This document shows, in pieces, positions 1-64,000 of a stretch of DNA of 64,000 nucleotides (within the stretch, counting starts at the first letter, position 1; each line of letters begins with the position of its first letter). The notes below the pieces were generated by a model. The model worked only from the letters and a program-made list of their open reading frames with translations, was not told the origin of the DNA and did not search any database. The position numbers and the translations under genes are program-made. Source of the DNA: an uncultured Lachnospiraceae bacterium (GTDB taxonomy: Bacteria > Bacillota > Clostridia > Lachnospirales > Lachnospiraceae); assembly GCA_947626435.1 (NCBI GenBank), contig CANQSB010000012.1:1-64000 (forward strand), read 5' to 3'.

Positions 1-1
1 G

Positions 2-1327
2 CTGTCGGAGGAGCCGTTTGGAATGTCCGACATGGTGGAGAGCATTGTCACGATTATGAAGCCGCAGGTAAACGCCAGGCGACAGCAGCTCCATGTGCAT
101 ATTTCGGACATTGAGCATGAGGACGTTATCGGCGATTCGTTGAGGCTTAGGCAGATTTTTGTGAATATACTCGGCAATTCGGTGAAATTTACGCCTGACG
201 GCGGCATGATTACGTTTTCGATAAAGGAGCTGCCGTCCTTAATCAACAATATGGCTCATTACGAATTTGTCTGCGAGGACAACGGAATGGGCATGGACGA
301 GAAGTTTATCAGCACGATTTTCGAGCCTTTTACGCGTGCGGATGATTCGGTCAGCAGGAAAATCGAGGGTACGGGGCTTGGAATGTCAATCACGCGCAAC
401 ATCGTGCAGATGATGAACGGCGACATTCAGGTGGAGAGTAAGATTGGCGAGGGCTCTAAATTTACCGTACAGGTGCATTTAAAGCTGCAGGCGTCGGAAA
501 GCGAGGATTTGCACACGCTTGAAAATTTGCGCGTACTGATAGCCGACGACAATAAGGAGTCCTGCATTACTACATATGATATTTTGGAAAGCATTGGAAT
601 GAAGCCTGAATGGGTGTTGAGCGGTGAGGAGGCAATAGAGCGCACCGTAGAGGCGCACGATGCGGGAGATGATTTTGCCGCGCTTATTCTCGATTGGAAG
701 ATGCCCGAAAAAGATGGCATAGAAACGGCGATTGAAATACGCGAGCGCGTGGGCAGAGACGTCCCGATAATAATTTTGTCCGCCTATGACTGGACTGACG
801 TGGAGGCAAAGGCTAGGGGAGCGGGGATAAAGACCTTTATCGAAAAGCCGCTGTTTCGCTCGCGCCTTGTTTATGCGCTCAAATCAGTGCTTGCGAATAA
901 TGAAAAGACGGCTAAGCTTGATACAGCGGAGCTTCGGGAAACAAGCTACGAGGGAAAGCGCGTGCTTTTGGTGGAGGACAATGAGCTGAACCGCGAGATT
1001 GCTTGTGAGCTGCTTTCATTTATAAATGTGGAGGTGGAGCAGGCAGAGGACGGCAAAATCGCTGTGGAAAAGATAGAGCAAAATCCGCCGCACTACTATG
1101 ATTTGGTGCTTATGGACATACAGATGCCTGTGATGAACGGCTACGAGGCGGCAAGGCGCATACGCTCGCTAGGGCGGGGAGACACTGATGACCTGCCGAT
1201 TATAGCCATGACGGCGAATGCCTTTGCGGACGACATAAAGGAGGCGCTGGATTCGGGAATGAATGACCATCTTGCGAAGCCTGTGGAGGTCTCAAAGCTT
1301 TTGGAGATGATGGAGAAGTGGCTGTAG
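2..1327 (+). CDS. Hybrid sensor histidine kinase with two receiver domains (5' end outside window)
   Basis: Only the C-terminal part is present; the frame is open back to the window edge, so the sensor and His-dimerisation parts lie upstream. Numbering from the ATG at 23, an HATPase_c domain shows an N box around residues 38-60 (FVNILGNSVKF), a G1 box EDNGMGMD (85-92), an F box IFEPF and a G2 box GTGLGMS (about 117-123). Two receiver domains follow. REC1 (about 168-290) has its acceptor Asp at about 224 in LILDWKMP; REC2 (about 312-432) has Asp 365 in LVLMDIQMP and a conserved Lys in LAKP. There is no Hpt or DNA-binding domain, so it probably passes phosphate to a separate partner. Its signal cannot be inferred from this part. 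Confidence 0.92.
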   Translation: MSEEPFGMSDMVESIVTIMKPQVNARRQQLHVHISDIEHEDVIGDSLRLRQIFVNILGNSVKFTPDGGMITFSIKELPSLINNMAHYEFVCEDNGMGMDEKFISTIFEPFTRADDSVSRKIEGTGLGMSITRNIVQMMNGDIQVESKIGEGSKFTVQVHLKLQASESEDLHTLENLRVLIADDNKESCITTYDILESIGMKPEWVLSGEEAIERTVEAHDAGDDFAALILDWKMPEKDGIETAIEIRERVGRDVPIIILSAYDWTDVEAKARGAGIKTFIEKPLFRSRLVYALKSVLANNEKTAKLDTAELRETSYEGKRVLLVEDNELNREIACELLSFINVEVEQAEDGKIAVEKIEQNPPHYYDLVLMDIQMPVMNGYEAARRIRSLGRGDTDDLPIIAMTANAFADDIKEALDSGMNDHLAKPVEVSKLLEMMEKWL

Positions 1328-1376
1328 CCGGGCGCGGTTGATGTGGGCAAAGTGATGATTTTGAGGAGGAAAAAAT

Positions 1377-2267
1377 ATGTCAGTGACAAGCGATAATATC
1401 AGGAAATCATTTAAGGAAAGTGACGACAGGTGTGACGCGGGGCTTACTACGCCGGAGAATGTCGTGCGTTATGATGATATTGCGTATGGGGATGACGCGG
1501 CAGCGCAGAGCCTTGACGTGTACCGTCCGAAAGGGATTGACGGCAAGATGCCTGTGATTGTGAGCGTACATGGAGGCGGCTGGGTGTATGGCGACAAGGA
1601 GAGGTATCAGTATTATTGCATGAGCTTAGTGCAGCATGGCTTTGTTGTGGTGAATTTCACATACCGCCTTGCGCCGGAGCATAAATTCCCTGCGGCGATT
1701 GAGGATATTAATACTGTTTTTGAATTTGTGCTTGAAAATAAAGAGAAGTATGGTTTTGATACGGAGCATGTTTTCGCTGTAGGGGATTCCGCGGGAGCGC
1801 ACCAGTTGGGGCTTTACGCTGCAATCTGCACCAATCCTGAGTACGCCAAAAGGTATGATTTTGCGCCCCCCAAGGGCTTTGCGCCGACAGCGGTAGCCTT
1901 AAACTGCGGCTTTTACAGCGGTGATGCTGCAAATATGAGTGATGAACTCCGTAAGGAAATGATGCCGATGATGGGCGAGTACCTTCCAAACGGCGGCAGC
2001 GCCAAAGAGCTTGAAATGATAGATGTGGTAAAGCACATCACGGAGGATTTCCCGCCTACGCTTTATATGACAAGTTCGCATGACTTTTTAAAGGAGCAGG
2101 CGCCGATTTTGGGAAAAAAGCTGCTTGAATGCAATGTGCCGCATGTGTTCCGCTTTTACGGCAGCGCTAAGAATCCGCTTTATCATGTCTTTCACTGTGA
2201 TATGCGGCTGAAGGAGGCGTATGAGTGCAATAAGGATGAGTGTGAGTATTTTAGGAGTTTTTTGTAA
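1377..2267 (+). CDS. Alpha/beta hydrolase (HSL-type esterase/lipase family)
   Basis: A cytoplasmic carboxylesterase-type protein of 296 residues. It has the HGGGW oxyanion-hole motif at residues 65-69 and the nucleophile elbow GDSAG at 136-140, with Ser138 as the likely nucleophile. A late Asp (SSHDF, near 238) and a His near 270 complete a plausible catalytic triad. HGGG plus GDSAG is typical of the hormone-sensitive-lipase branch of short-chain ester hydrolases. There is no signal peptide. A strong GAGGAGGAAAAAAT ribosome site supports the ATG at 1377. It starts 49 bases after the kinase gene on the same strand. The substrate is unknown; acetyl esters of sugars are a guess from the surrounding polysaccharide genes. 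Confidence 0.85.
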   Translation: MSVTSDNIRKSFKESDDRCDAGLTTPENVVRYDDIAYGDDAAAQSLDVYRPKGIDGKMPVIVSVHGGGWVYGDKERYQYYCMSLVQHGFVVVNFTYRLAPEHKFPAAIEDINTVFEFVLENKEKYGFDTEHVFAVGDSAGAHQLGLYAAICTNPEYAKRYDFAPPKGFAPTAVALNCGFYSGDAANMSDELRKEMMPMMGEYLPNGGSAKELEMIDVVKHITEDFPPTLYMTSSHDFLKEQAPILGKKLLECNVPHVFRFYGSAKNPLYHVFHCDMRLKEAYECNKDECEYFRSFL

Positions 2268-2377
2268 GGCGGTACATGGTATTATAAAAATAAGAAAAAG
2301 TATATAGTAGAGATTTGGGCAGTTTGGTAAAATAAAAACAAGAAAGTTATATAGCAACGGAAGGCAGGCTGTATGAA

Positions 2378-2686
2378 ATGGCAGATACAATACCAAAAAT
2401 AAATGATATAAAAAGGATAGTTATTTCCTTGGGAAAACAGTACGGTGCGGAACGGATTTTTTTGTTTGGTTCATATGCCAGAGGGAATGCCGATGAAAAC
2501 AGCGATATTGATTTGAGAATTGACAGAGGAGATATCCGAGGGCTGCAGATGGCTGCGCTTTTATTGGATATAGAGGATGCGCTGGGCAAAAAGGTAGATT
2601 TATTATCGACAAAATGCTTAGATGAAGATTTTCTAAAGTCTATCAGCGGGGAGGAGATTTTACTATATGAACGACAGGGACAATAA
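2378..2686 (+). CDS. mntA: MntA-like minimal nucleotidyltransferase (antitoxin)
   Basis: A 102-residue minimal nucleotidyltransferase with the exact GSX10DXD signature: Gly31-Ser32, then Asp43 and Asp45 in NSDIDLRI. In the MntA/HepT family the enzyme neutralises its HEPN toxin by adding AMP to a tyrosine of the toxin. The next gene overlaps this one by 20 bases and encodes a HEPN protein with the matching target motif, which is the standard arrangement. The catalytic residues look intact. The toxin-antitoxin role is inferred from family and context. Confidence 0.88.
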   Translation: MADTIPKINDIKRIVISLGKQYGAERIFLFGSYARGNADENSDIDLRIDRGDIRGLQMAALLLDIEDALGKKVDLLSTKCLDEDFLKSISGEEILLYERQGQ

Positions 2687-3005
2687 TATCCTCAAGCACA
2701 TTTTGGAGTATTGTGATAAATTGAAACAATTCACGGCAGATATGGACTGTGGTGCATTTGAAAAGAGCGAGCTGCATAAGGATGCATGCTCGATGTGTAT
2801 TTTGCAAATAGGTGAGTTGGTTTATAATCTGACAGATGAATTTAAAAATACACATGCTTCTATTCCGTGGCGTCAGATTCGTTCTGTGAGGAATATCGTT
2901 GCCCATCACTATGGCAGTGTAGATACAGAAACTTTGTGGGACATTATTTTTAATGATATTCCTGAACTGAAAAAATTTTGCGAACAAACTATTATATGGC
3001 AATAA
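2667..3005 (+). CDS. hepT: HepT-like HEPN toxin (DUF86 family ribonuclease)
   Basis: A 112-residue all-helical HEPN protein. It carries the RX4HXY signature at residues 75-82 (RNIVAHHY): Arg75 and His80 are the expected RNase residues and Tyr82 is the expected target of AMPylation by MntA. It overlaps the preceding nucleotidyltransferase gene by 20 bases, which points to translational coupling. Members cleave RNA, for example tRNA ends, when not modified. The last residues run into the fragment at 2971-3195, suggesting the pair inserted into or beside an older gene. Confidence 0.88.
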   Translation: MNDRDNNILKHILEYCDKLKQFTADMDCGAFEKSELHKDACSMCILQIGELVYNLTDEFKNTHASIPWRQIRSVRNIVAHHYGSVDTETLWDIIFNDIPELKKFCEQTIIWQ

Positions 3006-3195
3006 AGGCAGACTGTCCATTGACTTTAGGGAAATTTTTGCAGGTTCTGAAAAAAGCGTTCTGAAAAAAGATGTAACAGTAAGCTGTAATGCAAGGATTA
3101 TTACCCTTGACGACTTAAAGAATGACGATAAGGACTTTTGGAGCATATGCGAAGCTGTCAGGGATAAATGGAATCGATATTATGTAAAGAGGTAA
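2971..3195 (+). pseudogene. Start-less C-terminal gene fragment downstream of hepT
   Basis: After the hepT stop, another frame is open from 2971 to the TAA at 3193 but has no usable start codon. The peptide reads like a real protein tail, with phrases such as LSIDFREIFAG, IITLDDLKNDDKDFW and AVRDKWNRYYVKR. I do not recognise the family. Balanced codon use and the mixed charged/hydrophobic pattern suggest the 3' end of an older gene truncated when mntA-hepT arrived. It ends 6 bases before clpS. It could also be expressed by frameshifting from hepT, but nothing in the sequence supports that. Confidence 0.5.
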
Positions 3196-3201
3196 AAAAC
3201 A

Positions 3202-3501
3202 ATGCCAACCCAAGGAGCCACAAGAGAAAAAACAAGAACAGACCTTCGTGAGCCGCACCATTACAATGTGATTATGCACAACGATGACTTCACGTCAATG
3301 GAATTTGTTGTGGAAATACTGATAGACATCTTCCGTAAAAATGAAATTGAGGCGCAGCGCCTTATGCTTATGGTGCATGAGAAAGGAAAAGCGGCCGTGG
3401 GCGCATATCCATATGACATAGCTGTCACAAAAGTGCAGGCAGCGGCGGCGCGGGCAAAGCAGGAGGGATTTCCGTTTCGTCTGACGATAGAGGAAGTGTA
3501 G
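3202..3501 (+). CDS. clpS: ClpS adaptor for ClpA (N-end rule)
   Basis: A 99-residue ClpS-family adaptor. It shows the family core NVIMHNDDFTSMEFVVEIL, the middle segment with MLMVHEKGKAAVG, and the final YDIAVTKV helix. ClpS binds the ClpA N-domain and delivers proteins with destabilising N-terminal residues to ClpAP. The Asn-Asp-Asp stretch that helps bind N-degrons is present. clpA follows 180 bases downstream, which supports the assignment. The ribosome site is AGAGGTAAAAAACA. The 3' end is part of a three-copy tandem repeat that runs on after the stop. Confidence 0.93.
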   Translation: MPTQGATREKTRTDLREPHHYNVIMHNDDFTSMEFVVEILIDIFRKNEIEAQRLMLMVHEKGKAAVGAYPYDIAVTKVQAAAARAKQEGFPFRLTIEEV

Positions 3502-3651
3502 GACACAGTGGGATTATGTTAAGGCAGACAATTTGTTCGTGATAAAAGAAGTGTGAGGATACAGCGGGACTATATTAAGGCGTATAATTTGTTCGTGATA
3601 GAGGAAGTGTAGAACACAGTGAGCCCATCTAAAGGCGTACAATCTGTCTGC
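3493..3651 (+). repeat. Three imperfect 55-56 bp tandem repeats covering the clpS 3' end
   Basis: Units begin at about 3493, 3548 and 3604, each starting GAAGTGT and continuing with an ACAC/ATAC-AG-G-GG...AAGGC-TA/CA-AAT-TGT pattern. The phrase GATAGAGGAAGTGTAG at the clpS stop recurs at 3597-3612. The first unit contains the clpS stop codon, so the array looks like duplication of the gene's end into the clpS-clpA spacer. Unit divergence argues that it is not recent. Confidence 0.8.
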
Positions 3652-3681
3652 AAATGATATAAAATGAGGTAAAACAAAACT

Positions 3682-5895
3682 ATGCGAATATCAGCCGAAG
3701 TATCAGAAATAATCAATATAGCATTTTCCTTCGCCCAAAGCGCGCATTTTGAATATGTAACGCCGGAACTGGTATTATATGTGACATGTCAAAATGAAGT
3801 GTTTTCCCGGGCATTTGAAAGCTGCGGCGGCAGCATAAAGGAGCTTGACCGCAATCTAAGGACATATCTTGATGAATATATGGAACCACTTGAAGAAGAC
3901 GATGCCGATACGCCTGAATTTTCACAGGGAATGGGAAATGTGCTTGCCTATGCGTCAAGCTCGGCGCAAAGCAGCGGCAATGACAAGGTGGAGCTTGCCC
4001 ATCTGATAAATGCGATATACAGTCTCAAGGAGAGTTATGCCGTCTACTATATGCGCGCGCAGGGCGTGGAGCAGTCAGAGCTTTTGCAAGAGATGGCGAT
4101 AGCATACGAGGAGGCAGACGATGATGACGCAGAGGGAAACGGCAGCCATGAAAAAGGTACTTTATGGCGTCAGTATGCCGTCTGCTTAAATGAGGAGCTG
4201 GACGGCGTGAATCCGTTGATTGGCAGAGAAGCGGAGCTTGAAAGGACTATGCAGATACTCTGTCGCAAATCAAAAAATAATCCGCTGCATATAGGCGAGG
4301 CGGGCGTAGGCAAGACGGCGATAGTATACGGACTTGCAAGGCTTTTGAATGAAAATAAAGTCCCCGAGCCGCTGACTGGCGCAAAAATTTATTCGCTTGA
4401 TTTAGGAAGCCTCCTTGCAGGCACGCAGTACCGCGGCGATTTTGAAAAAAGGTTCAAAAAGGTAATGGACAGCATAAGCCGCGAGGAAAAACCGATTGTT
4501 TACATAGACGAGATACACAATATAATCGGCGCAGGCGCGGTAAACGGGGGAACATTCGATGTTTCCAATATGCTTAAGCCATACCTTGCGTCAGGCGCAG
4601 TGCGTTTCATCGGTGCGACAACATATGACGAGTACAAAAAGCATTTTGAAAAGAGCAAGAGCATGGTGCGCCGCTTTCAGAATATCGACATAAAAGAGCC
4701 AAGCCTTGAGGAGTGCGTCAAAATTCTGGCGGGTATAAAAGGCAGCTACGAGGAGTTTCATGGAGTTACCTATGATGACGGCGTGATTGAATATGCTGTT
4801 GAGATGAGCGCGAAGTACATAAATGAGCGTTACCTGCCCGATAAGGCAATCGACCTCATAGACGAGGCGGGTGCTTACAGGCGCATGCACCCGCTTGACG
4901 GCAATATTCAGACGATAAACAAGGAGCTTATCGACGAGCTCTTGTCAAAGACCTGCAATATTCCAAAGCAGATAGTGGAAAACGACGAAACTGCGGCGCT
5001 TGCCACGCTGGAGGAACGCCTTAAAGAACTAGCGTTCGGTCAGAATGAAGCAATAGCGCAGGTTGTGAACGCAGTAAAGTTTTCAAGGGCAGGACTCTTG
5101 GAGGAGGGCAAGCCGTTAGCAAGCCTGCTGTTCGTAGGTCCGACAGGCGTAGGAAAGACCGAGATTGCGCGCTGCCTTGCAAGCGAGCTTGGCATAAAGC
5201 TGATACGCTTTGATATGAGCGAGTATGAGGAAAAGCACGCCGTAGCAAAGCTGATTGGTGCGCCCGCAGGCTATGTGGGCTACGAGGAGGGAGGGCTTCT
5301 TACGGAAGAGGTTCGCAAAAATCCGCATGCTGTCCTTTTGCTTGATGAGATTGAAAAGGCTCACCCCGATATTTACAACATATTGCTGCAGGCAATGGAC
5401 TATGCGACGCTGACAGACAATCAGGGCAGAAAGGCTGATTTCAGAAACATAATCATCATTATGACATCAAACGCGGGCGCAAGTCGCATCGGTAAGCACG
5501 GAATAGGCTTTCAGGCGCAGGATGTAAGCGCGGGCGTGATAATGGAGGAGGTAAAGCGCATTTTCCAACCGGAGTTTCGTAACCGCCTCAGCCGAATAGT
5601 AGTGTTTAACGGCATTGACGAATGGATGGCGGAGCAGATTGTGGATAAAAAGCTTGGCGAGCTGCAAAAGCTACTTGCGCGCAGGAATGTAGAGCTTGCG
5701 GCAGACGATGCGGCAAAGCGACTGATTAAGGAAAAAGGTATAAGCGCGGAATTTGGCGCAAGGGAAATAGAGCGCGTGATACAGTCGGAGGTCAAGCCGC
5801 TGCTGGTTGACGAGATTCTGTTCGGCGCTTTGAAGAACGGCGGGAGCTGCGCCCTTACGGTTTCAGACGGCAGATTTAAGCTTGAAATAAGATAG
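3682..5895 (+). CDS. clpA: ClpA-type AAA+ unfoldase of the ClpAP protease
   Basis: A 737-residue double AAA+ unfoldase that feeds substrates to ClpP. An N-domain (about 1-145) and an acidic linker (EEADDDDAEGN) precede D1, which has Walker A GEAGVGKT (205-212) and Walker B VYIDEIHN. D2 has Walker A GPTGVGKT near residue 487 and Walker B LLLDEIEKAH. There is no long coiled-coil M domain, which separates it from ClpB and ClpC. The HGIGFQ stretch sits where ClpA carries the IGL/IGF loop that docks on ClpP. Length is close to E. coli ClpA (about 758). clpS directly upstream gives the usual clpS-clpA pair; clpP is not in the window. Confidence 0.93.
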   Translation: MRISAEVSEIINIAFSFAQSAHFEYVTPELVLYVTCQNEVFSRAFESCGGSIKELDRNLRTYLDEYMEPLEEDDADTPEFSQGMGNVLAYASSSAQSSGNDKVELAHLINAIYSLKESYAVYYMRAQGVEQSELLQEMAIAYEEADDDDAEGNGSHEKGTLWRQYAVCLNEELDGVNPLIGREAELERTMQILCRKSKNNPLHIGEAGVGKTAIVYGLARLLNENKVPEPLTGAKIYSLDLGSLLAGTQYRGDFEKRFKKVMDSISREEKPIVYIDEIHNIIGAGAVNGGTFDVSNMLKPYLASGAVRFIGATTYDEYKKHFEKSKSMVRRFQNIDIKEPSLEECVKILAGIKGSYEEFHGVTYDDGVIEYAVEMSAKYINERYLPDKAIDLIDEAGAYRRMHPLDGNIQTINKELIDELLSKTCNIPKQIVENDETAALATLEERLKELAFGQNEAIAQVVNAVKFSRAGLLEEGKPLASLLFVGPTGVGKTEIARCLASELGIKLIRFDMSEYEEKHAVAKLIGAPAGYVGYEEGGLLTEEVRKNPHAVLLLDEIEKAHPDIYNILLQAMDYATLTDNQGRKADFRNIIIIMTSNAGASRIGKHGIGFQAQDVSAGVIMEEVKRIFQPEFRNRLSRIVVFNGIDEWMAEQIVDKKLGELQKLLARRNVELAADDAAKRLIKEKGISAEFGAREIERVIQSEVKPLLVDEILFGALKNGGSCALTVSDGRFKLEIR

Positions 5896-6094
5896 GGTAT
5901 GCCTGTAATTACATGAAGCATTTGGATGGCAGACGGTATATTTTGTGGGAGAAGTATAGGGGGCTTTTGGCGAAGGGCGTACATAATGCAGATGTGGGCG
6001 ACGGATGATTTTATGATGCCAATAGTGAGTTGACGACTTGAAATAGTATATTTCACAGTCATATATGCAGGTTAAATGATAAAAGGAGAAAAAT

Positions 6095-7288
6095 ATGGAG
6101 AGAACAGAATTTAAGGAGTATCCGGAAATTTCCGATAGTGAGCTTGAAGCGGCAATGCAGTTTGCGGTCGGCAGCGTGGTTAAAAATTTAGGCACATTTA
6201 CGGACAAATTTCAAAAGGCGTATAGCGAAAATGGCTTTTACCAGCCTATAGAAAACAATTACTGGACGACGGGCTTTTGGACAGGCGAGATATGGCTTGC
6301 GTATGAGTACGCAAAAGATCATGGCATGGCAAAGGAAGCTGAGGCGCTAAGGCATGCGGGCGAGGTGCAGATTGCCTCGTTTATGGACAGAATTGTCAAT
6401 AAGATAGAAGTCGATCATCACGACATGGGCTTTCTGTATTCGCCGTCATGCGTGGCGGGCTATAAGCTGACGGGCTCACAAATGGGGCGTGAGGCGGCGG
6501 TAAAGGCGGCAGATCAGCTTATTACCCGTTTTCACCCGATAGGAGAGTTTATTCAGGCGTGGGGAGCGATGGACGCGCCCGAAAATTACAGGCTTATTAT
6601 CGACTGTTTTCTCAATTTACCGCTGCTGTATTGGGCTTCGGAGGAAACGGGCGATATGAAGTATCGCGATATTGCCGAGAAGCATATCCATACGGCAGTC
6701 GCAAACGTAATCCGCGAGGATTATTCTACATGGCATACATTTTTCTTTGATATGAAGACGGGAGCGCCCGACCACGGCGCTACCTGCCAAGGCTACCGCG
6801 ACGGCTCAGCGTGGACCAGAGGGCAGGCATGGGGAATTTACGGCATGGCGCTTGCTTACAGATATACAGAGAAAGAGGAGTATATAGACATTTTTAAAAA
6901 TGTGACGGAATACTTCCTCTCTCATATGCCCAAGGATTTGATTCCTTACTGGGATCTGGAGTTTACGTCAGGCGACGAACAGCCGAGGGATTCGTCAAGC
7001 GCGTCAATCGCGGCGTGCGGAATGCTTGAGATGGTAAAATATCTGCCTGAAAATGAAAGAGGGTATTACATAAGAGTTGCAAAGCAGCTTTTGAAGGCGG
7101 TATATGACAAATGCGCAGTGAAGGATTACAAGGAGTCAAACGGTTTAGTGCTTCACAGCACATATTCAAATCATTCGCCGTACAATACCTGCAACCATTA
7201 CGGTGTAGACGAATGTAATTCATGGGGCGATTATTTTTATATGGAAGCTTTGACAAGGCTGATGAAGGACTGGAATCCTTATTGGTAG
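6095..7288 (+). CDS. Glycoside hydrolase family 88, unsaturated glucuronyl hydrolase
   Basis: A 397-residue enzyme with an (alpha/alpha)6 barrel pattern typical of GH88. It hydrates the 4,5-unsaturated uronic acid left at the non-reducing end by polysaccharide lyases and so releases it. Diagnostic stretches are YWTTGFWTGEIWLAYE, HHDMGFLYSPS, IIDCFLNLPLLYWAS and GSAWTRGQAWGIYG. Asp110 and Asp170 sit in the contexts of the two catalytic Asp residues of characterised unsaturated glucuronyl hydrolases, with nearly the same spacing (about 60). There is no signal peptide, so it acts in the cytoplasm. A heparinase II/III-like lyase gene follows, giving a coherent lyase-plus-hydrolase pair. The ribosome site is AAAAGGAGAAAAAT. 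Confidence 0.93.
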   Translation: MERTEFKEYPEISDSELEAAMQFAVGSVVKNLGTFTDKFQKAYSENGFYQPIENNYWTTGFWTGEIWLAYEYAKDHGMAKEAEALRHAGEVQIASFMDRIVNKIEVDHHDMGFLYSPSCVAGYKLTGSQMGREAAVKAADQLITRFHPIGEFIQAWGAMDAPENYRLIIDCFLNLPLLYWASEETGDMKYRDIAEKHIHTAVANVIREDYSTWHTFFFDMKTGAPDHGATCQGYRDGSAWTRGQAWGIYGMALAYRYTEKEEYIDIFKNVTEYFLSHMPKDLIPYWDLEFTSGDEQPRDSSSASIAACGMLEMVKYLPENERGYYIRVAKQLLKAVYDKCAVKDYKESNGLVLHSTYSNHSPYNTCNHYGVDECNSWGDYFYMEALTRLMKDWNPYW

Positions 7289-7413
7289 GAGGCGGCTTGT
7301 AAAAGGGGATTTATGAGTATTCGGCGGTTTTTTATGCGCTGGCGCAGCTTGAAGTATATGGCGTAGTAACGGCTGGCTGAAGGATTTGGAAATGAAAGGG
7401 CGGGTGAAAAGCG

Positions 7414-9180
7414 ATGCCACAGATAAAAGAGCGGGAGATACAATACCTTAAAGCGTTTTGGAATGAGCTTGAGCAGGAGGGGGAGCTTTTGAGAGGGCAG
7501 GAGCTTCCTTTGCTTTCTGGTGAGGATTTTTTCCTGTTTGAAAAGACGGGGAACAGGCTGATTTATGAAAATGTTTATTTTGCGCGCAGAAAATACCTGA
7601 CTGTGTTCGGTATTCTTTCGGAGTATGGAAAGAAGAAAGAAGACGTGGATAAGCTCTGCGATGTGATAGCCTCTGTGTGCAGGGAGCGTTTTTGGGCGCT
7701 GCCTGCACATGTTGATTTTAAGAGGCTGGATGAGAAGACGATTGACCTTTTTGCGGCTGAAACGGCGCAGACTTTGGCGGAGCTGCTTGCGGTATTGGGG
7801 GATAGGCTGCCTGTTGATATTGTGGAGCTTGCAAAGCGCGAGATTATGGACAGGGTGCTTGTGCCGTTCTGCAGTTCCAAGCCGCCCTACAGCTGGTGGG
7901 AGACGGATCGCTGCAACTGGTCGGCTGTGTGCGCGGGTTCTATCGGCATGGCGGCAATCTATATGGACCGCATGGGCGCGCTGCCCGAGGGGTGGAAGGA
8001 GCCCTGCCTGAAACGCGTGTGCGCTGCGCTTGAATGTTATCTTGGCGGCATGGAGGATGACGGCGCGTGTACGGAGGGGCTTGGGTATTTTTCGTATGGA
8101 ATGAGCTACTATACGGCGTTTGCGGAGCTTTTACATGAGGAGACGGGCGGGCGCGTCAATCTGATGGACAATCCTAAGTGCGGGAAAATCGCTGCTTTTC
8201 AAGGTAAATGTTATTTTGGCGGCGGCGTGTCGCTGAGCTTTTCGGATTCCGGCTGTGATGAGCGTTTTCTGCCGGGGCTGTCGGCTTATCTTTCACATTG
8301 CTTTTCGGGGATTAAGACGCCTGATTATGCGGCGGCGAGAGGGTTTTATGATGATGCGTGCTATCGGTGGCTGCCAAATGAGAGGAATATCAGGTGGCTT
8401 TTGGCTTATGGCGGGGGAGAGAGAGCGGGGGATGATTTTAAAGCCTGTGATTTGCTGGAAAAGGCGCAGTGGATGATTTGCAAGGATTCGGAGGGGAACG
8501 GGTTCGCGGCGAAGGGCGGAAATAATGATGAGAACCACAACCATAATGATGTGGGGAATTTTTTGGTTGTTTATAAGGGGGAGATGCTGCTTGCTGATTT
8601 GGGGGCGGGGGAATATACGAAGGATTATTTTGGAGAGAAGCGGTATCAGATTTTGTGTAATCGGTCGTTGGGACATTCTGTGCCGTTGATTGATGGGGAG
8701 GAGCAGTGTGCGGGGGAGCAGTACCGTGCTGATGGGTTTGAGTGGGATGAGGATAGTGAAGAACTTTTGGTTTCTTTTGCGGGGGCGTATTGTGATGGGT
8801 GTGTTGACAGGCTGGAGAGGAAGATACATATGGTGGCTGCGGAGGGGTTGTGCCTGACTGTGGCTGATAGTTTCCTTGTTTTAAATGGTAGTAGGACAGT
8901 TACGGAAAATTTTGTGACATCATATATGCCTGTTGCGCTTGACTTGTGTACTATTGAAATACGGGGTGAAAGAGGAGTTTGCAGGGTTAGGATATGGTAT
9001 CGTGTTGGTGGGAATGAGGAGTGGATGCAGGCTGAAAATTTGAGGGTTGTTCCGAAAGAGCATGCGTTGCATGATGGCGGGAAGACAACTGTGTATTTGC
9101 TGCAGTGGGATTGTTTGATTTTTGAGAAACAGGAGATGGAGTGTAAGATGGTGTTTGAGTTTGTGGGTAAGGAGGAGTGA
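7414..9180 (+). CDS. Heparinase II/III-like polysaccharide lyase
   Basis: A 588-residue protein with an N-terminal alpha/alpha toroid (YSWWETDRCNWSAVCAGS; GYFSYGMSYY) and a C-terminal beta-sandwich, as in the heparinase II/III superfamily. The motif NHNHNDVGNF near residue 373 and the LADLGAGEY segment are hallmarks of that C-terminal domain. The family eliminates uronic-acid-containing chains, leaving unsaturated ends that the preceding GH88 could process. There is no signal peptide, so it probably acts on imported oligosaccharides. Codon use drifts toward G-rich triplets in the last third. The exact substrate (heparan, hyaluronan, alginate-like or other) cannot be told from sequence. Confidence 0.88.
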   Translation: MPQIKEREIQYLKAFWNELEQEGELLRGQELPLLSGEDFFLFEKTGNRLIYENVYFARRKYLTVFGILSEYGKKKEDVDKLCDVIASVCRERFWALPAHVDFKRLDEKTIDLFAAETAQTLAELLAVLGDRLPVDIVELAKREIMDRVLVPFCSSKPPYSWWETDRCNWSAVCAGSIGMAAIYMDRMGALPEGWKEPCLKRVCAALECYLGGMEDDGACTEGLGYFSYGMSYYTAFAELLHEETGGRVNLMDNPKCGKIAAFQGKCYFGGGVSLSFSDSGCDERFLPGLSAYLSHCFSGIKTPDYAAARGFYDDACYRWLPNERNIRWLLAYGGGERAGDDFKACDLLEKAQWMICKDSEGNGFAAKGGNNDENHNHNDVGNFLVVYKGEMLLADLGAGEYTKDYFGEKRYQILCNRSLGHSVPLIDGEEQCAGEQYRADGFEWDEDSEELLVSFAGAYCDGCVDRLERKIHMVAAEGLCLTVADSFLVLNGSRTVTENFVTSYMPVALDLCTIEIRGERGVCRVRIWYRVGGNEEWMQAENLRVVPKEHALHDGGKTTVYLLQWDCLIFEKQEMECKMVFEFVGKEE

Positions 9181-9192
9181 TTGATAGAGGTG

Positions 9193-9286
9193 TTCTAATC
9201 CGGTCGAATTTGTGCGAAATATACAAAAACGCGGTGCGGTGCTCCGCAAGGCACCGCTTATTTTGTATATTTAACCCAAATTCTAT
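9193..9286. repeat. Family A intergenic inverted repeat, copy A1
   Basis: A hairpin of about 95 bp bounded by TTCTAA and TTCTA. Its outer arms are AAATATACAAAA and TTTTGTATATTT; the inner stem is GCGGTGC...GCACCGC. It lies 12 bases after the lyase stop. Its right flank resembles the flank of copies A3-A5 (TAGAGTTTNGCAAATGC type). It could act as a bidirectional terminator or be a miniature repeat element. Confidence 0.85.
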
Positions 9287-9330
9287 GTTGTTTGAATGAT
9301 TAGAGTTGAGAATGGAGATTGATGTATGTA

Positions 9331-9427
9331 TTCTAAGTCGGTCGAATTTAGCCAAAATATATAAAATCGCGACTTGGTGCGCGATGCGAAGCGTCGCTGA
9401 TTTTATATATTTTGGCTAAATTCTAGG
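9331..9427. repeat. Family A intergenic inverted repeat, copy A2
   Basis: A nearly perfect long palindrome. The left arm runs AATTTAGCCAAAATATATAA and on; the right arm is its complement, ending TTTTGGCTAAATT. The centre is GC-rich. It lies 44 bp after A1 in the same orientation and directly abuts the truncated HAD gene at 9440, so it marks the break point of that gene. Confidence 0.85.
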
Positions 9428-9439
9428 TAATGTTACGCT

Positions 9440-9604
9440 TTGGAAGACTCGAAGAATGGTTTGCTGTCAGCATATAGAGCCGGCTGTAAGCCGATAATGG
9501 TTCTGGATTTATGGCAGCCGGATGATGAAATATTAAAAATTATTGTGGGAAAATATGATGACTTGGATGAAGTAAAAGCGGCTTTTGAGAAAAGAGCTGT
9601 ATAA
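9440..9604 (+). pseudogene. C-terminal remnant of a HAD-family phosphatase (beta-phosphoglucomutase-like)
   Basis: The frame reads LEDSKNGLLSAYRAGCKPIM and on to DLWQPDDEILKIIVGKYDDLDEV, ending at the TAA at 9602. The ED-S-NG-L-A--AG pattern is the last catalytic motif region of HAD phosphatases of the beta-phosphoglucomutase type. About 55 residues remain; the nucleophile Asp and cap domain are missing. Upstream, the sequence changes at once into repeat A2, so the 5' three quarters were lost at that junction. It is probably a relic of the sugar-phosphate arm of this locus. Confidence 0.75.
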
Positions 9605-9639
9605 AAGATAGCGATATAGTTGAAAAGGAGAGAAATAAC

Positions 9640-11718
9640 ATGATTTTTAAACCACAACATATGGATTTTGAATTGAGTCCTTATACCGGGTTGACGCGGG
9701 AGAGTTGGATTGAGGCGGGGGAGTATCTGCTGAGAGGGATATTTAAGAATATTAAGCAGTTTTCGGATCCGGTTGTTATGCCAAGGAAGGAGACAAAGAT
9801 AACATATCCGCACAGCGCGGACGCGATTGGGGAGAAAAAGGCGGAATATTTTGAAGGGCTTGCGCGTTCTTTTTTCATTGCGGCGCCGTTGATTCATGAA
9901 AATCCCGAACTGGAGATAGAGGGGTATAAAATCAGGGATTATTATAAGAGTCATGTGCTGCGCATTTGTACGGCAGATGATCCGTTTTGCGCAGGTATGT
10001 ATAAGGAGCTGCTGGAGATTGCTAAAGGCGAAAAATCAAAGGATCCGACGAGGACTTTTCAGCAGACTGTGGAAACGTGCGCGCTTGTGATTTGTTTGTG
10101 GCTGTGCAAGGGGGAAATATGGGATACATATACCAAGGCGGAAAAGGATTGTATTGCGGATTTTTTGAGGGATTATGCGGAGGGGAATACTGTGCCGCAG
10201 AACTGGCGGCTATTCAATATGCTTGTCCTTGCCTTTCTGAATATGGAGGGTTATGAGATTGACAGGAGCATTATGCGTGAGCACGCGTCGCATATTTTGA
10301 ATTATTATGCGGGGCAGGGGTGGTATCGTGACGGGCATTCTTTTGATTATTATTCATGCTGGGCGTTTAATGTGTATGCGCCGTTGTGGTGTCTGTGGTA
10401 TGGTTATGAGGAGGAGCCTTATATTGCCGCGCAGTTTGAAAAAAATTCCAATGAGCTGATGGCGACATATGCTGATTTTTTTGACAGGGATGGATTTACA
10501 AATATGTGGGGCAGGAGCTGTATATACAGGAATGCCGCGACAAGCGCGTTTGACGGTAATATGATGCTTAGAAATTCCGCAGTGGATGCTGGGCTGGCGC
10601 GTCGTATCTGCTCGGGTTCGCTTTTGCAGTTTTTGGAGCGGGAGGATTTTTTGTATGAAGGAGTGCCGACGCTTGGATTTTACGGGCAGTTTATGCCTTT
10701 GGTTCAGGGATATTCATGCGCGGAGTCGCCGTTTTGGCTTGGAAAGGCGTTTTTGTGCCTGCATTTGCCAAAGGATCACCCTTTCTGGACACAGAGGGAG
10801 AACAATGGTACATGGGAGGGACTTGCCGATGGCGAGGTAAAGGTGACGGCGCTTGACGGTCCTGCGCTGTGCTTTTCTAATCATGAGGCAAACGGCGAGA
10901 CGATCCTGCGCACGGGAAAGGTTGTAAAGCAGAGGGAGGACCGCCATGGGATGTGGAATTATTCAAAGCTCTGCTTTAACACAAAATATCCGTGGGAAGC
11001 GGCGCCGATTGTGGACGGCGAGGAAAATATTCGGGTGGAATCGCAGCAGTATGTGCTTCATGACATTTTGGCGGAAACCTTTGAGAATGCTAATGTAACC
11101 TTCTGGAACGGTGAAAAAGACGGCGTGCTTTACAGGCGGCAGTTTTTCGGCTACAATCTGGAAACGGAGTGCCATTGGATACAGGCGATTAACCTTGCCG
11201 ACTTTGCGGTGCCTTACGGCATAATGCGCGTGGACAGGATGCGAATGTTTAAGAAGCCCGTGGAGCTTACGCTTGGCGCGTATGGGTTCCCTGATAATGG
11301 GACTGAGATTATCAGAAAGACTGAAAACGGCGCGCAGCCTGCGACGGCGGTTATATTGAAAGGGCATGATTTTACCGGAAAGGAAAAGCAGCTTGCGATG
11401 ACAATTTATGACGGGTGGGAGTCGCTTGACGTGATACACAGTACAGGCACAAATCCAGATTCTGAAAAATCGGTGCTTGTATATGCCTCGGCGAAAAGGA
11501 CTTCACACAATCATTATGAGCGAAGTATTTTGATTTCTCAGGTGATTACCAAGGAGGAGCTTGCGGACTTTTCGGAGGATGAGCTGTTTCCGATTAAGGA
11601 GATTGTTTACACGGATAAGGAAAAGTGTGGCGGGTACGGCGCGGTGACTGTGAGAATGAAGAATGGCTGGGAGAAAACAGTTGATTTTGAGGGGATAGAA
11701 GGGAAACTTATGCTTTGA
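9640..11718 (+). CDS. DUF2264 family protein
   Basis: A 692-residue protein that opens with the DUF2264 signature (SPYTGLTRESWIEAGEYLL). An alpha-helical toroid-like N-terminal half contains RLFNMLVLAFLN, GQGWYRDGHSFDYYSCWAFN and NMWGRSCIYR; a beta-rich half follows. DUF2264 proteins are common in polysaccharide utilisation loci and resemble lyase/hydrolase toroids, but their reaction is not established to my knowledge. There is no signal peptide. The ribosome site is AAAAGGAGAGAAATAAC. It lies after the GH88 and heparinase-like genes on the same strand, so a role in processing the same uronate-rich glycan is likely. Confidence 0.85.
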   Translation: MIFKPQHMDFELSPYTGLTRESWIEAGEYLLRGIFKNIKQFSDPVVMPRKETKITYPHSADAIGEKKAEYFEGLARSFFIAAPLIHENPELEIEGYKIRDYYKSHVLRICTADDPFCAGMYKELLEIAKGEKSKDPTRTFQQTVETCALVICLWLCKGEIWDTYTKAEKDCIADFLRDYAEGNTVPQNWRLFNMLVLAFLNMEGYEIDRSIMREHASHILNYYAGQGWYRDGHSFDYYSCWAFNVYAPLWCLWYGYEEEPYIAAQFEKNSNELMATYADFFDRDGFTNMWGRSCIYRNAATSAFDGNMMLRNSAVDAGLARRICSGSLLQFLEREDFLYEGVPTLGFYGQFMPLVQGYSCAESPFWLGKAFLCLHLPKDHPFWTQRENNGTWEGLADGEVKVTALDGPALCFSNHEANGETILRTGKVVKQREDRHGMWNYSKLCFNTKYPWEAAPIVDGEENIRVESQQYVLHDILAETFENANVTFWNGEKDGVLYRRQFFGYNLETECHWIQAINLADFAVPYGIMRVDRMRMFKKPVELTLGAYGFPDNGTEIIRKTENGAQPATAVILKGHDFTGKEKQLAMTIYDGWESLDVIHSTGTNPDSEKSVLVYASAKRTSHNHYERSILISQVITKEELADFSEDELFPIKEIVYTDKEKCGGYGAVTVRMKNGWEKTVDFEGIEGKLML

Positions 11719-11814
11719 GATAGCGTTTGGATATGTCGGATGTGATTGGCATAGAGTATAGGTATTATTGTGTATAGGCGTTTTTATGTGCAAGTGATAA
11801 GCAGGGGATTTTAA

Positions 11815-12096
11815 ATAATTAAGCCAACAGTTGTTATCCAAAACTGGATGCGAAATCAGGATGTGATAGAGTTTGCTGGATTATAGGACAAACCTCATAA
11901 TCAGAATTTTACCCCCATCGAATTCGATGGGACAAAATTTTGTAGGCGCAAATGCGTTTATATGTCGTCACAAAATTGGATAGAAGTTACAGAGGTTGTT
12001 AGCATTGTTGCAAAAGCAGGACGCTGTGATGGAACATATGTGCATAGTGATATTGCCATATTGTTTGCAACTTGTATTTCCCTGAAATTCGATTAA
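11815..12096 (+). pseudogene. Remnant of a KilA-N domain gene
   Basis: Translating through one stop gives VVIQNWMRNQDVIEFAGL, a stop, then NQNFTPIEFDG and, after about 10 disturbed residues, WIEVTEVVSIVAKAGRCDGT followed by YVHSDIAILFATCISLKF. These match in order the KilA-N fold seen in phage and mobile-element proteins (NWMRNRNTIEFLG, WIE-T-AIGI-SKAGR-GGTYAHKDIAFEFASW). The early stop, poor middle and missing N-terminus make it non-functional. It marks the left edge of the AT-rich island and suggests phage or mobile-element ancestry. Confidence 0.75.
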
Positions 12097-12161
12097 ATTC
12101 ATATTAATTTATATACATTCATAAGAAATCGATTGTATTCTAATATGAATTGTGTTATAAT
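12097..12161 (+). promoter_or_regulatory. Promoter and candidate operator before the HTH/ASCH/methyltransferase genes
   Basis: TTGTAT at 12133-12138, a 17-bp spacer and TATAAT at 12156-12161 form a good sigma-A promoter. A perfect 10-bp inverted repeat, ATTCATATTA (12097-12106) and TAATATGAAT (12141-12150), spans it, with the right arm between the -35 and -10. This placement suits a repressor site. Which protein binds is unknown; the HTH product at 12202 is the simplest candidate. Confidence 0.6.
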
Positions 12162-12201
12162 TTAGGATGATTAATGTTGGTGTGTATTTCGGAGGTGGCT
12201 T

Positions 12202-12396
12202 GTGACCGAGATGAATGAAGACAAATGGATAGGAATAGATGAAGCGGCAGATTATCTTGGAGTAAATAAAGACTCAATAAGAAATTGGATAAAAAAAGAT
12301 AGCGATATACCCGCTCATAAAATTGGAAAACAATGGAAATTTAAGCGCAGTGAATTGGACGAGTGGGTAAAGAGTGGGAAGAGTGCCATAGAATAA
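12202..12396 (+). CDS. Small helix-turn-helix (excisionase/MerR-like) DNA-binding protein
   Basis: A 64-residue protein made almost wholly of one winged HTH: WIGIDEAADYLGVNKDSIRN, then a basic wing HKIGKQWKFKRSELDEWV. This is the helix_turn_helix_17/excisionase-like fold used by phage excisionases and by small regulators linked to restriction-modification genes. A GGAGGTGG ribosome site supports the GTG start at 12202; an ATG at 12211 is an alternative. It is the first gene of a co-directional set with the ASCH and methyltransferase genes, so it could regulate the modification genes. Confidence 0.8.
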   Translation: MTEMNEDKWIGIDEAADYLGVNKDSIRNWIKKDSDIPAHKIGKQWKFKRSELDEWVKSGKSAIE

Positions 12397-12419
12397 AAAT
12401 TGAGAAATGAGGAATGCTT

Positions 12420-12884
12420 GTGAGAACGATGTTATTAAGCTTTAAGGCAGATGTTTTCGAAAGAGTTCTGTTGGGTGAGAAGATTTATGAACACAGAAAA
12501 GTTTTTCCGGATGAACCAATAGAGGCATATCTATATGTGAGCGCGCCGATTAAAGCTATTAAAGGCATAATGCATCTTAATAACAAAACGGAGATTGAAA
12601 GCTGGAAGCAGAAGTATTCATATGACAAAGATGCGCTAAAGCGTATTGGAGAATATTTACAGCATCATAGGTATGCGATGGAAATAACGGATTTTCAGAA
12701 TACTATAGAGATTCCATTGCAGAAATTACGGGAGGATGTTCCAGATTTTGTAGTTCCTCAGATGTATTACTTTATAGATGATAGTTTTTTACTGAATTAT
12801 CTAAAAAATAATTTAAAATATGAAGGCAAGATTATTACCCATGATTTTCATAATGTAGTGAGCAGTCAGATTTGCCAATCTTGA
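12420..12884 (+). CDS. ASCH/PUA-like domain protein
   Basis: About 154 residues. The N-terminus MLLSFKADVFERVLLGEKIY followed by EHRKVFP, and then AYLYVSAPIKAIKGIM, follow the ASCH pattern (start strand, GEK--E-RK, small-aliphatic 'ys-p---i-G'). ASCH domains share the PUA fold and are thought to bind RNA or modified nucleic acids. The start is uncertain: the ATG at 12414 overlaps the GAGGA ribosome site, so I prefer the GTG at 12420. It ends 20 bases before the methyltransferase start. A role in sensing modified bases or regulating the system is inference. Confidence 0.65.
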   Translation: MRTMLLSFKADVFERVLLGEKIYEHRKVFPDEPIEAYLYVSAPIKAIKGIMHLNNKTEIESWKQKYSYDKDALKRIGEYLQHHRYAMEITDFQNTIEIPLQKLREDVPDFVVPQMYYFIDDSFLLNYLKNNLKYEGKIITHDFHNVVSSQICQS

Positions 12885-12904
12885 CTTGGAAGGATAAAAC
12901 GGTA

Positions 12905-15900
12905 ATGAATAAAGATGAATTATGGAAAACATTGAATCAGAAAAGTCGGTCTATAGAAACTGGCATGGATTCATTAGATAGAAAACGCACAGGTAGTTAT
13001 TATACGGATCTGTCACTTACGGATATGATGATGGATGAACTTGTTGAAACAATGCATGTTAGTAAAGAAATGATTACCAGACTTAAGTTTTTTGAACCTT
13101 GTGTTGGAGCTGGCAACTTTGTTTTCTCATACATCAATAAGATTCAGGATAAGTATGACTTGTCGTGTGAGGAAGGACATAGGCTTATAGACAATATATA
13201 TGTTTCTGATATAAATACAAAGGCTTTAGAAGGGTATAAGGGTTCTCTTCGAAAACTGGCTATGTCGCTTTGGAGTTTTGAATTATCAGAAGATTATTTT
13301 AAGAGCCATGTTGGAAGTGGACTTTTGGTGGATGTTTCCGCGAAAGAATTGGATTATATTCCGCTGGAAAATGTTTTCCCACCAGAAATAGCAGATGAAA
13401 AATTCGATATTGTTGTTACGAATCCACCTTATAAGAATCTTAAAGCAGAAAGAGGGCATTATAGAACTGATGATGAGTATGAAGCCGATCAAGGCAAGTA
13501 TTCATCTATCGCAAAGATAGTATCGAGAAGGTTTAAGTATTCGCTTGATGGAGTATTAAACCTTTATAAGCTGTTTGTGGAGGAAATAATTGACAGATAT
13601 GCAAACAGCAATGCATTTATTTCGTTGCTTATACCTGCGTCAATCATGTCAGATAAGACATGTGAGAAACTAAGAACTCATATAATAAAAGATATGGATC
13701 TTTTATCGGTGAAAATGATAGGTGAAGGAAGCAGATACATAGATGCTCAACAGGCATTAAGTACTGTTTTAATCAGAAAAGGCGAAAAAACAACCAAGGT
13801 ACTTGTTGCAAAGGACTTTTATCACAGTCCTAATGATTCTGCTGAAGTTAAAGTAGAAGATATACTAAATGAAAATACTGGAAATGCAATAGTAGCATTA
13901 TCAAATAATGAGTATATGCGGCTTAATAAGCTTAGGACTTTTCCAGTTGTAAAGGATTTGGATTTTATAATAAATCTTAGGGGTGAGCTAGATCTCACAT
14001 CTAACAAAAAAAGCATTACTACTGCAAATACAGGTTATCCGCTTTTAAGAGGACGAAATATCGGGTATTATGAATTGATTGATACAGATGAACATGATTT
14101 TGTCCTAGAAGATTTTGTTATTTCAACGAAGAAGAGATGTTATATAGAAAATGAGCGAATCATTTGTCAGCAAATAGCAAACATGCACAAAGAAAGAAGA
14201 GTTACCTTTTCTTTGGTTCCAGCAAATTATGTGTTGGGTAATTCCTGTAATTTTATTTCAGTGATGGAAAATGAATTTGGAATAGACATTTACGCGATTT
14301 TAGGCTTATTTAATACAAAGATTATTAACTGGCTTTTTAAACTGACAAGCAGTAATAATCATATTAATAATTATGAGATTGATTGTTTCCCGATTCCAGT
14401 TGGCTCACCATACCTAAATGAAATATCTCAAAAAGTACAACTCTATCTGAGTAACCATGATAGAAGCATTATCAATATGATAGAAATGCTTGCTGAAAAA
14501 GCATACGGAATAGCAGAAGATGTAGAAGCTGAAGGTATGATTAGTAACACAGTTGTTGATGACTATTGCAGAGATATTGCATATATTCTTTCTGGTTTGG
14601 ATAAAATAGACGCAGAAGAGATACTTAAAGGAGAGAAGAGCATATTGTCCTTTGAGGAAGGGGTAAGTTCATTTGATAAAAAAATAATTAATGGTCTCAC
14701 TGAAAAGTATAAATCGCTGTATCATGGTTTTATTTTGAACCATACAACATTTAAGCTAAGTGATTTAGACTTGGATATGATTAAGGCTGTTCCACAAGGA
14801 GGAAGCTGGAAAGACATACCATTTGAAACGGTAAAAAAATCTAAAAGATTAGAAAAGATTACGCAAACTGGTGGAAGAACTACTTTATATGGGAGAATAG
14901 ATTATAATAAACCGAGTTATACTATTACTACATATTTTAACAGACCAGGTAATGGAACATATATCCATCCAATTCACGAACGCGTGATTTCGGTAAGAGA
15001 AGCCGCGCGGTTCCAAACATTTAGGGACGATTATTATTTCTTTGGCAACAAGACTCAGTTGTTGAAGCAGGTTGGAAATGCTGTTCCGACAGTATTGGCA
15101 TATCAAATAGGAAGAAGCATTGTTGAAAAAACGGGATGTACAAGGGCTATAGACTTGTTTTGTGGAGCTGGAGGAATGACCGCAGGATTTAAGGCAGCAG
15201 GTATATTTTCGCTTCTTAGTAATGACATAGAGGAAAGTGCTTGTGCAACATTGAAGATAAATAATCCTGAAATTCCAGTATTGTGCGGAGATATCACTCA
15301 AGAGAACACAAAGGCTGCTATTGTGGAAGCGGCAAAAAATGGTGGCGCAGATATCATATGTGGCGGACCGCCATGCCAAGGATTTTCGATGGCTGGTTTT
15401 AGGGCAGATAATGATCCTAGGAATCAATTGTTCAGAGAATTTGTGGATATTGTAAGAAGAGTGAATCCAAAGATTATTGTTTTTGAAAATGTAGAGGGTT
15501 TGATTAGTTATCAAGGTGGAAAGACATATAGAGAGGTGCATGCACTTTTCTCTGAACTTGGTTATAAAACAGAGGGGCGTTCTTTGATGGCAAGTGATTA
15601 TGCCGTTCCGCAGAAAAGGAAAAGGGTAATTGTTATTTGTACTAGAAATGATTTGGGAATAGAGCCAAGTGAATTGTATCCAGAGAAAATAACAGTAAGA
15701 GAAAGTCATCAGGTCACTGCAAGAGAAACCATTGGCGATTTAGAGAAAGTTGATTGTTCCGATACGGCTGAGTACATCCCTGGAGATGAAAGTGATATTT
15801 TACAATTTCTAAAGGGAAGGATTTCTTATGAGGATTATGTAAAAGGAAGAAACGCAGAAAAGCCATTTAAAGAAACAGTTTACGATTTGATTGTTGACAA

Positions 15901-15928
15901 TAACGGTCAATTATCATTCTGCATATAA
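12905..15928 (+). CDS. Fused type IIS modification methyltransferase: N6-adenine domain plus circularly permuted C5-cytosine domain
   Basis: A 1007-residue bifunctional DNA methyltransferase. Residues 1 to about 560 form a gamma-type N6-adenine enzyme with motif I FEPCVGAGNF (about 63-72), catalytic NPPY (about 173-176) and an Eco57I/TaqI-like recognition part (GYPLLRGRNIGYYE; NNHINNYEIDCFPIP). After a linker comes a C5-cytosine methyltransferase whose motifs are out of the usual order. Motifs IX-X (SVREAARFQTF near 696; QVGNAVP near 722) precede motif I (DLFCGAGG near 750), the catalytic PPCQGFS (near 822), ENVEG (near 862) and QKRKRV (near 903). This is a circular permutation. The ATG at 12905 is chosen over TTG at 12872. 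The endonuclease is convergent. One domain per strand fits an asymmetric type IIS site. Confidence 0.95.
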   Translation: MNKDELWKTLNQKSRSIETGMDSLDRKRTGSYYTDLSLTDMMMDELVETMHVSKEMITRLKFFEPCVGAGNFVFSYINKIQDKYDLSCEEGHRLIDNIYVSDINTKALEGYKGSLRKLAMSLWSFELSEDYFKSHVGSGLLVDVSAKELDYIPLENVFPPEIADEKFDIVVTNPPYKNLKAERGHYRTDDEYEADQGKYSSIAKIVSRRFKYSLDGVLNLYKLFVEEIIDRYANSNAFISLLIPASIMSDKTCEKLRTHIIKDMDLLSVKMIGEGSRYIDAQQALSTVLIRKGEKTTKVLVAKDFYHSPNDSAEVKVEDILNENTGNAIVALSNNEYMRLNKLRTFPVVKDLDFIINLRGELDLTSNKKSITTANTGYPLLRGRNIGYYELIDTDEHDFVLEDFVISTKKRCYIENERIICQQIANMHKERRVTFSLVPANYVLGNSCNFISVMENEFGIDIYAILGLFNTKIINWLFKLTSSNNHINNYEIDCFPIPVGSPYLNEISQKVQLYLSNHDRSIINMIEMLAEKAYGIAEDVEAEGMISNTVVDDYCRDIAYILSGLDKIDAEEILKGEKSILSFEEGVSSFDKKIINGLTEKYKSLYHGFILNHTTFKLSDLDLDMIKAVPQGGSWKDIPFETVKKSKRLEKITQTGGRTTLYGRIDYNKPSYTITTYFNRPGNGTYIHPIHERVISVREAARFQTFRDDYYFFGNKTQLLKQVGNAVPTVLAYQIGRSIVEKTGCTRAIDLFCGAGGMTAGFKAAGIFSLLSNDIEESACATLKINNPEIPVLCGDITQENTKAAIVEAAKNGGADIICGGPPCQGFSMAGFRADNDPRNQLFREFVDIVRRVNPKIIVFENVEGLISYQGGKTYREVHALFSELGYKTEGRSLMASDYAVPQKRKRVIVICTRNDLGIEPSELYPEKITVRESHQVTARETIGDLEKVDCSDTAEYIPGDESDILQFLKGRISYEDYVKGRNAEKPFKETVYDLIVDNNGQLSFCI

Positions 15929-15937
15929 AAGAGGTGA

Positions 15938-15976
15938 ATGAGTAGAGGCAGATGAATCTGCTTCTACTCATCTTTT
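15938..15976. terminator. Bidirectional terminator between methyltransferase and endonuclease genes
   Basis: ATGAGTAGAGGCAGAT and ATCTGCTTCTACTCAT form a stem with one offset, followed by TTTTT on the plus strand and preceded by A-rich sequence for the minus strand. It fills the 57-bp gap between the two convergent genes. Confidence 0.85.
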
Positions 15977-15985
15977 TGCCTGGCT

Positions 15986-17383
15986 TTACAGAGAGGAAAT
16001 TAGACGGTGCTCAATTTTTTCAATAAGCATAATTAACATTTTATAACACTCATTATAGTTATGGGAAGAGTTAAGCTTTTTGCACAGAGAAGATAAATCT
16101 TGTAATTCATCTTGGTTAAGGTTGTTATTTATATTTCGATTATTCTTGTCATTGTAGTCATAAACTGAGTTTATAGCTATGCGTTTATAGCGTTCTGTTT
16201 CGTTTTGATTTCTATCAGTAAAATGACGAGGCCGCTGTGATATTATTTCACCATTTGAGTTAAACTCATATGAGTAGTTAAAGCAATCATAGTGCGGAGC
16301 CAAGAGTTTTTGCTCAAGAAAATCTTCGCCATAAGCAGGGCAATCTTCAAGTATGGTCCAGAGGATGAACATGAAATTTGCCATATTTTGTTTAAGTGCA
16401 TCTCGATAAACTGTAGCTACAATGTTGGAATGAGATTTATAGTTTGACAAAATAAATTCCCATATAAGCTTTGAATACCAGGACATAGGATATATTTTTG
16501 TCCGATTATGGGTTTCTATTATCTTTTCAATGTCCTCAATCTGTAGGCGATCTCGTTTAGCGGAGTTGTCACCTCCAGGCATTGGCTGGAGATAACGAGG
16601 ATCGTGTATGAAACCAAGCGATATCGGTCCAATGTGGTCAGCCGAAATACCATCGAAAAAAGAACTTCCCATAAACTGATTTGCAGCATGAATATTGCCA
16701 TCACTCCAGTATTCATAAGCGCGTCGATCTTTAGTGTAAGATTTCAAGTTTTCTTTTGATCGTCCTTTATCTTGGGAAGATCTACAGCAACGATTATATG
16801 TATGGAAGCCGTCATAACGATCTGGAAAATTAGACATTGCTCCAGGTCCTAAAAGTTTTTTGTTTCCTTTGCGACAAGCAAGTTCGAGGGCATCTATTAT
16901 TTCTTCCTTTGATGCATCGTCTGGCTTGAGGTTAAGGTCGCCTTTGTTTATAAGGTATTTTGCAAGTTCCCGCTTTTTTACTCCAGATTCAATAAGTGTA
17001 TCCCAAATATCTGAGATATGATCGCAGTCGGAAAAATCAGCGTGAAAATCTTTATTTAGTGATTTGACGAAATTTGCATTTGGATAGTGATAATATAGGG
17101 ACATTAGTCTTCCGCATGTTTGACATACTTTCCATTTTGTAGGATGAATTGCCAGCATAACATCTGCATATACTCCTGAACGACGAGCAAAGCCGAGCTC
17201 ATCAGCCTTTTCTAGGCACCATTCTATACGCTCTTCGCCAATCTTTGATTTTGCTGTAGCAATCCAAGATAGAGAGTTGTCATTTTTTTTCTTGATAGGA
17301 AGCCCCTTATAATTTGGATGATTAACAATCATATTCATATAAGCTATGAATCGATCATTCCATTTGCGCTTTTCTCTGGCCAT
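15986..17383 (-). CDS. Type IIS restriction endonuclease, Alw26I/Eco31I/Esp3I family (HNH)
   Basis: A 465-residue protein. I recognise the Alw26I/Eco31I/Esp3I family from the CQTCGRLMSLYYHYPN segment (Cys87, Cys90), the FHTYNRCCRSSQDKGRS segment and the HNH-like core SADHIGPISLGF...LQPMPGGDNSAKRDRL (Asp249-His250, Asn273, Lys276). These enzymes cut outside short asymmetric sites related to GTCTC (GTCTC, GGTCTC and CGTCTC for the namesakes). The exact site here cannot be read from sequence. The active-site residues are present and the frame is intact. The gene lies 40 bases after the glycosylase stop, in one minus-strand operon. The low GC content matches the methyltransferase and differs from the flanking sugar genes. 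Confidence 0.88.
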   Translation of the reverse strand: MAREKRKWNDRFIAYMNMIVNHPNYKGLPIKKKNDNSLSWIATAKSKIGEERIEWCLEKADELGFARRSGVYADVMLAIHPTKWKVCQTCGRLMSLYYHYPNANFVKSLNKDFHADFSDCDHISDIWDTLIESGVKKRELAKYLINKGDLNLKPDDASKEEIIDALELACRKGNKKLLGPGAMSNFPDRYDGFHTYNRCCRSSQDKGRSKENLKSYTKDRRAYEYWSDGNIHAANQFMGSSFFDGISADHIGPISLGFIHDPRYLQPMPGGDNSAKRDRLQIEDIEKIIETHNRTKIYPMSWYSKLIWEFILSNYKSHSNIVATVYRDALKQNMANFMFILWTILEDCPAYGEDFLEQKLLAPHYDCFNYSYEFNSNGEIISQRPRHFTDRNQNETERYKRIAINSVYDYNDKNNRNINNNLNQDELQDLSSLCKKLNSSHNYNECYKMLIMLIEKIEHRLISSL

Positions 17384-17423
17384 AGTCTTTCCTCCATGCG
17401 TATTTATAGGCGTATATTAAGCC

Positions 17424-18074
17424 TTATTTATATAGGTAAAACTCATTTTTTAAGAAACCTTCATCCAATGCTCGATATAAAAATCTGGAAGCTATTGACG
17501 AATAGGGTTTCCATTTTTGACATTTCTTGCGGACGCTTTCAGGCGAAACATCTTTGGTCTTGTATAGCCATTTGTAACTCTGCAAAAATGCATTGTCTTC
17601 TATGGGAAGTACATCTTCTCTGTCAAGAACAAAAATTAAGTACATTTTGGCTGTCCAATTTCCAATTCCTTTGATACCAGTTAGCTTTCTGATGATTTCT
17701 TTATCTGTTTTCTCGGATAGAGAATCCAAACATAAAGTACCGTTGATTATGGCGTTGGTTAAAGCGCGTATGTACGAAACCTTGTTTTGCGATGTTCCTG
17801 TTGCTTTTAACTCGCCATCAGTAAGGTTTGATATTGATGTTGGGGTAATAAGTCCGTTACATAATTCGGATAGTCGACCGTATATTTTTGCACCTGCTTT
17901 AATTGATAGCATTTGTTCAATGATTTCATGAACAAGAAACGCATATGGCTCATCGGAGTGGGGCGAGTAAGTTATTGGTCCGACCATACTGATTACTTTT
18001 GCAAGTCGCTTATCTTTTTCGCATAAGTACTGTACTGAGGTGGTGTCCATATTCAACGTAATAATTTCTGACAT
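17424..18074 (-). CDS. HhH-GPD DNA glycosylase (AlkA-like)
   Basis: A 216-residue base-excision glycosylase. The helix-hairpin-helix and Gly/Pro-rich loop read LTGIKGIGNWTAKMYLIFVL (131-150), followed by DREDVLPIED with Asp160 in the catalytic position. No Fe-S cysteine cluster follows, which points to the AlkA (3-methyladenine glycosylase II) branch rather than Nth/MutY. The ribosome site AGGAGGAAAT overlaps the end of the XRE remnant upstream. It sits between that regulator and the endonuclease in one operon. Inside a restriction-modification cassette it may repair base damage linked to methylation, such as alkylated bases or T:G from deaminated 5-methylcytosine. That specific role is inference. 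Confidence 0.85.
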   Translation of the reverse strand: MSEIITLNMDTTSVQYLCEKDKRLAKVISMVGPITYSPHSDEPYAFLVHEIIEQMLSIKAGAKIYGRLSELCNGLITPTSISNLTDGELKATGTSQNKVSYIRALTNAIINGTLCLDSLSEKTDKEIIRKLTGIKGIGNWTAKMYLIFVLDREDVLPIEDNAFLQSYKWLYKTKDVSPESVRKKCQKWKPYSSIASRFLYRALDEGFLKNEFYLYK

Positions 18075-18086
18075 ATTTCCTCCTGT

Positions 18087-18308
18087 TTATAGTCCGTCAA
18101 AGAGTTCGCTTAATGATATCCCTAAGTCGTCGGTTATTTTCTTTATGCTAACTATTGAGATATTGCATTTTCGTGCTTTGACAGTGGCAAAATAAGTTTT
18201 ATCCATTTCAATCTTATAAGCAAACTTTTCATGGCTCCTCCCAGTGTTATTGGTTCTGAGTTTGCGGATTCGTTTGCCGAGCTCTTCCTAAATAATTGTA
18301 TTTCTCTC
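18087..18308 (-). pseudogene. Broken XRE/C-protein-like regulator
   Basis: From a TAG at 18288-18290 (minus strand) the frame reads EELGKRIRKLRTNNTGRSHE, then KFAYKIEMDKTYFATVKARK and NISIVSIKKITDDLGISLSE to LFDGL. This is a full XRE-type HTH like the controller (C) proteins of restriction systems. Upstream of the TAG, in frame, lie codons for RNTII where such proteins usually begin MNTI; an AGA stands where ATG would be expected. So the start and one codon appear mutated. The stop lies 12 bases before the glycosylase ATG. A truncated product from the internal ATG (EMDKT) is possible but would lack half the HTH. Confidence 0.7.
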
Positions 18309-18317
18309 TAAATTTAT

Positions 18318-18346
18318 ATTATAGCGGTAAACGGTGTTTAAAGCAA
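18318..18346 (-). promoter_or_regulatory. Promoter with palindrome for the XRE-glycosylase-endonuclease operon
   Basis: On the minus strand, TTGCTT (18341-18346), a 17-bp spacer and TATAAT (18318-18323) form a good promoter. The spacer contains the inverted repeat TAAAC-ACC-GTTTA (18328-18340), placed where an autoregulator would bind. Transcription would begin almost at the first codon of the broken XRE gene, as in leaderless C-protein operons. Confidence 0.6.
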
Positions 18347-18375
18347 TGATTTATAAGCGATATATGAGTTAAATT

Positions 18376-18432
18376 GATATGGCACATGAGTTGGGACATA
18401 TTTTTGATGCATCCATGGGAGGAAAGCAATGA
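18376..18432 (+). pseudogene. Fragment with zinc-peptidase motif HELGH
   Basis: A short frame reads DMAHELGHIFDASMGGKQ then stops. HELGH fits the HEXXH zinc site of small metallopeptidases such as the ImmA/IrrE type. Further in-frame sequence is disrupted, though NEDLDKDVFKALAIYY in another frame just downstream may belong to the same relic. The family call is tentative because so little remains. Confidence 0.4.
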
Positions 18433-18586
18433 AGACCTTGATAAAGATGTATTCAAGGCTCTTGCCATTTATTATAGCAGTAGTACTTGCTTATATCAAT
18501 CATCAATCCGCTTGTTTTTTTATCACAAACAAGTTTACAGAAATGATTTGACATTGCAAGACAAATACAACATAATTGTATAGAAG

Positions 18587-18745
18587 ATGTCAAAGTATGG
18601 CATAGACTTTGATGAGGCAAGCACTGTGTTTTTAACAAAATGGCTTTTTTATTTGACAATCCGGAACATTCCAAGAATGACGAAAGATTTATATTGTCGG
18701 AAAGCGACAAAAAAGGAGGAAATGATATATGTTAGAGGAATATGA
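18587..18745 (+). pseudogene. brnT: Decayed brnT toxin gene
   Basis: BrnT-like phrases appear in shifting frames: MSKYGIDFDEASTVF, then MAFLFDNPEHSKNDERFIL in the next frame, then CRKATKKEEMIYVRGI in the first frame again, ending at TGA 18743-18745. The order matches a BrnT toxin (KHGIDF--A--VF, EH---E-R, ARKATK-E), but the strand segment between the last two is deleted. Its end overlaps the brnA start by 17 bases, the normal arrangement for this toxin-antitoxin pair. It cannot encode a working ribonuclease. Confidence 0.7.
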
Positions 18746-18947
18746 TAATATTGACGAACTAAATCCAAGACAAAACCCTTATGCAAAGGAGCTAAAAAAG
18801 CAGGTAACAATCAAAATTTCACCATTTATCATTGATTATTTCAAGCAGCAGGCGAGCAAGGTAGGAATACCATATCAAACGCTTATTAACCTGTATTTGT
18901 CGGATTGCGTGAATAATAAAAGAGAACTGCAGATGACATGGAAATAA
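18729..18947 (+). CDS. brnA: BrnA-like antitoxin (ribbon-helix-helix)
   Basis: A 72-residue protein with a C-terminal ribbon-helix-helix domain (KKQVTIKISPFIIDYFKQQA, then GIPYQTLINLYLSDCV). It is preceded by an N-terminal segment ending NPYAKELK, as in BrnA antitoxins paired with BrnT. The ribosome site AAAAAGGAGGAAATGAT lies within the decayed toxin gene. The antitoxin frame is intact while the toxin is broken. This is the usual order of decay, since the antitoxin alone is harmless. It may still act as a small repressor. Confidence 0.78.
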   Translation: MLEEYDNIDELNPRQNPYAKELKKQVTIKISPFIIDYFKQQASKVGIPYQTLINLYLSDCVNNKRELQMTWK

Positions 18948-18961
18948 TGTTTCCATAACAA

Positions 18962-19010
18962 GGGGCTGGTTCGTTTCAAGTTTTGTGTAAACTCAAAAAT
19001 CGACAGCCCC
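18962..19010. repeat. 49-bp inverted-repeat-bounded segment at island right edge
   Basis: GGGGCTG at 18962-18968 and CAGCCCC at 19004-19010 bound a segment containing CAAGTTTTGTGTAAACTC. The TTTACACAAAA element resembles ends of some IS256-type insertion sequences, but there is no transposase. It could equally be a terminator shared by brnA and the opposing yesL-like gene. It lies exactly where the AT-rich island ends. Confidence 0.4.
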
Positions 19011-19029
19011 GAAATCCTGTAATGACAAA

Positions 19030-19641
19030 TCAATCCCCCCTCTCAATCTCCTGAAAAATCCTCTTAGCAAAAGCTGCCACTGTAAAAATCCCAAACGCTC
19101 CTCCAAAGAAAAATCCAATTCCCTGAAGAATTGAGTTAAAATTAAACACCACAAATTCAAACGCAAGTACGCCCACTATCAAAAGCGTCCTGCCAAAATA
19201 CCGCCTTGAAATTTCCATCGAATTTTGTATCGTGCCTATGACACTGTTCTCATATCGCGCAAGCAGCGGAAAAGAATACAGCATCGCCGACACATAAATA
19301 AAAGCCGACAAAATTCCTATGACAATCAAAGGAATGGAGCCATCCTCAGAAATGCGGTTTATCTCATAATCAAGATATATTGCATACGTAGCCACAATAA
19401 ATATCAACCCTAGCACAGTTCCCTGCTTAAAATTTCTCTTAAATTCCCTCACAAAGCTCCTCGCAATATAACTCTCCTCATCATCCACCATTTTAAGCGC
19501 CACACCATACGCCGCCGTAGTGGATGCTCCAATTGTTATGACAGGCAGACAGAAAAGCAGCCACAGAAAATTGAGCTTAACCAAATCAAAAAATCTGCTG
19601 ATAAACCTATAAAACCCGCCATCTATATTAAAAAGCTTCAT
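19030..19641 (-). CDS. YesL/DUF624 family membrane protein
   Basis: A 203-residue membrane protein with four to five hydrophobic segments. The family start MKLFNIDGGFYRFISRFFDL, followed by the LLFCLPVITIGASTTAAYGV helix, is typical of YesL/DUF624 proteins. These are usually found beside carbohydrate ABC importers for rhamnogalacturonan, other pectic chains or glycosaminoglycan fragments. Their exact role is not established; an accessory part of the importer is the common proposal. It is the last gene of the minus-strand operon with the binding protein and two permeases. A hairpin at 19688-19714 separates it from the binding protein and may lower its expression. Confidence 0.85.
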   Translation of the reverse strand: MKLFNIDGGFYRFISRFFDLVKLNFLWLLFCLPVITIGASTTAAYGVALKMVDDEESYIARSFVREFKRNFKQGTVLGLIFIVATYAIYLDYEINRISEDGSIPLIVIGILSAFIYVSAMLYSFPLLARYENSVIGTIQNSMEISRRYFGRTLLIVGVLAFEFVVFNFNSILQGIGFFFGGAFGIFTVAAFAKRIFQEIERGD

Positions 19642-19687
19642 TATGCGCCATTCCCTCCAAAATTTCTAATAACTATTATAAAGCAAA

Positions 19688-19714
19688 CAAGGCTACCCGT
19701 AAAGGATAGCCTTG
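19688..19714 (-). terminator. Intercistronic hairpin between binding-protein and yesL-like genes
   Basis: On the minus strand CAAGGCTA-TCC and GGG-TAGCCTTG form a GC-rich stem followed by TTTGCTTT. It may be a partial terminator or a 3' stabilising structure that sets a high binding-protein to YesL ratio. Confidence 0.6.
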
Positions 19715-19734
19715 CGTTTTAACATAAAATTTAC

Positions 19735-21543
19735 TTACTGAACCTCTGCCGCTTTTCTGAGCGCAGCCTCGTTTACGCACCAGTCTACGCAATCCTGATA
19801 GCCATAGCTTTCGGCATCTGACTTCATTTGTGTCCATATAGAGTCAAACTCATCATCACTTTTAGCATAAATTGCCTGCCAAGAACCGTTTATTATGCAG
19901 TTTTTAACCTGCTCCCATGTAGTCGTGAGCTCGTCAGACTTGGCGCTCTCAGCATAGGTGTGTGCCGCTGAGATTGAATAGTCAAATCCGGAAAGATACT
20001 CGCTGTATGAGTCAACGCCCATATCTTCTCTCCACTGTGCCTCCGCGTCATCTACATCAAGGGATAAATATTTGTCCCAATACTGATAGTTGAAAGTCTG
20101 TCCGTCTACGCCGCCCGGAATTGTCGTGTTGAGCGACCATGTGGTGTTGTTCATCTGAGGGCAGCCATCATCCCAGAGCCCGGAATAAGGTTCAGGCATA
20201 ACCTTGTCCTCTCTTGCCGCAAGCGCTTTGCACTGTAAACCGAAATCCGTAAGCTCTGCCTTGCCGTTGTCAAGCCACTCCCAGCATACGCCCTGAGGAC
20301 CGTACTCATAGTCAAGCCTTCCGTCAGGCGTGCAGAGATAATTGATGATAGCCATGCAAAGTTCCGGGTACTGTGAGTTAGCGCCGATTGTCCAAATACG
20401 GTTGCTGCCTACCTGTCCAAGACCGTAAACAAGCGTATCCTGATTTTTTGCGGCTACAGGAAGCATCTTCTTGCCAGCTGATTTGTGCTCGTCAGTATTG
20501 TACTGGACAGCGCCCATCCAACCAAAGATGCACATAAACGCGCCGCCGTCCTGATAGTCCTCCATACATCCGTCATACCCTTGTGTCATTGAGTCAGGGT
20601 CAAGCAGCCCTTCCTGATAAAGCTTGTTGTAAAATCTAAGGCATCTCTCATAATGTCCCTCATCCATCAGGCAGTCCTCAAACTCGCCCGTATCAGCGTC
20701 ATAGAAGCCAAAGTGGAACTCGTCCAGACCAAAGAAGTTTGTGGCAGTAGCCTTGACAAACATTACCATGTTTCCGTCCCAATCCTTAAAGAGTGAAACG
20801 CCGTATGTTTCCTTGCCTGAGTCAGAAGTAGGGCAGACCTCCTTCATCTGCTTCAGTACATCTATATAGTCTTCAAGCTCGTTGATTTCAGGACTTCCGA
20901 TTTCCTTGTAAAGGTCATAGCGGATATCAGGGTGATAGTCAAACTCGCCGTACTGGTCAGGACCTGACGCTACATCATGTCCAAAGCCGTATACTGTGCC
21001 GCCCGAAATGGAAGCGTTCTTTTCAAGGGCAAGCGCCATATGTTCCTTGATATATGGACCATAATCCGAAAGAATGTCGTCTTCGTTCCAGTCTAGGAGC
21101 ATGCCATTCTGCCATGCGCGTGCATACTGCTCGCCGTCTGAGCCAAACAGCACTATGTCGCCAAGATTGCCTGATTCCATGCGCGTATCAAACACGCCCT
21201 CGCCCTCGCTGATGATGTTCAGCTTAACATTAAACTTCTCCTTCATAATGTCGGCAAACCAGCCAATCTGCTCGCCCTCGTAGTTTGAAAGCTGTGAGTA
21301 AACAGTAAGCGTTACGGTTTCATCGGGGATAATGTCGGATATGTCCGCCTCTGTTTCTGCCGCCGCCTCTGTGCCGCTGTCCGCCGCCGCTTCTGTGCCG
21401 GCCTCATTGCCTGCCGCCGTATCAGTCGCGTTGTCTGTCGCATTGTTTGTCGTCGTAGTCGTGGTAGTCGCTCCGCCGCACGCCACAAGTGAACACGTCA
21501 TAGCTGACACAAGCACTAGTGACAATACCTTTTTCAATTTCAT
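19735..21543 (-). CDS. Carbohydrate ABC transporter substrate-binding lipoprotein
   Basis: A 602-residue lipoprotein. The signal peptide MKLKKVLSLVLVSAMTCSLV ends in the lipobox SLVAC-GG. A Thr/Asn/Ala/Glu-rich tether of about 60 residues precedes the binding domain, which begins near VTLTVYSQLSNYEG. The size and the partner permeases place it with the LplA/YtcQ-type binding proteins for oligosaccharides. The start is set at 21543 because TAGGAGGAAAAAGC precedes that ATG; an in-frame ATG seven codons upstream lacks a site. With both permeases it forms an importer. No ATPase gene is in the operon, as is common because a shared MsmX-like ATPase is used. The ligand is probably a uronate-rich oligosaccharide, judged from the nearby genes. 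Confidence 0.9.
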   Translation of the reverse strand: MKLKKVLSLVLVSAMTCSLVACGGATTTTTTTNNATDNATDTAAGNEAGTEAAADSGTEAAAETEADISDIIPDETVTLTVYSQLSNYEGEQIGWFADIMKEKFNVKLNIISEGEGVFDTRMESGNLGDIVLFGSDGEQYARAWQNGMLLDWNEDDILSDYGPYIKEHMALALEKNASISGGTVYGFGHDVASGPDQYGEFDYHPDIRYDLYKEIGSPEINELEDYIDVLKQMKEVCPTSDSGKETYGVSLFKDWDGNMVMFVKATATNFFGLDEFHFGFYDADTGEFEDCLMDEGHYERCLRFYNKLYQEGLLDPDSMTQGYDGCMEDYQDGGAFMCIFGWMGAVQYNTDEHKSAGKKMLPVAAKNQDTLVYGLGQVGSNRIWTIGANSQYPELCMAIINYLCTPDGRLDYEYGPQGVCWEWLDNGKAELTDFGLQCKALAAREDKVMPEPYSGLWDDGCPQMNNTTWSLNTTIPGGVDGQTFNYQYWDKYLSLDVDDAEAQWREDMGVDSYSEYLSGFDYSISAAHTYAESAKSDELTTTWEQVKNCIINGSWQAIYAKSDDEFDSIWTQMKSDAESYGYQDCVDWCVNEAALRKAAEVQ

Positions 21544-21684
21544 GCTTTTTCCTCCTACGCACACATTAATTTTAGATGTCTAAGCCTGCGCGTGTGCCAC
21601 ACAAGCCTGTAAGTGAACAGTTTACTTTTGTGTTATATTTTTCAAATACCGCCTTGAAATAATACGGCAGTATATAACACCTGA

Positions 21685-22653
21685 TTAACCCTTTACGGCG
21701 CCCAGCATGATGCCTTTCTCAAAGTACCTCTGCATAAACGGGTATACCAAGAGAATAGGCAGCACAGTAACCATCGAGATAGTGTACTTGATTGTCTTCG
21801 CGTTTAGCACGTTTGCCGCCGCCGCGCCTGTCACGCTGCCGGAACCTGAATTCATGACGCTCTTTAGGTTTGTAGCCGCGTTCAGGTATGTGTACAGCTT
21901 ATGCTGCAGGGTGTGAAGCGCGGGCGCATCAGGCATAAGGATAAGGGAATCCGTAAATGAGTTCCAGTTGCCTACCGCTCCGAATATAGCGATAGTCGCC
22001 AGTATCGGCTTGCTCAAAGGCCATATAAGCTTTCGGAAAATCGTCATATAAGATGCGCCGTCAATCATAGCGCTCTCCTCCAGCTCGCCCGGTATCGATT
22101 CAATATACGTTTTCACCAGAATAATATTGTACGGCGCCACTATTCCGGGAATTACATAAGCCCAAAAGCTGTTTGTCAGACCAAGCATTGACATATTCAA
22201 ATACCAGGGAATAAGTCCCGCGTTAAAATACATCGTAACGATAAGGCATCTGTACCATATTTTTCTGCCCCACATTTCCTGCTTTGTGACAAGATAGCCA
22301 ACAAACGCTGACGCAAGCACCATAAGCACAGTGCCAAGCACAGTACGCGCCACCGTCACAAAAAGCGCCGTACCGACATCACCTACATTCATCATAGACG
22401 CGTAGTTGCCCAGATGTATGCCCCTTGGGATAAAGTTAATCGCACCCTTTCTTACAAGGTCGTTGTCGCTTATCGTGTTTATAAATATGTAGTAAAACGG
22501 AAAGATGCACATTATCGTGAAAATGAGGAAGAACGCGTGGTTTAAAATGTCAAATGTAACATCTCCCGCCGTTCTTTTATAATGGCGCTTATGCTTTTTT
22601 TCGTAAAGCGCCTCTGCTTTTTTGTCAAGCTTTTCCTGCTTTGTCATTGCCAT
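21685..22653 (-). CDS. ABC sugar permease (LplC/YtcP-type)
   Basis: A 322-residue inner-membrane permease with six predicted helices. The EAA loop motif with conserved Gly reads ELEESAMIDGASYMTIFRKL followed by IWPLSKP, as in MalG-type permeases. A basic cytoplasmic N-terminus (KKAEALYEKKHKRHYKR) precedes the first helix. The C-terminus YFEKGIMLGAVKG is characteristic of the YtcP/LplC branch. The gene lies 21 bases after the other permease and upstream of the binding protein in one operon. Confidence 0.92.
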   Translation of the reverse strand: MAMTKQEKLDKKAEALYEKKHKRHYKRTAGDVTFDILNHAFFLIFTIMCIFPFYYIFINTISDNDLVRKGAINFIPRGIHLGNYASMMNVGDVGTALFVTVARTVLGTVLMVLASAFVGYLVTKQEMWGRKIWYRCLIVTMYFNAGLIPWYLNMSMLGLTNSFWAYVIPGIVAPYNIILVKTYIESIPGELEESAMIDGASYMTIFRKLIWPLSKPILATIAIFGAVGNWNSFTDSLILMPDAPALHTLQHKLYTYLNAATNLKSVMNSGSGSVTGAAAANVLNAKTIKYTISMVTVLPILLVYPFMQRYFEKGIMLGAVKG

Positions 22654-22674
22654 ATTTCCAATCCCCCTTCCGCA

Positions 22675-24111
22675 CTAAATAATACTCTCGCCGCGAATAA
22701 GCTTAGAAATCTTATTTGCGCCAAACAGCAGTATTACGCTTATAACTGATTTGAACATGCCGATTACCGTTGACAGCGAAATCTGCCCGCTGTTGATACC
22801 AAGCTTGTATACATACAGGTCAAGTACAGTAATCGTATCTGTATTGTAAGGGGTCTCAAATACAAGATACTGGTCCATACCGTTGTTCAGAATGCCCGCT
22901 ATCGCCATAAGCAGAAGCACCATAAATGTAGGTATCAGGCTCGGCACCGTTATATTCCACATTTTTTGGAAACGCCCCGCGCCGTCGATTGACGCAGCCT
23001 CGTAGAGCTGCTGGTCGATGCCCGATATGGCTGCTATGTAAATAATAGCGTTCCAGCCTAAGCCTTTCCACATACCCCACAGGAGCATCTTTATCCACAT
23101 ATGGGAATTGTCCATCAGGAAGTTCGTGCCTGTACTCAAAACCCCCGCGTTTACAAGCAGCGAGCTCACAAAACCGTCAGTAGAGAAAATCGCAAACGCT
23201 ACGGCATAAACAAGCACCCAGCTTATGAAGTTTGGTATAGTCGTGAAAGTCTGCACAATCCGCCTGAACCGGAGATTTTTAATCTCACAGAGGAAAATTG
23301 CAAACGCCATAGAGCACCAGCTTGTGGCAAGCCCCAGACCGCTCATGGCAAGTGTGTTTCTAAGAACTCTTACCAAGTCGGCGCGTGTAGCCGGATTTTG
23401 GAAAAGAAATGCAAACCATTTAAAGCCGGCGAAATTTTCAAGCGACAAATCCTGCCCTGATTTATAATCAAAGAAAGCATATCTCCAGCCCAAAAGCGGC
23501 AGATATGAGAAGACAATGCACAACGCCAAAAACGGCAGAAACAGCAAAAACAATTGGTATTTTGTATCTATATGGCATTTCTCGCCCTTTTCCACTTTGG
23601 GAAGCAAAAAGAAAATAGCCACAGACAGCACCAGAAGCGCTATGGAAATAATCATAAATACCATTATGGCGCCTGGTTTCATAGGCTCTACCCTGTCGGG
23701 ATTAGGCGTGCCCTGAATATCGTTTGCCGCCCAGTTAATCATAAAGCAGCCGATAACCGCTACTACAGCGCCTATTGCCGAAGGAATAAGCCCCAGCTTT
23801 TTTAACTTGTTGGAGCCAAGCGACATACATCCGCCTGCCGCTGTCGCCGCAAATCCAATGATGATGCAAATCGAGCCGCCAAATACCATCTGCATAGTCA
23901 GCGTTCCTACCCAGCCCTTGCTGAACGCTCTCACGAAGTTGCGTGTGAGTGCGCCGTAGGAAGTGCCGCAGGTAAATACCGATGATGTTTTTGAAATAAG
24001 ACCGCTTATCCGCGCGGGATTAATCGCGGGAATAAACAATGCCACAAGCGACACAATACAAAGAATACGCAGCACAATGTACAGCCTGTCCGCAACTTTT
24101 CCCTTATTCAT
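22675..24111 (-). CDS. ABC sugar permease (LplB-type) with long N-terminal membrane extension
   Basis: About 478 residues, roughly 170-180 more than usual for LplB-type permeases. The C-terminal 290 residues carry the normal permease core, starting at YQLFLLFLPFLALCIVFSYL and including the EAA loop LYEAASIDGAGRFQKMWNIT. The extra N-terminal part has about four hydrophobic segments, for example IVLRILCIVSLVALFIPAI, SICIIIGFAATAAGGCM and IMVFMIISIALLVLSVAIFF. The start at ATG 24111 fits the AGGTAGGTG site; GTG 24120 is less likely. It is the first gene of the operon. Upstream, TATAAT (minus strand, 24188-24193) is a plausible -10, but the -35 is weak. Confidence 0.88.
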   Translation of the reverse strand: MNKGKVADRLYIVLRILCIVSLVALFIPAINPARISGLISKTSSVFTCGTSYGALTRNFVRAFSKGWVGTLTMQMVFGGSICIIIGFAATAAGGCMSLGSNKLKKLGLIPSAIGAVVAVIGCFMINWAANDIQGTPNPDRVEPMKPGAIMVFMIISIALLVLSVAIFFLLPKVEKGEKCHIDTKYQLFLLFLPFLALCIVFSYLPLLGWRYAFFDYKSGQDLSLENFAGFKWFAFLFQNPATRADLVRVLRNTLAMSGLGLATSWCSMAFAIFLCEIKNLRFRRIVQTFTTIPNFISWVLVYAVAFAIFSTDGFVSSLLVNAGVLSTGTNFLMDNSHMWIKMLLWGMWKGLGWNAIIYIAAISGIDQQLYEAASIDGAGRFQKMWNITVPSLIPTFMVLLLMAIAGILNNGMDQYLVFETPYNTDTITVLDLYVYKLGINSGQISLSTVIGMFKSVISVILLFGANKISKLIRGESII

Positions 24112-24554
24112 ATACTGCACCTACCTTCATAATACATTTCACATATGCACAAAAATGTAATGTTTTCATAAATAATGTGATATTTTTATTATATAGGTAA
24201 ATCGTACACAAAGGAAACTGTTAAATATACCGAAAAATTTGGGGAATTTTTATTAATTTTAACTATAGACATATAAAAAGCGGGTAAAGTGTCAAAGACC
24301 TGAAATTTCTGCGGTGATTTTCAGAAAATGATAATAAGCTTATGAAAAGATAAGTTTTGATTTTTATTGCAAATATCTTGACAGGAGGCTGTCGCACTAA
24401 GGAACATAAGCACAGGATATAGAATCATTTGATTTAAGTACAATACCATATCTTGTATGCTTAATCCCTATTGCGGCAGCCCCATTATTTTATCGATATC
24501 CACTATCAATGAAATTCATTAAAAAATGCCATCATTATCTCGGACAGCTATTCC
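24112..24554. other. 443-bp spacer between importer operon and carB
   Basis: It holds the promoter region of the minus-strand importer operon (possible -10 at 24188-24193), an A+T-rich stretch without an obvious gene, and repeat B1 (24387-24481). Nothing else was recognised; no clear terminator for carB was seen. Confidence 0.6.
24387..24481. repeat. Family B short inverted-repeat element, copy B1
   Basis: A 95-bp element. The left end GGCTGTCGCACTAAGGAAC pairs with the complement of the right end, which reads GGCTGCCGCAATAGGGATTA. The arms extend through GATAT near the centre, so the whole element is an imperfect palindrome. The same ends recur at B2, B3 and B4. It carries no coding potential and has the form of a MITE or REP-like element. 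Confidence 0.85.
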
Positions 24555-27500
24555 TTACTTATCATGAATCTCCCCATGCAGCGCCTGCAGCGACTTCACC
24601 TCACTATCGCCGTGCTCCTTCACATACTTTATCCCGCTTGCGGTAGCTTTCGCAGCGGCAATAGTAGTCATGTAAGGTATCTTCGCCTTAATCGCCGCTT
24701 TCCTCAGATAGCTGTCGTCATGCACGCTGTCCTTGCCAATCGGAGAATTGACAATCAAATCAATCTTGCCGTTTGTGATAAGGTCAAGGATATTTGGACG
24801 CCCTTCATAAAGCTTGTTTACCTTTTCGGCTTCAATGCCAGCGCCAGTAATAAGCTCATATGTCGTGCCAGTAGCGACAATCTTAAACCCGCACTCGGCA
24901 AACTGTTTAGCGACATCTACGACTTCCGCCTTGTCCTTTCTGTTTACGGAAATAAGCACAGTCCCTTCAAGCGGCAGCTTTGACTGCGCCGCCTCCTGCG
25001 CCTTGTAAAATGCCTCGCCGTAAGAGCTTGAAAGCCCAAGCACCTCGCCAGTAGAGCGCATTTCAGGTCCAAGTATCGGGTCGACCTCCTGGAACATATT
25101 AAACGGGAATACAGCCTCCTTTACGCCGTAATTCGGTATTACCTGCTCCTTTAAGTCAGGAACAGGCGAAGGCTTTCCTGTGAGCTCTGATGTAATAATT
25201 TCTGTGGCAAGCGGCACCATGCGGATATTGCATACCTTTGAAACCAAGGGCACGGTACGCGACGCGCGCGGATTGGCTTCGAGCACATATACAGTGCCGT
25301 TTTCAATGGCATACTGCATATTCATTAAGCCCTTAACATGCATTTCCTCCGCGATTCTGCGCGTGTATTCCTTGATTGTCGCTACATTTTCAGCAGAAAT
25401 ATGTACGGACGGGATAATGCACGCCGAGTCGCCCGAGTGTATGCCCGCAAGTTCTATATGCTCCATAACTGCGGGGACAAACGCGTGGGCGCCGTCGCTT
25501 ATGGCATCTGCCTCACATTCCGTAGCGTGGTTTAGGAAACGGTCAATCAAAATCGGGCGGTCAGGCGTCACGCCGACGGCAGCATTCATATATTCGGTCA
25601 TGCTCTCATCATCATACACAACCTCCATTCCGCGCCCGCCGAGCACGTAAGAGGGGCGCACCATCACGGGATAGCCTATGCGCGCCGCGATTGCAAGCGC
25701 CTCGTCTACGGTAGTCGCCATTCCTGATTCGGGCATAGGAATGTTGAGCTTTTCCATCATAGCCCTAAACTGGTCGCGGTCTTCTGCCAAATCGATTACC
25801 GACGGGGAAGTGCCCAGGATTTTCACGCCGTTTTTCTCCAGCTCCGCCGCAAGATTGAGCGGCGTCTGTCCGCCAAACTGGGCGATTAAACCGAGCGGTT
25901 TTTCTTTTTTGTAAATGCTTAATACGTCTTCAAGCGTGAGCGGTTCAAAATAGAGCTTGTCCGAGGTATCGTAATCCGTGGAAACCGTTTCGGGATTGCA
26001 GTTTACGATAATCGTTTCAAAGCCGAGCTTTTTCAAGGCAAGCGAAGCGTGTACGCAGCAGTAGTCAAATTCTATGCCCTGTCCGATACGGTTCGGTCCT
26101 CCGCCGAGTATCATAATCTTTGGCTTGCCTTCGCTTACAGGATTTTTGTCGGGCGCATTGTATGTGGAGAAGTAATATGCGCTGTCTTTTGTGCCGCTTA
26201 CGTGCACGCCCTCCCAAGCCTCCTCTGCGCCAAGGCTTATTCTGCGGTTGCGTATTTCTGCCTCTGGTATCTCCAAAAGCTGGCTCAGATATTTATCTGA
26301 AAAGCCGTCTTTTTTTGCCGCAATAAGCATTTCGTCGGACGGAAGGCTGCCTTTTGATTTTAAAAGCTGCTCCTCCTCATCGACAAGCTCCTTCATCTGT
26401 TCGATGAACCATTTTTTCACATGCGTGATTTCGTTTATCTCGTCTGCTGACGCGCCTTTGCGCAGCGCCTCGTACATTATGAAATGGCGTTCGCTTGACG
26501 GGGTTATCAGCATTTTGAGGAGTTGCTCCTTTGTGAGAGTGTCAAAGTTTTTGGCGTGTCCGAGGCCGTAGCGCCCTGTTTCAAGCGAGCGGATTGCCTT
26601 CTGGAAAGCTTCCTTATATGTCTTTCCTATGCTCATTACCTCGCCGACGGCGCGCATCTGTGTGCCGAGTTTGTCCTCTACTCCCTTGAATTTTTCAAAC
26701 GCCCAGCGCGCAAATTTGATTACAACGTAATCGCCGTCGGGCACATAGCGGTCGAGAGTGCCGTATTTTCCGCAGGGAATGTCCTTCAATGTAAGCCCTG
26801 ACGCGAGCATGGCGGAAACGAGCGCGATTGGGAAACCTGTCGCCTTTGACGCGAGCGCGGAGGAACGCGAGGTGCGCGGGTTGATTTCGATTACCACGAT
26901 GCGGTCTGTCTTCGGATCGTGGGCAAACTGTACGTTTGTGCCGCCGATTACCTTTACGGACTCTACGATTTTGTATGCCTGCTCCTGCAGACGCTTCTGT
27001 GTCACCTCTGAAATAGTGAGCATCGGCGCGGAGCAGAAGGAATCGCCCGTGTGGACACCCATAGGATCGATATTTTCAATGAAGCAGACTGTGATCATAT
27101 TGTTGTCGGCGTCGCGCACTACCTCAAGCTCAAGCTCCTCCCAGCCAAGCACCGATTCCTCGACCAGCACCTGACCGACAAGGCTTGCCTGCAGGCCTCT
27201 TGCGCAGACTGTCTTTAGCTCCTCGCGGTTGTACACAAGCCCGCCGCCTGCGCCGCCCATAGTGTACGCGGGGCGCAACACTACGGGATAGCCGAGTGTA
27301 TCGGCGATTTTCAATGCCTCGTCAACGCTGTACGCAACCTCGCTGCGCGCCATTTCAATGCCAAGCGCGTTCATGGCATTTTTAAATTCAATGCGGTCCT
27401 CGCCGCGTTCAATGGCGTCTACCTGTACGCCGATTACCTTTACATTGTATTTGTCCAAAATTCCCGCCTTATTTAACTCAGCGCAGAGGTTGAGCCCTGA

Positions 27501-27779
27501 CTGACCGCCAAGGTTTGGCAGCAGCGCGTCGGGACGCTCTTTTGCGATGATTTTTTCAAGGCGCTGCACGTTTAAAGGCTCGATATAGGTGACATCGGCT
27601 ATTTCGGGATCGGTCATAATTGTGGCGGGATTGGAGTTTACAAGCACGATTTCATATCCGAGCCTGCGAAGCGCCTTGCACGCCTGCGTGCCCGAGTAGT
27701 CAAACTCGCACGCCTGCCCGATAACGATAGGGCCTGAGCCTATTATGAGCACTTTTTTGATATCTGTTCTTTTTGGCAT
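24555..27779 (-). CDS. carB: Carbamoyl phosphate synthase large subunit
   Basis: A 1074-residue synthase with two homologous ATP-grasp halves. The first starts IKKVLIIGSGPIVIGQACEF and the second PKIMILGGGPNRIGQGIEF; a C-terminal MGS-like domain carries TGTTYELITGAGI. It makes carbamoyl phosphate for pyrimidine and arginine synthesis using ammonia from the small subunit. The ATG at 27779 is chosen because CAGGAGGATATTTTA precedes it; an open frame runs 59 codons further upstream without family similarity. carA is not adjacent on either side (neighbours are an importer operon and a GH43 gene), so the genes are split in this genome or carA lies elsewhere. Confidence 0.97.
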   Translation of the reverse strand: MPKRTDIKKVLIIGSGPIVIGQACEFDYSGTQACKALRRLGYEIVLVNSNPATIMTDPEIADVTYIEPLNVQRLEKIIAKERPDALLPNLGGQSGLNLCAELNKAGILDKYNVKVIGVQVDAIERGEDRIEFKNAMNALGIEMARSEVAYSVDEALKIADTLGYPVVLRPAYTMGGAGGGLVYNREELKTVCARGLQASLVGQVLVEESVLGWEELELEVVRDADNNMITVCFIENIDPMGVHTGDSFCSAPMLTISEVTQKRLQEQAYKIVESVKVIGGTNVQFAHDPKTDRIVVIEINPRTSRSSALASKATGFPIALVSAMLASGLTLKDIPCGKYGTLDRYVPDGDYVVIKFARWAFEKFKGVEDKLGTQMRAVGEVMSIGKTYKEAFQKAIRSLETGRYGLGHAKNFDTLTKEQLLKMLITPSSERHFIMYEALRKGASADEINEITHVKKWFIEQMKELVDEEEQLLKSKGSLPSDEMLIAAKKDGFSDKYLSQLLEIPEAEIRNRRISLGAEEAWEGVHVSGTKDSAYYFSTYNAPDKNPVSEGKPKIMILGGGPNRIGQGIEFDYCCVHASLALKKLGFETIIVNCNPETVSTDYDTSDKLYFEPLTLEDVLSIYKKEKPLGLIAQFGGQTPLNLAAELEKNGVKILGTSPSVIDLAEDRDQFRAMMEKLNIPMPESGMATTVDEALAIAARIGYPVMVRPSYVLGGRGMEVVYDDESMTEYMNAAVGVTPDRPILIDRFLNHATECEADAISDGAHAFVPAVMEHIELAGIHSGDSACIIPSVHISAENVATIKEYTRRIAEEMHVKGLMNMQYAIENGTVYVLEANPRASRTVPLVSKVCNIRMVPLATEIITSELTGKPSPVPDLKEQVIPNYGVKEAVFPFNMFQEVDPILGPEMRSTGEVLGLSSSYGEAFYKAQEAAQSKLPLEGTVLISVNRKDKAEVVDVAKQFAECGFKIVATGTTYELITGAGIEAEKVNKLYEGRPNILDLITNGKIDLIVNSPIGKDSVHDDSYLRKAAIKAKIPYMTTIAAAKATASGIKYVKEHGDSEVKSLQALHGEIHDK

Positions 27780-28125
27780 TAAAATATCCTCCTGATTGTG
27801 GTTTTGGTGTGGCTTTGCAAAAGAAATCTGCACTATATTATTAAGAAGCAAAGAGCGCTTCTTATAATCGGAATTACGGCGCAAAGAGCGGCGCCCGATA
27901 ATATATATTATATAGGAAAGGGTAGTGAAAGCACAAGAAGAATTATAAAAATGCATATAATAAATTTTATTTCGCTCACTTAGCCCGGTTTTGGAATTTC
28001 GGGAAAAATTATCTATGAAAAAGAGCTTTTCGTGTACGGCGGTATAGACGAATATGGACGAATTGTGTTTTAAAATACTTGTAGTAAGTCAGGAATTTTG
28101 ATATTATTTATTAAATGGTTACAGT

Positions 28126-28178
28126 AGCTTGTGTCCGCGCCGCCGTCACAAGCTTGGCAGTATGCGGAAAGGCGGCGC
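28126..28178 (+). promoter_or_regulatory. Possible RNA pseudoknot in the leader of the GH43 gene
   Basis: Stem 1 is AGCTTGTG (28126-28133) with CACAAGCT (28147-28154), eight perfect pairs. Its 13-base loop contains GCGCCGCC (28137-28144), which pairs perfectly with GGCGGCGC (28171-28178) downstream. The two 8-bp stems interlock as an H-type pseudoknot ending just before the AGAGGA ribosome site of the gene at 28196. The remaining sequence in 27780-28125 shows no gene or other clear signal. Confidence 0.5.
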
Positions 28179-28195
28179 AGAAAAGAGGATAATTT

Positions 28196-29614
28196 ATGAA
28201 AGAACATATCAAATCAGCCAATCCCTATCTTCCACTGTGGGAGCATGTCCCTGACGGTGAGCCGCGCGTTTTTGAATATAATGGTGAAAAGCGCGTATAT
28301 GTTTATGGCTCTCACGATACCGAGCGTACGGCGTATTGCGGGCGGGATCAGGTCGTATGGAGCGCGCCTGTTGACGATTTGACTGATTGGAAATGCCATG
28401 GCGTATGCTATACGGCTACAAACGGTTCAATCCTTTATGCGCCCGATGTCGTGCAGAAAGGCGATACTTTTTATCTGTATGCCGCCGAGAATCAAGGCGG
28501 GCGTATAGTTGTCGCGTCATCAAAGAATCCTGCGGGTCCGTTTGAGAATCCCATTCCTACAAAGTTGGGCTTTGATCCGGGCATTTTGGTTGACGACGAC
28601 GGCAGAGTATATGCATTTTGGGGATTCTGCTCATGCTTTTGCGCGGAGCTTGAGGACGATATGGCGACAATAAAAGAAGGCACTCTGCGCAGAAATCCTA
28701 TCGGACATATACCGGACCCTTGGAATGCTCAAAACAATGAGAGCGGAATAAACATTCACGATGCGTTTTTTGAGGCATCAAGCCCACGCAAAATCAACGG
28801 CAAGTATGTCTTTGTCTATTCAAAGAGGTATGTTACTCCTGTGCCTGAGCTTGGAGTTTATGAGCATTGCAATGGTTTTCTGTCATACAAGTGGTCGGAC
28901 AACCCGCTTGAAGGCTATCAGGACGGCGGCGACATTTCTTTCAATGGCGGTGAAATACTGCGCCTGCCCGATGGTACGGGGCAGCAGACATACCGCTGGG
29001 GCAACAACCATGGCGGTCTTGTCGAGATAAACGGTCAGTGGTATATTTTTTACCATCGGCAGACCGGTACGGACGAGTATTCGCGTCAGGGAATGATTGA
29101 GCCTGTGGACATAGCGCTCGCAAAGGACGGCAGAATTTATATAGGCGATATAACCTACATAGACGGTGAGCCTGTTGCTTCCAAGCCTGTCGAGATGACC
29201 TCCCAGGGAGTGAGCGTCAACGGAATGGACGCGTACAAAATCATTTCCGCAGGCTATGCCTGCCATATCAGTCCTCTTCATCAGGCATATATCAAGCCTG
29301 TATATGAGCAGGTTGACGGAATTTCGGCGCCTATTGTGCACATCGGTGACAAGACGACGGCAGGCTTCAGGTATCTGCAGTTTGGTACGATTGCGCCAAA
29401 GAGCGTTACAATCGCGGCATCGGTGAAAAAGTCTATGAGCGTCAGGGTGCGTATTGACAGCTGGCGTGGCAGGGTCGTGGCTGAGTTCGACTTAGAGCCG
29501 GAAAAGACGCAATACTCTGCGCAGCTTAGTTGTGGAATCATTGGCAGGCGGGCAGTCTATTTTGAGTTTCTTGGTGACGGCGAAGCTGAATTTGACTGGT
29601 TTACATTTGACTAG
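28196..29614 (+). CDS. Glycoside hydrolase family 43 protein
   Basis: A 472-residue enzyme. The N-terminal 5-bladed propeller (about 1-320) shows the GH43 pattern: an early Arg/Asp strand (VYVYGSHDTERT), APDVVQKGDTFYLYAAENQG, the FDPGILVDDDGRVYAFWG segment and the late acid region FFEASSPRKINGKYVFVYSK. Blade repeats end with NNHGGLVEINGQWYIFYHRQ. The C-terminal 140 residues form a beta-rich module resembling a carbohydrate-binding module. The family includes arabinofuranosidases, xylosidases and galactosidases; the substrate cannot be fixed here. There is no signal peptide, so it probably acts on imported oligosaccharides. Its leader may fold into a pseudoknot. Confidence 0.9.
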   Translation: MKEHIKSANPYLPLWEHVPDGEPRVFEYNGEKRVYVYGSHDTERTAYCGRDQVVWSAPVDDLTDWKCHGVCYTATNGSILYAPDVVQKGDTFYLYAAENQGGRIVVASSKNPAGPFENPIPTKLGFDPGILVDDDGRVYAFWGFCSCFCAELEDDMATIKEGTLRRNPIGHIPDPWNAQNNESGINIHDAFFEASSPRKINGKYVFVYSKRYVTPVPELGVYEHCNGFLSYKWSDNPLEGYQDGGDISFNGGEILRLPDGTGQQTYRWGNNHGGLVEINGQWYIFYHRQTGTDEYSRQGMIEPVDIALAKDGRIYIGDITYIDGEPVASKPVEMTSQGVSVNGMDAYKIISAGYACHISPLHQAYIKPVYEQVDGISAPIVHIGDKTTAGFRYLQFGTIAPKSVTIAASVKKSMSVRVRIDSWRGRVVAEFDLEPEKTQYSAQLSCGIIGRRAVYFEFLGDGEAEFDWFTFD

Positions 29615-29707
29615 CATAAATTTGTGAGCCCGTTCGGATAATAATTATTGCAGTAGTGCCTGTAAAACATTAAAAAAGAGAATGATTAGAAATTGGAGGA
29701 TTAAAAA

Positions 29708-29767
29708 ATGTTGGAAATCGGAACAAAGGCGTCGGAGGATGCTGAAAAAATGTTGGGTGTGCTGTAG
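29708..29767 (+). pseudogene. Tiny relic resembling a peroxiredoxin start
   Basis: Behind a good site (TTGGAGGATTAAAAA) a 19-codon frame reads MLEIGTKASEDAEKMLGVL. The first eight residues match the usual start of bacterioferritin comigratory-type peroxiredoxins (MLEIGTKAPDF), and the end resembles their last helix, as if the middle had been deleted. A second small frame (29768-29866) follows without recognisable similarity. The evidence is thin; it could be an unrelated short peptide. Confidence 0.3.
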
Positions 29768-29928
29768 ATGAATGCAGCCACAGTACAGGGGGAGTATATT
29801 AAGCTCGCAATATATAAGGAAAAAGCAGAATATGTTGCCCAGTGTTTGTCTTTTTTTAAAAAATGATATATAATGAAATGGTTGAATGCATAAAGAATAT
29901 ATGTGGCAGGAAAGGAGAGCGATTATTT

Positions 29929-31059
29929 ATGGAACGATACTTTGGAGAGGCAACGCCTAAGCTTGGCTTTGGGCTTATGAGATTACCCAAGGACAGCAAG
30001 GGAAAAATTGATTTGGAGCATACAAAAAAGATGGTGGATATGTTTATGGCTGCAGGTCAGAACTATTTTGACACGGCGTATGTGTATGACAACGGCGAGT
30101 CGGAGCTTGCGGCGAGGGCGGCGCTTGTCGAGCGTTATCCGAGGGAGAGTTACACGCTTGCGACAAAGCTTTGCGCATGGGCGGGCAATGACCATAATGA
30201 GGAGAAGGCAAAGCAGCAGTTTTTTATAAGCTTAGAGCGCACGAGGGCAGGATATTTCGACTATTATTTGCTCCACGCTTTACAGGCGGGCAACTATACG
30301 CTTTATGACGATTATCATATCTGGGATTTTGTGAAGGAGCAGAAGGCTAAGGGGCTGATAAAGCACTGGGGATTTTCTTTCCATGCGGCGCCGGATTTAC
30401 TTGATAAGCTTCTTACGGCGCATCCCGACGCGGAGTTTGTCCAGCTGCAGCTTAACTATGCGGATTGGGAAAATCCCAGTGTGACCGCGCGTGAAAATTA
30501 TGAGGTTGCAAGAAAACACGGCAAGTCGATAGTTGTTATGGAGCCTGTAAAGGGCGGAGCGCTTGCCAATCCGCCAAAGACAGTGCAGGAGATTTTTGAC
30601 GCGGCAAATCCGAATGTTTCCTATGCGTCATGGGCAATACGATATGCTGCATCGCTTGAAGGAATTATTACTGTGCTTTCGGGAATGTCAAATCTGAAGC
30701 AGATGGAGGATAACCTTTCGTATATGAAGGAGTTTAAACCTTTAAACGCCGAGGAGCAGGCAGCGATAAGGAAAGCGCAGGAAACATATAGCGGAGTAAA
30801 ATCAATACCTTGTACCGCCTGCCATTACTGTACTGACGGCTGTCCGAAGAAAATTCCTATCCCTGAGATTTTTGCGGCGCGCAACAAACAGCTCGTATGG
30901 GGGCTGCTCGACGAAGGTAAAAGCGATTACATAAAGGCGGCGGGCAATGCGGGCGCGGCATCGGACTGTATCGCCTGCGGCCAGTGCGAGAGAGCTTGTC
31001 CGCAGCAGATAAACGTTATCGAAAGATTAAAGGACTGTGCAAGTGTATTTGAGAGGTAG
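29929..31059 (+). CDS. Aldo/keto reductase with C-terminal Fe-S motifs
   Basis: A 376-residue oxidoreductase. The aldo/keto reductase barrel shows GFGLMRLP, the catalytic Tyr region FDTAYVYDNGESE, LATKLC, and the His region DYYLLHAL. A ferredoxin-like tail carries CTACHYCTDGCPKKIPIPE and CIACGQCERACPQQI, which should bind one or two 4Fe-4S clusters. This subgroup is common in anaerobic Firmicutes; the electron donor may be ferredoxin-like. The start at 29929 fits the AGGAAAGGAG site; an upstream in-frame ATG (29863) lies before the site and has no similarity. It is followed 13 bases later by cardiolipin synthase. Confidence 0.92.
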   Translation: MERYFGEATPKLGFGLMRLPKDSKGKIDLEHTKKMVDMFMAAGQNYFDTAYVYDNGESELAARAALVERYPRESYTLATKLCAWAGNDHNEEKAKQQFFISLERTRAGYFDYYLLHALQAGNYTLYDDYHIWDFVKEQKAKGLIKHWGFSFHAAPDLLDKLLTAHPDAEFVQLQLNYADWENPSVTARENYEVARKHGKSIVVMEPVKGGALANPPKTVQEIFDAANPNVSYASWAIRYAASLEGIITVLSGMSNLKQMEDNLSYMKEFKPLNAEEQAAIRKAQETYSGVKSIPCTACHYCTDGCPKKIPIPEIFAARNKQLVWGLLDEGKSDYIKAAGNAGAASDCIACGQCERACPQQINVIERLKDCASVFER

Positions 31060-31072
31060 GTTTTGATGTACT

Positions 31073-32644
31073 ATGGAAAATGAGGGATTAGGGCTGCACC
31101 TGTTGAAAAAGGGGCAGCGGGGGATTGCGAGAGCGATATTCAGCAGGCTGGGGCTGATAATAGTTCTGCTGCTGCTGCAATTTATGTTTATATTCAGCGT
31201 ATTTCGTTGGTTTGCGGGGATTTTGCCGCATATTTTGGGTGGTACGGTGCTTTTTACGATTATAATGGTGCTTTACCTGCTAAACAGCGATATCAATCCG
31301 ACCGCGAAAATAACATGGCTGATTTTTATGTCGGTTATACCTGTGTTCGGAGCGCTGTTTTTCCTTTATACGCAGACTGAATTTGGGCACCGCGCATTGG
31401 CAAAGCGCCTAAGAGGGCTTATAGATGAAACTCGTGGCAGCATTGAGCAGGATAAGGGCACGCTGGAGCGGCTGGAGCGCGACGGGGAGGATGTCAAATC
31501 GCTTAATGCGTATATAAACAGAACGGGATGTTTCCCGATAGCAGATGACACGAGTGTCACTTATTTTCCGCTGGGGGAGGATAAATTTAAGGAGATGCTT
31601 GTGCAGCTTGAAAAGGCGGAGCATTTTATATTTTTGGAGTATTTTATAGTCGAGGAAGGGCTGATGTGGGGCGAAATCCTTGAGATACTGGCTAAGAAGG
31701 CGGCAGAGGGCGTTGACGTGCGCGTAATGTATGACGGAATGTGCGAGTTTGTCCTGCTTTCGCATGATTATCCTAAGCGCCTGCAGAAGCTCGGCATAAA
31801 ATGCAAGATGTTTTCGCCCGCCACACCGTTTGCTTCGACGCATTACAATTACCGCGACCACAGGAAGATACTTGTTATTGACGGGCACACGGCGTTTAAC
31901 GGCGGAGTAAACCTTGCTGACGAGTATATCAATCAAAAGGAGAAATTCGGGCATTGGAAGGACACGGCGGTGATGATTAAGGGAAGCGCCGTGAAGAACT
32001 TTACGCTGATGTTTCTGCAGATGTGGAATATAGACGAGCAGAATCCTGAATTTGAGAAGTACCTTAATGTGGAGCTGCCAAAGATTGAGGGCGCGGGCGG
32101 ATATGTGATGCCGTATGGCGACTGTCCGCTTGACGGCGATAAGGTTGGCGAGCGCGTGTATATGGATATTCTCAATCGTGCGCATAAGTATGTGCATATA
32201 ATGACGCCGTATCTGATACTTGACGGCGAGATGGAGACGGCGCTTAAATTCGCGGCGGAGAGAGGCGTTGACGTGCGCATAATTATGCCAGGAATACCTG
32301 ACAAGGCGGTAGCGTATGCGCTTGCCAAGACGTACTATGCGTCGCTGCTCAAATCGGGAGTGAAGATTTATGAGTATGAGCCTGGGTTTGTGCATGCCAA
32401 GGTGTTTGTGAGTGATGACTGCAAGGCTGTGGTGGGTACGATTAATCTTGACTACAGGAGCCTTTACCATCATTTTGAGTGCGCCACGTTTATGTATAAG
32501 ACGGACTGCGTGAATGATATAGAAAGGGATTATCAGGAAACGCTGTCAAAATGCCGCGTGGTGACGCTTGAAACTGTGAAAAAGGAGAAGGCGCTGACTA
32601 AGCTTATGGGCGGCGCGGCGAGAGTGATTGCGCCGTTGATGTAA
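31073..32644 (+). CDS. cls: Cardiolipin synthase
   Basis: A 523-residue membrane phospholipase D-type enzyme that joins phosphatidylglycerol molecules to form cardiolipin. Two N-terminal membrane helices (LIIVLLLLQFMFIFSVF; GTVLFTIIMVLYLLN) are followed by a third hydrophobic segment. The two HKD active sites are HYNYRDHRKILVIDGHTAFN and FVHAKVFVSDDCKAVVGTIN. The length fits bacterial Cls. It directly follows the aldo/keto reductase gene. A strong terminator begins 33 bases after the stop. Confidence 0.95.
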   Translation: MENEGLGLHLLKKGQRGIARAIFSRLGLIIVLLLLQFMFIFSVFRWFAGILPHILGGTVLFTIIMVLYLLNSDINPTAKITWLIFMSVIPVFGALFFLYTQTEFGHRALAKRLRGLIDETRGSIEQDKGTLERLERDGEDVKSLNAYINRTGCFPIADDTSVTYFPLGEDKFKEMLVQLEKAEHFIFLEYFIVEEGLMWGEILEILAKKAAEGVDVRVMYDGMCEFVLLSHDYPKRLQKLGIKCKMFSPATPFASTHYNYRDHRKILVIDGHTAFNGGVNLADEYINQKEKFGHWKDTAVMIKGSAVKNFTLMFLQMWNIDEQNPEFEKYLNVELPKIEGAGGYVMPYGDCPLDGDKVGERVYMDILNRAHKYVHIMTPYLILDGEMETALKFAAERGVDVRIIMPGIPDKAVAYALAKTYYASLLKSGVKIYEYEPGFVHAKVFVSDDCKAVVGTINLDYRSLYHHFECATFMYKTDCVNDIERDYQETLSKCRVVTLETVKKEKALTKLMGGAARVIAPLM

Positions 32645-32648
32645 AAAA

Positions 32649-32887
32649 ACATTAAGAAACTCTAGTACGGCAAAAGACGCCGCCCAAGATTTTCTAAATG
32701 TTTGGAAAAGCGCATGGGCGGCGTTTTTCTGGGGTGATGGAGTAATAAATTGTTGATAAAATATCCAAGGGGAAGGATATTTTCAAGATTGTGTAAAAGG
32801 AAAGAACATTAAAAAATTTTAGGGGCGGTAAAAGACGCCGACTAATATTTTCTAATGTTTGGGAAAACGCAGAGCCAGCGTTTTCGT
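32649..32887 (+). repeat. Two direct copies of an 80-bp hairpin sequence in the cls-malY spacer
   Basis: The sequence at 32649-32730 (ACATTAAG...CAAAAGACGCCG...TTTTCTAAATGTTTGG...GCGTTTTTC) recurs at 32806-32887 with changes (ACATTAAA...TAAAAGACGCCG...TTTTCTAATGTTTGGG...GCGTTTTC). The first copy is a sound terminator; the second has lost most of its stem pairing. A further GCCGCC/GGCGGC hairpin (about 32895-32909) touches the malY ribosome site. Confidence 0.75.
32677..32728 (+). terminator. Rho-independent terminator after cls
   Basis: ACGCCGCCCA (32677-32686) pairs with TGGGCGGCGT (32715-32724) and is followed by TTTT; the loop is 28 bases. Confidence 0.85.
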
Positions 32888-32922
32888 GTTTTTAGCCGCC
32901 GTGGGCGGCGGGGAGGATTATT

Positions 32923-34083
32923 ATGAAATATGATTTTGACACTATAATAAACAGGCGGAATACAAATTCGCTTAAATGGGACATTGCTGAGGATGAGCTT
33001 CCTATGTGGGTTGCTGATATGGATTTTAAGACTGCGCCAGAGATACAGGAGGTTATCCTAAGGCGGGCAGGGCATGGGATTTTTGGATATAACATTGTGC
33101 CTGACGCGTGGAATGAGGCGTATATCGGCTGGTGGAAAAAGAGACACGGATTTGAGTTCAAAAAGGAATGGCTGATATTCTGCACAGGCGTTGTGCCTGC
33201 GATTTCAAGCGTTGTGCGCAAGCTTACGACGCCTGCGGAAAATGTCCTTATACAGACGCCTGTGTACAACATTTTCTTTAATTCCATAGTGAACAACGGA
33301 AGGAACGTGCTTCAGTGCCCACTCAGATATGATGGAAATATATATGATGTGGATTTTGAGGACTTGGAGAGCAAGCTTGCGCTGCCGCAGACTACAATGA
33401 TGATTCTGTGCAACCCGCATAATCCTGTCGGCAAGATATGGGATAAGGAAACACTTGCGCGGATAGGTGAGCTGTGCAGAAAGCATAATGTGATTGTGGT
33501 TTCAGATGAGATACATTGCGATATCACAAGCCCAGGCAAGGACTATGTTCCGTTTGCGTCAGTTTCCGACGATTGCAGGGAGAACAGTGTTACCTGTATA
33601 GCGCCGACAAAGACCTTTAACATAGCGGGCCTGCAGACGGCTGCTGTGGTAGTGCCGAACGCGGCGCTCAGAAACCGTGTGAACCGCGCGCTCAACACTG
33701 ACGAGATAGCAGAGCCAAACAGCTTTGCGGTGGATGTCGCGGTTGCCGCATATACATATGGCGAGGAGTGGCTTGACGAGCTTAGGGAATATATTTATAC
33801 GAATAAGCGGCTTGTTATTGATTTCTTGGAAAATAATCTGCCGAAGGTAAAGGCTGTGCCATCGGATGCGACATATCTTATGTGGTTTGACTGTCAGAAC
33901 GTGACGGATGACACGGACACGCTCACAAAGCAGATACGCCAGAGTACAGGTTTGTACCTTTCGGCGGGCGCACAATTTGGCGGCAACGGCAAGGGATTTA
34001 TAAGGCTCAATACGGCATGCCCAAAGAAGGTGCTTAACGAAGGGTTGGAGAGGTTTGCGAAAGGGATAAGGGTTGTGAGCTGA
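32923..34083 (+). CDS. MalY/PatB-family aminotransferase (putative C-S lyase)
   Basis: A 386-residue PLP enzyme of fold type I. Family marks are the N-terminal RRNTNSLKWDI and ELPMWVADMDFKTAPEI, ILCNPHNPVGKIW, VVSDEIHCDI and the PLP-binding lysine in APTKTFNIAGLQTA. This pattern is typical of MalY/PatB proteins, which often act as cystathionine beta-lyases. There are no neighbouring methionine or cysteine genes to narrow the substrate. The ribosome site GGGGAGGATTATT overlaps the base of a short GC hairpin. Confidence 0.92.
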   Translation: MKYDFDTIINRRNTNSLKWDIAEDELPMWVADMDFKTAPEIQEVILRRAGHGIFGYNIVPDAWNEAYIGWWKKRHGFEFKKEWLIFCTGVVPAISSVVRKLTTPAENVLIQTPVYNIFFNSIVNNGRNVLQCPLRYDGNIYDVDFEDLESKLALPQTTMMILCNPHNPVGKIWDKETLARIGELCRKHNVIVVSDEIHCDITSPGKDYVPFASVSDDCRENSVTCIAPTKTFNIAGLQTAAVVVPNAALRNRVNRALNTDEIAEPNSFAVDVAVAAYTYGEEWLDELREYIYTNKRLVIDFLENNLPKVKAVPSDATYLMWFDCQNVTDDTDTLTKQIRQSTGLYLSAGAQFGGNGKGFIRLNTACPKKVLNEGLERFAKGIRVVS

Positions 34084-34203
34084 CAAAAATGCCTGTAATA
34101 TGAGTAAAGTGAGAAATAATTAATGATTGGAAACAGTTTACTGTAATTTCGGTATGTGTTATTATATAAGTGACAAAAATAAAACTTGGCTAATGGAGGA
34201 GAA

Positions 34204-35199
34204 ATGAAGGAAAGCAGCACACCATATGATGATGTGTTCCGAACTCTGCTGAATGATTGCAGCAGACTGATAATACCGCTCATAAACGAAGTGTTTGGGG
34301 AACACTATACTGGCAATGAACAGATAGTGTTTTCCCCTAATGAGCATTTTATAAATCAGCAGGACGGAGAGGAATACGAATGTATTACAGATACAAAATT
34401 CAAGATAATAGGAAAAGAAATTAAAAACTATCACTGGGAATGTCAGAGTACTGAAGACAGCGGCATGGCAGTCAGAATATTTGAATATGCTTCTCAGATA
34501 GCGCTGGACGAGGGAGAAATAAGCGCAAACCGACTGATTGTGACATTTCCTCATTCAGCAGTGCTTTACCTCAGAAGCAGCAGAATGACGCCTGACGAAA
34601 TGTGCATAGAGATAAAAACACCAAGGGGCAGCATATCTTATGATATACCTATAATGAAGCTGCAATCGTACTCTATAGATGAGATTTTCGGAAAGAATTT
34701 GCTGTTTCTTATACCGTTTTATATATTTACACATGAAAAAGAGTTGGAGGAGTATGATAAGAATGTTGACAGATTGGAATTATTAAAGCAGGAGTATGAG
34801 GGCATAAAAAACCGCTTGGAAGAAAAGACGCTAAACCGTGAAATAGATGAATATACAAAATGCACGATTATTGACATGTCAAACAAGGTTTTAAGGCATT
34901 TGGCTCATAAATATGAGAATGTTAAGGAAGGAGTTGGTCTTGTTATGGGAGGACGGATTCTTGATTACGAAGCAAAGACGATAAAAAGTGAAGGCTTGCG
35001 TGAGGGTAGAAGTGAAGGCTTGCGTGAAGGCAGAAATGAGGGCTTGCGCGAGGGTAGAAAGGAAACAGCCAGAAACCTGATACGGGCAGGAAAAATGTCG
35101 CTTGAAGAGATAGCTGAATGTTCCAATTTGCCGATTGATGAATTGAAGGTGATAGCCGCAGAGGAAAAGACTTTAGCAAAAGAGCATGGAGCCTTGTAA
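34204..35199 (+). CDS. Rpn-family PD-(D/E)XK nuclease (recombination-promoting nuclease/putative transposase)
   Basis: A 331-residue protein of the Rpn/PDDEXK transposase-like family. An early FRTLLNDCSRLIIPLINEVF is followed by the nuclease core: the Asp in CITDTKFKI and the E-Q pair in YHWECQSTED. The tail carries three exact-register copies of (S/N)EGLREGR before KETARNLIRAGKMSLEEIAE, a common Rpn ending. ATG 34204 lies 5 bases after GGAGG. Rpn proteins promote RecA-independent recombination in E. coli and some have been linked to phage defence. It is a single-gene unit with its own terminator. The tail repeat is prone to expansion or contraction. Confidence 0.88.
   Translation: MKESSTPYDDVFRTLLNDCSRLIIPLINEVFGEHYTGNEQIVFSPNEHFINQQDGEEYECITDTKFKIIGKEIKNYHWECQSTEDSGMAVRIFEYASQIALDEGEISANRLIVTFPHSAVLYLRSSRMTPDEMCIEIKTPRGSISYDIPIMKLQSYSIDEIFGKNLLFLIPFYIFTHEKELEEYDKNVDRLELLKQEYEGIKNRLEEKTLNREIDEYTKCTIIDMSNKVLRHLAHKYENVKEGVGLVMGGRILDYEAKTIKSEGLREGRSEGLREGRNEGLREGRKETARNLIRAGKMSLEEIAECSNLPIDELKVIAAEEKTLAKEHGAL
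34987..35058 (+). repeat. Three 24-bp coding repeats in the rpn-like gene
   Basis: The unit AGTGAAGGCTTGCGTGAGGG plus TAGA occurs three times in tandem with few changes and encodes (S/N)EGLREGR. A unit of 24 bp keeps the reading frame when copies are gained or lost. Confidence 0.92.
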
Positions 35200-35215
35200 T
35201 TGATGTTTTTATAAG

Positions 35216-35254
35216 AAAAAGACGAAGGGAATATTGCTGAACCTTCGTCTTTTT
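35216..35254 (+). terminator. Terminator after the rpn-like gene
   Basis: AAAAAGACGAAGG and CCTTCGTCTTTTT form a perfect 13-bp stem with a 13-base loop; the symmetrical A and T runs let it work in both directions. Confidence 0.92.
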
Positions 35255-35357
35255 GTATGTCATTATGGCGGAAAAGATATTTGGCTGTTTGAGGATTTTT
35301 TGGAGTAGTGTGTTGGGTGCTGGGACGGAAAGCTGCGGTAAAATATGAGTTTAGTCA

Positions 35358-35425
35358 TTTCACAACGAAAAAAGGGCGTTTCACAACATTTGGATAATGA
35401 TTAAGGCGGCATATTCCGATATAAT
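35358..35425 (+). promoter_or_regulatory. LytTR-type direct repeats and promoter before the response regulator gene
   Basis: TTTCACAAC occurs at 35358-35366 and again at 35379-35387, exactly 21 bp apart (9 + 12). This spacing is typical of LytTR/AgrA binding sites. A -10 TATAAT lies at 35420-35425 in the context TCCGATATAATA. The same arrangement recurs before the FlxA-like gene at 38249-38315. It implies autoregulation by the regulator encoded at 35596. Confidence 0.75.
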
Positions 35426-35595
35426 ATAAACATATGCAAATACAAGGCTTTTATATGGAAAGCTTTTATTGTGTTAAAAGGTTAGAATGAAACGGATGGT
35501 TTTGAATATAAATGCTTTGCAGACATGCGGCACTGTATGAAAATGAAGGAGAACAAGGGTAACTTAGAGAAAATAAATTAAACAGGGGGAACTTA

Positions 35596-36348
35596 ATGAA
35601 GATAGCGATATGCGATGATGAAAAGGAGATAACGCGTCATCTTGCCGAAAAAATACGCGCCCTATATCCCGAAGCGGAAATCGCCGTTTATGCGTCGGGA
35701 AACGAGCTGCTTTCGGCTGACGATGCTTTGGACATACTGTTCCTTGACATACAGATGAACGGGAAAAATGGCATGGAAACGGCGCGCGAGCTTAGAAGAC
35801 GCGGGAGAGGCACAATTATAATATTTGTGACGGTCGTGGAGGAATATGTATTTGAGGCGTTTGATGTAGGCGCGTTCAACTATCTTGTAAAGCCCTTTGA
35901 CGACGGCAGATTTATTAAGGTACTCAAAAGCGCGGTTGAGAAATATTATGAACGCGGCGTTGTTGCTGTGGAGACGGCAGAAGAACAGCAGCCTGAACCT
36001 GCCGGGTATATACTGATAAAGAAAGGCGGCACGCATATAAAAATAAAGGCAGATGACATTATATATGCAGAGATTTTCAACAGGAAAATCCTTATACACA
36101 AGACGGACGGTGACATAGAGTATTACGGGAAAATGTCGGAGCTTGAAGGGCTGCTGTCCGAAACGGCGCATGGAGATTTTTTCAGGACGCACAGGGCATA
36201 TATAATAAATTTGAAATATGTCAAAAAATACAATGTCACTACGGTATGGCTTGAAAAAGGCACTGCGCTTATCGCCAAAAAGAATTATTCGCAGCTGGTA
36301 AAGGCGTATTTGAAATATAATCAGAGATGCAATGCGGAGCGCGGGTAA
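35596..36348 (+). CDS. LytTR-family response regulator (AgrA-like)
   Basis: A 250-residue regulator. The receiver domain (1 to about 120) has the acidic pair in ICDDEKE, the acceptor Asp51 in LFLDIQMNGKNG and the conserved Lys in YLVKPF. The LytTR DNA-binding domain (about 140-245) shows IKIKADDIIYAEIFNRKI, the HGDFFRTHRAYIINLKYVKK core and a beta-rich end. LytTR proteins bind direct repeats spaced by about two helical turns, and such repeats lie upstream of this gene. The partner kinase gene lies 344 bases downstream, beyond a nested repeat. No agrB or agrD-like peptide gene is seen. Confidence 0.93.
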   Translation: MKIAICDDEKEITRHLAEKIRALYPEAEIAVYASGNELLSADDALDILFLDIQMNGKNGMETARELRRRGRGTIIIFVTVVEEYVFEAFDVGAFNYLVKPFDDGRFIKVLKSAVEKYYERGVVAVETAEEQQPEPAGYILIKKGGTHIKIKADDIIYAEIFNRKILIHKTDGDIEYYGKMSELEGLLSETAHGDFFRTHRAYIINLKYVKKYNVTTVWLEKGTALIAKKNYSQLVKAYLKYNQRCNAERG

Positions 36349-36438
36349 AAATGGAAATTCCTCGGATTTTTAGGCGGAATTGACTTTATATTATGCGAGG
36401 AACAGTGTGTGGGTAAAAAGTAGGCGATTGTGAATGTG

Positions 36439-36634
36439 CTCTAAATCGTATGAATTTAGCCCAATATACAAAAATCGCGTTAATTAGGTTGTCACACTAA
36501 GAAACATAAGTACAAGATATAGTATAATTTGATTTAGATATAATGCCATATTTTGTATGCTTAATCCTTATTGTGACAGCCCCGGTGGTTCTTCGTAAGG
36601 CATCGCTTATTTTGTATATTTTGACTAAATTTTA
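36439..36634. repeat. Family A inverted repeat, copy A3, split by a family B element
   Basis: The left half (36439-36487) has CTCTAAATCG, GAATTTAGCCC and AATATACAAAAATCGCG. The right half (36583-36634) has GGCATCGCTTATTTTGTATA and TTGACTAAATTTTAA, followed by the family flank GAATAGAGTTTCGCAAATGC. The halves pair as in other A copies once the 95-bp B2 element between them is removed. It lies between the response regulator and kinase genes. Confidence 0.85.
36488..36582. mobile_element. Family B element, copy B2, inserted inside family A copy A3
   Basis: 95 bp, the same length as B1. It begins GGTTGTCACACTAAGAAAC and ends TCCTTATTGTGACAGCC. It interrupts a family A hairpin, which shows that B elements have moved (or been inserted) after A elements were in place. 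There is no coding content, so movement would need a transposase in trans. Exact target-site duplications are not obvious. Confidence 0.75.
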
Positions 36635-36692
36635 ATTGCCGAATAGAGTTTCGCAAATGCATGTGGATAAAAAAGCGACAGGGAGGTGTAGT

Positions 36693-38084
36693 GTGGAAAA
36701 GCTTGACATATATTATGAAATAATTGTGGCGGCGGGTAATTTTTTGTCGAGGCTGATTGAGGCGTACTGTTATTGTTACCTGATAAAGCCTTACATGAGG
36801 AATAAAGGGCGGATATGGACAGTCGGCGCGGCATATGCGGCTGTAATGTATGCGCTTAAATATATGCCGTATTATATTCCAAATTTCTGCGCATATTTTA
36901 TCGGCGTGGCGGCGGGCTTTGCCGTTATGCTGCTGCTTGATCGTAAAGGCGGGCTGAAAATTTACCAGAAAATATTTCTGTCCTGCTCATTTTTCCTGAC
37001 ACGCTGGCTTGCGCTTGCCATGCGCTGGACCACATATGAATTTATAAATGAGCTTTTGATTAAGCTGGTTGATACTGACAAAAATATGACAGTATATGAT
37101 GATTTTGCGATTTTTGTCTGCAATTCAATCATAGATATTCCGCTGGATTTTATATTTGTATTTTCGGCAGTGTGGATTATAAGAAAGGCATACGCCGACG
37201 GGGACGAAGACCTTACAAGGGCTGAGTTTGTGATGCTTTCAATACCCATGATATCATTTGCGCTGAATTATAATGTCAAAAAATTTTATGAGGGCAGGTA
37301 TCTGGCGGATGCCAGGGATAAAGACACATTCATGTTGTATAGAGGGCATAATTTTGAGTTTTTTGTCTACTATGCCTTTATGTTTGCGGCAATTCCCGCC
37401 ATTATTATGATGTACCGAAAAATCAAGCAGGCGCAGAAGAAGGAGCTTGAAAACGAGCGCTATGTCGGGCAGTTGGAAAGCATAAAACGCCATATAAGCG
37501 AGGTGGAGGCGCTTTACGATGATATACGCGGTCTAAAGCATGACATAGGAAATCACATAATGACATTGGAGTGCCTGTATGATAAAAAGGATTATGAGGA
37601 AGCGCAGCTTTATCTGGGAAAGCTGAAGGAGAGCTTTGACAAATCATCTGCGGAGATTAAGAGCGGAAATCCCGTCACTGACGTTATACTGACGCAGGGA
37701 TTGAAGCACGCTAGAGAGATCAGTGCTGAGTTTGGGTGCGATTTTCATTATTCAGATGAAATAGATGCTTTTGATTTGAGCATAATTCTCAACAACGCCC
37801 TTGACAACGCACTTTCTGCGGCGGCGGAATGTGATCAGCCGTATGTTAAAATAGCGTCTTACCGCAGGGGAAATTCTTATATGATTGAGGTAAAAAACAG
37901 CTTTAACGGGAGCATTGCATATAATGAAACAACGGGACTGCCGCAGACGACAAAGGCGGATAAAAGACGCCATGGCTTTGGGCTTGAAAGCATAAGAAAA
38001 ACAGCGCGGAAATATTATGGTGATATTGATATTTCCACGAAAGACGGCGAATTTACGCTGTGCGTGCTGCTGATGACGCAGTGA
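36693..38084 (+). CDS. GHKL-type sensor histidine kinase (AgrC/VirS-like)
   Basis: About 463 residues. The N-terminal half has six or so membrane helices (for example FCAYFIGVAAGFAVMLLL; SIIDIPLDFIFVFSAVWII; YYAFMFAAIPAIIMMY). A coiled segment leads to the phospho-acceptor region DDIRGLKHDIGNHIMTLECL. The GHKL ATPase has the N box IILNNALDNALSAA and the G box RRHGFGLESIRK. The GTG at 36693 follows GGGAGGTG at the right distance. It is the likely partner of the LytTR regulator upstream. Its ligand is unknown; there is no peptide-precursor gene next to it. Confidence 0.9.
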   Translation: MEKLDIYYEIIVAAGNFLSRLIEAYCYCYLIKPYMRNKGRIWTVGAAYAAVMYALKYMPYYIPNFCAYFIGVAAGFAVMLLLDRKGGLKIYQKIFLSCSFFLTRWLALAMRWTTYEFINELLIKLVDTDKNMTVYDDFAIFVCNSIIDIPLDFIFVFSAVWIIRKAYADGDEDLTRAEFVMLSIPMISFALNYNVKKFYEGRYLADARDKDTFMLYRGHNFEFFVYYAFMFAAIPAIIMMYRKIKQAQKKELENERYVGQLESIKRHISEVEALYDDIRGLKHDIGNHIMTLECLYDKKDYEEAQLYLGKLKESFDKSSAEIKSGNPVTDVILTQGLKHAREISAEFGCDFHYSDEIDAFDLSIILNNALDNALSAAAECDQPYVKIASYRRGNSYMIEVKNSFNGSIAYNETTGLPQTTKADKRRHGFGLESIRKTARKYYGDIDISTKDGEFTLCVLLMTQ

Positions 38085-38137
38085 TTTATTTATCTTTCTT
38101 GTAAATATGATTTTTGATAAATTTGGCAATTGGCGGA

Positions 38138-38230
38138 GCTGCTGTTTCATATTGCGCATTATGTTATTCGCGAAATATGGGGAATGTGGCGCAAGTTAGC
38201 GGGGCTGCTGTTTCATAATGCATGTTATGT
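38138..38230. repeat. Imperfect 66-bp direct repeat upstream of the FlxA-like gene
   Basis: GCTGCTGTTTCATA occurs at 38138 and 38204 with similar following sequence (TTGCGCATTATGTTATT against ATGCATGTTATGTTGG). It fills part of the 382-bp gap between the kinase and the FlxA-like gene. Its role is unknown. Confidence 0.6.
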
Positions 38231-38248
38231 TGGCGGCACAGGAATTTA

Positions 38249-38315
38249 CTTTACAACAAAAAATGGGCGTTTCACAACATTTTGATTATTTGGCGTGGAA
38301 AAAGTCCGATATAAA
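38249..38315 (+). promoter_or_regulatory. LytTR-type direct repeats and promoter before the FlxA-like gene
   Basis: CTTTACAAC (38249-38257) and TTTCACAAC (38270-38278) are again 21 bp apart, with a conserved 12-bp middle ending TGGGCG/AGGGCG. A -10-like TATAAA lies at 38310-38315 in the context TCCGATATAAAA, 31 bp after the second repeat. This matches the response regulator promoter almost base for base and predicts direct control by the same LytTR protein. Confidence 0.75.
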
Positions 38316-38466
38316 ATTTGACAGGTTTGTTGTATAAATTTATATTGCGCTGAGTTTTGTTTTGAATGGTGGAGGGCAATGTCGCCGGAGGCGGCTTTAA
38401 GCGGTCAAAGGTCAGACATCGTCAGGCGGCTTGTGAAAAATAAAACAGCGCGGAACGGAGGTAAAA

Positions 38467-39324
38467 ATGAATATAAATGCGGTAAACGGCGCAGGCACGC
38501 AGCAGAGCCCGATAAAACCTGCTTCATCTGATGATGCGTTGAGCAAAAGCATCAAGGAACAGATAATGCGTGTGCAGAAACAGCTCCAAGAGCTCGGTCA
38601 GGACAAAGAAATGCCGATGGAGCAGAAAATGGAAAAACGCAAGGAGCTTCAGCAGCAGATTACTGATTTGAACAATCAGCTAAGGCAGCACCAGATTGAG
38701 CTTAGGAAAGAAAAGCAGCAGGAGAAAGCGGAGGCGGCAAAAGCAAAGCAGGACGGAAAACAGGCGGCGGATGAGGCGGACAAACAGGCGACACAGGCAA
38801 TGCTCTCAGCGGACAGCTCGCTAAAACAGGCAAAAATACAAGGCAATGCGGCGACGGCAGCGGAAGACAGGGCGAACATAGTCAAGGCTGAATTGAAGAC
38901 GGCAAAGGGTGACAAAGTGATTGCCGCAAAACAGCAGGAAATAGCGGAGCTTGAACAGACGGCGCAAAATGCCAAGAACGCGCAGGCGCAGAGCATAGGC
39001 GAGGCGAATAGGGCGGTTGAGGCTGTGAAGGATAATAGCGCTGCTGACAACTCAAAGGAGTCATCGGATGCGCAGGAAGCAGGAAATACGCAGAAAACGA
39101 AAAATGCTCAAGGGGCGGAGAATGTTCAGGAATCAGAGAATATTCAGAAATCAGAGAATGAGCAGAATACGCAGGACATTTATAACACAGGCAGCAGCGC
39201 GGACAAAGAAGCGGCAATGGCGGGAAATGTTGCAAAATCACCCAATCCTACGCCGAAGATGTATACGGGCGACGGAAAGCCTGTAGAGGAAGAAAACGAG
39301 CCCACACTATCAACCAGAATATAG
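38467..39324 (+). CDS. FlxA-like coiled-coil protein
   Basis: A 285-residue, highly charged protein. Residues about 25-100 form a coiled coil matching FlxA-like proteins (SIKEQIMRVQKQLQELGQDK then QQQITDLNNQLRQHQIELRK). An Ala/Lys/Gln-rich helical stretch follows, then a low-complexity Glu/Asn/Gln/Ser tail (EAGNTQKTKNAQGAENVQES). There is no signal peptide or membrane segment. The function of FlxA-like proteins is not known to me beyond a link with flagellar-class expression in E. coli. No flagellar genes are nearby. The promoter carries the same LytTR-type repeats as the upstream regulator, so it is the best candidate output gene of that two-component system. Confidence 0.75.
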   Translation: MNINAVNGAGTQQSPIKPASSDDALSKSIKEQIMRVQKQLQELGQDKEMPMEQKMEKRKELQQQITDLNNQLRQHQIELRKEKQQEKAEAAKAKQDGKQAADEADKQATQAMLSADSSLKQAKIQGNAATAAEDRANIVKAELKTAKGDKVIAAKQQEIAELEQTAQNAKNAQAQSIGEANRAVEAVKDNSAADNSKESSDAQEAGNTQKTKNAQGAENVQESENIQKSENEQNTQDIYNTGSSADKEAAMAGNVAKSPNPTPKMYTGDGKPVEEENEPTLSTRI

Positions 39325-39421
39325 TGTCGGAAAAGATTTTAATACATAGCAGTGAGAGATTTCTAAAAATAGCGACCATAAAAACATAAAATCTTTTATA
39401 AATACTGATGTGCATGATAGT

Positions 39422-39617
39422 GGCTGTCACGCTAAGAAACGCAGACGCAAGATATATAGTAAACGACATAAAAATTTCTCTTTTTACTTGAATATGCTGA
39501 TTTAATCATATAGAATTGTAAACAGGCAGAATAAAAAAATTTATTTTGCTTACAATAGTGTCATATGATTTAAATACAATACTATATTTTGTTTGCTTAA
39601 TCCTTATTGCGACAGCC
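39422..39617. mobile_element. Family B element, copy B3, enlarged by a nested inverted-repeat insert
   Basis: The left end GGCTGTCACGCTAAGAAAC and right end TCCTTATTGCGACAGCC match B1 and B2, but the element is 196 bp instead of 95. The extra length is the segment at 39459-39553. The rest of the gap (39325-39757) shows no gene. Confidence 0.8.
39459..39553. mobile_element. Small inverted-repeat element (family C) inside B3
   Basis: 95 bp bounded by GTAAACGACATAAAAATTT at the left and, as its complement, GTAAGCAAAATAAATTTTT at the right (about 14 of 19 positions agree). Removing it restores a normal-length B element. It is non-coding. Confidence 0.6.
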
Positions 39618-39757
39618 CTAATCAGCACAATAAAATGCCGCAAACCTTAAACAAAAGAGAGTGTTTTTAATACGGCTAAAAAACCCCCTATAGAAAAGCT
39701 TAGAGGCTTTAAAGCATACAATAAATTCAATAATGCTTTTAAGTGCGGCAAAAAACT

Positions 39758-40993
39758 TTATGGGAAAGATGTGATGCGGTTTCGGTACTCTGTTGGCGTC
39801 TGACCTATGATTTTTTTAAAAATTCTGGTAAAATAATTCACATCCAATATTCCACAGTACTGTGCAATCGTTTGTATCTGCAGGTTTGTCGTGTTTAGCA
39901 GAAATACCCCGTATTCCACTCTTTTTCTGTTCACATATTCAGTAAGCGAACTCCCCATTTCCTTTTTAAACAGGCTTGATAAGTAGCTGGCGTTGACATT
40001 GAGTAAATCCGCCTGGGTTTTTAAGCTTAGATCGGCAGTCAAATCCGAGTCGATGCGCACGATGACCTTTTGCACGAGGAGGGAAAATTTTTTCATGGAG
40101 TAATTGTTGACAAGCAGGCAGTATTTACGCGCCATTTCCCGTCCGAGGCGGTAGATTTCATTGTCGGAGCGCGCATCCTCGATTGCCTTTGCAAAACGCG
40201 AGGAGAGACTGTCAATGTGTATTGGATGGACATTTCCTGTTTCCGCCGCTTTCCTCATAAGCGTATTGGCGATAATGGCATAATTTTTAAGATCATGGAG
40301 CTGGTTTAAAGTCCGCTTTTCCAGATAGGCGTGGGCAAAGGCGTTCATCAGAATCTCCGCCTTGTAGGTCTGTCCATGGGAAACGGCGTAGAGAAGACGG
40401 TTTTCTGATTCGTAGCGCTTTTCGAGAGCTTTCATATTGGAAACAGGCTCCTCGTGAGCCGGATTGTCAGCGGGCGCGTTCATGAGGTCCGCGGGAAAGA
40501 GCGAGGAGCGGTCGATTTCCTGTATGGAAAACTGTTCGTTTCCACCCCAGAGCTGCTCTCCCAAGGTGTGGATGAGGGTAAAAAGCTCCGATTCCTGTCG
40601 GATGATGGGAACGATGGTGTAAATTTTCTCAAATTTGCCAATCAGGCTGCGGGACAACGAGCAGCGATCGATGATGTTTAAAATATCGTTTTGGGAGATT
40701 GCTTCAGCGGTAAAAGGGCCAACTAAGACATAGCCTGCGGAGTCGTCCGGCACATTGAAAAAGTAATATTGGCATAAAAACTGATCGCGTATTCGGTAAA
40801 TAGTATTGGGATTACATTGGCGGATAAAGGTCTGGAAATGCCTGCCATAGTCTATGTCCGAATTGCTCAGGCGCCGGAAGCCTAAATCCGGCTCCGCGTC
40901 AGTGAAACGATAGGGCGGAGCCGCAATGTAACAGGGAATATTAAAATTTTTGAGAAGCTTGGTGAAAAAGGACAGTTCCGCCTGATGCTGCAT
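39758..40993 (-). CDS. AraC-family transcriptional regulator
   Basis: A 411-residue regulator. The C-terminal about 100 residues carry two HTH motifs: LSLKTQADLLNVNASYLSSL followed by FKKEMGSSLTEYVN, and IQTIAQYCGILDVNYFTRIF then KKIIGQTPTEYR. The N-terminal 300 residues form a sensor region of unknown fold. The gene is divergent from the GPH transporter-GH2-uxuA operon with a 292-bp shared spacer, so it probably controls that operon in response to a glucuronide or uronate. No clear operator palindrome was seen. Confidence 0.9.
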   Translation of the reverse strand: MQHQAELSFFTKLLKNFNIPCYIAAPPYRFTDAEPDLGFRRLSNSDIDYGRHFQTFIRQCNPNTIYRIRDQFLCQYYFFNVPDDSAGYVLVGPFTAEAISQNDILNIIDRCSLSRSLIGKFEKIYTIVPIIRQESELFTLIHTLGEQLWGGNEQFSIQEIDRSSLFPADLMNAPADNPAHEEPVSNMKALEKRYESENRLLYAVSHGQTYKAEILMNAFAHAYLEKRTLNQLHDLKNYAIIANTLMRKAAETGNVHPIHIDSLSSRFAKAIEDARSDNEIYRLGREMARKYCLLVNNYSMKKFSLLVQKVIVRIDSDLTADLSLKTQADLLNVNASYLSSLFKKEMGSSLTEYVNRKRVEYGVFLLNTTNLQIQTIAQYCGILDVNYFTRIFKKIIGQTPTEYRNRITSFP

Positions 40994-41285
40994 GGCAATT
41001 TCCTCTCTTTCCGCAATTGAGTAAGCGCTGTTTTTTGTATAAATATAAGTCCATTATCATACGATTTTTTTAAAAAGTCAACAAAAAGGAAAAAATTGTG
41101 CGGATATTGCAGGAATCTGTGCTCACACAAAAGTAAAAAAAGCATTAAAATTGAGTTAGAGTGAAAAATATAGAGGAGAGGAGGAGAGGATGGGAAAGGC
41201 GTGTTTACGAGGCACGCAGAAGAAAAGGATACTTTGACGGTGGTTGTACTGTAATTATTTTTTCGGAAGAAAAGGAGGAAAGAAC

Positions 41286-42674
41286 ATGGCAGTAGGAAAT
41301 GCAAAAACTACAGAACCTTTTGGCATGAAGGACAAACTGGGCTATATGTTTGGTGATTTCGGCAATGATTTTACTTTCATTTTATCGTCCAGCTTCATGC
41401 TCAAGTTCTATACGGATGTAATGGGAATCGGAGCGGGTGTCGTAGGTTTTCTGATGATGGCGGCTCGTTTTGTGGATGCAGTGACAGATGTCACGATGGG
41501 GCAGATAGTTGATCGCTCTAAACCGACGAAGGATGGGAAATTCCGCCCATGGATCAAGCGTATGTGCGGACCTGTGGCAATCGCTTCATTTTTGATTTAC
41601 CAGTCGGCGTTTGCGGGCATGGCATATGGGTTTAAGGTGTTCTGGATGGTTGTGACATATATTTTGTGGGGTTCTATTTTTTATACCTCCATCAATATAC
41701 CGTATGGATCGATGGCTTCCGCTATTTCTGCCGACCCGAAAGACCGCGCGGAGCTCTCTACATGGAGAACGATCGGCGCGACGCTGGCAGGTCTTGTGAT
41801 TGGGGCGGGGACACCGCTGGTGGCTTATGAAGTCGTGGAAGGGAATACAGTTCTTTCCGGTTCCCGTATGACTATAATCGCGGGCGTATTTTCAGTATGT
41901 GCAATCATATGCTATCTGCTGTGCTTCAACCTGGTGCGCGAACGCGTCGAGGTTCCGGCGAACAATCAGAAGCTTGAGGTCGGCAAGCTGTTAAAGGGGA
42001 TTTTCACAAACCGCTCTCTGCTTGGCATTATCGCTGCGGCAATCCTGCTGCTTTTAGGGATGCTGGGTATGCAGGGCATGGCGGGCTATGTATTCCCGAA
42101 TTATTATGGCTCCGCGGGCGCACAGTCGGCATCAGCCATGACAGGTACTATAGCGATGTTGGTGATTTGTGCCCCATTTGCATCGAAACTGTCAGCTAAG
42201 TTTGGCAAGAAGGAGCTCTCAGTCGTCTCATGTGCGTTCGGGGCAGTGGTGTATCTTGTCTGTCTGATTGTACGGCCGCAGAATCCTTGGGTTTTTGTAG
42301 GTTTTTATACGCTGGCATATATTGGACTTGGATTTTTCAATACGGTGATTTGGGCGATGATTACGGATGTAATTGACGATTCTGAAGTGAGGAACGGAGT
42401 CCGCGAGGACGGCACGATTTATTCGGTGTATTCCTTTGCGAGAAAGCTGGGACAGGCGTTTTCATCCGGCATGATTGGCGCGCTTTTGGCAATGATTGGA
42501 TATACGCAGGAGACCGCGTTTGACCCGAATGTGACGGCAAGCATTTTTAATCTGTCCTGCATCATTCCGGCAATCGGGCTTGGAGCGGTTGCGCTGGCAT
42601 TGCTCTTTATTTATCCATTGAATAAGAAGAAAGTGGAGGAGAATGTCGCGGAGTTAAAGAGGCGTCATAAATAA
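41286..42674 (+). CDS. GPH-family sugar symporter (glycoside-pentoside-hexuronide)
   Basis: A 462-residue major-facilitator-type cation symporter of the GPH family with about 12 helices. Marks are GYMFGDFGNDFTFILSSSFM, the loop MGQIVDRSKPTKDGKFRPWI and DVIDDSEVRNGVREDGTIYS, close to those of MelB/UidB/XynB-type carriers. It is the first gene of an operon with a GH2 glycosidase and glucuronate-degrading enzymes, so a beta-glucuronide or similar uronide is the likely cargo. The start at 41286 follows AAAAGGAGGAAAGAAC; an upstream in-frame ATG is inside the leader. Confidence 0.92.
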   Translation: MAVGNAKTTEPFGMKDKLGYMFGDFGNDFTFILSSSFMLKFYTDVMGIGAGVVGFLMMAARFVDAVTDVTMGQIVDRSKPTKDGKFRPWIKRMCGPVAIASFLIYQSAFAGMAYGFKVFWMVVTYILWGSIFYTSINIPYGSMASAISADPKDRAELSTWRTIGATLAGLVIGAGTPLVAYEVVEGNTVLSGSRMTIIAGVFSVCAIICYLLCFNLVRERVEVPANNQKLEVGKLLKGIFTNRSLLGIIAAAILLLLGMLGMQGMAGYVFPNYYGSAGAQSASAMTGTIAMLVICAPFASKLSAKFGKKELSVVSCAFGAVVYLVCLIVRPQNPWVFVGFYTLAYIGLGFFNTVIWAMITDVIDDSEVRNGVREDGTIYSVYSFARKLGQAFSSGMIGALLAMIGYTQETAFDPNVTASIFNLSCIIPAIGLGAVALALLFIYPLNKKKVEENVAELKRRHK

Positions 42675-42701
42675 ATTTGAAAAGAAGGAAGGAGAAGGCT
42701 T

Positions 42702-44966
42702 ATGCGAAATATCATCAATCTGAACGAGGACTGGCGGTTTATCAAGGATTCAAAGCTTCCGGAGAAGTTTCCCGACGACTGGTGCAGGGTTAATCTGCCG
42801 CATACATGGAATGCGGTGGACGGTCACGACGGCAACGGAAGCTACGACCGTGGGACATACTTGTATGCAAAAAGCTTTGTGACGCCAAAGCAGCCGCTTG
42901 GAGGCGGGAGAGTGTACGTAGAGGTTCTGGCGGCGGGACAGCAGGCGACGGTCTATGTGAATGGGACAAAGGTGACTTATCACGAGGGCGGATATTCCGC
43001 GTTCCGCGCGGACATTACGGATTTGTGCAGGGAGAATGAGGATAATCTGCTCGTGATTGCCTGCAGCAATGAATATAAGGACAGCGTCTATCCGCAGTCT
43101 GCTGATTTTACCTTTTATGGAGGTCTGTACCGCGGAGTGAACTTAATCAGCGTTCCAGACACGCATTTTGATTTGGACTACTATGGAGGTCCCGGACTTA
43201 TGGTTACGCCGAAACCTTGCGATGACGGCGGGGCGACATTTGAACTGGCGTCATGGGTGACAAATCCGAATGAGAATTTTACGGTTATGTATTCAATCAG
43301 TGATGAGGAGGGCGAGGAGGTCGCGTCCGCTGTGCGTCCTGCGGATGACCCGAAGGTGACGGTTTATGTGCCCGATGCGAAAAGATGGGGGATTGACAAT
43401 CCATATCTGTATCATGTGACGGCAACGCTGCAGCGCCGCAATGAGGCATACGATGAAGTAGAGGCATCAGTCGGAGTGAGAAGCTTTTCATGCGATCCGC
43501 AGAAAGGGTTTATCTTAAATGGGGTGGAAACGCCGCTGCGTGGTGTGAGCCGCCATCAGGACCGCCTCTATCAGGGAAATGCGCTCACGATAGACGATCA
43601 CTATGAGGATGCGGAGATCATCAAAGAGCTTGGCGCGAACACAATACGCTTGGCGCATTACCAACATTCGCAGGATTTTTATGACGCATGTGATGAGCTG
43701 GGCTTCATCGTCTGGGCGGAAATTCCGTTTATCAGCGTGTTCAATAAAGATCCGGAGGCGCATCAGAACTGCATCAGCCAGATGAAGGAGCTGATTATTC
43801 AGAGCTATAATCATCCATCCATTTGTTTCTGGGGCATATCAAACGAGATTTTGATTGGAGGCATTTCAGACCAGCTTGTAGAGAACCACAAAGAACTGAA
43901 TGCGCTCTGCAAGGAGCTTGACCCTACCAGACTTACCACGATTGCCCATGTGTCGATGACGCCAATCGACAGCCCGCTGCATGGTATTACGGATGTAGAG
44001 AGCTACAACCACTATTTTGGCTGGTATGGCGGCAAAATGGAGGACAATGGACCATGGATGGACAATTTCCACAAGGTGCATCCGGAGATTTGCTTAGGAC
44101 TTTCGGAGTACGGCTGCGAGGGCATCATCACTTACCATGGACCCAATCCTGCGTGCAAGGATTACAGTGAGGAATATCAGGCATTGTATCATGAGCACAT
44201 GGCGAAGATGCTTTCCGAGCGTCCATGGATATGGTCAAGCCATGTGTGGAATATGTTTGACTTCGGCTGTGCGGCGCGTGACGAGGGTGGAGTTAAAGGC
44301 AGAAACAACAAAGGTCTGGTGACGATGGACCGCAGGACGAAAAAGGACAGCTATTATGTTTATCAGGCATACTGGACAAAGGAGCCGATGGTTCATGTGT
44401 GCGGCAGACGCTATGCGCAGCGCGCAGGGGAGACAACCCAAATTCGCGTCTACTCCAACCAGCCTACGGTTACGCTGTATCTGAACGGTGAGAAAGCCGG
44501 GGAACAGACGGCGGAAAAGGTGTTTGTATTTGAAGTGTCATTAAAGGACGGTTTTAATACAGTACTTGCGCAGGCGGGCGGCGTAAAAGACAGCATCACG
44601 CTGGAAAAGGTCGAGAAGGAGCCTTCCATTTATGTGCTGCCGGAGGTGAATGAGCGCGCTGAGGGCGTTGCCAACTGGTTTAAGCTGGTAGGAGATCTGG
44701 ACTTAAAGGCGCCGATGGAATTCCCGGATGGGAAATACAGCGTAAGGGACACTATGGAGGAGATAGCAAACTCTCCCGAGGCTGTCAAAATCGTGGCGGA
44801 TGCGATTAAGCTGACAATGAATATGAAACTTGTGCCGGGAGAGGGCATGTGGGATATGATGAAGTCGATGTCCCTTGAGAAAATGATGGAAATGGCAGGC
44901 TCGATGGCGCCGGAGGGATTCCTGGAGAGCATAAACGCGCAGCTTGTTAAAATAGACAAGGTATAG
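42702..44966 (+). CDS. Glycoside hydrolase family 2 (beta-glucuronidase/beta-galactosidase type)
   Basis: A 754-residue cytoplasmic glycosidase with GH2 domain order: jelly-roll domain (WRVNLPHTWNAVDG-like start, here DWCRVNLPHTWNAVDG), immunoglobulin-like domain, then TIM barrel with GVSRHQDRLYQGNALT. The catalytic acid/base is Glu in CFWGISNEI (about 381) and the nucleophile Glu in LGLSEYGCEG (about 469). A beta-rich C-terminal extension of about 190 residues follows, ending in a helical tail rich in Met. Placed before uxuA, beta-glucuronidase activity is more likely than beta-galactosidase. The typical glucuronidase NxK signature was not clearly found, so the substrate stays open. Confidence 0.9.
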   Translation: MRNIINLNEDWRFIKDSKLPEKFPDDWCRVNLPHTWNAVDGHDGNGSYDRGTYLYAKSFVTPKQPLGGGRVYVEVLAAGQQATVYVNGTKVTYHEGGYSAFRADITDLCRENEDNLLVIACSNEYKDSVYPQSADFTFYGGLYRGVNLISVPDTHFDLDYYGGPGLMVTPKPCDDGGATFELASWVTNPNENFTVMYSISDEEGEEVASAVRPADDPKVTVYVPDAKRWGIDNPYLYHVTATLQRRNEAYDEVEASVGVRSFSCDPQKGFILNGVETPLRGVSRHQDRLYQGNALTIDDHYEDAEIIKELGANTIRLAHYQHSQDFYDACDELGFIVWAEIPFISVFNKDPEAHQNCISQMKELIIQSYNHPSICFWGISNEILIGGISDQLVENHKELNALCKELDPTRLTTIAHVSMTPIDSPLHGITDVESYNHYFGWYGGKMEDNGPWMDNFHKVHPEICLGLSEYGCEGIITYHGPNPACKDYSEEYQALYHEHMAKMLSERPWIWSSHVWNMFDFGCAARDEGGVKGRNNKGLVTMDRRTKKDSYYVYQAYWTKEPMVHVCGRRYAQRAGETTQIRVYSNQPTVTLYLNGEKAGEQTAEKVFVFEVSLKDGFNTVLAQAGGVKDSITLEKVEKEPSIYVLPEVNERAEGVANWFKLVGDLDLKAPMEFPDGKYSVRDTMEEIANSPEAVKIVADAIKLTMNMKLVPGEGMWDMMKSMSLEKMMEMAGSMAPEGFLESINAQLVKIDKV

Positions 44967-44978
44967 GAGGCGATGCAT

Positions 44979-46055
44979 ATGCAGATGACATTTCGATGGT
45001 ATGGCGAGGGAAATGACAGTATCACGCCCGAAATGATCAGGCAGATTCCGGGAGTGACCGGTCTTGTGTGGGCTCTGCACAATAAACAGCCCGGAGAGGT
45101 ATGGGAGACAGACGAAATCGAGGAAGTCCGCCGTCAGATTGAAGGCGCGGGATTCAACATGGATGTGGTTGAGAGCGTCAATGTGCATGACGACATCAAG
45201 ATTGGGCTTCCCACACGCGACCGGTATATTGAAAATTATAAAACTACGCTCCGCAACCTTGCGAAGTTTGGCGTTAAGGTCGTAACTTATAATTTTATGC
45301 CGATTTTCGACTGGACAAGGACGGATTTGTTTCACCCGCTGGAGGACGGTTCCACTGCGCTGTTTTACGAAAAAAACCGAATACACGATGACTATAAGGA
45401 GATGGCGGATTATATTCTAAACAATCTGCATGGCATGACATTCCCGGGCTGGGAGCCGGAGCGCATGGCAAAGCTGGATGAACTTTTTGAAGCTTACCGT
45501 CCTGTGACAAAAGAAAAGCTGTGGGAAAACCTGAAGTACTTTCTGGAAGCGCTTATGCCTACCTGTCATGAAACAGGGATTAAGATGGCGATTCACCCGG
45601 ATGATCCGCCATGGGATATTTTTGGACTTCCACGACTGTTATGTGATAAGGAGTCAATTGGCCGTTTTCTTGAAATGGTAGATGATGAATATAACTGTTT
45701 ATGCCTGTGTTCAGGCTCATTGGGCGCGAATCCCCAGAATAATGTGGCGGAGATTGTCCGCGCTTACTGCAGCCGGATTGCATTTGCCCATATTAGGAAT
45801 GTCCGCCACTATCCAAACGGGGATTTTACAGAGGCGTCTCACCGCGATTGTGACGGAGATACCGGAATTTTGGAGATTATGAAAGCGTACCATGACTGCG
45901 GGTATACCGGATATGTGCGGCCGGATCATGGGCGGCATATCTGGGGCGAGCAGTGCAGGCCCGGCTACGGACTCTATGACCGCGCGCTTGGAATCATGTA
46001 TCTGTGGGGCTGCTGGGATATGCTTGAAAAGACGGAAGGCAGCGTTGGAAAATAA
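44979..46055 (+). CDS. uxuA: Mannonate dehydratase
   Basis: A 358-residue enzyme that converts D-mannonate to 2-keto-3-deoxygluconate. Family marks are the start MQMTFRWYGEGNDSITPEMI, GVVWALH-like GLVWALHNKQPGEVW, LPTRDRYIENYKTTLRNLA, metal-site residues in the IHPDDPPWDIFGLPR region, and FAHIRNVR with YVRPDHGRHIW. I choose ATG 44979 because the AGGAGG site is eight bases before it; ATG 44973 is too close. It lies 12 bases after the GH2 gene and just before the SDR gene. Confidence 0.95.
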   Translation: MQMTFRWYGEGNDSITPEMIRQIPGVTGLVWALHNKQPGEVWETDEIEEVRRQIEGAGFNMDVVESVNVHDDIKIGLPTRDRYIENYKTTLRNLAKFGVKVVTYNFMPIFDWTRTDLFHPLEDGSTALFYEKNRIHDDYKEMADYILNNLHGMTFPGWEPERMAKLDELFEAYRPVTKEKLWENLKYFLEALMPTCHETGIKMAIHPDDPPWDIFGLPRLLCDKESIGRFLEMVDDEYNCLCLCSGSLGANPQNNVAEIVRAYCSRIAFAHIRNVRHYPNGDFTEASHRDCDGDTGILEIMKAYHDCGYTGYVRPDHGRHIWGEQCRPGYGLYDRALGIMYLWGCWDMLEKTEGSVGK

Positions 46056-46098
46056 GAACATTAGTCAGCCGGAACAGGTTTGAAAGGAGAGGGTTAAA

Positions 46099-46947
46099 AT
46101 GAAGATGGATTTGCCGTTAAATATTGACTTTACCGGAAAAGTAGTTGTGATTACCGGCGCGGGCGGCGTACTGTGCGGCACGATGGCAAAGGCATTTGCC
46201 CAAGCGGGCGCAAAGGTGGCGGCGCTGGACTTAAACGAGGATAGGGTCGGGAAACTCTCAGAGGAATGTAAGGCAGATGGTTATATCTGTGAGGGCTATA
46301 AGGCGAATGTGCTGGAGCATGAGGCGCTGGAGGAAGTCCATGCAAAGGTTTTGAAGGATTTGGGACCATGCGATATTTTGATTAACGGCGCGGGAGGAAA
46401 TAACCCCAGAGCTACGACTGACAATGAGTATCAGCATGAAGCGTCAGATGGGCAGAAAACTTTCTTTGATTTGGATACGGCGGGGGTCGACTTTGTGTTT
46501 AAGCTGAATTTTCAAGGAACATTAATCCCTACTCAGGTATTTGCGAAGGATATGGTGGAGAGAAAGTCGGGGACAATCTTAAATATTTCTTCGATGAACG
46601 CCTATATCCCGTTGACTAAGATTCCCGCGTATTCGGCGGCGAAGGCTGGAGTTTCAAATTTTACGCAGTGGCTGGCGACGCATTTTGCAGGAACCGGAAT
46701 CCGCTGTAACGCGATTGCACCCGGGTTTCTTGTCTCAAACCAGAATCGGGCGCTGCTGTTCAATGAGGACGGTACGCCGACGGCACGCTCTCACAAGATT
46801 TTGAGCGGCACGCCGATGGGACGCTTTGTGGACAGCGAGGAGTTGTTGGGCGGAGTGTTCTTCCTGTGCGATGATAAGGCGGCAAGTGCGATTACGGGGG
46901 TAGTGCTTCCAATTGATGCCGGATTTGCGGCGTATTCAGGCGTATAA
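46099..46947 (+). CDS. SDR oxidoreductase, probable D-mannonate oxidoreductase (UxuB-type)
   Basis: A 282-residue short-chain dehydrogenase. The dinucleotide site is VVITGAGGVLCGTMAKAFA, with NGAGGNNP, the catalytic Ser in ILNISSMNAY and the YSAAKAG Tyr-Lys pair. Next to uxuA it fits the Bacillus-type enzyme that interconverts D-fructuronate and D-mannonate. The product would feed UxuA. uxaC, kdgK and kdgA are not in the window. A terminator follows directly, so this is the last gene of the operon. Confidence 0.88.
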   Translation: MKMDLPLNIDFTGKVVVITGAGGVLCGTMAKAFAQAGAKVAALDLNEDRVGKLSEECKADGYICEGYKANVLEHEALEEVHAKVLKDLGPCDILINGAGGNNPRATTDNEYQHEASDGQKTFFDLDTAGVDFVFKLNFQGTLIPTQVFAKDMVERKSGTILNISSMNAYIPLTKIPAYSAAKAGVSNFTQWLATHFAGTGIRCNAIAPGFLVSNQNRALLFNEDGTPTARSHKILSGTPMGRFVDSEELLGGVFFLCDDKAASAITGVVLPIDAGFAAYSGV

Positions 46948-46962
46948 AAACCAAGGCTTTGG

Positions 46963-47013
46963 CTGCCCGCAATATAGTCTCTTTTTTGTAGGACTGTATT
47001 GTGGGCAGTTTTT
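46963..47013 (+). terminator. Terminator of the glucuronide operon
   Basis: CTGCCCGCAATATAGTC (46963-46979) and GACTGTATTGTGGGCAG (46992-47008) form a long stem followed by TTTTTC. Confidence 0.9.
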
Positions 47014-47196
47014 CTTTTGGCTGCGTAGTTCGGAAAGCGGTGGGAGTTAAAATTTTTTGCAGTGTGGAAAGCAATGTGGAAAGCCAAAATTTTATGTTGA
47101 AACAGCCATAAATAAGGTGTATAATAAAAACAGTCTTTTCCACATATAAAAGCTGGAAAGGGGCTAAATCACATAAAGGTTAAGGAAGTAATGCAT

Positions 47197-48541
47197 ATGA
47201 AAGAAAATGTTCAAAACACACAGGGCGGATGGCGCGCCAACAAATGGTGCAGGGCAGCCATTCCTGCATTATTGCTGCATTGCAGTATCGGTACGGTTTA
47301 TTGCTGGTCAATTTTCAGTCAGGAGATTGCCGATTACATCGGATTTTCAAAGGGCGCGACTGAGTGGGCATTCAGCTTCGCAATCTTTTTCCTTGGAATG
47401 TCTGCGGCGTTTCTTGGCAACGTAGTTGAGAAGGACATCCACAAGTCTTCGCTTATCGCGGCGATATGTTTCGCGTGCGGTATGGCGGGTACGGGCTTCT
47501 TTATTTACTACGGCGGCGCTCACAATGGCAGTATGCTAGCGCTGATAGGCATTTATGTATGCTACGGTTTTATCATGGGTATCGGTCTTGGTACAGGCTA
47601 TCTTTCACCCGTAAAAACTCTTATGCTCTGGTTCGAGGACAGGAAAGGTCTTGCTACGGGTCTTGCGGTTGCGGGCTTCGGCGCGGCAAAGGCTATCGCG
47701 AGCCCTATCATGCAGGCGCTGCTTGACAACTTAGGCGACGGCGGCATTTACAAGATGTTCTGGATTCTGGCGGTGGTTTATTTTATTATGATGTTTGTAG
47801 GGCATCTCCTTCTTGCAAAGCCTGCCGGCTGGCATGAGCCGCAGAAGAAGGAAAAAGGACAAGATATGTTTACGGTTATCAAGTCAAAGCCCATTACAAA
47901 CTACATAGGCATCTGGCTGATGTTCTATATCAACATTACCTGTGGACTGGCCCTTATCTCGCAGGAGAAGATGATTGTGAAGTATCGGTCTTGGCGGTAT
48001 CGTAGGAATCATTTCTACGGTTTCGGCTATATTTAATGCGGGCGGGCGTCTTGGCTTTTCGGCATGGGCTGATACTATGAAGGACAGGAATACGATTTAT
48101 AAGATTATTTTCACGCTTTCGATTGTATTTACCGCAATCATAATCGTGACGGGCGGCATCGCAAACGGCGAGGGCAATATGGTGCTTACGGTGCTTGTGC
48201 TGTGCCTGATATTTGTCGTAAACGCAGGCTACGGCGGCGGTTTCTCAAATGTGCCTACGCTTTTGTCGGACCATTACGGAATGGGCAATATCAGCGCTAT
48301 CCATGGACTTACGCTTTCTGCGTGGGGCATTGCGGGGCTTACTGGCAATCAGCTTGCCACATGGATTGTAAATCATTTCGGCGAGTGGATAGACCACGAC
48401 GGCACCAGCGTAAATCCTACGGGCTATCAGACAGTGCTTTATGCTACGATAGTGCTTTACATTATTGCGTTGGTTATCTGTCTTTTGCTTGTAAGACCGA
48501 CAGATAAGGCTTTGGAGGCTAAAAAGGCAAAGCGGAAATAG
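47197..48541 (+). pseudogene. OxlT-like (oxalate/formate antiporter family) transporter with a frameshift
   Basis: A major-facilitator transporter of the oxalate:formate antiporter type. The first 262 residues are intact (helices from AIPALLLHCSIGTVYCWSIF on, with FEDRKGLATGLAVAGFGAAK) up to LISQEKMIVKY near 47984. The frame then goes wrong. Continuity resumes in another frame as IGLGGIVGIISTVSAIFNAG and GRLGFSAWADTMKDRN to the end at 48541. The expected join KYIGLGG would need TATATC where TATC is present, so a 2-bp deletion in an AT repeat explains it. It may be a true pseudogene or a sequencing error. Both halves are otherwise well preserved, which suggests a recent event. Confidence 0.85.
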
Positions 48542-48564
48542 TTGAGGAAATAGGCGAATTTTGG

Positions 48565-48597
48565 CACCCGTCTGCGTTATGCAGGCGGGTGTTTTTT
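48565..48597 (+). terminator. Terminator after the OxlT-like gene
   Basis: CACCCG-TCTGC and GCAGG-CGGGTG form a short GC stem with loop GTTAT, followed by TTTTTT. Confidence 0.88.
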
Positions 48598-48658
48598 GTA
48601 AATGTTTAACTTAGAATTAAAGCTGATGGAATTATTTGAATATCGCGGGAGAAAGCAA

Positions 48659-49243
48659 ATGGCAGAGAAAATATATATACGGACGGCGCAGCCGCAGGAT
48701 GCAGAAGCACTTTTGAAAATATACGCTCCATATGTGGAGAATACGGCGATAACCTTTGAATACGCCATCCCGACAGTTAAGGAGTTTGAGGCGCGCATTG
48801 AAAAGACCTTGGAGAAATATCCATATTTGGCAGCATATACTGACACAGAGATTGTTGGGTACGCATATGCAGGCATTTTTCATGGAAGGGCCGCTTACGG
48901 ATGGGCGGTGGAAACATCTATTTACATAAAACAAGATAAGCGCCATATTGGAGCAGGAAAAGTTTTGTATGATGCGCTTGAAAAGGCTTTAAAGGCGCAG
49001 GGGGTTTTAAATCTAAATGCGTGCATAGCGTATACGGACAAGGAAGACGCGTATCTGACGAATGACAGCGTAAGGTTTCACGAACGGCTGGGATACCATA
49101 TGACAGGCAGATTTCACCAATGCGGATATAAATTTGGCCACTGGTATGATACAGTCTGGATGGAAAAGCATATAGGCAAGCACATCGAAAACCAGCCGCC
49201 TGTGAAGGCATTTAAGGAAATAGAGAAAGATTTAAGTTTGTAG
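48659..49243 (+). CDS. GNAT N-acetyltransferase (phosphinothricin acetyltransferase-like)
   Basis: A 194-residue GNAT enzyme. IYIRTAQPQDAEALLKIYAP and YVENTAITFEYAIPT match the phosphinothricin/methionine-sulfoximine acetyltransferase group. The acetyl-CoA loop region is SIYIKQDKRHIGAGKVLYDA, and NACIAYTDKED with SVRFHERLGY follows the family. The start at 48659 has a GGGAGAAAG site; an upstream ATG at 48602 would add 19 unrelated residues. A single gene, not clearly part of an operon. Confidence 0.88.
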   Translation: MAEKIYIRTAQPQDAEALLKIYAPYVENTAITFEYAIPTVKEFEARIEKTLEKYPYLAAYTDTEIVGYAYAGIFHGRAAYGWAVETSIYIKQDKRHIGAGKVLYDALEKALKAQGVLNLNACIAYTDKEDAYLTNDSVRFHERLGYHMTGRFHQCGYKFGHWYDTVWMEKHIGKHIENQPPVKAFKEIEKDLSL

Positions 49244-49298
49244 TATGTAAAATTATAAAGCGGTTATATGCGTAAATAATAGACAGTTGCGAAACATA

Positions 49299-49406
49299 TT
49301 CTAGACCGTCAGAATTTAGGTAAAATATATAAAAACGCGTCTAGGTACCAACGCAACAAGTTGCGTGCAAGACGCCGCTTATTTTATATATTTTGCCTAA
49401 ATTCTA
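49299..49406. repeat. Family A inverted repeat, copy A4
   Basis: A 108-bp hairpin. The left arm GAATTTAGGTAAAATATATA pairs with the right arm TATATATTTTGCCTAAATTC, and an inner ACGCAAC/GTTGCGT stem caps it. The right flank ATAGAGTTTTGCAAATGC is shared with A3 and A5. Confidence 0.88.
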
Positions 49407-49570
49407 CATCGTCGCATAGAGTTTTGCAAATGCCTATTCCTTTGTCGTATGAGTAAGGATGGTAGTAAAACGATATGGAGCGTATTGGTACGATTGTGGA
49501 ATATTTAGGCTGAGTTACAGAAAAAACGTCAACCATATAAAGATAAAAAGGTTGACATTTTAAAATTTTG

Positions 49571-49604
49571 ATTGTAAACTTAATGAGTATAAAAGGTTTA
49601 CAAT
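49571..49604 (+). promoter_or_regulatory. BirA operator upstream of bioY
   Basis: ATTGTAAAC (49571-49579) and GTTTACAAT (49596-49604) form a perfect 9-bp inverted repeat with a 16-bp spacer. This is the form of Firmicute biotin repressor sites, 39 bases before the bioY start. TTGACA at 49552-49557 may be the -35. Confidence 0.9.
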
Positions 49605-49642
49605 ATACGGCCGCTGATAAAACGGCAGAATGAGAGGTAAAA

Positions 49643-50215
49643 ATGAAAGTAAAAGCAGAAAGACAAACAAAAGGCAAAACAAAAGAAATAACACTTATCG
49701 CTCTAATGGCAGCAGTTATGTGCATACTCGGACCGATTTCTCTGGCGATACCAATAAGCCCTGTCCCAATATCACTCGGCACACTAGCAATTTATCTTGC
49801 GTCTTATCTCCTCGGAATGAAGCGCGGCACAATAAGCTGCCTTATCTACCTGCTCATAGGCATTGTAGGGCTGCCGGTGTTTACAGGCTTTACAGGTGGC
49901 ATAGGAAAAGTCATGGGACCGACAGGCGGATATATGATAGGATATATTTTTATGGCGCTGATATGTGGCTTTTTTGTCGAAAAGTACAACGGAAAAATCC
50001 CATTCAGCTTTGCAGGAATGATACTAGGCACAGTAGTCTGCTACGCTTTCGGCACAGCATGGCTTGCCATTCAAAACAATATGAGCTTCAGCGCCGCCCT
50101 CGCCGCAGGGGTGCTGCCCTTTATCGCAGGCGATTTAGCTAAAATCATAATCGTGCTGCTCATAGCGCCACAGATAAACAAACGCCTTAAAGCAGCAAAT
50201 TTAAACGCATATTAA
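49643..50215 (+). CDS. bioY: Biotin transporter S component BioY
   Basis: A 190-residue membrane protein of the BioY family with five to six helices. Marks are GPISLAIPISPVPISLGTLA, GLPVFTGFTGGIGKVMGPTG and GYMIGYIFMALICGFFVE. It captures biotin for an ECF-type importer; the A/A' ATPases and T component are probably encoded elsewhere. The upstream BirA box predicts repression when biotin is plentiful. It stands alone, with no bio genes adjacent. Codon use shifts toward A-ending triplets compared with its left neighbours. Confidence 0.95.
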   Translation: MKVKAERQTKGKTKEITLIALMAAVMCILGPISLAIPISPVPISLGTLAIYLASYLLGMKRGTISCLIYLLIGIVGLPVFTGFTGGIGKVMGPTGGYMIGYIFMALICGFFVEKYNGKIPFSFAGMILGTVVCYAFGTAWLAIQNNMSFSAALAAGVLPFIAGDLAKIIIVLLIAPQINKRLKAANLNAY

Positions 50216-50316
50216 AATCATAACACACTACCACCAAGGAAAGAAAACAAACTAACCCAAGCAGAGTAACAACTTTCGCGAAAACTTAATTCGCACTACA
50301 ACAAGTGAAAAACCTA

Positions 50317-50482
50317 GCCCGAGCAGGGTAATATACCCCGTGAAGACCATTGGGAAGCGTCGGTACTTAGTGAAACAAGCTGTAAAAGCGTAGCTCCTTT
50401 TACAGCGCCGTTGAACTTAGTACCGCTACGCTTTCCACTAAGCGCAAGCGGGTCTGAACGGGGTATATTACCCTGCTTGGGC
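50317..50482. repeat. 166-bp multi-stem palindromic element between bioY and the AI-2E family gene
   Basis: The outer stem pairs GCCCGAGCAGGGTAATATAC plus CCCGT (50317-50341) with its near-complement at 50458-50482. A second stem joins AGACC to GGTCT, then GGAAGCGT to ACGCTTTCC and GGTACT to AGTACC. The innermost stem is CTGTAAAAG/CTTTTACAG. It is far larger than a terminator and unlike families A and B. The rest of the 363-bp gap shows nothing else. Confidence 0.85.
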
Positions 50483-50578
50483 GACCTTTTGTAATTTATA
50501 CACTAACCCACACATTAAACCGCCAAAACTGTCCATACTAAACACTATCAAAAACAAAACAGCAGAGAGGAACCCGGC

Positions 50579-51670
50579 ATGGACTTTTTCACCCGCAAAG
50601 ACTATCAAAGAGTAGTATTATACATTGTGACATCAGTGTCAGTTTTATTCGCACTGAAATACCTCCTCCCCTATTTCCTCCCGCTGCTATTCTCCCTCCT
50701 CCTCGTAGTGCCAATCCAGCGCTTTTACCTAAAACGCGAAGCCTCAGTAAAAAAACGCCTCCACCACAACAAAGGCTTTATGGCAGGCGGCATACTGTTT
50801 GGAATAATCCTCCTCGTTGCGCTCATAATAGTAGGCGCAGGAACCTTCATCATAAGCAAAGCGCGAAACATGGTCCAAGAGATGGACTTTCTGACAGCCA
50901 ACATCTCAAACCTGATAAGCTCCTTCTGCGAACGAATTGAAGAATTTTTCGGACTGAAAAGCGGAATACTTGAACTCTGGATTAGAAACCGCATTGACGG
51001 CTTTAGCGGCACACTCACAGACACAAGTGGTCGCCTGCTTGCAGACAGCATAAAATACATGGCGGCAGCAGGACAGTTTTTTACACTCGTAATAGTGACA
51101 TTCATATGCGTAGTGTTGTTTGCGCGCGAAATAGAAGACTGGCAGCAAGGACTCTTAAACATAGCCGTCCTCGCGCCCGCAATCGACCGCATTCTTTCCA
51201 TTATAATACGCATAGGCAAAAAGCTTGGCTCCATGATAAAGGCATACCTGAAAACACAGGGAATAATACTAATCTGCATAAGCATAACAGCGACAGCAGG
51301 GCTGTATTTTGGCGGCATACAGGAAGCGTATTTTTATGGAATTTTTGCGGGGCTCATGGATTTCCTCCCATTTATCGGCACAGGCATAGTGCTCATACCG
51401 ATAGGCGTGGTAAGCCTAATCAGTGGAAAAATAGCCTGCGGCATAATAGTCATAATAACATACCTCGCATGCGTTATGATACGAGAGCTTTTAGAGCCGC
51501 GCCTGCTTGGAAACGGCATGAAATTTTCGCCTGTCGCAATCCTCATATCAGTTTACGCAGGCGTAAAATTCTACGGCTTGGGCGGCGTAGTGCTGGGACC
51601 TGTCACTCTGCTGATACTCGTAGAGCTCGGGCGTGAAATATTCGTGCCTAAAGCTCCGCGCCCGCATTAA
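50579..51670 (+). CDS. AI-2E family transporter (YtvI-like)
   Basis: A 363-residue membrane protein of the AI-2E/UPF0118 family. Hydrophobic helices lie near the start (VVLYIVTSVSVLFALKYLL; ILFGIILLVALIIVGAGTF), a long amphipathic middle follows, and then comes the conserved C-terminal block GIFAGLMDFLPFIGTGIVLI with EPRLLGNGMKFSPVAILISV. Members range from autoinducer-2 exporters to ion transporters, so the substrate is open. The ribosome site is AGAGAGGAACCCGGC. Confidence 0.9.
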   Translation: MDFFTRKDYQRVVLYIVTSVSVLFALKYLLPYFLPLLFSLLLVVPIQRFYLKREASVKKRLHHNKGFMAGGILFGIILLVALIIVGAGTFIISKARNMVQEMDFLTANISNLISSFCERIEEFFGLKSGILELWIRNRIDGFSGTLTDTSGRLLADSIKYMAAAGQFFTLVIVTFICVVLFAREIEDWQQGLLNIAVLAPAIDRILSIIIRIGKKLGSMIKAYLKTQGIILICISITATAGLYFGGIQEAYFYGIFAGLMDFLPFIGTGIVLIPIGVVSLISGKIACGIIVIITYLACVMIRELLEPRLLGNGMKFSPVAILISVYAGVKFYGLGGVVLGPVTLLILVELGREIFVPKAPRPH

Positions 51671-51830
51671 AGTTTTCCGAAGAAGCGTGTGACAGATTAA
51701 TAAAATCTGACAATATTTCCCCAGACTTTAATATAAGAATGATTATGATATCCTGTCAATGAAATAAATAAAAGTATAACAGAGAACAATATGAAAAAAT
51801 AATGGCGAAAAAATAAAAAATATGCGATAT

Positions 51831-51876
51831 ACTTGTATACAAGTTATTGACAGAGGGCGATTGCGTGTTATATAGT
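51831..51876 (+). promoter_or_regulatory. Promoter with TTGTATACAA operator before the aminotransferase gene
   Basis: A perfect 14-bp palindrome ACTTGTATACAAGT (51831-51844) lies 2 bp before TTGACA (51847-51852), with an 18-bp spacer to TATAGT (51871-51876). The palindrome has the form of GntR-family operators. No GntR gene lies nearby. Confidence 0.7.
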
Positions 51877-51940
51877 ATGTAAGAAAGAATTTTGCGCCCC
51901 GCCCGAATTTCAGAGGAGCGGCAAGAATGGAGGAGTCATT

Positions 51941-53230
51941 ATGAAAAAAGCCTACAAGGAAATGAGCAAGGAAGAACTGAGCGCGCTGCAGACAGAGCTG
52001 AAAGCGCAGTATGAAAAAATGAAGGAAATGGGGATTAAGCTCGATATGTCCCGCGGAAAGCCTAGCATAGAGCAGCTTGACCTTTCATCGCCCATGCTTG
52101 ATGTATTGAACAGCCATTCAAGCTTTAAGGGCAGCGATGGCATGGACCTTAGAAACTATGGCGTGCTTGACGGCATAAAGGAGGCAAAGGAGCTTTTTGC
52201 GGAGCTTATGGAGTGCCCGACAGACCATGTAATGGTGGGCGGCAATTCAAGCCTTAACATTATGTATGATTTAGTGGCTAGGGCTATGGTGCATGGCATC
52301 GGCGGCAATGAGCCTTGGATTAAGCAGGAGGGCATCAAATTCCTCTGCCCCGTGCCTGGATACGACAGGCATTTTGCCATTACAGAGAGCTTTGGCATAG
52401 AGATGATAAACATTCCGATGGACGAGAACGGCCCCGATATGGATATGGTAGAGAAATACGTAAACAATGATCCGAAGGTAAAGGGCATCTGGAACGTGCC
52501 TAAATACACGAATCCCGCGGGCGTTGTGTATTCTGACGAGGTAGTAAAGCGCTTTGCAAACTTAAAGCCTGCTGCCCCTGATTTCAGGATTTTCTGGGAT
52601 AATGCATATGCCTTCCATCATCTTTATCCCGATAACAAGGGCGAAATCCTCAATATCGTGACGGAGTGCGAGAAGGCGGGCAACCCTGATATTTATTATG
52701 AGCTGTGCTCGACGGCGAAGGTGACGTTTGCGGGCGCGGGCGTGGCGGCGCTTATATCATCGCCTGCAAATCTTGCCGAGGTCAAGAAGCAGATGACCAT
52801 TCAGACAATCGGGCATGACAAGCTTAACCAGATGCGCCATGTGCTGTTTTTCAAAAATGCGCAGGGCGTGCATGAGCATATGAAAAAGCACGCGGCGATT
52901 TTAAGACCTAAGTTTGAGGCGGTATTGAACTGTCTGGAGGAAGAGCTTGGAGGGCTTGAAATAGGAAGCTGGATAAAGCCGCTTGGCGGGTACTTTATCG
53001 CGTTTGACACCATAGAAGGCTGCGCCAAGCGCGTAGTGGAGCTCTGCAAGGGCGCGGGCGTGGTGATGACTCCGGCAGGCTCTACATATCCGTACAAAAA
53101 AGACGAGAAGGACACGAGCATACGTATCGCTCCCACGCTTCCCACACCTGACGAGCTTAAAAAGGCATGCGAGGTATTCGTGCTCTGCGTAAAGCTTGCG
53201 TCAATTGAGAAATATCTCCAGACGGCATAA
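51941..53230 (+). CDS. PLP-dependent aminotransferase class I/II (aspartate aminotransferase, Ic-like)
   Basis: A 429-residue aminotransferase of the longer group that resembles type Ic aspartate aminotransferases. Marks are LDMSRGKPSIEQLDLSSPML, DLRNYGVLDGIKEAKELFAE, GGNSSLNIMYDLV, IWNVPKYTNPAGVVYSDEVV, FWDNAYAFHHL and the probable PLP lysine in CSTAKVTFAGAGVAAL. IRIAPTLPTPDELKKA near the end supplies the substrate-binding Arg. It is transcribed alone from a good promoter behind a GntR-like palindrome. Confidence 0.9.
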   Translation: MKKAYKEMSKEELSALQTELKAQYEKMKEMGIKLDMSRGKPSIEQLDLSSPMLDVLNSHSSFKGSDGMDLRNYGVLDGIKEAKELFAELMECPTDHVMVGGNSSLNIMYDLVARAMVHGIGGNEPWIKQEGIKFLCPVPGYDRHFAITESFGIEMINIPMDENGPDMDMVEKYVNNDPKVKGIWNVPKYTNPAGVVYSDEVVKRFANLKPAAPDFRIFWDNAYAFHHLYPDNKGEILNIVTECEKAGNPDIYYELCSTAKVTFAGAGVAALISSPANLAEVKKQMTIQTIGHDKLNQMRHVLFFKNAQGVHEHMKKHAAILRPKFEAVLNCLEEELGGLEIGSWIKPLGGYFIAFDTIEGCAKRVVELCKGAGVVMTPAGSTYPYKKDEKDTSIRIAPTLPTPDELKKACEVFVLCVKLASIEKYLQTA

Positions 53231-53259
53231 AAAATAAAATTAAAGCATTTTAAGCTTGT

Positions 53260-53351
53260 GGCTGCTGCACTGAGTAAGGCATATACAGTATATTGATAAA
53301 TAACGTATATCAGCAATATATCATGTATGGCAAATGCTTAGTGCGGCAGCC
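53260..53351. repeat. Family B inverted-repeat element, copy B4
   Basis: 92 bp. The left end GGCTGCTGCACTGAGTAAG pairs with the complement of the right end (GGCTGCCGCACTAAGCATTT). The interior differs from B1-B3 but keeps an AT-rich palindromic centre. It begins 30 bases after the aminotransferase stop. Confidence 0.8.
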
Positions 53352-53452
53352 ATAATTTTATAAGAATACAACAGGCGATATGAAGGGATGTAAAGTTAAG
53401 ATGTGAAACTTTACAAATGCCAATATAAAAATAAAGAAAAGAGGCGGTTTCT

Positions 53453-54490
53453 ATCAAACGGGAATATAATTATGATATATTGAGGTGCATTAGCTGTATA
53501 GCTGTCGTTATTTTGCATGTCTCGGCAATGTACGTTAAGGAGGATTTTGGCAATATTGTCAGTGTCAATGAATATCTTACGGCGTCATTCTGGCGTGTAA
53601 TTACCAATTTGGGAGTTCCAAGCTTTGTAATGCTCAGCGGCGCTTTTTTAATAAATCCTAAGAATGGGGATTTTAAATATTTTTATAAAAAAACGTTTAA
53701 AAAGATTATACTGCCGACAATGATATTCAGTGTATTATATGTAATATGGCATTATCTTGAAATGTTTGCAGCCAATGCCATGGGCATATCTGTAAGCGGC
53801 AAGGATGATAATTACTGGCTGCCTGTCTTAAACTTCATAAAAGGGCAGCCTAATGTTACAATGTGGTATATGTTTATGATTATAGGTTTATATGCTTTTA
53901 CCCCGATAATTATAATGGTAAAAGACAAAATATCACCGAAGTCTTATAAAATCTGGGCATGTGCAATGATGATATATGGCGTGTTGGTGAACTATACCTG
54001 TTCGCTGTCATGGATTTTACAGTTTGTGCCTTGGATAGGTTATTTCATGCTGGGTGATGTTATACGCGAAAGTGTCAGTAAAAAGAAAAATATAGTGGGG
54101 GGGGGTATATGGGCAATAACAACCATGGTCATTTCATATGCGGCGCTGATTTTGCACTGGTATCTGTTTACATATAAAGACGGGGAAATTAATGTTCCGT
54201 CTTCGTTTTCGGGTGTTGTAATTTTTGCTACAATATTACAGTTTGTGGGAGTTACATTTATGACGGTTAAAAAGAATAATCCTGTGATTGATGTTATTTC
54301 AAATTATTCTTTTTTGATTTATCTTATACATCCATTTCTTTGTGAAGCGCTTATGCAGTTTTTCGGGCGTATTATTAAAAGCCTTCCGCCCGCCAATTTT
54401 ATATTACTTTATACGTTAATAATTATTGTCTTTTGCATAATAATAGCTAAATGCATAACTGTTATCAGTAGAAAAGTCACAACTTATTAA
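53453..54490 (+). CDS. Acyltransferase family 3 membrane protein with doubtful start codon
   Basis: About 345 residues with ten or so membrane helices. The N-terminus IKREYNYDILRCISCIAVVI then LHVSA matches acyltransferase-3 (OafA/WecH-like) proteins, which O-acetylate cell-surface glycans; the catalytic His would be that in LHVS. Family starts read M(K)-R-YNYDILR, and here the codon in that place is ATC (53453), eight bases after AGAGGCGG. No ATG, GTG or TTG precedes the conserved block; the first is TTG 53480, inside it and without a ribosome site. The gene may start at ATC, start late at TTG, or be silenced. It also has a nine-G run (54097-54105) suited to slippage. Confidence 0.75.
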   Translation: MKREYNYDILRCISCIAVVILHVSAMYVKEDFGNIVSVNEYLTASFWRVITNLGVPSFVMLSGAFLINPKNGDFKYFYKKTFKKIILPTMIFSVLYVIWHYLEMFAANAMGISVSGKDDNYWLPVLNFIKGQPNVTMWYMFMIIGLYAFTPIIIMVKDKISPKSYKIWACAMMIYGVLVNYTCSLSWILQFVPWIGYFMLGDVIRESVSKKKNIVGGGIWAITTMVISYAALILHWYLFTYKDGEINVPSSFSGVVIFATILQFVGVTFMTVKKNNPVIDVISNYSFLIYLIHPFLCEALMQFFGRIIKSLPPANFILLYTLIIIVFCIIIAKCITVISRKVTTY

Positions 54491-54635
54491 GCTTACACTT
54501 AATTTTTATTTAGCATTTATTTTTCCGATAATATATGATAATATATTTATTAAGAGGCAAATTACGGCGTCTGTCAGTCTGTAAACATACATTTGCTTCG
54601 GCATAAGCACACGCGTAAAGCGGGAAGGACTATAA

Positions 54636-56084
54636 ATGCGCTATGTAAAAATAGAAAACGCGCAGCAGGGCATGAAGCTTGCCTACAATATGTATGATTC
54701 GGCAGGACATACCCTTATATGCAGCGGGAGCATCCTCACGGATTCTTATATAAAGAGGCTTAGCGAATATGGCTTTGACGGCGTATACATAACAGACGAA
54801 CTTTCAGAAGACATAGATATACAGCCGATTATTTCACCGGAGCTTAGGGCAGAGGGGCTTGTCAGCGTGCGCGAAAGCAATATTGACGAGTGCAAGAATG
54901 TGGCGCGGGAGATAGTCACGCAGGTTTTGAATAAGGGCGCGCTTTCGCTTGACCTCACGGATTTGCGCAGCTTTGACGGCTATACCTATGCCCATTCCGT
55001 GAATGTGGCTGTGCTTTCGTGCATTATCGGCTTTGGTATGAACCTTAAAGACGACGCGCTCGAGCAGCTTGTGATGGCGGGACTTCTGCATGACCTCGGC
55101 AAGCTTGTCATACCGCAGGAGATACTCAACAAAAAGGGCAGGCTTACCCCCGATGAGTATGAGGTGATGAAAACCCACTCCATGCTTTCATATGAGATTA
55201 TCAAGGAGCGGTGGGATATTTCGGCGCAGGTCAAGGCGGCGGTGCTGTATCATCATGAAAATGTTGACGGCAGCGGCTATCCTGACGGCATAGAATTTGA
55301 AAATATGACTATTTTCACAAAAATACTCCATGTGGCGGATGTTTATGACGCGCTTGTTTCAAAGCGGCCGTACAAGGCGCCGTACTCACCGTATGAGGCT
55401 TGCGAGTATCTTATGGGCGCGGGCGGCATTATGTTTGATCCCAAGGTGGTGGAGGCGCTGCTTTTGTATGTGCCTTTTTATCCAAAGGGCACGCAGGTAA
55501 AGCTTTCCGACGGCAGAGATGCCATTATTGTGGAAAATTCGGGCAAACGAAACCTGAGGCCGCTTCTAAGGCTGATGGATAGGACAATGCTAGACCTGCA
55601 GGATCCTGCCAATTACAATATTACGATACTCCACGGCACAAACGAGGAAGTGACCGATCCGTCGATTGCCGAGGAGGAGCGCAAAAAAATGATTGTGCCC
55701 TACAGAAAATACCGTATAATGATAATAGACGACATGCTCATCAATCTGCATGCGCTGAGAGGCTTTCTGCAGAACAATTATTTTCTTGACTTGGTGACAT
55801 CGCCGAGGCAGGCGCTTTTGCAGCTAAAACGGCAGACAGAGCCCGACCTGATTATACTTGACATGGACATGCCTGAGATGAGCGGCGTAGAAACGGCGGA
55901 AAAGATAAACGGCATACTGGGCGGCAGCGTGCCAATACTGTTTGTGGTGGAAAATAATGACCGCGGCGTCATGGCGAAGTGCCGCAGGGCAGGCGCGGCA
56001 GGCTTTATAGTGCGTCCGTACAAGCCCGCGTATGTAAAGGCGGAGATAAAGCGCATTCTGATGGGGCGCAGCGTCGCCGAGTAG
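54636..56084 (+). CDS. HD-GYP domain phosphodiesterase with C-terminal receiver domain
   Basis: A 482-residue protein. An N-terminal region (1 to about 115) resembles the domain that precedes many HD-GYP modules. The HD-GYP domain (about 120-300) shows the metal ligands in HSVNVAVLSCI, LHDLGKLVIPQEIL, KTHSMLSYEII and HHENVDGSGYPDG, which include the GYP motif. A receiver domain (about 355-478) ends the protein, with the acceptor Asp in LIILDMDMPEMSG. The receiver at the C-terminus is the reverse of the common order. Its predicted activity is hydrolysis of cyclic di-GMP, controlled by phosphorylation. No kinase or GGDEF gene lies nearby. Confidence 0.9.
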   Translation: MRYVKIENAQQGMKLAYNMYDSAGHTLICSGSILTDSYIKRLSEYGFDGVYITDELSEDIDIQPIISPELRAEGLVSVRESNIDECKNVAREIVTQVLNKGALSLDLTDLRSFDGYTYAHSVNVAVLSCIIGFGMNLKDDALEQLVMAGLLHDLGKLVIPQEILNKKGRLTPDEYEVMKTHSMLSYEIIKERWDISAQVKAAVLYHHENVDGSGYPDGIEFENMTIFTKILHVADVYDALVSKRPYKAPYSPYEACEYLMGAGGIMFDPKVVEALLLYVPFYPKGTQVKLSDGRDAIIVENSGKRNLRPLLRLMDRTMLDLQDPANYNITILHGTNEEVTDPSIAEEERKKMIVPYRKYRIMIIDDMLINLHALRGFLQNNYFLDLVTSPRQALLQLKRQTEPDLIILDMDMPEMSGVETAEKINGILGGSVPILFVVENNDRGVMAKCRRAGAAGFIVRPYKPAYVKAEIKRILMGRSVAE

Positions 56085-56135
56085 AAACGCGGCGGTAATT
56101 ATGATTATGATAATGGAAAGGAAATAGAAAAGAAA

Positions 56136-57575
56136 ATGGCTGAAAATAAAAAGCTTGTTGAGGCGATTACCTCTATGGATGAGGATTTCGCGCAGTGGTA
56201 CACTGATGTTGTAAAAAAGGCGGAGCTCTGCGATTATTCGAGCGTAAAGGGCTGTATGATAATCAAGCCCGCGGGCTATGCTATATGGGAGCAGATACAA
56301 AGGCAGCTTGACGATGCCTTTAAAAAGACGGGCGTTGAGAATGTATATATGCCTATGTTTATACCTGAAAGCCTTCTGCAGAAGGAAAAAGACCATGTTG
56401 AAGGCTTTGCGCCCGAGGTTGCGTGGGTGACGCATGGCGGTCTTGAGCCACTGCAGGAGAGAATGTGCGTGCGCCCTACGTCGGAGACGCTTTTCTGTGA
56501 TTTTTATGCGAATGAGATACAGTCCTACAGGGATTTGCCAAAGCTTTATAACCAGTGGTGCTCGGTAGTGCGCTGGGAAAAGACTACGCGCCCGTTTTTG
56601 AGGAGCCGTGAGTTTTTGTGGCAGGAGGGACACACGGCGCATGCCACAGCCGAGGAGGCGGAGGAGCGCACGATTCTGATGCTTAACGTGTACGCTGATT
56701 TCCTTAAAGACGTGCTCGCCATTCCCGTAGTGAAAGGGCAGAAGACGGACAAGGAGAAGTTTGCGGGCGCGGAGGCGACTTACACGGTAGAGGCGCTTAT
56801 GCATGACGGAAAGGCGCTGCAGTCGGGCACGAGCCACAACTTTGGAGACGGCTTTGCGAAGGCGTTTGGCATACAATATACGGACAAGGACAACACGCTG
56901 AAATATGTACACCAGACCTCATGGGGCATGACTACGCGCTTAATCGGCGCCGTAATAATGGTACACGGCGATAATTCGGGCTTAAAGCTGCCGCCCAAGG
57001 TAGCGCCTGTGCAGATAATGATTGTGCCCATACAGCAGAAAAAAGAGGGCGTGCTTGACAAGGCGTATGAGCTTAGGGACCGCCTTAGCGAAAAAGGCTT
57101 CAGGGTAAAGGTGGACGATTCCGACAAGAGCCCTGGCTGGAAGTTCAGCGAATGTGAGATGCGCGGAGTGCCTTTCAGGATAGAGATAGGTCCGAAGGAT
57201 ATAGAGAACGGCAAATGCATTTTTGTGCGCCGCGACACGAGGGAAAAGATAGAAATAGCGCTTTCTGACGTAGAGACGAAGGCTGCCGAGCTGCTTGATG
57301 TGATTCAGCGCGATATGTATGAGGCGGCAAAGGCGCATCTGGAGAGCCATACCTATACGGCGGCAAACTGGGAGGAGTTCTGCGATACCATAAATAATAA
57401 GCCTGGTTTTGTAAAGGCTATGTGGTGCGGCAATCAGGAATGTGAGGACAAGATAAAAGACGAGCTTTCAGCGACAAGCCGCTGTATGCCGTTTGAGCAG
57501 GAACAGATAAGCGATAAGTGCGTATGCTGCGGCAGAGCGGCGAAAAAAATGGTTTATTGGGGCAGGGCGTATTAA
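56136..57575 (+). CDS. proS: Prolyl-tRNA synthetase (short, archaeal/eukaryal-like type)
   Basis: A 479-residue class II synthetase. Motif 2 is in [20 protein letters not shown] and motif 3-like sequence in [20 protein letters not shown]. The anticodon-binding domain follows ([12 protein letters not shown]), then a C-terminal zinc-binding-type domain with [12 protein letters not shown] and [19 protein letters not shown]. It lacks the editing insertion of the long bacterial ProS and belongs to the shorter group found in many Firmicutes. It follows the HD-GYP gene by 51 bases and may share its transcript. Confidence 0.95.
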
Positions 57576-57598
57576 GATTAAAATAAGGAGGAACCAGT

Positions 57599-59287
57599 AT
57601 GCGGATAATAGAAAAAATCTTATATGGAATAGGCGGCATATTGGCTATTTTACTTCTTTTTGTTGCCTTGTGCCATTATGCGCCGAATTTAGCTTCTAAA
57701 ATCGGGGGCGGATTAAAGGCGGACAGTGACAATGCTGTCGGAAATGCCGCTTATGCGCTGGGTAACAATTCCGACACAGTAGGAGTGACGGTTACATCAG
57801 GGGAGCTCCCCGCAGCCGAGGAGCCCTCGGACTCTGATAAAAAAGCAGATGATGGCGGGAAGAAGACATTATATATACCAAATAAGGTAGCGTCGCTTAA
57901 CGGTTATATTCCCGTTAAGTCAACAGCGACAGAGGTTACACAGACTAAAGCGGACGAGATACTTTCAACCTTAAGCGTAGGCAAGACTGGCGCAAAGCTG
58001 GCGTTTAACACTGACATATATCCGTATTACGGCATGCTTGAAAACCCGCAGAAGGAGCTTTACAAGCAGATATACGCAAATGCCGACGCGCTGATTAAAA
58101 ATTTTGCCCCGATAAAGCCTGCGGAAGCGGATTATGTAAATTCCATTGATTTAAAGAATGCGTTTACGGCTGTCGTAAATGACCATCCTGAGCTATTTTG
58201 GGTTGATACGGCGTATAAATACAAGTATTCGCCCAAGGGACAGATAGCGGAGATTACGCTTGCGTTTAATCTTACGGCGACTGATATTGACAGCTCAAAG
58301 GCGCAGTTTGCGGCGGCGGCTAAGCTTATAACTGATGAAACATATGGACTTTACACTGATTATGATAAGGAGAAAAAGGTGCATAATGAGCTGATTGGCA
58401 AGGTGCGCTATGACGCTAATGCGCCGATAAACCAAAGCGCATACAGCGCGCTTGTTTATGGCAGGACTGTGTGCGCGGGATATGCGCGGGCGTTCCAGTA
58501 TCTTATGCAGCAGCTTGACATTCCATGTTATTATGTGACGGGGTATGCGGGCGAGAACCATGCGTGGAACATAGTTAAGCTTGACGACGGTTATTATAAC
58601 GTGGACAGCACATGGGACGATACAAATCCGAACACTTATGACTATTTTAACTGTTCAGACGCCGATTATGCGACAGACCATATGCGGACTGACCTTTCGG
58701 TGTATCTGCCCCCATGTAATGGGAACAAATACAGCGGGCTTGAGGTAAATCCGCCCGCCGATACGGTTATTACAGGCACGACGGGGAATAACTCGGGAAA
58801 TAACACGGCAGCCAATAATGGCGCGTCGTCAGGCAGTACGCAGGGAAACAGCACAGCTGCTAACAACAGTACGACATCTGGCAATACTGTAACGAATAAT
58901 ACGACGGAAAACAGCACAACTTCAGGCAGAGACGATACAAGCACAAGCAGCCAGACTGATATGGACAATGGGCTTTCGATTACCGTGGAAACAGTGCGCT
59001 GGGGCGACGACGGGAATTATATCGCGAATCTTGATGATTATTATATTGCCTGCTTTGAGGCGATGATGGAGAGCGACAGCGATAATATAAGCTTTGGCGT
59101 GGTGGTTTCGGGAGCGGATTTCTGGGAAGATATTTATGACGCTTACGAGAATGGAGACGTTCAGGAGGGCTTTATAGAGCGCTATCTGGTAGAAAAGCAT
59201 AGGCGCAGCTGCAATATTACGGCAAGAGCCGTGCCGCAGAGCAACGGGACATATTTGATAGTGCATAATGCGGTTATAGCTGATTAG
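57599..59287 (+). CDS. Membrane-anchored or secreted transglutaminase-like protein
   Basis: A 562-residue protein with an N-terminal membrane anchor/signal (ILYGIGGILAILLLFVALCH). The transglutaminase-like core has Cys291 in GRTVCAGYARAFQYL, His about 321 in ENHAWNIVKL and Asp about 336 in YYNVDSTWDD, a complete Cys-His-Asp triad. A Gly/Asn/Ser/Thr-rich linker (about 390-450) and a small C-terminal domain follow. It is probably extracytoplasmic and may act on peptides or the cell wall. The strong AAGGAGGAACCAGT site is 23 bases after proS. The nature of the real reaction (protease, amidase or crosslinking) is unknown. Confidence 0.85.
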   Translation: MRIIEKILYGIGGILAILLLFVALCHYAPNLASKIGGGLKADSDNAVGNAAYALGNNSDTVGVTVTSGELPAAEEPSDSDKKADDGGKKTLYIPNKVASLNGYIPVKSTATEVTQTKADEILSTLSVGKTGAKLAFNTDIYPYYGMLENPQKELYKQIYANADALIKNFAPIKPAEADYVNSIDLKNAFTAVVNDHPELFWVDTAYKYKYSPKGQIAEITLAFNLTATDIDSSKAQFAAAAKLITDETYGLYTDYDKEKKVHNELIGKVRYDANAPINQSAYSALVYGRTVCAGYARAFQYLMQQLDIPCYYVTGYAGENHAWNIVKLDDGYYNVDSTWDDTNPNTYDYFNCSDADYATDHMRTDLSVYLPPCNGNKYSGLEVNPPADTVITGTTGNNSGNNTAANNGASSGSTQGNSTAANNSTTSGNTVTNNTTENSTTSGRDDTSTSSQTDMDNGLSITVETVRWGDDGNYIANLDDYYIACFEAMMESDSDNISFGVVVSGADFWEDIYDAYENGDVQEGFIERYLVEKHRRSCNITARAVPQSNGTYLIVHNAVIAD

Positions 59288-59316
59288 GCGCGATTTTAGG
59301 CAGAATGGATATAATA

Positions 59317-59361
59317 AAACAAGGACAATCGGATAAAAAATCTGAGTGCCCTTGTTTTTTT
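59317..59361. terminator. Bidirectional terminator between the transglutaminase-like gene and thiC
   Basis: AAACAAGG and CCTTGTTT bound an imperfect stem with an inner CGGAT/ATCTG part, followed by TTTTT; it serves the two convergent genes. Confidence 0.8.
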
Positions 59362-59381
59362 GCGGCGGCAGTCATGTGTGT

Positions 59382-60686
59382 CTACAGAATGTCTATATAT
59401 TCACCGCTGAGAGCCTTGTTCATGCTTCTGACAGCGCAGAATTTACCGCACATAGAGCAGCTTTCTTCAATCTCGGGCTTTCTGTCCTCACGTATTTGCT
59501 TGGCGGTTTCAGGATCTATCGCACATTCCCACTGCGTTTCCCAGTCAAAGCTGCGTCGGGCGTCAGCCATTTTGTCATCTATATCGCGCGCGTGGGGTAT
59601 GTGCTTTGCGATATCTGCCGCGTGCGCCGCGATTTTTGATGCGATTATTCCCTGCTTTACGTCGTCAACATTCGGGAGGGCAAGGTGTTCGGCGGGAGTG
59701 ACATAGCACAAAAACGCCGCGCCTGCAGATGCCGCGACAGCTCCGCCAATCGCGGAGGTGATGTGGTCGTAGCCTGGGGCAATGTCAGTGACGAGCGGGC
59801 CTAACACATAAAAGGGAGCGCCCATACAGATGGTCTGCTGCAGCTTCATGTTTGCCTCAATCTGGTCAAGCGGCATATGGCCAGGACCTTCTATCATAAC
59901 CTGTACGTCTTTTTCCCAGGCGCGTTTGGTGAGCTCGCCAAGACGGACAAGCTCCTCAATCTGGCACACGTCGCTCGCGTCGGCAAGGCAGCCCGGGCGG
60001 CACGCGTCTCCGAGAGAGATGGTTACGTCATATTCGCGGCAGATTTCAAGGATTTCATCAAAGTGCTCGTAAAACGGATTTTCCTCGCCTGTCATGCTCA
60101 TCCATGCGAATACGAGAGAGCCGCCGCGCGATACGATGTTCATTTTGCGCTTGTGCTGTTTAATCTGCTCAATAGTCTTGCGCGTGATGCCGCAGTGGAG
60201 TGTCACAAAATCCACGCCGTCTTCTGCGTGAAGGCGGACAACGTCTATAAAATCCTTTGCAGTGAGCGTGGCTAAGTCGCGCTGATAGTGGATAACGCTG
60301 TCATATACGGGAACAGTGCCTATCATAGCGGGACACTTGCTTGTCAGCATTTTTCTAAAGGGCTGGGTGTCGCCGTGCGAGGAGAGGTCCATAATTGCCT
60401 CCGCGCCCATATTGACGGCAGCCATAACCTTTTCCATCTCAATGTCGTAGTCCTTGCAGTCCTTTGATACGCCGAGGTTTACGTTTATCTTGGTGCGGAG
60501 CATGGAGCCTACGCCGTTTGGCTCAAGGCATGTATGCAGGCGGTTTGCGCAGATGGCGACCTGTCCCTTTGCGACAAGCTCGCGTATTTCTTCCTCTGTG
60601 CGGTATTCTTTTTTGGCGACTGCCTTCATTTCAGGCGTGATGATGCCTTGCTTTGCGGCGTCCATTTGTGTTGTATAGTTTCTCAT
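59382..60686 (-). CDS. thiC: Phosphomethylpyrimidine synthase ThiC
   Basis: A 434-residue radical-SAM-type enzyme that turns aminoimidazole ribotide into HMP-P for thiamine. Marks are [67 protein letters not shown] and the C-terminal cluster motif [13 protein letters not shown] 60686 fits the GGAGGTTGAAATTAAC site; an upstream in-frame ATG overlaps that site. The spacer from thiD (197 bp) has no TPP riboswitch of its own, so control probably comes from the riboswitch before thiM or from another promoter. Confidence 0.97.
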
Positions 60687-60769
60687 GTTAATTTCAACCT
60701 CCATTTGTTTGTATATAAATAGGTAATTGTGAATTGTACAAAAATTGTTTTAAAAAATTTTCATAAGAT

Positions 60770-60829
60770 ATCGCATACTTTATATATTTCACCCAAATTC
60801 TATGTTATCAAATAAAGTTTTGTAAATGC
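60770..60829. repeat. Partial family A repeat, copy A5 (right half)
   Basis: TTTATATATTTCACCCAAAT and TCTATGTTATCAAATAAAGT then TTTGTAAATGC match the right arm and flank of A1-A4. The left arm is degraded (AAAAATTGTTT...). It lies in the thiD-thiC spacer. Confidence 0.6.
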
Positions 60830-60883
60830 TTAATACATATGAAAACGGCAGTTGTTTGTAAAGCTATATTGATAATGTGTAAT

Positions 60884-61711
60884 TTATACTGTCTTATTGT
60901 TTTGGTAACTTGGCATGTCTGCGAAATATCCGTCAAGGTTAAAGCAATGCTTCATGGGACCTGCCCCCTTGCCTAAGTCAAGCATTGCGGATAATGCGCC
61001 TGAAATATATTCCTTTGCCCTTTTTATTGAGTCTTCGAGACTAAAGCCTTTGGCGAGGTTTGCCGCTATGGCGCTGGAGAGCGTGCAGCCTGTGCCGTGG
61101 GTGTTTGGGTTGTCTATTCTTTTTCCTTCAAACCAGTGGTGGCTGCCGTCTGCATAGAGAAGGTCATTGGCGTCATTTATGCTGTGGCCGCCCTTTAGAA
61201 GCACGGCGCAGCCATAGGTATTGCCGATAAGCTCTGAACAGGAAAGCATGTCGCTTTTATCGCGGATAGCCCTGCCGCACAGTATTTCCGCCTCGGGAAT
61301 GTTTGGCGTAATGAGGTCGGCTAACGGCAGCAGGCTGTTCGTAAGGGCGCAAACGGCATTTTCCTGTATGAGCCGCGAGCCGCTTGTGGCGACCATGACG
61401 GGATCTATCACGATGTTTCTGGCGTGGTATTTTTGGAGTTTGGCGGCAATTGTTTCTATAAGCTCTGCTGATGAAACCATGCCGATTTTTACGGCGTCGG
61501 GAAAAATGTCCTCAAATACGGCATCAAGCTGCTGCGCCAGAAACTGCGGCGATATGTTGAATATGCCGCGGACTCCTGTGGTGTTCTGCGCTGTCAGTGC
61601 CGTAATGGCGCTCATAGCGTACACGCCGTTCATAGTCATTGTCTTTATGTCAGCCTGTATGCCAGCCCCGCCGCTTGAGTCGCTGCCCGCGATAGTCAGT
61701 GCTGTGTTCAA
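60884..61711 (-). CDS. thiD: Hydroxymethylpyrimidine/phosphomethylpyrimidine kinase
   Basis: A 275-residue ribokinase-fold enzyme that phosphorylates HMP and HMP-P. Marks are the start ALTIAGSDSSGGAGIQADIK, MVATSGSRLIQENAV, TPNIPEAEILCGR, LLKGGHS and the ATP/anion site NPNTHGTGCTLSSAIAANLA. It starts 15 bases after thiE in the thiM-thiE-thiD order. Confidence 0.96.
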   Translation of the reverse strand: MNTALTIAGSDSSGGAGIQADIKTMTMNGVYAMSAITALTAQNTTGVRGIFNISPQFLAQQLDAVFEDIFPDAVKIGMVSSAELIETIAAKLQKYHARNIVIDPVMVATSGSRLIQENAVCALTNSLLPLADLITPNIPEAEILCGRAIRDKSDMLSCSELIGNTYGCAVLLKGGHSINDANDLLYADGSHHWFEGKRIDNPNTHGTGCTLSSAIAANLAKGFSLEDSIKRAKEYISGALSAMLDLGKGAGPMKHCFNLDGYFADMPSYQNNKTV

Positions 61712-61726
61712 TGCGAAATTCTCCTT

Positions 61727-62377
61727 TCATTTACCCTGCTGTCCAACCATTTTTTCGGATAGCTGCCTGAGTCTGTGACATTCCTCTGTGATATTTTCAG
61801 CGGAAAAGATTGCGGAAACAAGCGCCACGCCGTCAACGCCGATGCCTGTAAGCTGCAGAATATTTTCGCTGTTTATGCCGCCGATTGCCACTATGGGAAG
61901 GTCAACGCTTTGGCATATGCTTTTTAAGGTATCGCGCGATATGCCGATTGCGTCTGGCTTGGTGGAGGTGGCAAAGACCGCGCCTGTGCCGAGATAGTCT
62001 GCACCGTCTTCAGCGGCTTTTATTGCCTGTGATACTGTCTTTGCGGTGACGCCAAGAATTTTGTCTCTGCCGATCAGCGCACGCGCCTGTCTTGCGTCTG
62101 TGTCGCGCTGCCCTATGTGGACACCGTCGGCGTCGCATTTAAGCGCGATGTCAATATTGTCGTTTATGATGAAGGGGACATTGTATTTTTTGCAAAGCTG
62201 TCTGATTTCAATGGCTTCGGCGAGAAAGCTGTCGTAGTCGAGATTTTTTTCACGAAGCTGCAGGCAGGTTATGCCACCCTTCAAAGCCTCCTCGACCTGC
62301 TCGTAAAGCGTTCTGCCGTTTAGCCAGGCGCGGTCTGTGATTGCATAGAGGAGCATTGTGCGTCTATCTAATTTCAT
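61727..62377 (-). CDS. thiE: Thiamine phosphate synthase
   Basis: A 216-residue TIM-barrel enzyme that joins HMP-PP and thiazole phosphate. Marks are LLYAITDRAWLNG, ITCLQLREKNLD, FIINDNIDIALKCDADGVHI with GQRD, and YLGTGAVFATSTKPDA. ATG 62377 is preceded by AAAGGAGAGCCAAAT and overlaps the thiM end by 14 bases, which implies coupling. An upstream in-frame start would lie inside thiM. Confidence 0.96.
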   Translation of the reverse strand: MKLDRRTMLLYAITDRAWLNGRTLYEQVEEALKGGITCLQLREKNLDYDSFLAEAIEIRQLCKKYNVPFIINDNIDIALKCDADGVHIGQRDTDARQARALIGRDKILGVTAKTVSQAIKAAEDGADYLGTGAVFATSTKPDAIGISRDTLKSICQSVDLPIVAIGGINSENILQLTGIGVDGVALVSAIFSAENITEECHRLRQLSEKMVGQQGK

Positions 62378-63347
62378 ATTTGGCTCTCCTTTCAAGCTCG
62401 GCGGGGGTAAGCCTGTAGACCGCGTCAATTATATAATTGCGGTATGTGGCACTGCCGTCTTGGGCGTTCAGCCGTTCAAAGGCTATCTCGCCGCAGACTC
62501 CCATTGCGGCAGCGGCGGCAGCGGCGGCGGCCAGCATATCGTCTGGATTTGCGGCGGCGTATGCGGCTGTCATCGCCGAAAGCTGGCAGCCTGTACCTGT
62601 GACGCGGCTCATCATGGGGCTGCCGTTGTAAATGCAGAAGGCGCTGTTTCCGTCAGATATAATGTCGATTGCGCCTGTAGCGGCGATTATTGTCTGCGCT
62701 TTTTTGGCGCAATGCTTTATGAAACGGACAGTGTCGTCAAGCTGCTCGCGTGTCACGGCATCACCCTCGGCGGCATCAACGCCGCTTGAAGGCAGAGGGA
62801 TTTCTTTGCGTTTGCCAGATTGTATTGTGTTGCCTTTGCCGCTGCTGTCGCTGTTGCTGTTGACATCGTCTTTATTAATTGAAAGCAGAGATGTTTTCTG
62901 ATGCTCTGCAGACTGTATCGCATTGCTGGCATCGCTGTCAATTTCTTCTGAAAGCCCCAGTCCTATTGCAAGCGATTTTATTTCAGAGATATTTCCCTTT
63001 ATTATGGAAAATTTTATTTTGCTTATGAGCTGTGATGCCGTATCAAGCCTGAAATGCGAGGCGCCTATGCCTACTGCATCTAGCACAATAGGGTGTCCAA
63101 GGCTGTTTGCGCGTGCGCCCGCGGCGAGCATTGACGGAATTACGCGGCTGCTCAATGTGCCAAGGCTGATGTTTAAGCCGTCGCAAATGCCCGTGATTTC
63201 CGCAGCCTCGTTTACGTCGTCTGCCATAATGGGCGACGCGCCGCAGGCAAGAAGGATATTTGCGCAGTCGTTTGCGGTGACATAGTTTGTTATGCTGTGG
63301 ATTAGCGGCTTGCTGTCCGTCAGGTTTTTTAAAAAATTTCCAAACAT
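62364..63347 (-). CDS. thiM: Hydroxyethylthiazole kinase with an unusual internal insertion
   Basis: A 327-residue kinase for the thiamine thiazole precursor. The N-terminal part is normal (PLIHSITNYVTANDCANILL, ILLACGASPIMADD, VLDAVGIGAS, IIKGNISEIKSLA). The C-terminal part has AATGAIDIISDG and MSRVTGTGCQLSAMTAAYAA. Between about residues 133 and 188 is a hydrophilic Ser/Asn/Lys-rich insertion (including DDVNSNSDSSGKGNTIQSGK) that makes the protein about 55 residues longer than usual. It sits at a surface loop just after the GNISEI segment, so activity may be retained. Start 63347 follows AAGGAAATAACC. Confidence 0.92.
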   Translation of the reverse strand: MFGNFLKNLTDSKPLIHSITNYVTANDCANILLACGASPIMADDVNEAAEITGICDGLNISLGTLSSRVIPSMLAAGARANSLGHPIVLDAVGIGASHFRLDTASQLISKIKFSIIKGNISEIKSLAIGLGLSEEIDSDASNAIQSAEHQKTSLLSINKDDVNSNSDSSGKGNTIQSGKRKEIPLPSSGVDAAEGDAVTREQLDDTVRFIKHCAKKAQTIIAATGAIDIISDGNSAFCIYNGSPMMSRVTGTGCQLSAMTAAYAAANPDDMLAAAAAAAAAMGVCGEIAFERLNAQDGSATYRNYIIDAVYRLTPAELERRAKYEIR

Positions 63348-63388
63348 GGTTATTTCCTTCATTTGCTTGATTTTAAGAAATAAAAAAT

Positions 63389-63414
63389 AAAAGCCCCCTG
63401 ATAAGGAGACTTTT
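63389..63414 (-). terminator. Terminator of the TPP riboswitch expression platform
   Basis: On the minus strand AAAAGTCTCC and GGGGGCTTTT form a stem with loop TTATCA-like sequence, followed by ATTTTTT. It lies between the riboswitch aptamer and the thiM start. Confidence 0.85.
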
Positions 63415-63436
63415 GCCAAATACAAAGCATTAACTA

Positions 63437-63517
63437 CAATCCCTACGTTGGCATTATCCAAATCAGGTTATCGGTCGAAGGTCGTACCTTCCTCTCAGCC
63501 TGTGTACAAGCTCCCGT
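63437..63517 (-). ncRNA. TPP riboswitch (THI element)
   Basis: On the minus strand the conserved parts appear in order: GGGAGCTTG at the 5' side, CAGGCTGAGAGG (the CUGAGA core), GTACGACCTTCGACC variable arm, then ACCTGATTTGGATAATGCCA and ACGTAGGGA at the 3' side. It is followed by a terminator and then thiM-thiE-thiD, so bound TPP should stop transcription of the operon. Confidence 0.95.
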
Positions 63518-63706
63518 TTGTTTACTTGCATTTATTATATACACTTTTGGGGTTAAATTGCAAGGGGTTTGTGTTTTTTATGAGATATAATGGACAATCC
63601 GCAGAGAGAGGTTTAAAATGGCATTAATGGATTATAATATATATGAAAATCGGCATGCAGTTTAGGCAGCCAATAATGTGTTATTGGAATGAAAGGGGTA
63701 AAAAAT

Positions 63707-64000
63707 ATGTGGATGTTACTTGCTTTTTTGTCTGCGGTGTTCGCGGCGCTTACGTCGATACTTGCAAAAGTCGGCATTGAGGGCGTAAATTCCAATCTGG
63801 CGACGGCAATCCGCACGTTTGTGGTGCTGATAATGGCTTGGGCGATAGTTTTTGCGACAAACGCGCAGAGCGGCATAATGGAAATAAGCAAAAAAAGCTG
63901 GGCGTTTCTGATACTGTCGGGCTTGGCGACAGGCGCGTCGTGGTTGTGCTATTACCGCGCAATTCAGCTTGGCGAGGTTTCAAAGGTAGTGCCGATTGAC
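63707..64000 (+). CDS. EamA/DMT-family transporter (3' end outside window)
   Basis: The first 98 residues of a drug/metabolite-transporter type protein. Helices WMLLAFLSAVFAALTSILAK, AIRTFVVLIMAWAIVFA and WAFLILSGLATGASWLCYYR are followed by the family phrase AIQLGEVSKVVPID. The AAAGGGGTAAAAAAT site precedes ATG 63707. It is divergent from the thiamine operon, so thiamine-precursor transport is possible but unproven. Confidence 0.88.
   Translation, partial: MWMLLAFLSAVFAALTSILAKVGIEGVNSNLATAIRTFVVLIMAWAIVFATNAQSGIMEISKKSWAFLILSGLATGASWLCYYRAIQLGEVSKVVPID

Follow-up and report, generated by a model that had tools for sequence, protein, structure and literature searches.

In the excerpts of the literature cited here and below, REBASE holds 27 natural sequences of circularly permuted C5-cytosine methyltransferases, M.Esp3I and M.BsmBI among them, and the naturally permuted enzymes mentioned by name also include M.Alw26I, M2.Eco31I, M.Esp3I, M2.BsaI and M.BssHII (PMC5944983). 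M.Esp3I is given as gammaM~[GAGACG]~m5C-MTase and the same fusion is stated for the Esp3I/BsmBI systems (PMC3874165), in which the fused methyltransferase accompanies the type IIS endonucleases R.Esp3I or R.BsmBI, specific for CGTCTC; the likeness to the locus described below lies in the fusion of a gamma adenine methyltransferase with a permuted m5C methyltransferase (PMC5944983, PMC3874165). The Eco31I/EcoMI systems (GGTCTC) comprise the same endonuclease and methyltransferase families, with the endonuclease gene on the opposite strand, but they have two separate methyltransferase genes and McrBC as a neighbor; for an Eco31I homologue, m6A was seen on one strand, while m5C was predicted on the other (PMC4659465).

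A locus of this kind is present in the window, i.e. the whole stretch of 64,000 nucleotides analyzed here, from an uncultured Lachnospiraceae bacterium (Table 1). As in the Esp3I/BsmBI-like fusions, both methyltransferases reside in one polypeptide with the gamma half at the N-terminus, encoded by a frame that runs unbroken from an ATG to the stop codon. The mechanical list of open reading frames starts this frame further upstream, at TTG 12872. In profile searches, the N-terminal half matched the Pfam families Eco57I and TaqI_C and scored above the curated cut-off of TIGR02987 (met_A_Alw26; 501 bits vs 353.5), and in a search of the whole genome (3.7 Mb, 98 contigs) the Pfam DNA_methylase family matched the C-terminal half as two pieces in swapped order, profile positions 196–323 at 14729–15124 followed by positions 2–196 at 15143–15754. 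The adenine half exhibits FEPCVGAGNF at residue 63 and NPPY at residue 173, and in the C5 half an IX-type block (693) is followed by QVGNAVP (722), DLFCGAGG (750), GGPPCQGFS (820), FENVEG (860) and QKRKRV (903), the latter five of which we take to be motifs X, I, IV, VI and VIII, respectively. The active-site motif of each half is retained. These results bear out the initial annotation, which had proposed from the letters alone that an N6-adenine methyltransferase is joined to a C5-cytosine methyltransferase with blocks IX–X placed before I–VIII, and had suggested a search of both halves against Pfam. A read error, which it had named as a possible source of the permuted order, is ruled out, as the same order is common to all 8 aligned sequences. 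Fused enzymes of this sort are already represented by a PADLOC model, MTase_II PDLC03237, which spans residues 23–952 without interruption.

Table 1. Features of the restriction-modification locus and its neighbors in the window.
Feature	Position	Strand	Length	Evidence and remarks
HTH_17 (excisionase-like) DNA-binding protein	12202..12396	+	64 aa	Pfam HTH_17, 61.3 bits (cut-off 27)
ASCH-like protein (PADLOC candidate family PDC-M11B)	12414..12884	+	156 aa	PADLOC PDC-M11B, 3.1e-11
Fused gamma N6-adenine and circularly permuted C5-cytosine methyltransferase	12905..15928	+	1007 aa	Pfam, TIGR02987, PADLOC, motifs
Terminator-like hairpin with T-rich tail	15938..15971	+	15 pairs	Between the convergent methyltransferase and endonuclease genes
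Alw26I/Eco31I/Esp3I-type restriction endonuclease	15986..17383	-	465 aa	TIGR02986, Pfam RE_Alw26IDE
AlkA2/Mag1-like HhH-GPD DNA glycosylase	17424..18074	-	216 aa	Pfam HhH-GPD, 50.1 bits (cut-off 26.2)
XRE (Cro/C1) regulator gene remnant	18090..18296	-		Upstream of the glycosylase gene; 65% identical to the XRE protein of locus L067

The facing endonuclease scored above the curated cut-off of TIGR02986 (474.7 bits vs 443.85), as anticipated from its assignment to the Alw26I/Eco31I/Esp3I type in the initial annotation; it also matches Pfam RE_Alw26IDE (266.8 bits) and contains a DHIGPISLG...DNSAK block, presumably of the HNH kind. Within the window's family, TIGR02986 was found in 5 out of 397 genomes (one match weak and broken) and in 4 out of 391 genomes of the class (two matches weak). 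Sixteen loci of the endonuclease family were compared (the window, L010–L016, L050, L051, L053, L054, L059, L060, L063 and L064), leaving aside fragments or weak matches (L018, L019, L061) and duplicate contigs (L062, L017). The methyltransferase is fused in 12 of them, and the suspicion voiced at the outset that related fusions exist in the family is thereby confirmed, together with the published M.Esp3I and M.BsmBI (excerpts of PMC3874165 and PMC5944983). Thus, the fusion is of a known kind, ordinary for the Alw26I/Eco31I/Esp3I family. In L015, the closest relative (85–87% identical), the halves are separate open reading frames overlapping by ATGA, either because the gene has truly split or through a misassembly; separate genes occur also in L053 and in the E. 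coli locus L063, and only pieces in L064. L063, which was taken for an Eco31I-type system, exhibits 35% identity to the window in the endonuclease and 42% in the C5 half. The fused enzymes of the Enterococcus faecalis plasmid pEGM183 and the Lactococcus plasmid pLLNCDO1820B are 44% and 43% identical to that of the window, respectively, and their endonucleases, likewise convergent, are 52% and 49% identical over the matched part; unlike in the window, no glycosylase or ASCH-like gene was found at these two loci. The attached HTH_17, ASCH-like and glycosylase genes also set the window apart from the Esp3I/BsmBI systems, as far as these can be judged from published descriptions.

To judge from the encoded proteins, the locus is very probably a chromosomal type IIS restriction-modification system of the Alw26I/Eco31I/Esp3I family, in which a single fused enzyme would protect both strands of an asymmetric site. 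By analogy with the published relatives, the gamma half is expected to introduce m6A on the GAGAC strand and the permuted C5 half m5C on the GTCTC strand, while the facing endonuclease would cut unprotected DNA. The GTCTC word was counted in six comparison samples and in 424 kb of the own genome, where it ranks with the three most depleted pairs of 5-mers (261 sites, observed/expected ratio 0.54); CGTCTC was seen there 106 times with 88 expected and GGTCTC 30 times with 44 expected. The ratio is 0.14 in 89 kb of a genome of the same genus, in which neither such an endonuclease nor the fused methyltransferase was found (with a partial C5 match only), 0.98 in Lachnospiraceae bacterium AC3007, which carries the whole system, and 0.94 to 0.98 in the four other samples. 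Since the depletion is stronger in the genome without the endonuclease and absent from AC3007, the avoidance of GTCTC does not go along with the presence of this system, and the word counts speak neither for nor against the expected GTCTC core.

The flanking genes suggest how the two sides of the locus may be regulated. Seven of the 16 family loci (window included) have an HTH_17 gene ahead of the methyltransferase, and its product is a likely regulator of the methyltransferase operon; it probably controls the methyltransferase side. An ASCH-like gene is found upstream of the methyltransferase in 5 of the 16 (split in two pieces in L011); the protein from the window gave no Pfam match above the cut-off, and its homologue in L131 matches ASCH (24.4 bits, cut-off 21.2). 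Three terminator-like sites were found between 11900 and 18500, where 3.4 are expected by chance, and the one between the convergent genes has the longest stem. On the other side, the XRE frame is preceded by a stop codon and its head has no ordinary start codon; its relative in L067 is itself encoded upstream of that locus' glycosylase, and the XRE protein may once have regulated the glycosylase-endonuclease side. Could the whole locus then be decaying, with the system silent or the methyltransferase acting alone? The broken XRE gene and the persistence of GTCTC sites in the genome agree with this scenario, yet the frames of the endonuclease, the fused methyltransferase and the glycosylase are all intact, and L014 and L016, which gave no XRE match, have the glycosylase-endonuclease pair as well, so that we regard decay as very unlikely.

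While the fusion extends the list of natural double methyltransferases by one, the interest of the locus lies in the glycosylase partner. The nearest solved structures are the AlkA2/Mag1 alkyl-base glycosylases 2h56, 2yg8 and 3s6i, which match the protein over nearly its whole length; Asp160 is aligned to their active-site Asp, which we take to be catalytic. Among the 397 genomes available for the window's family, 40 gave a glycosylase match at a threshold of 1e-10; six of these (window included) reach 48% identity and the others do not exceed 35%. The subfamily examined comprises those six, L016, one genome of the class (G558), two phages and viral contigs, with L205 as the most distant member (41%). 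Its consensus has TAKM and LPxED where generic AlkA proteins have TAEM and SxGD, and it differs from the AlkA2/Mag1 enzymes in being found in restriction loci. Among the Alw26I-type loci, the glycosylase gene was found next to that of the endonuclease in 3 out of 16 (the window, L014 and L016), several of the contigs ending too soon to reveal its presence; in each of the three it lies upstream of the endonuclease in the same direction, with gaps of 40, 39 and 24 bp, respectively.

The genomic neighborhoods revealed a marked association of this subfamily with C5-methyltransferases. With eight C5 queries, a C5-methyltransferase was identified within 6 kb of the glycosylase in 17 out of 25 subfamily loci, compared to 0 out of 20 generic AlkA loci (Fisher p 1.1e-6) and 0 out of 2 intermediate loci; the useful part of the initial annotation was its hint that the associated genes might be where the novelty resides. 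For viral loci alone the proportions are 12 out of 18 in the subfamily and 0 out of 3 for generic AlkA (p 0.063). As a control, loci of integrases were taken from the same viral collection, and a C5 gene was near 1 out of 79 (L211, the contig of L069, being left out), the flanks being shorter (563 kb in 79 loci) than those of the glycosylase loci; the count was 1 out of 40 when only integrase loci flanked by 7 kb or more were considered. With three more loci and a limit of 6.5 kb, the association amounts to 19 out of 28, including L078 (C5 gene 4.6 kb away) and L079 (5.7 kb away).

The endonucleases beside the glycosylase represent eight families (Alw26I, SacI, Eco47II, HaeII, HincII, the PADLOC families PDLC03402 and PDLC03447, and Bsp6I), all within about 0.4 kb, Bsp6I at 402 bp. 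In ten loci the endonuclease lies directly downstream on the same strand, with a gap of 2 to 82 bp in nine of them and of 162 bp in L070, in which the glycosylase frame is broken. An XRE regulator is encoded within 6.5 kb in 14 out of 28 glycosylase loci and directly upstream (within 110 bp) in 9, and homologues of the ASCH-like protein occur near 5 out of 28, in each case together with a C5-methyltransferase. It could be that the ASCH-like gene and the glycosylase gene are passenger cargo of mobile islands with no link to methylation, as the incomplete C5 association (19 out of 28 at best) and the presence of the glycosylase at so few Alw26I-type loci would suggest; however, the rarity of C5 genes near integrases, the short gaps to the downstream endonucleases and the recurrence of unrelated endonuclease families beside the glycosylase speak against it, and we consider this explanation unlikely.

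In 9 of the 28 glycosylase loci no C5 gene was found with the queries used. Four of these (L075, L076, L077 and L206) have N-type methyltransferases only, L076 and L077 carrying an identical glycosylase gene, and at the remaining five (L055, L058, L065, L074 and L081) the queries detected no methyltransferase, the flank on one side being shorter than 2 kb at L055, L065 (1.5 kb) and L081 (48 bp). In L079, the glycosylase adjoins HincII, whose methyltransferase is described as a gamma enzyme in the excerpts of PMC3874165. A partnership with C5 enzymes only is weakened by the four N-type loci and L079; the link of the glycosylase to C5-methyltransferases is strong but incomplete, and not exclusive. 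Lamassu LmuB adjoins the glycosylase in 4 of the 28 loci, all among the nine without a C5 gene; L206 counts both as an N-type locus and as a LmuB locus. Or perhaps the glycosylase is a separate anti-phage effector, which attacks modified bases in phage DNA resistant to the endonuclease and has nothing but the island in common with the system? The proximity of LmuB would fit such a role, and glycosylases that excise 5hmC or glucosyl-5hmC are reported to defend against phages, but the enzyme described, Brig3, belongs to the uracil-glycosylase superfamily and not to HhH (preprint, excerpts of PMC13160076), and the C5 linkage would become incidental. We therefore regard an anti-phage effector as improbable.

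As the preferred, albeit tentative, reading, the glycosylase would be a part of the restriction operon that removes harmful by-products of DNA methylation, the likeliest being 3-methylcytosine made by the C5 half of the methyltransferase in a host without the oxygen-dependent AlkB. In the excerpted literature, 3mC is the preferred substrate of yeast Mag1, and in anaerobes glycosylases are suggested to take the place of AlkB (PMC6746446); small amounts of 3mC are produced by M.SssI and DNMT3A, and an evolutionary tie connects ALKB2 with DNMTs (PMC6266221). AlkB (PF13532) was detected in 0 out of 150 genomes of the window's family, to which the search was confined, with 3 out of 14 control genomes positive. 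It is the kinship with AlkA2/Mag1, the preference of Mag1, the lack of AlkB and the production of 3mC by methyltransferases that together make repair of 3-methylcytosine the preferred substrate assignment. Among the literature matches listed, represented by excerpts, no report of an AlkA-like glycosylase inside restriction operons was noticed, and the excerpts of an article on restriction glycosylases (PMC10273834) do not mention AlkA or HhH.

Nearly as likely as 3-methylcytosine repair, and likewise tentative, is the repair of T:G mismatches, with the glycosylase standing in for Vsr and removing T (or U) opposite G after deamination of m5C. It would account for the strong C5 linkage, and it has a precedent in Mig.MthI of a methanogen, an HhH T/G and U/G glycosylase said to counter deaminated 5-methylcytosine (excerpts of PMC2714593). 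Both Vsr and Mig.MthI are repair enzymes tied to m5C methylation; Vsr differs from the glycosylase by its fold and Mig.MthI by its branch of the HhH superfamily, and the nearest solved relatives of the glycosylase are alkyl-base glycosylases, not Mig. Two Vsr queries identified no Vsr near the glycosylase in its three Alw26I-type loci; on the other hand, L204 and L205 encode a Pfam Vsr at 550 bp and 31 bp from the glycosylase, respectively, and an enzyme for T:G repair is thus already present there. The own genome contains one Vsr as well, located on a different contig. The four loci with N-type methyltransferases only also speak against this reading.

If the preferred repair of 3-methylcytosine is extended beyond this locus, restriction-modification systems of anaerobes might be equipped with an AlkA2-like glycosylase dedicated to repairing the collateral 3-methylcytosine of their own methyltransferases, which would parallel, in the absence of oxygen, the evolutionary tie reported between DNMTs and ALKB2 elsewhere; we put this forward as a possibility slightly more speculative than the substrate assignment itself. 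The glycosylase subfamily, found near eight endonuclease families, provides a concrete set of genes for testing the idea of damage repair. If the glycosylase does repair lesions made by methyltransferases, bacteria, too, would be under selection from the collateral damage of DNA methylation, which would also explain how anaerobes without AlkB tolerate methylation damage.

The HTH_17 protein encoded in the window has relatives in two other loci that carry a glycosylase of the window's subfamily, L204 and L206 (81% and 65% identical, respectively), where it heads a C5 methyltransferase gene in the former and an N-type methyltransferase gene in the latter. This association with other methyltransferase genes suggests that the HTH_17 protein is a mobile methyltransferase regulator. 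The glycosylase genes of L065, L074, L081 and L206 are adjoined by Lamassu-type LmuB genes, as identified by PADLOC matches. In the Terrisporobacter phage TPDSL_ph1 (L066), the glycosylase belongs to a single block whose other members are an XRE gene, an endonuclease gene of the PDLC03402 type, a pair of C5-methyltransferases and an ASCH-like gene.

In L054, a viral contig from IMG/VR, one fused methyltransferase is faced by two tandem Alw26I-type endonuclease genes, whose products exhibit 66% and 46% identity to the window's endonuclease and both retain the DHIGPISLG block. In L015, the closest relative, the fusion is present as two separate ORFs with an ATGA overlap, and the endonuclease is adjoined by an ORF that by eye appears Cas9-like. 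Visual inspection of the window also revealed, upstream of a small ORF resembling a BrnA-type antitoxin, a fragment that looks like its broken partner.

Coordinates of the features in the window and the compared loci
Locus	Coordinates	Feature	Basis
Window	18729-18947	small ORF, BrnA-type antitoxin-like	resemblance by eye
L066	8786-13955	block with glycosylase	
L204	11938-12126	HTH_17 protein	
L206	10771-10956	HTH_17 protein	
L054	724-3529	tandem Alw26I-type endonuclease genes, facing a fused methyltransferase	
L015	6001-8993	fusion split into two ORFs	

In G196, a genome of the same genus (loci L189-L194), no 5-mer is depleted as strongly as GTCTC, the expected core of the recognition site, which occurs 11 times where 77 would be expected; despite this depletion, a search of that genome found neither an Alw26I-type endonuclease nor a fused methyltransferase. 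In a 424 kb sample of the window's own genome, strong depletion was also observed for words other than GTCTC, namely CACGTG (0.13), GTTAAC (0.16), GAATTC (0.22), CCAGG/CCTGG (0.35) and the GANTC words (0.57-0.59), which suggests several further restriction systems, past or present.
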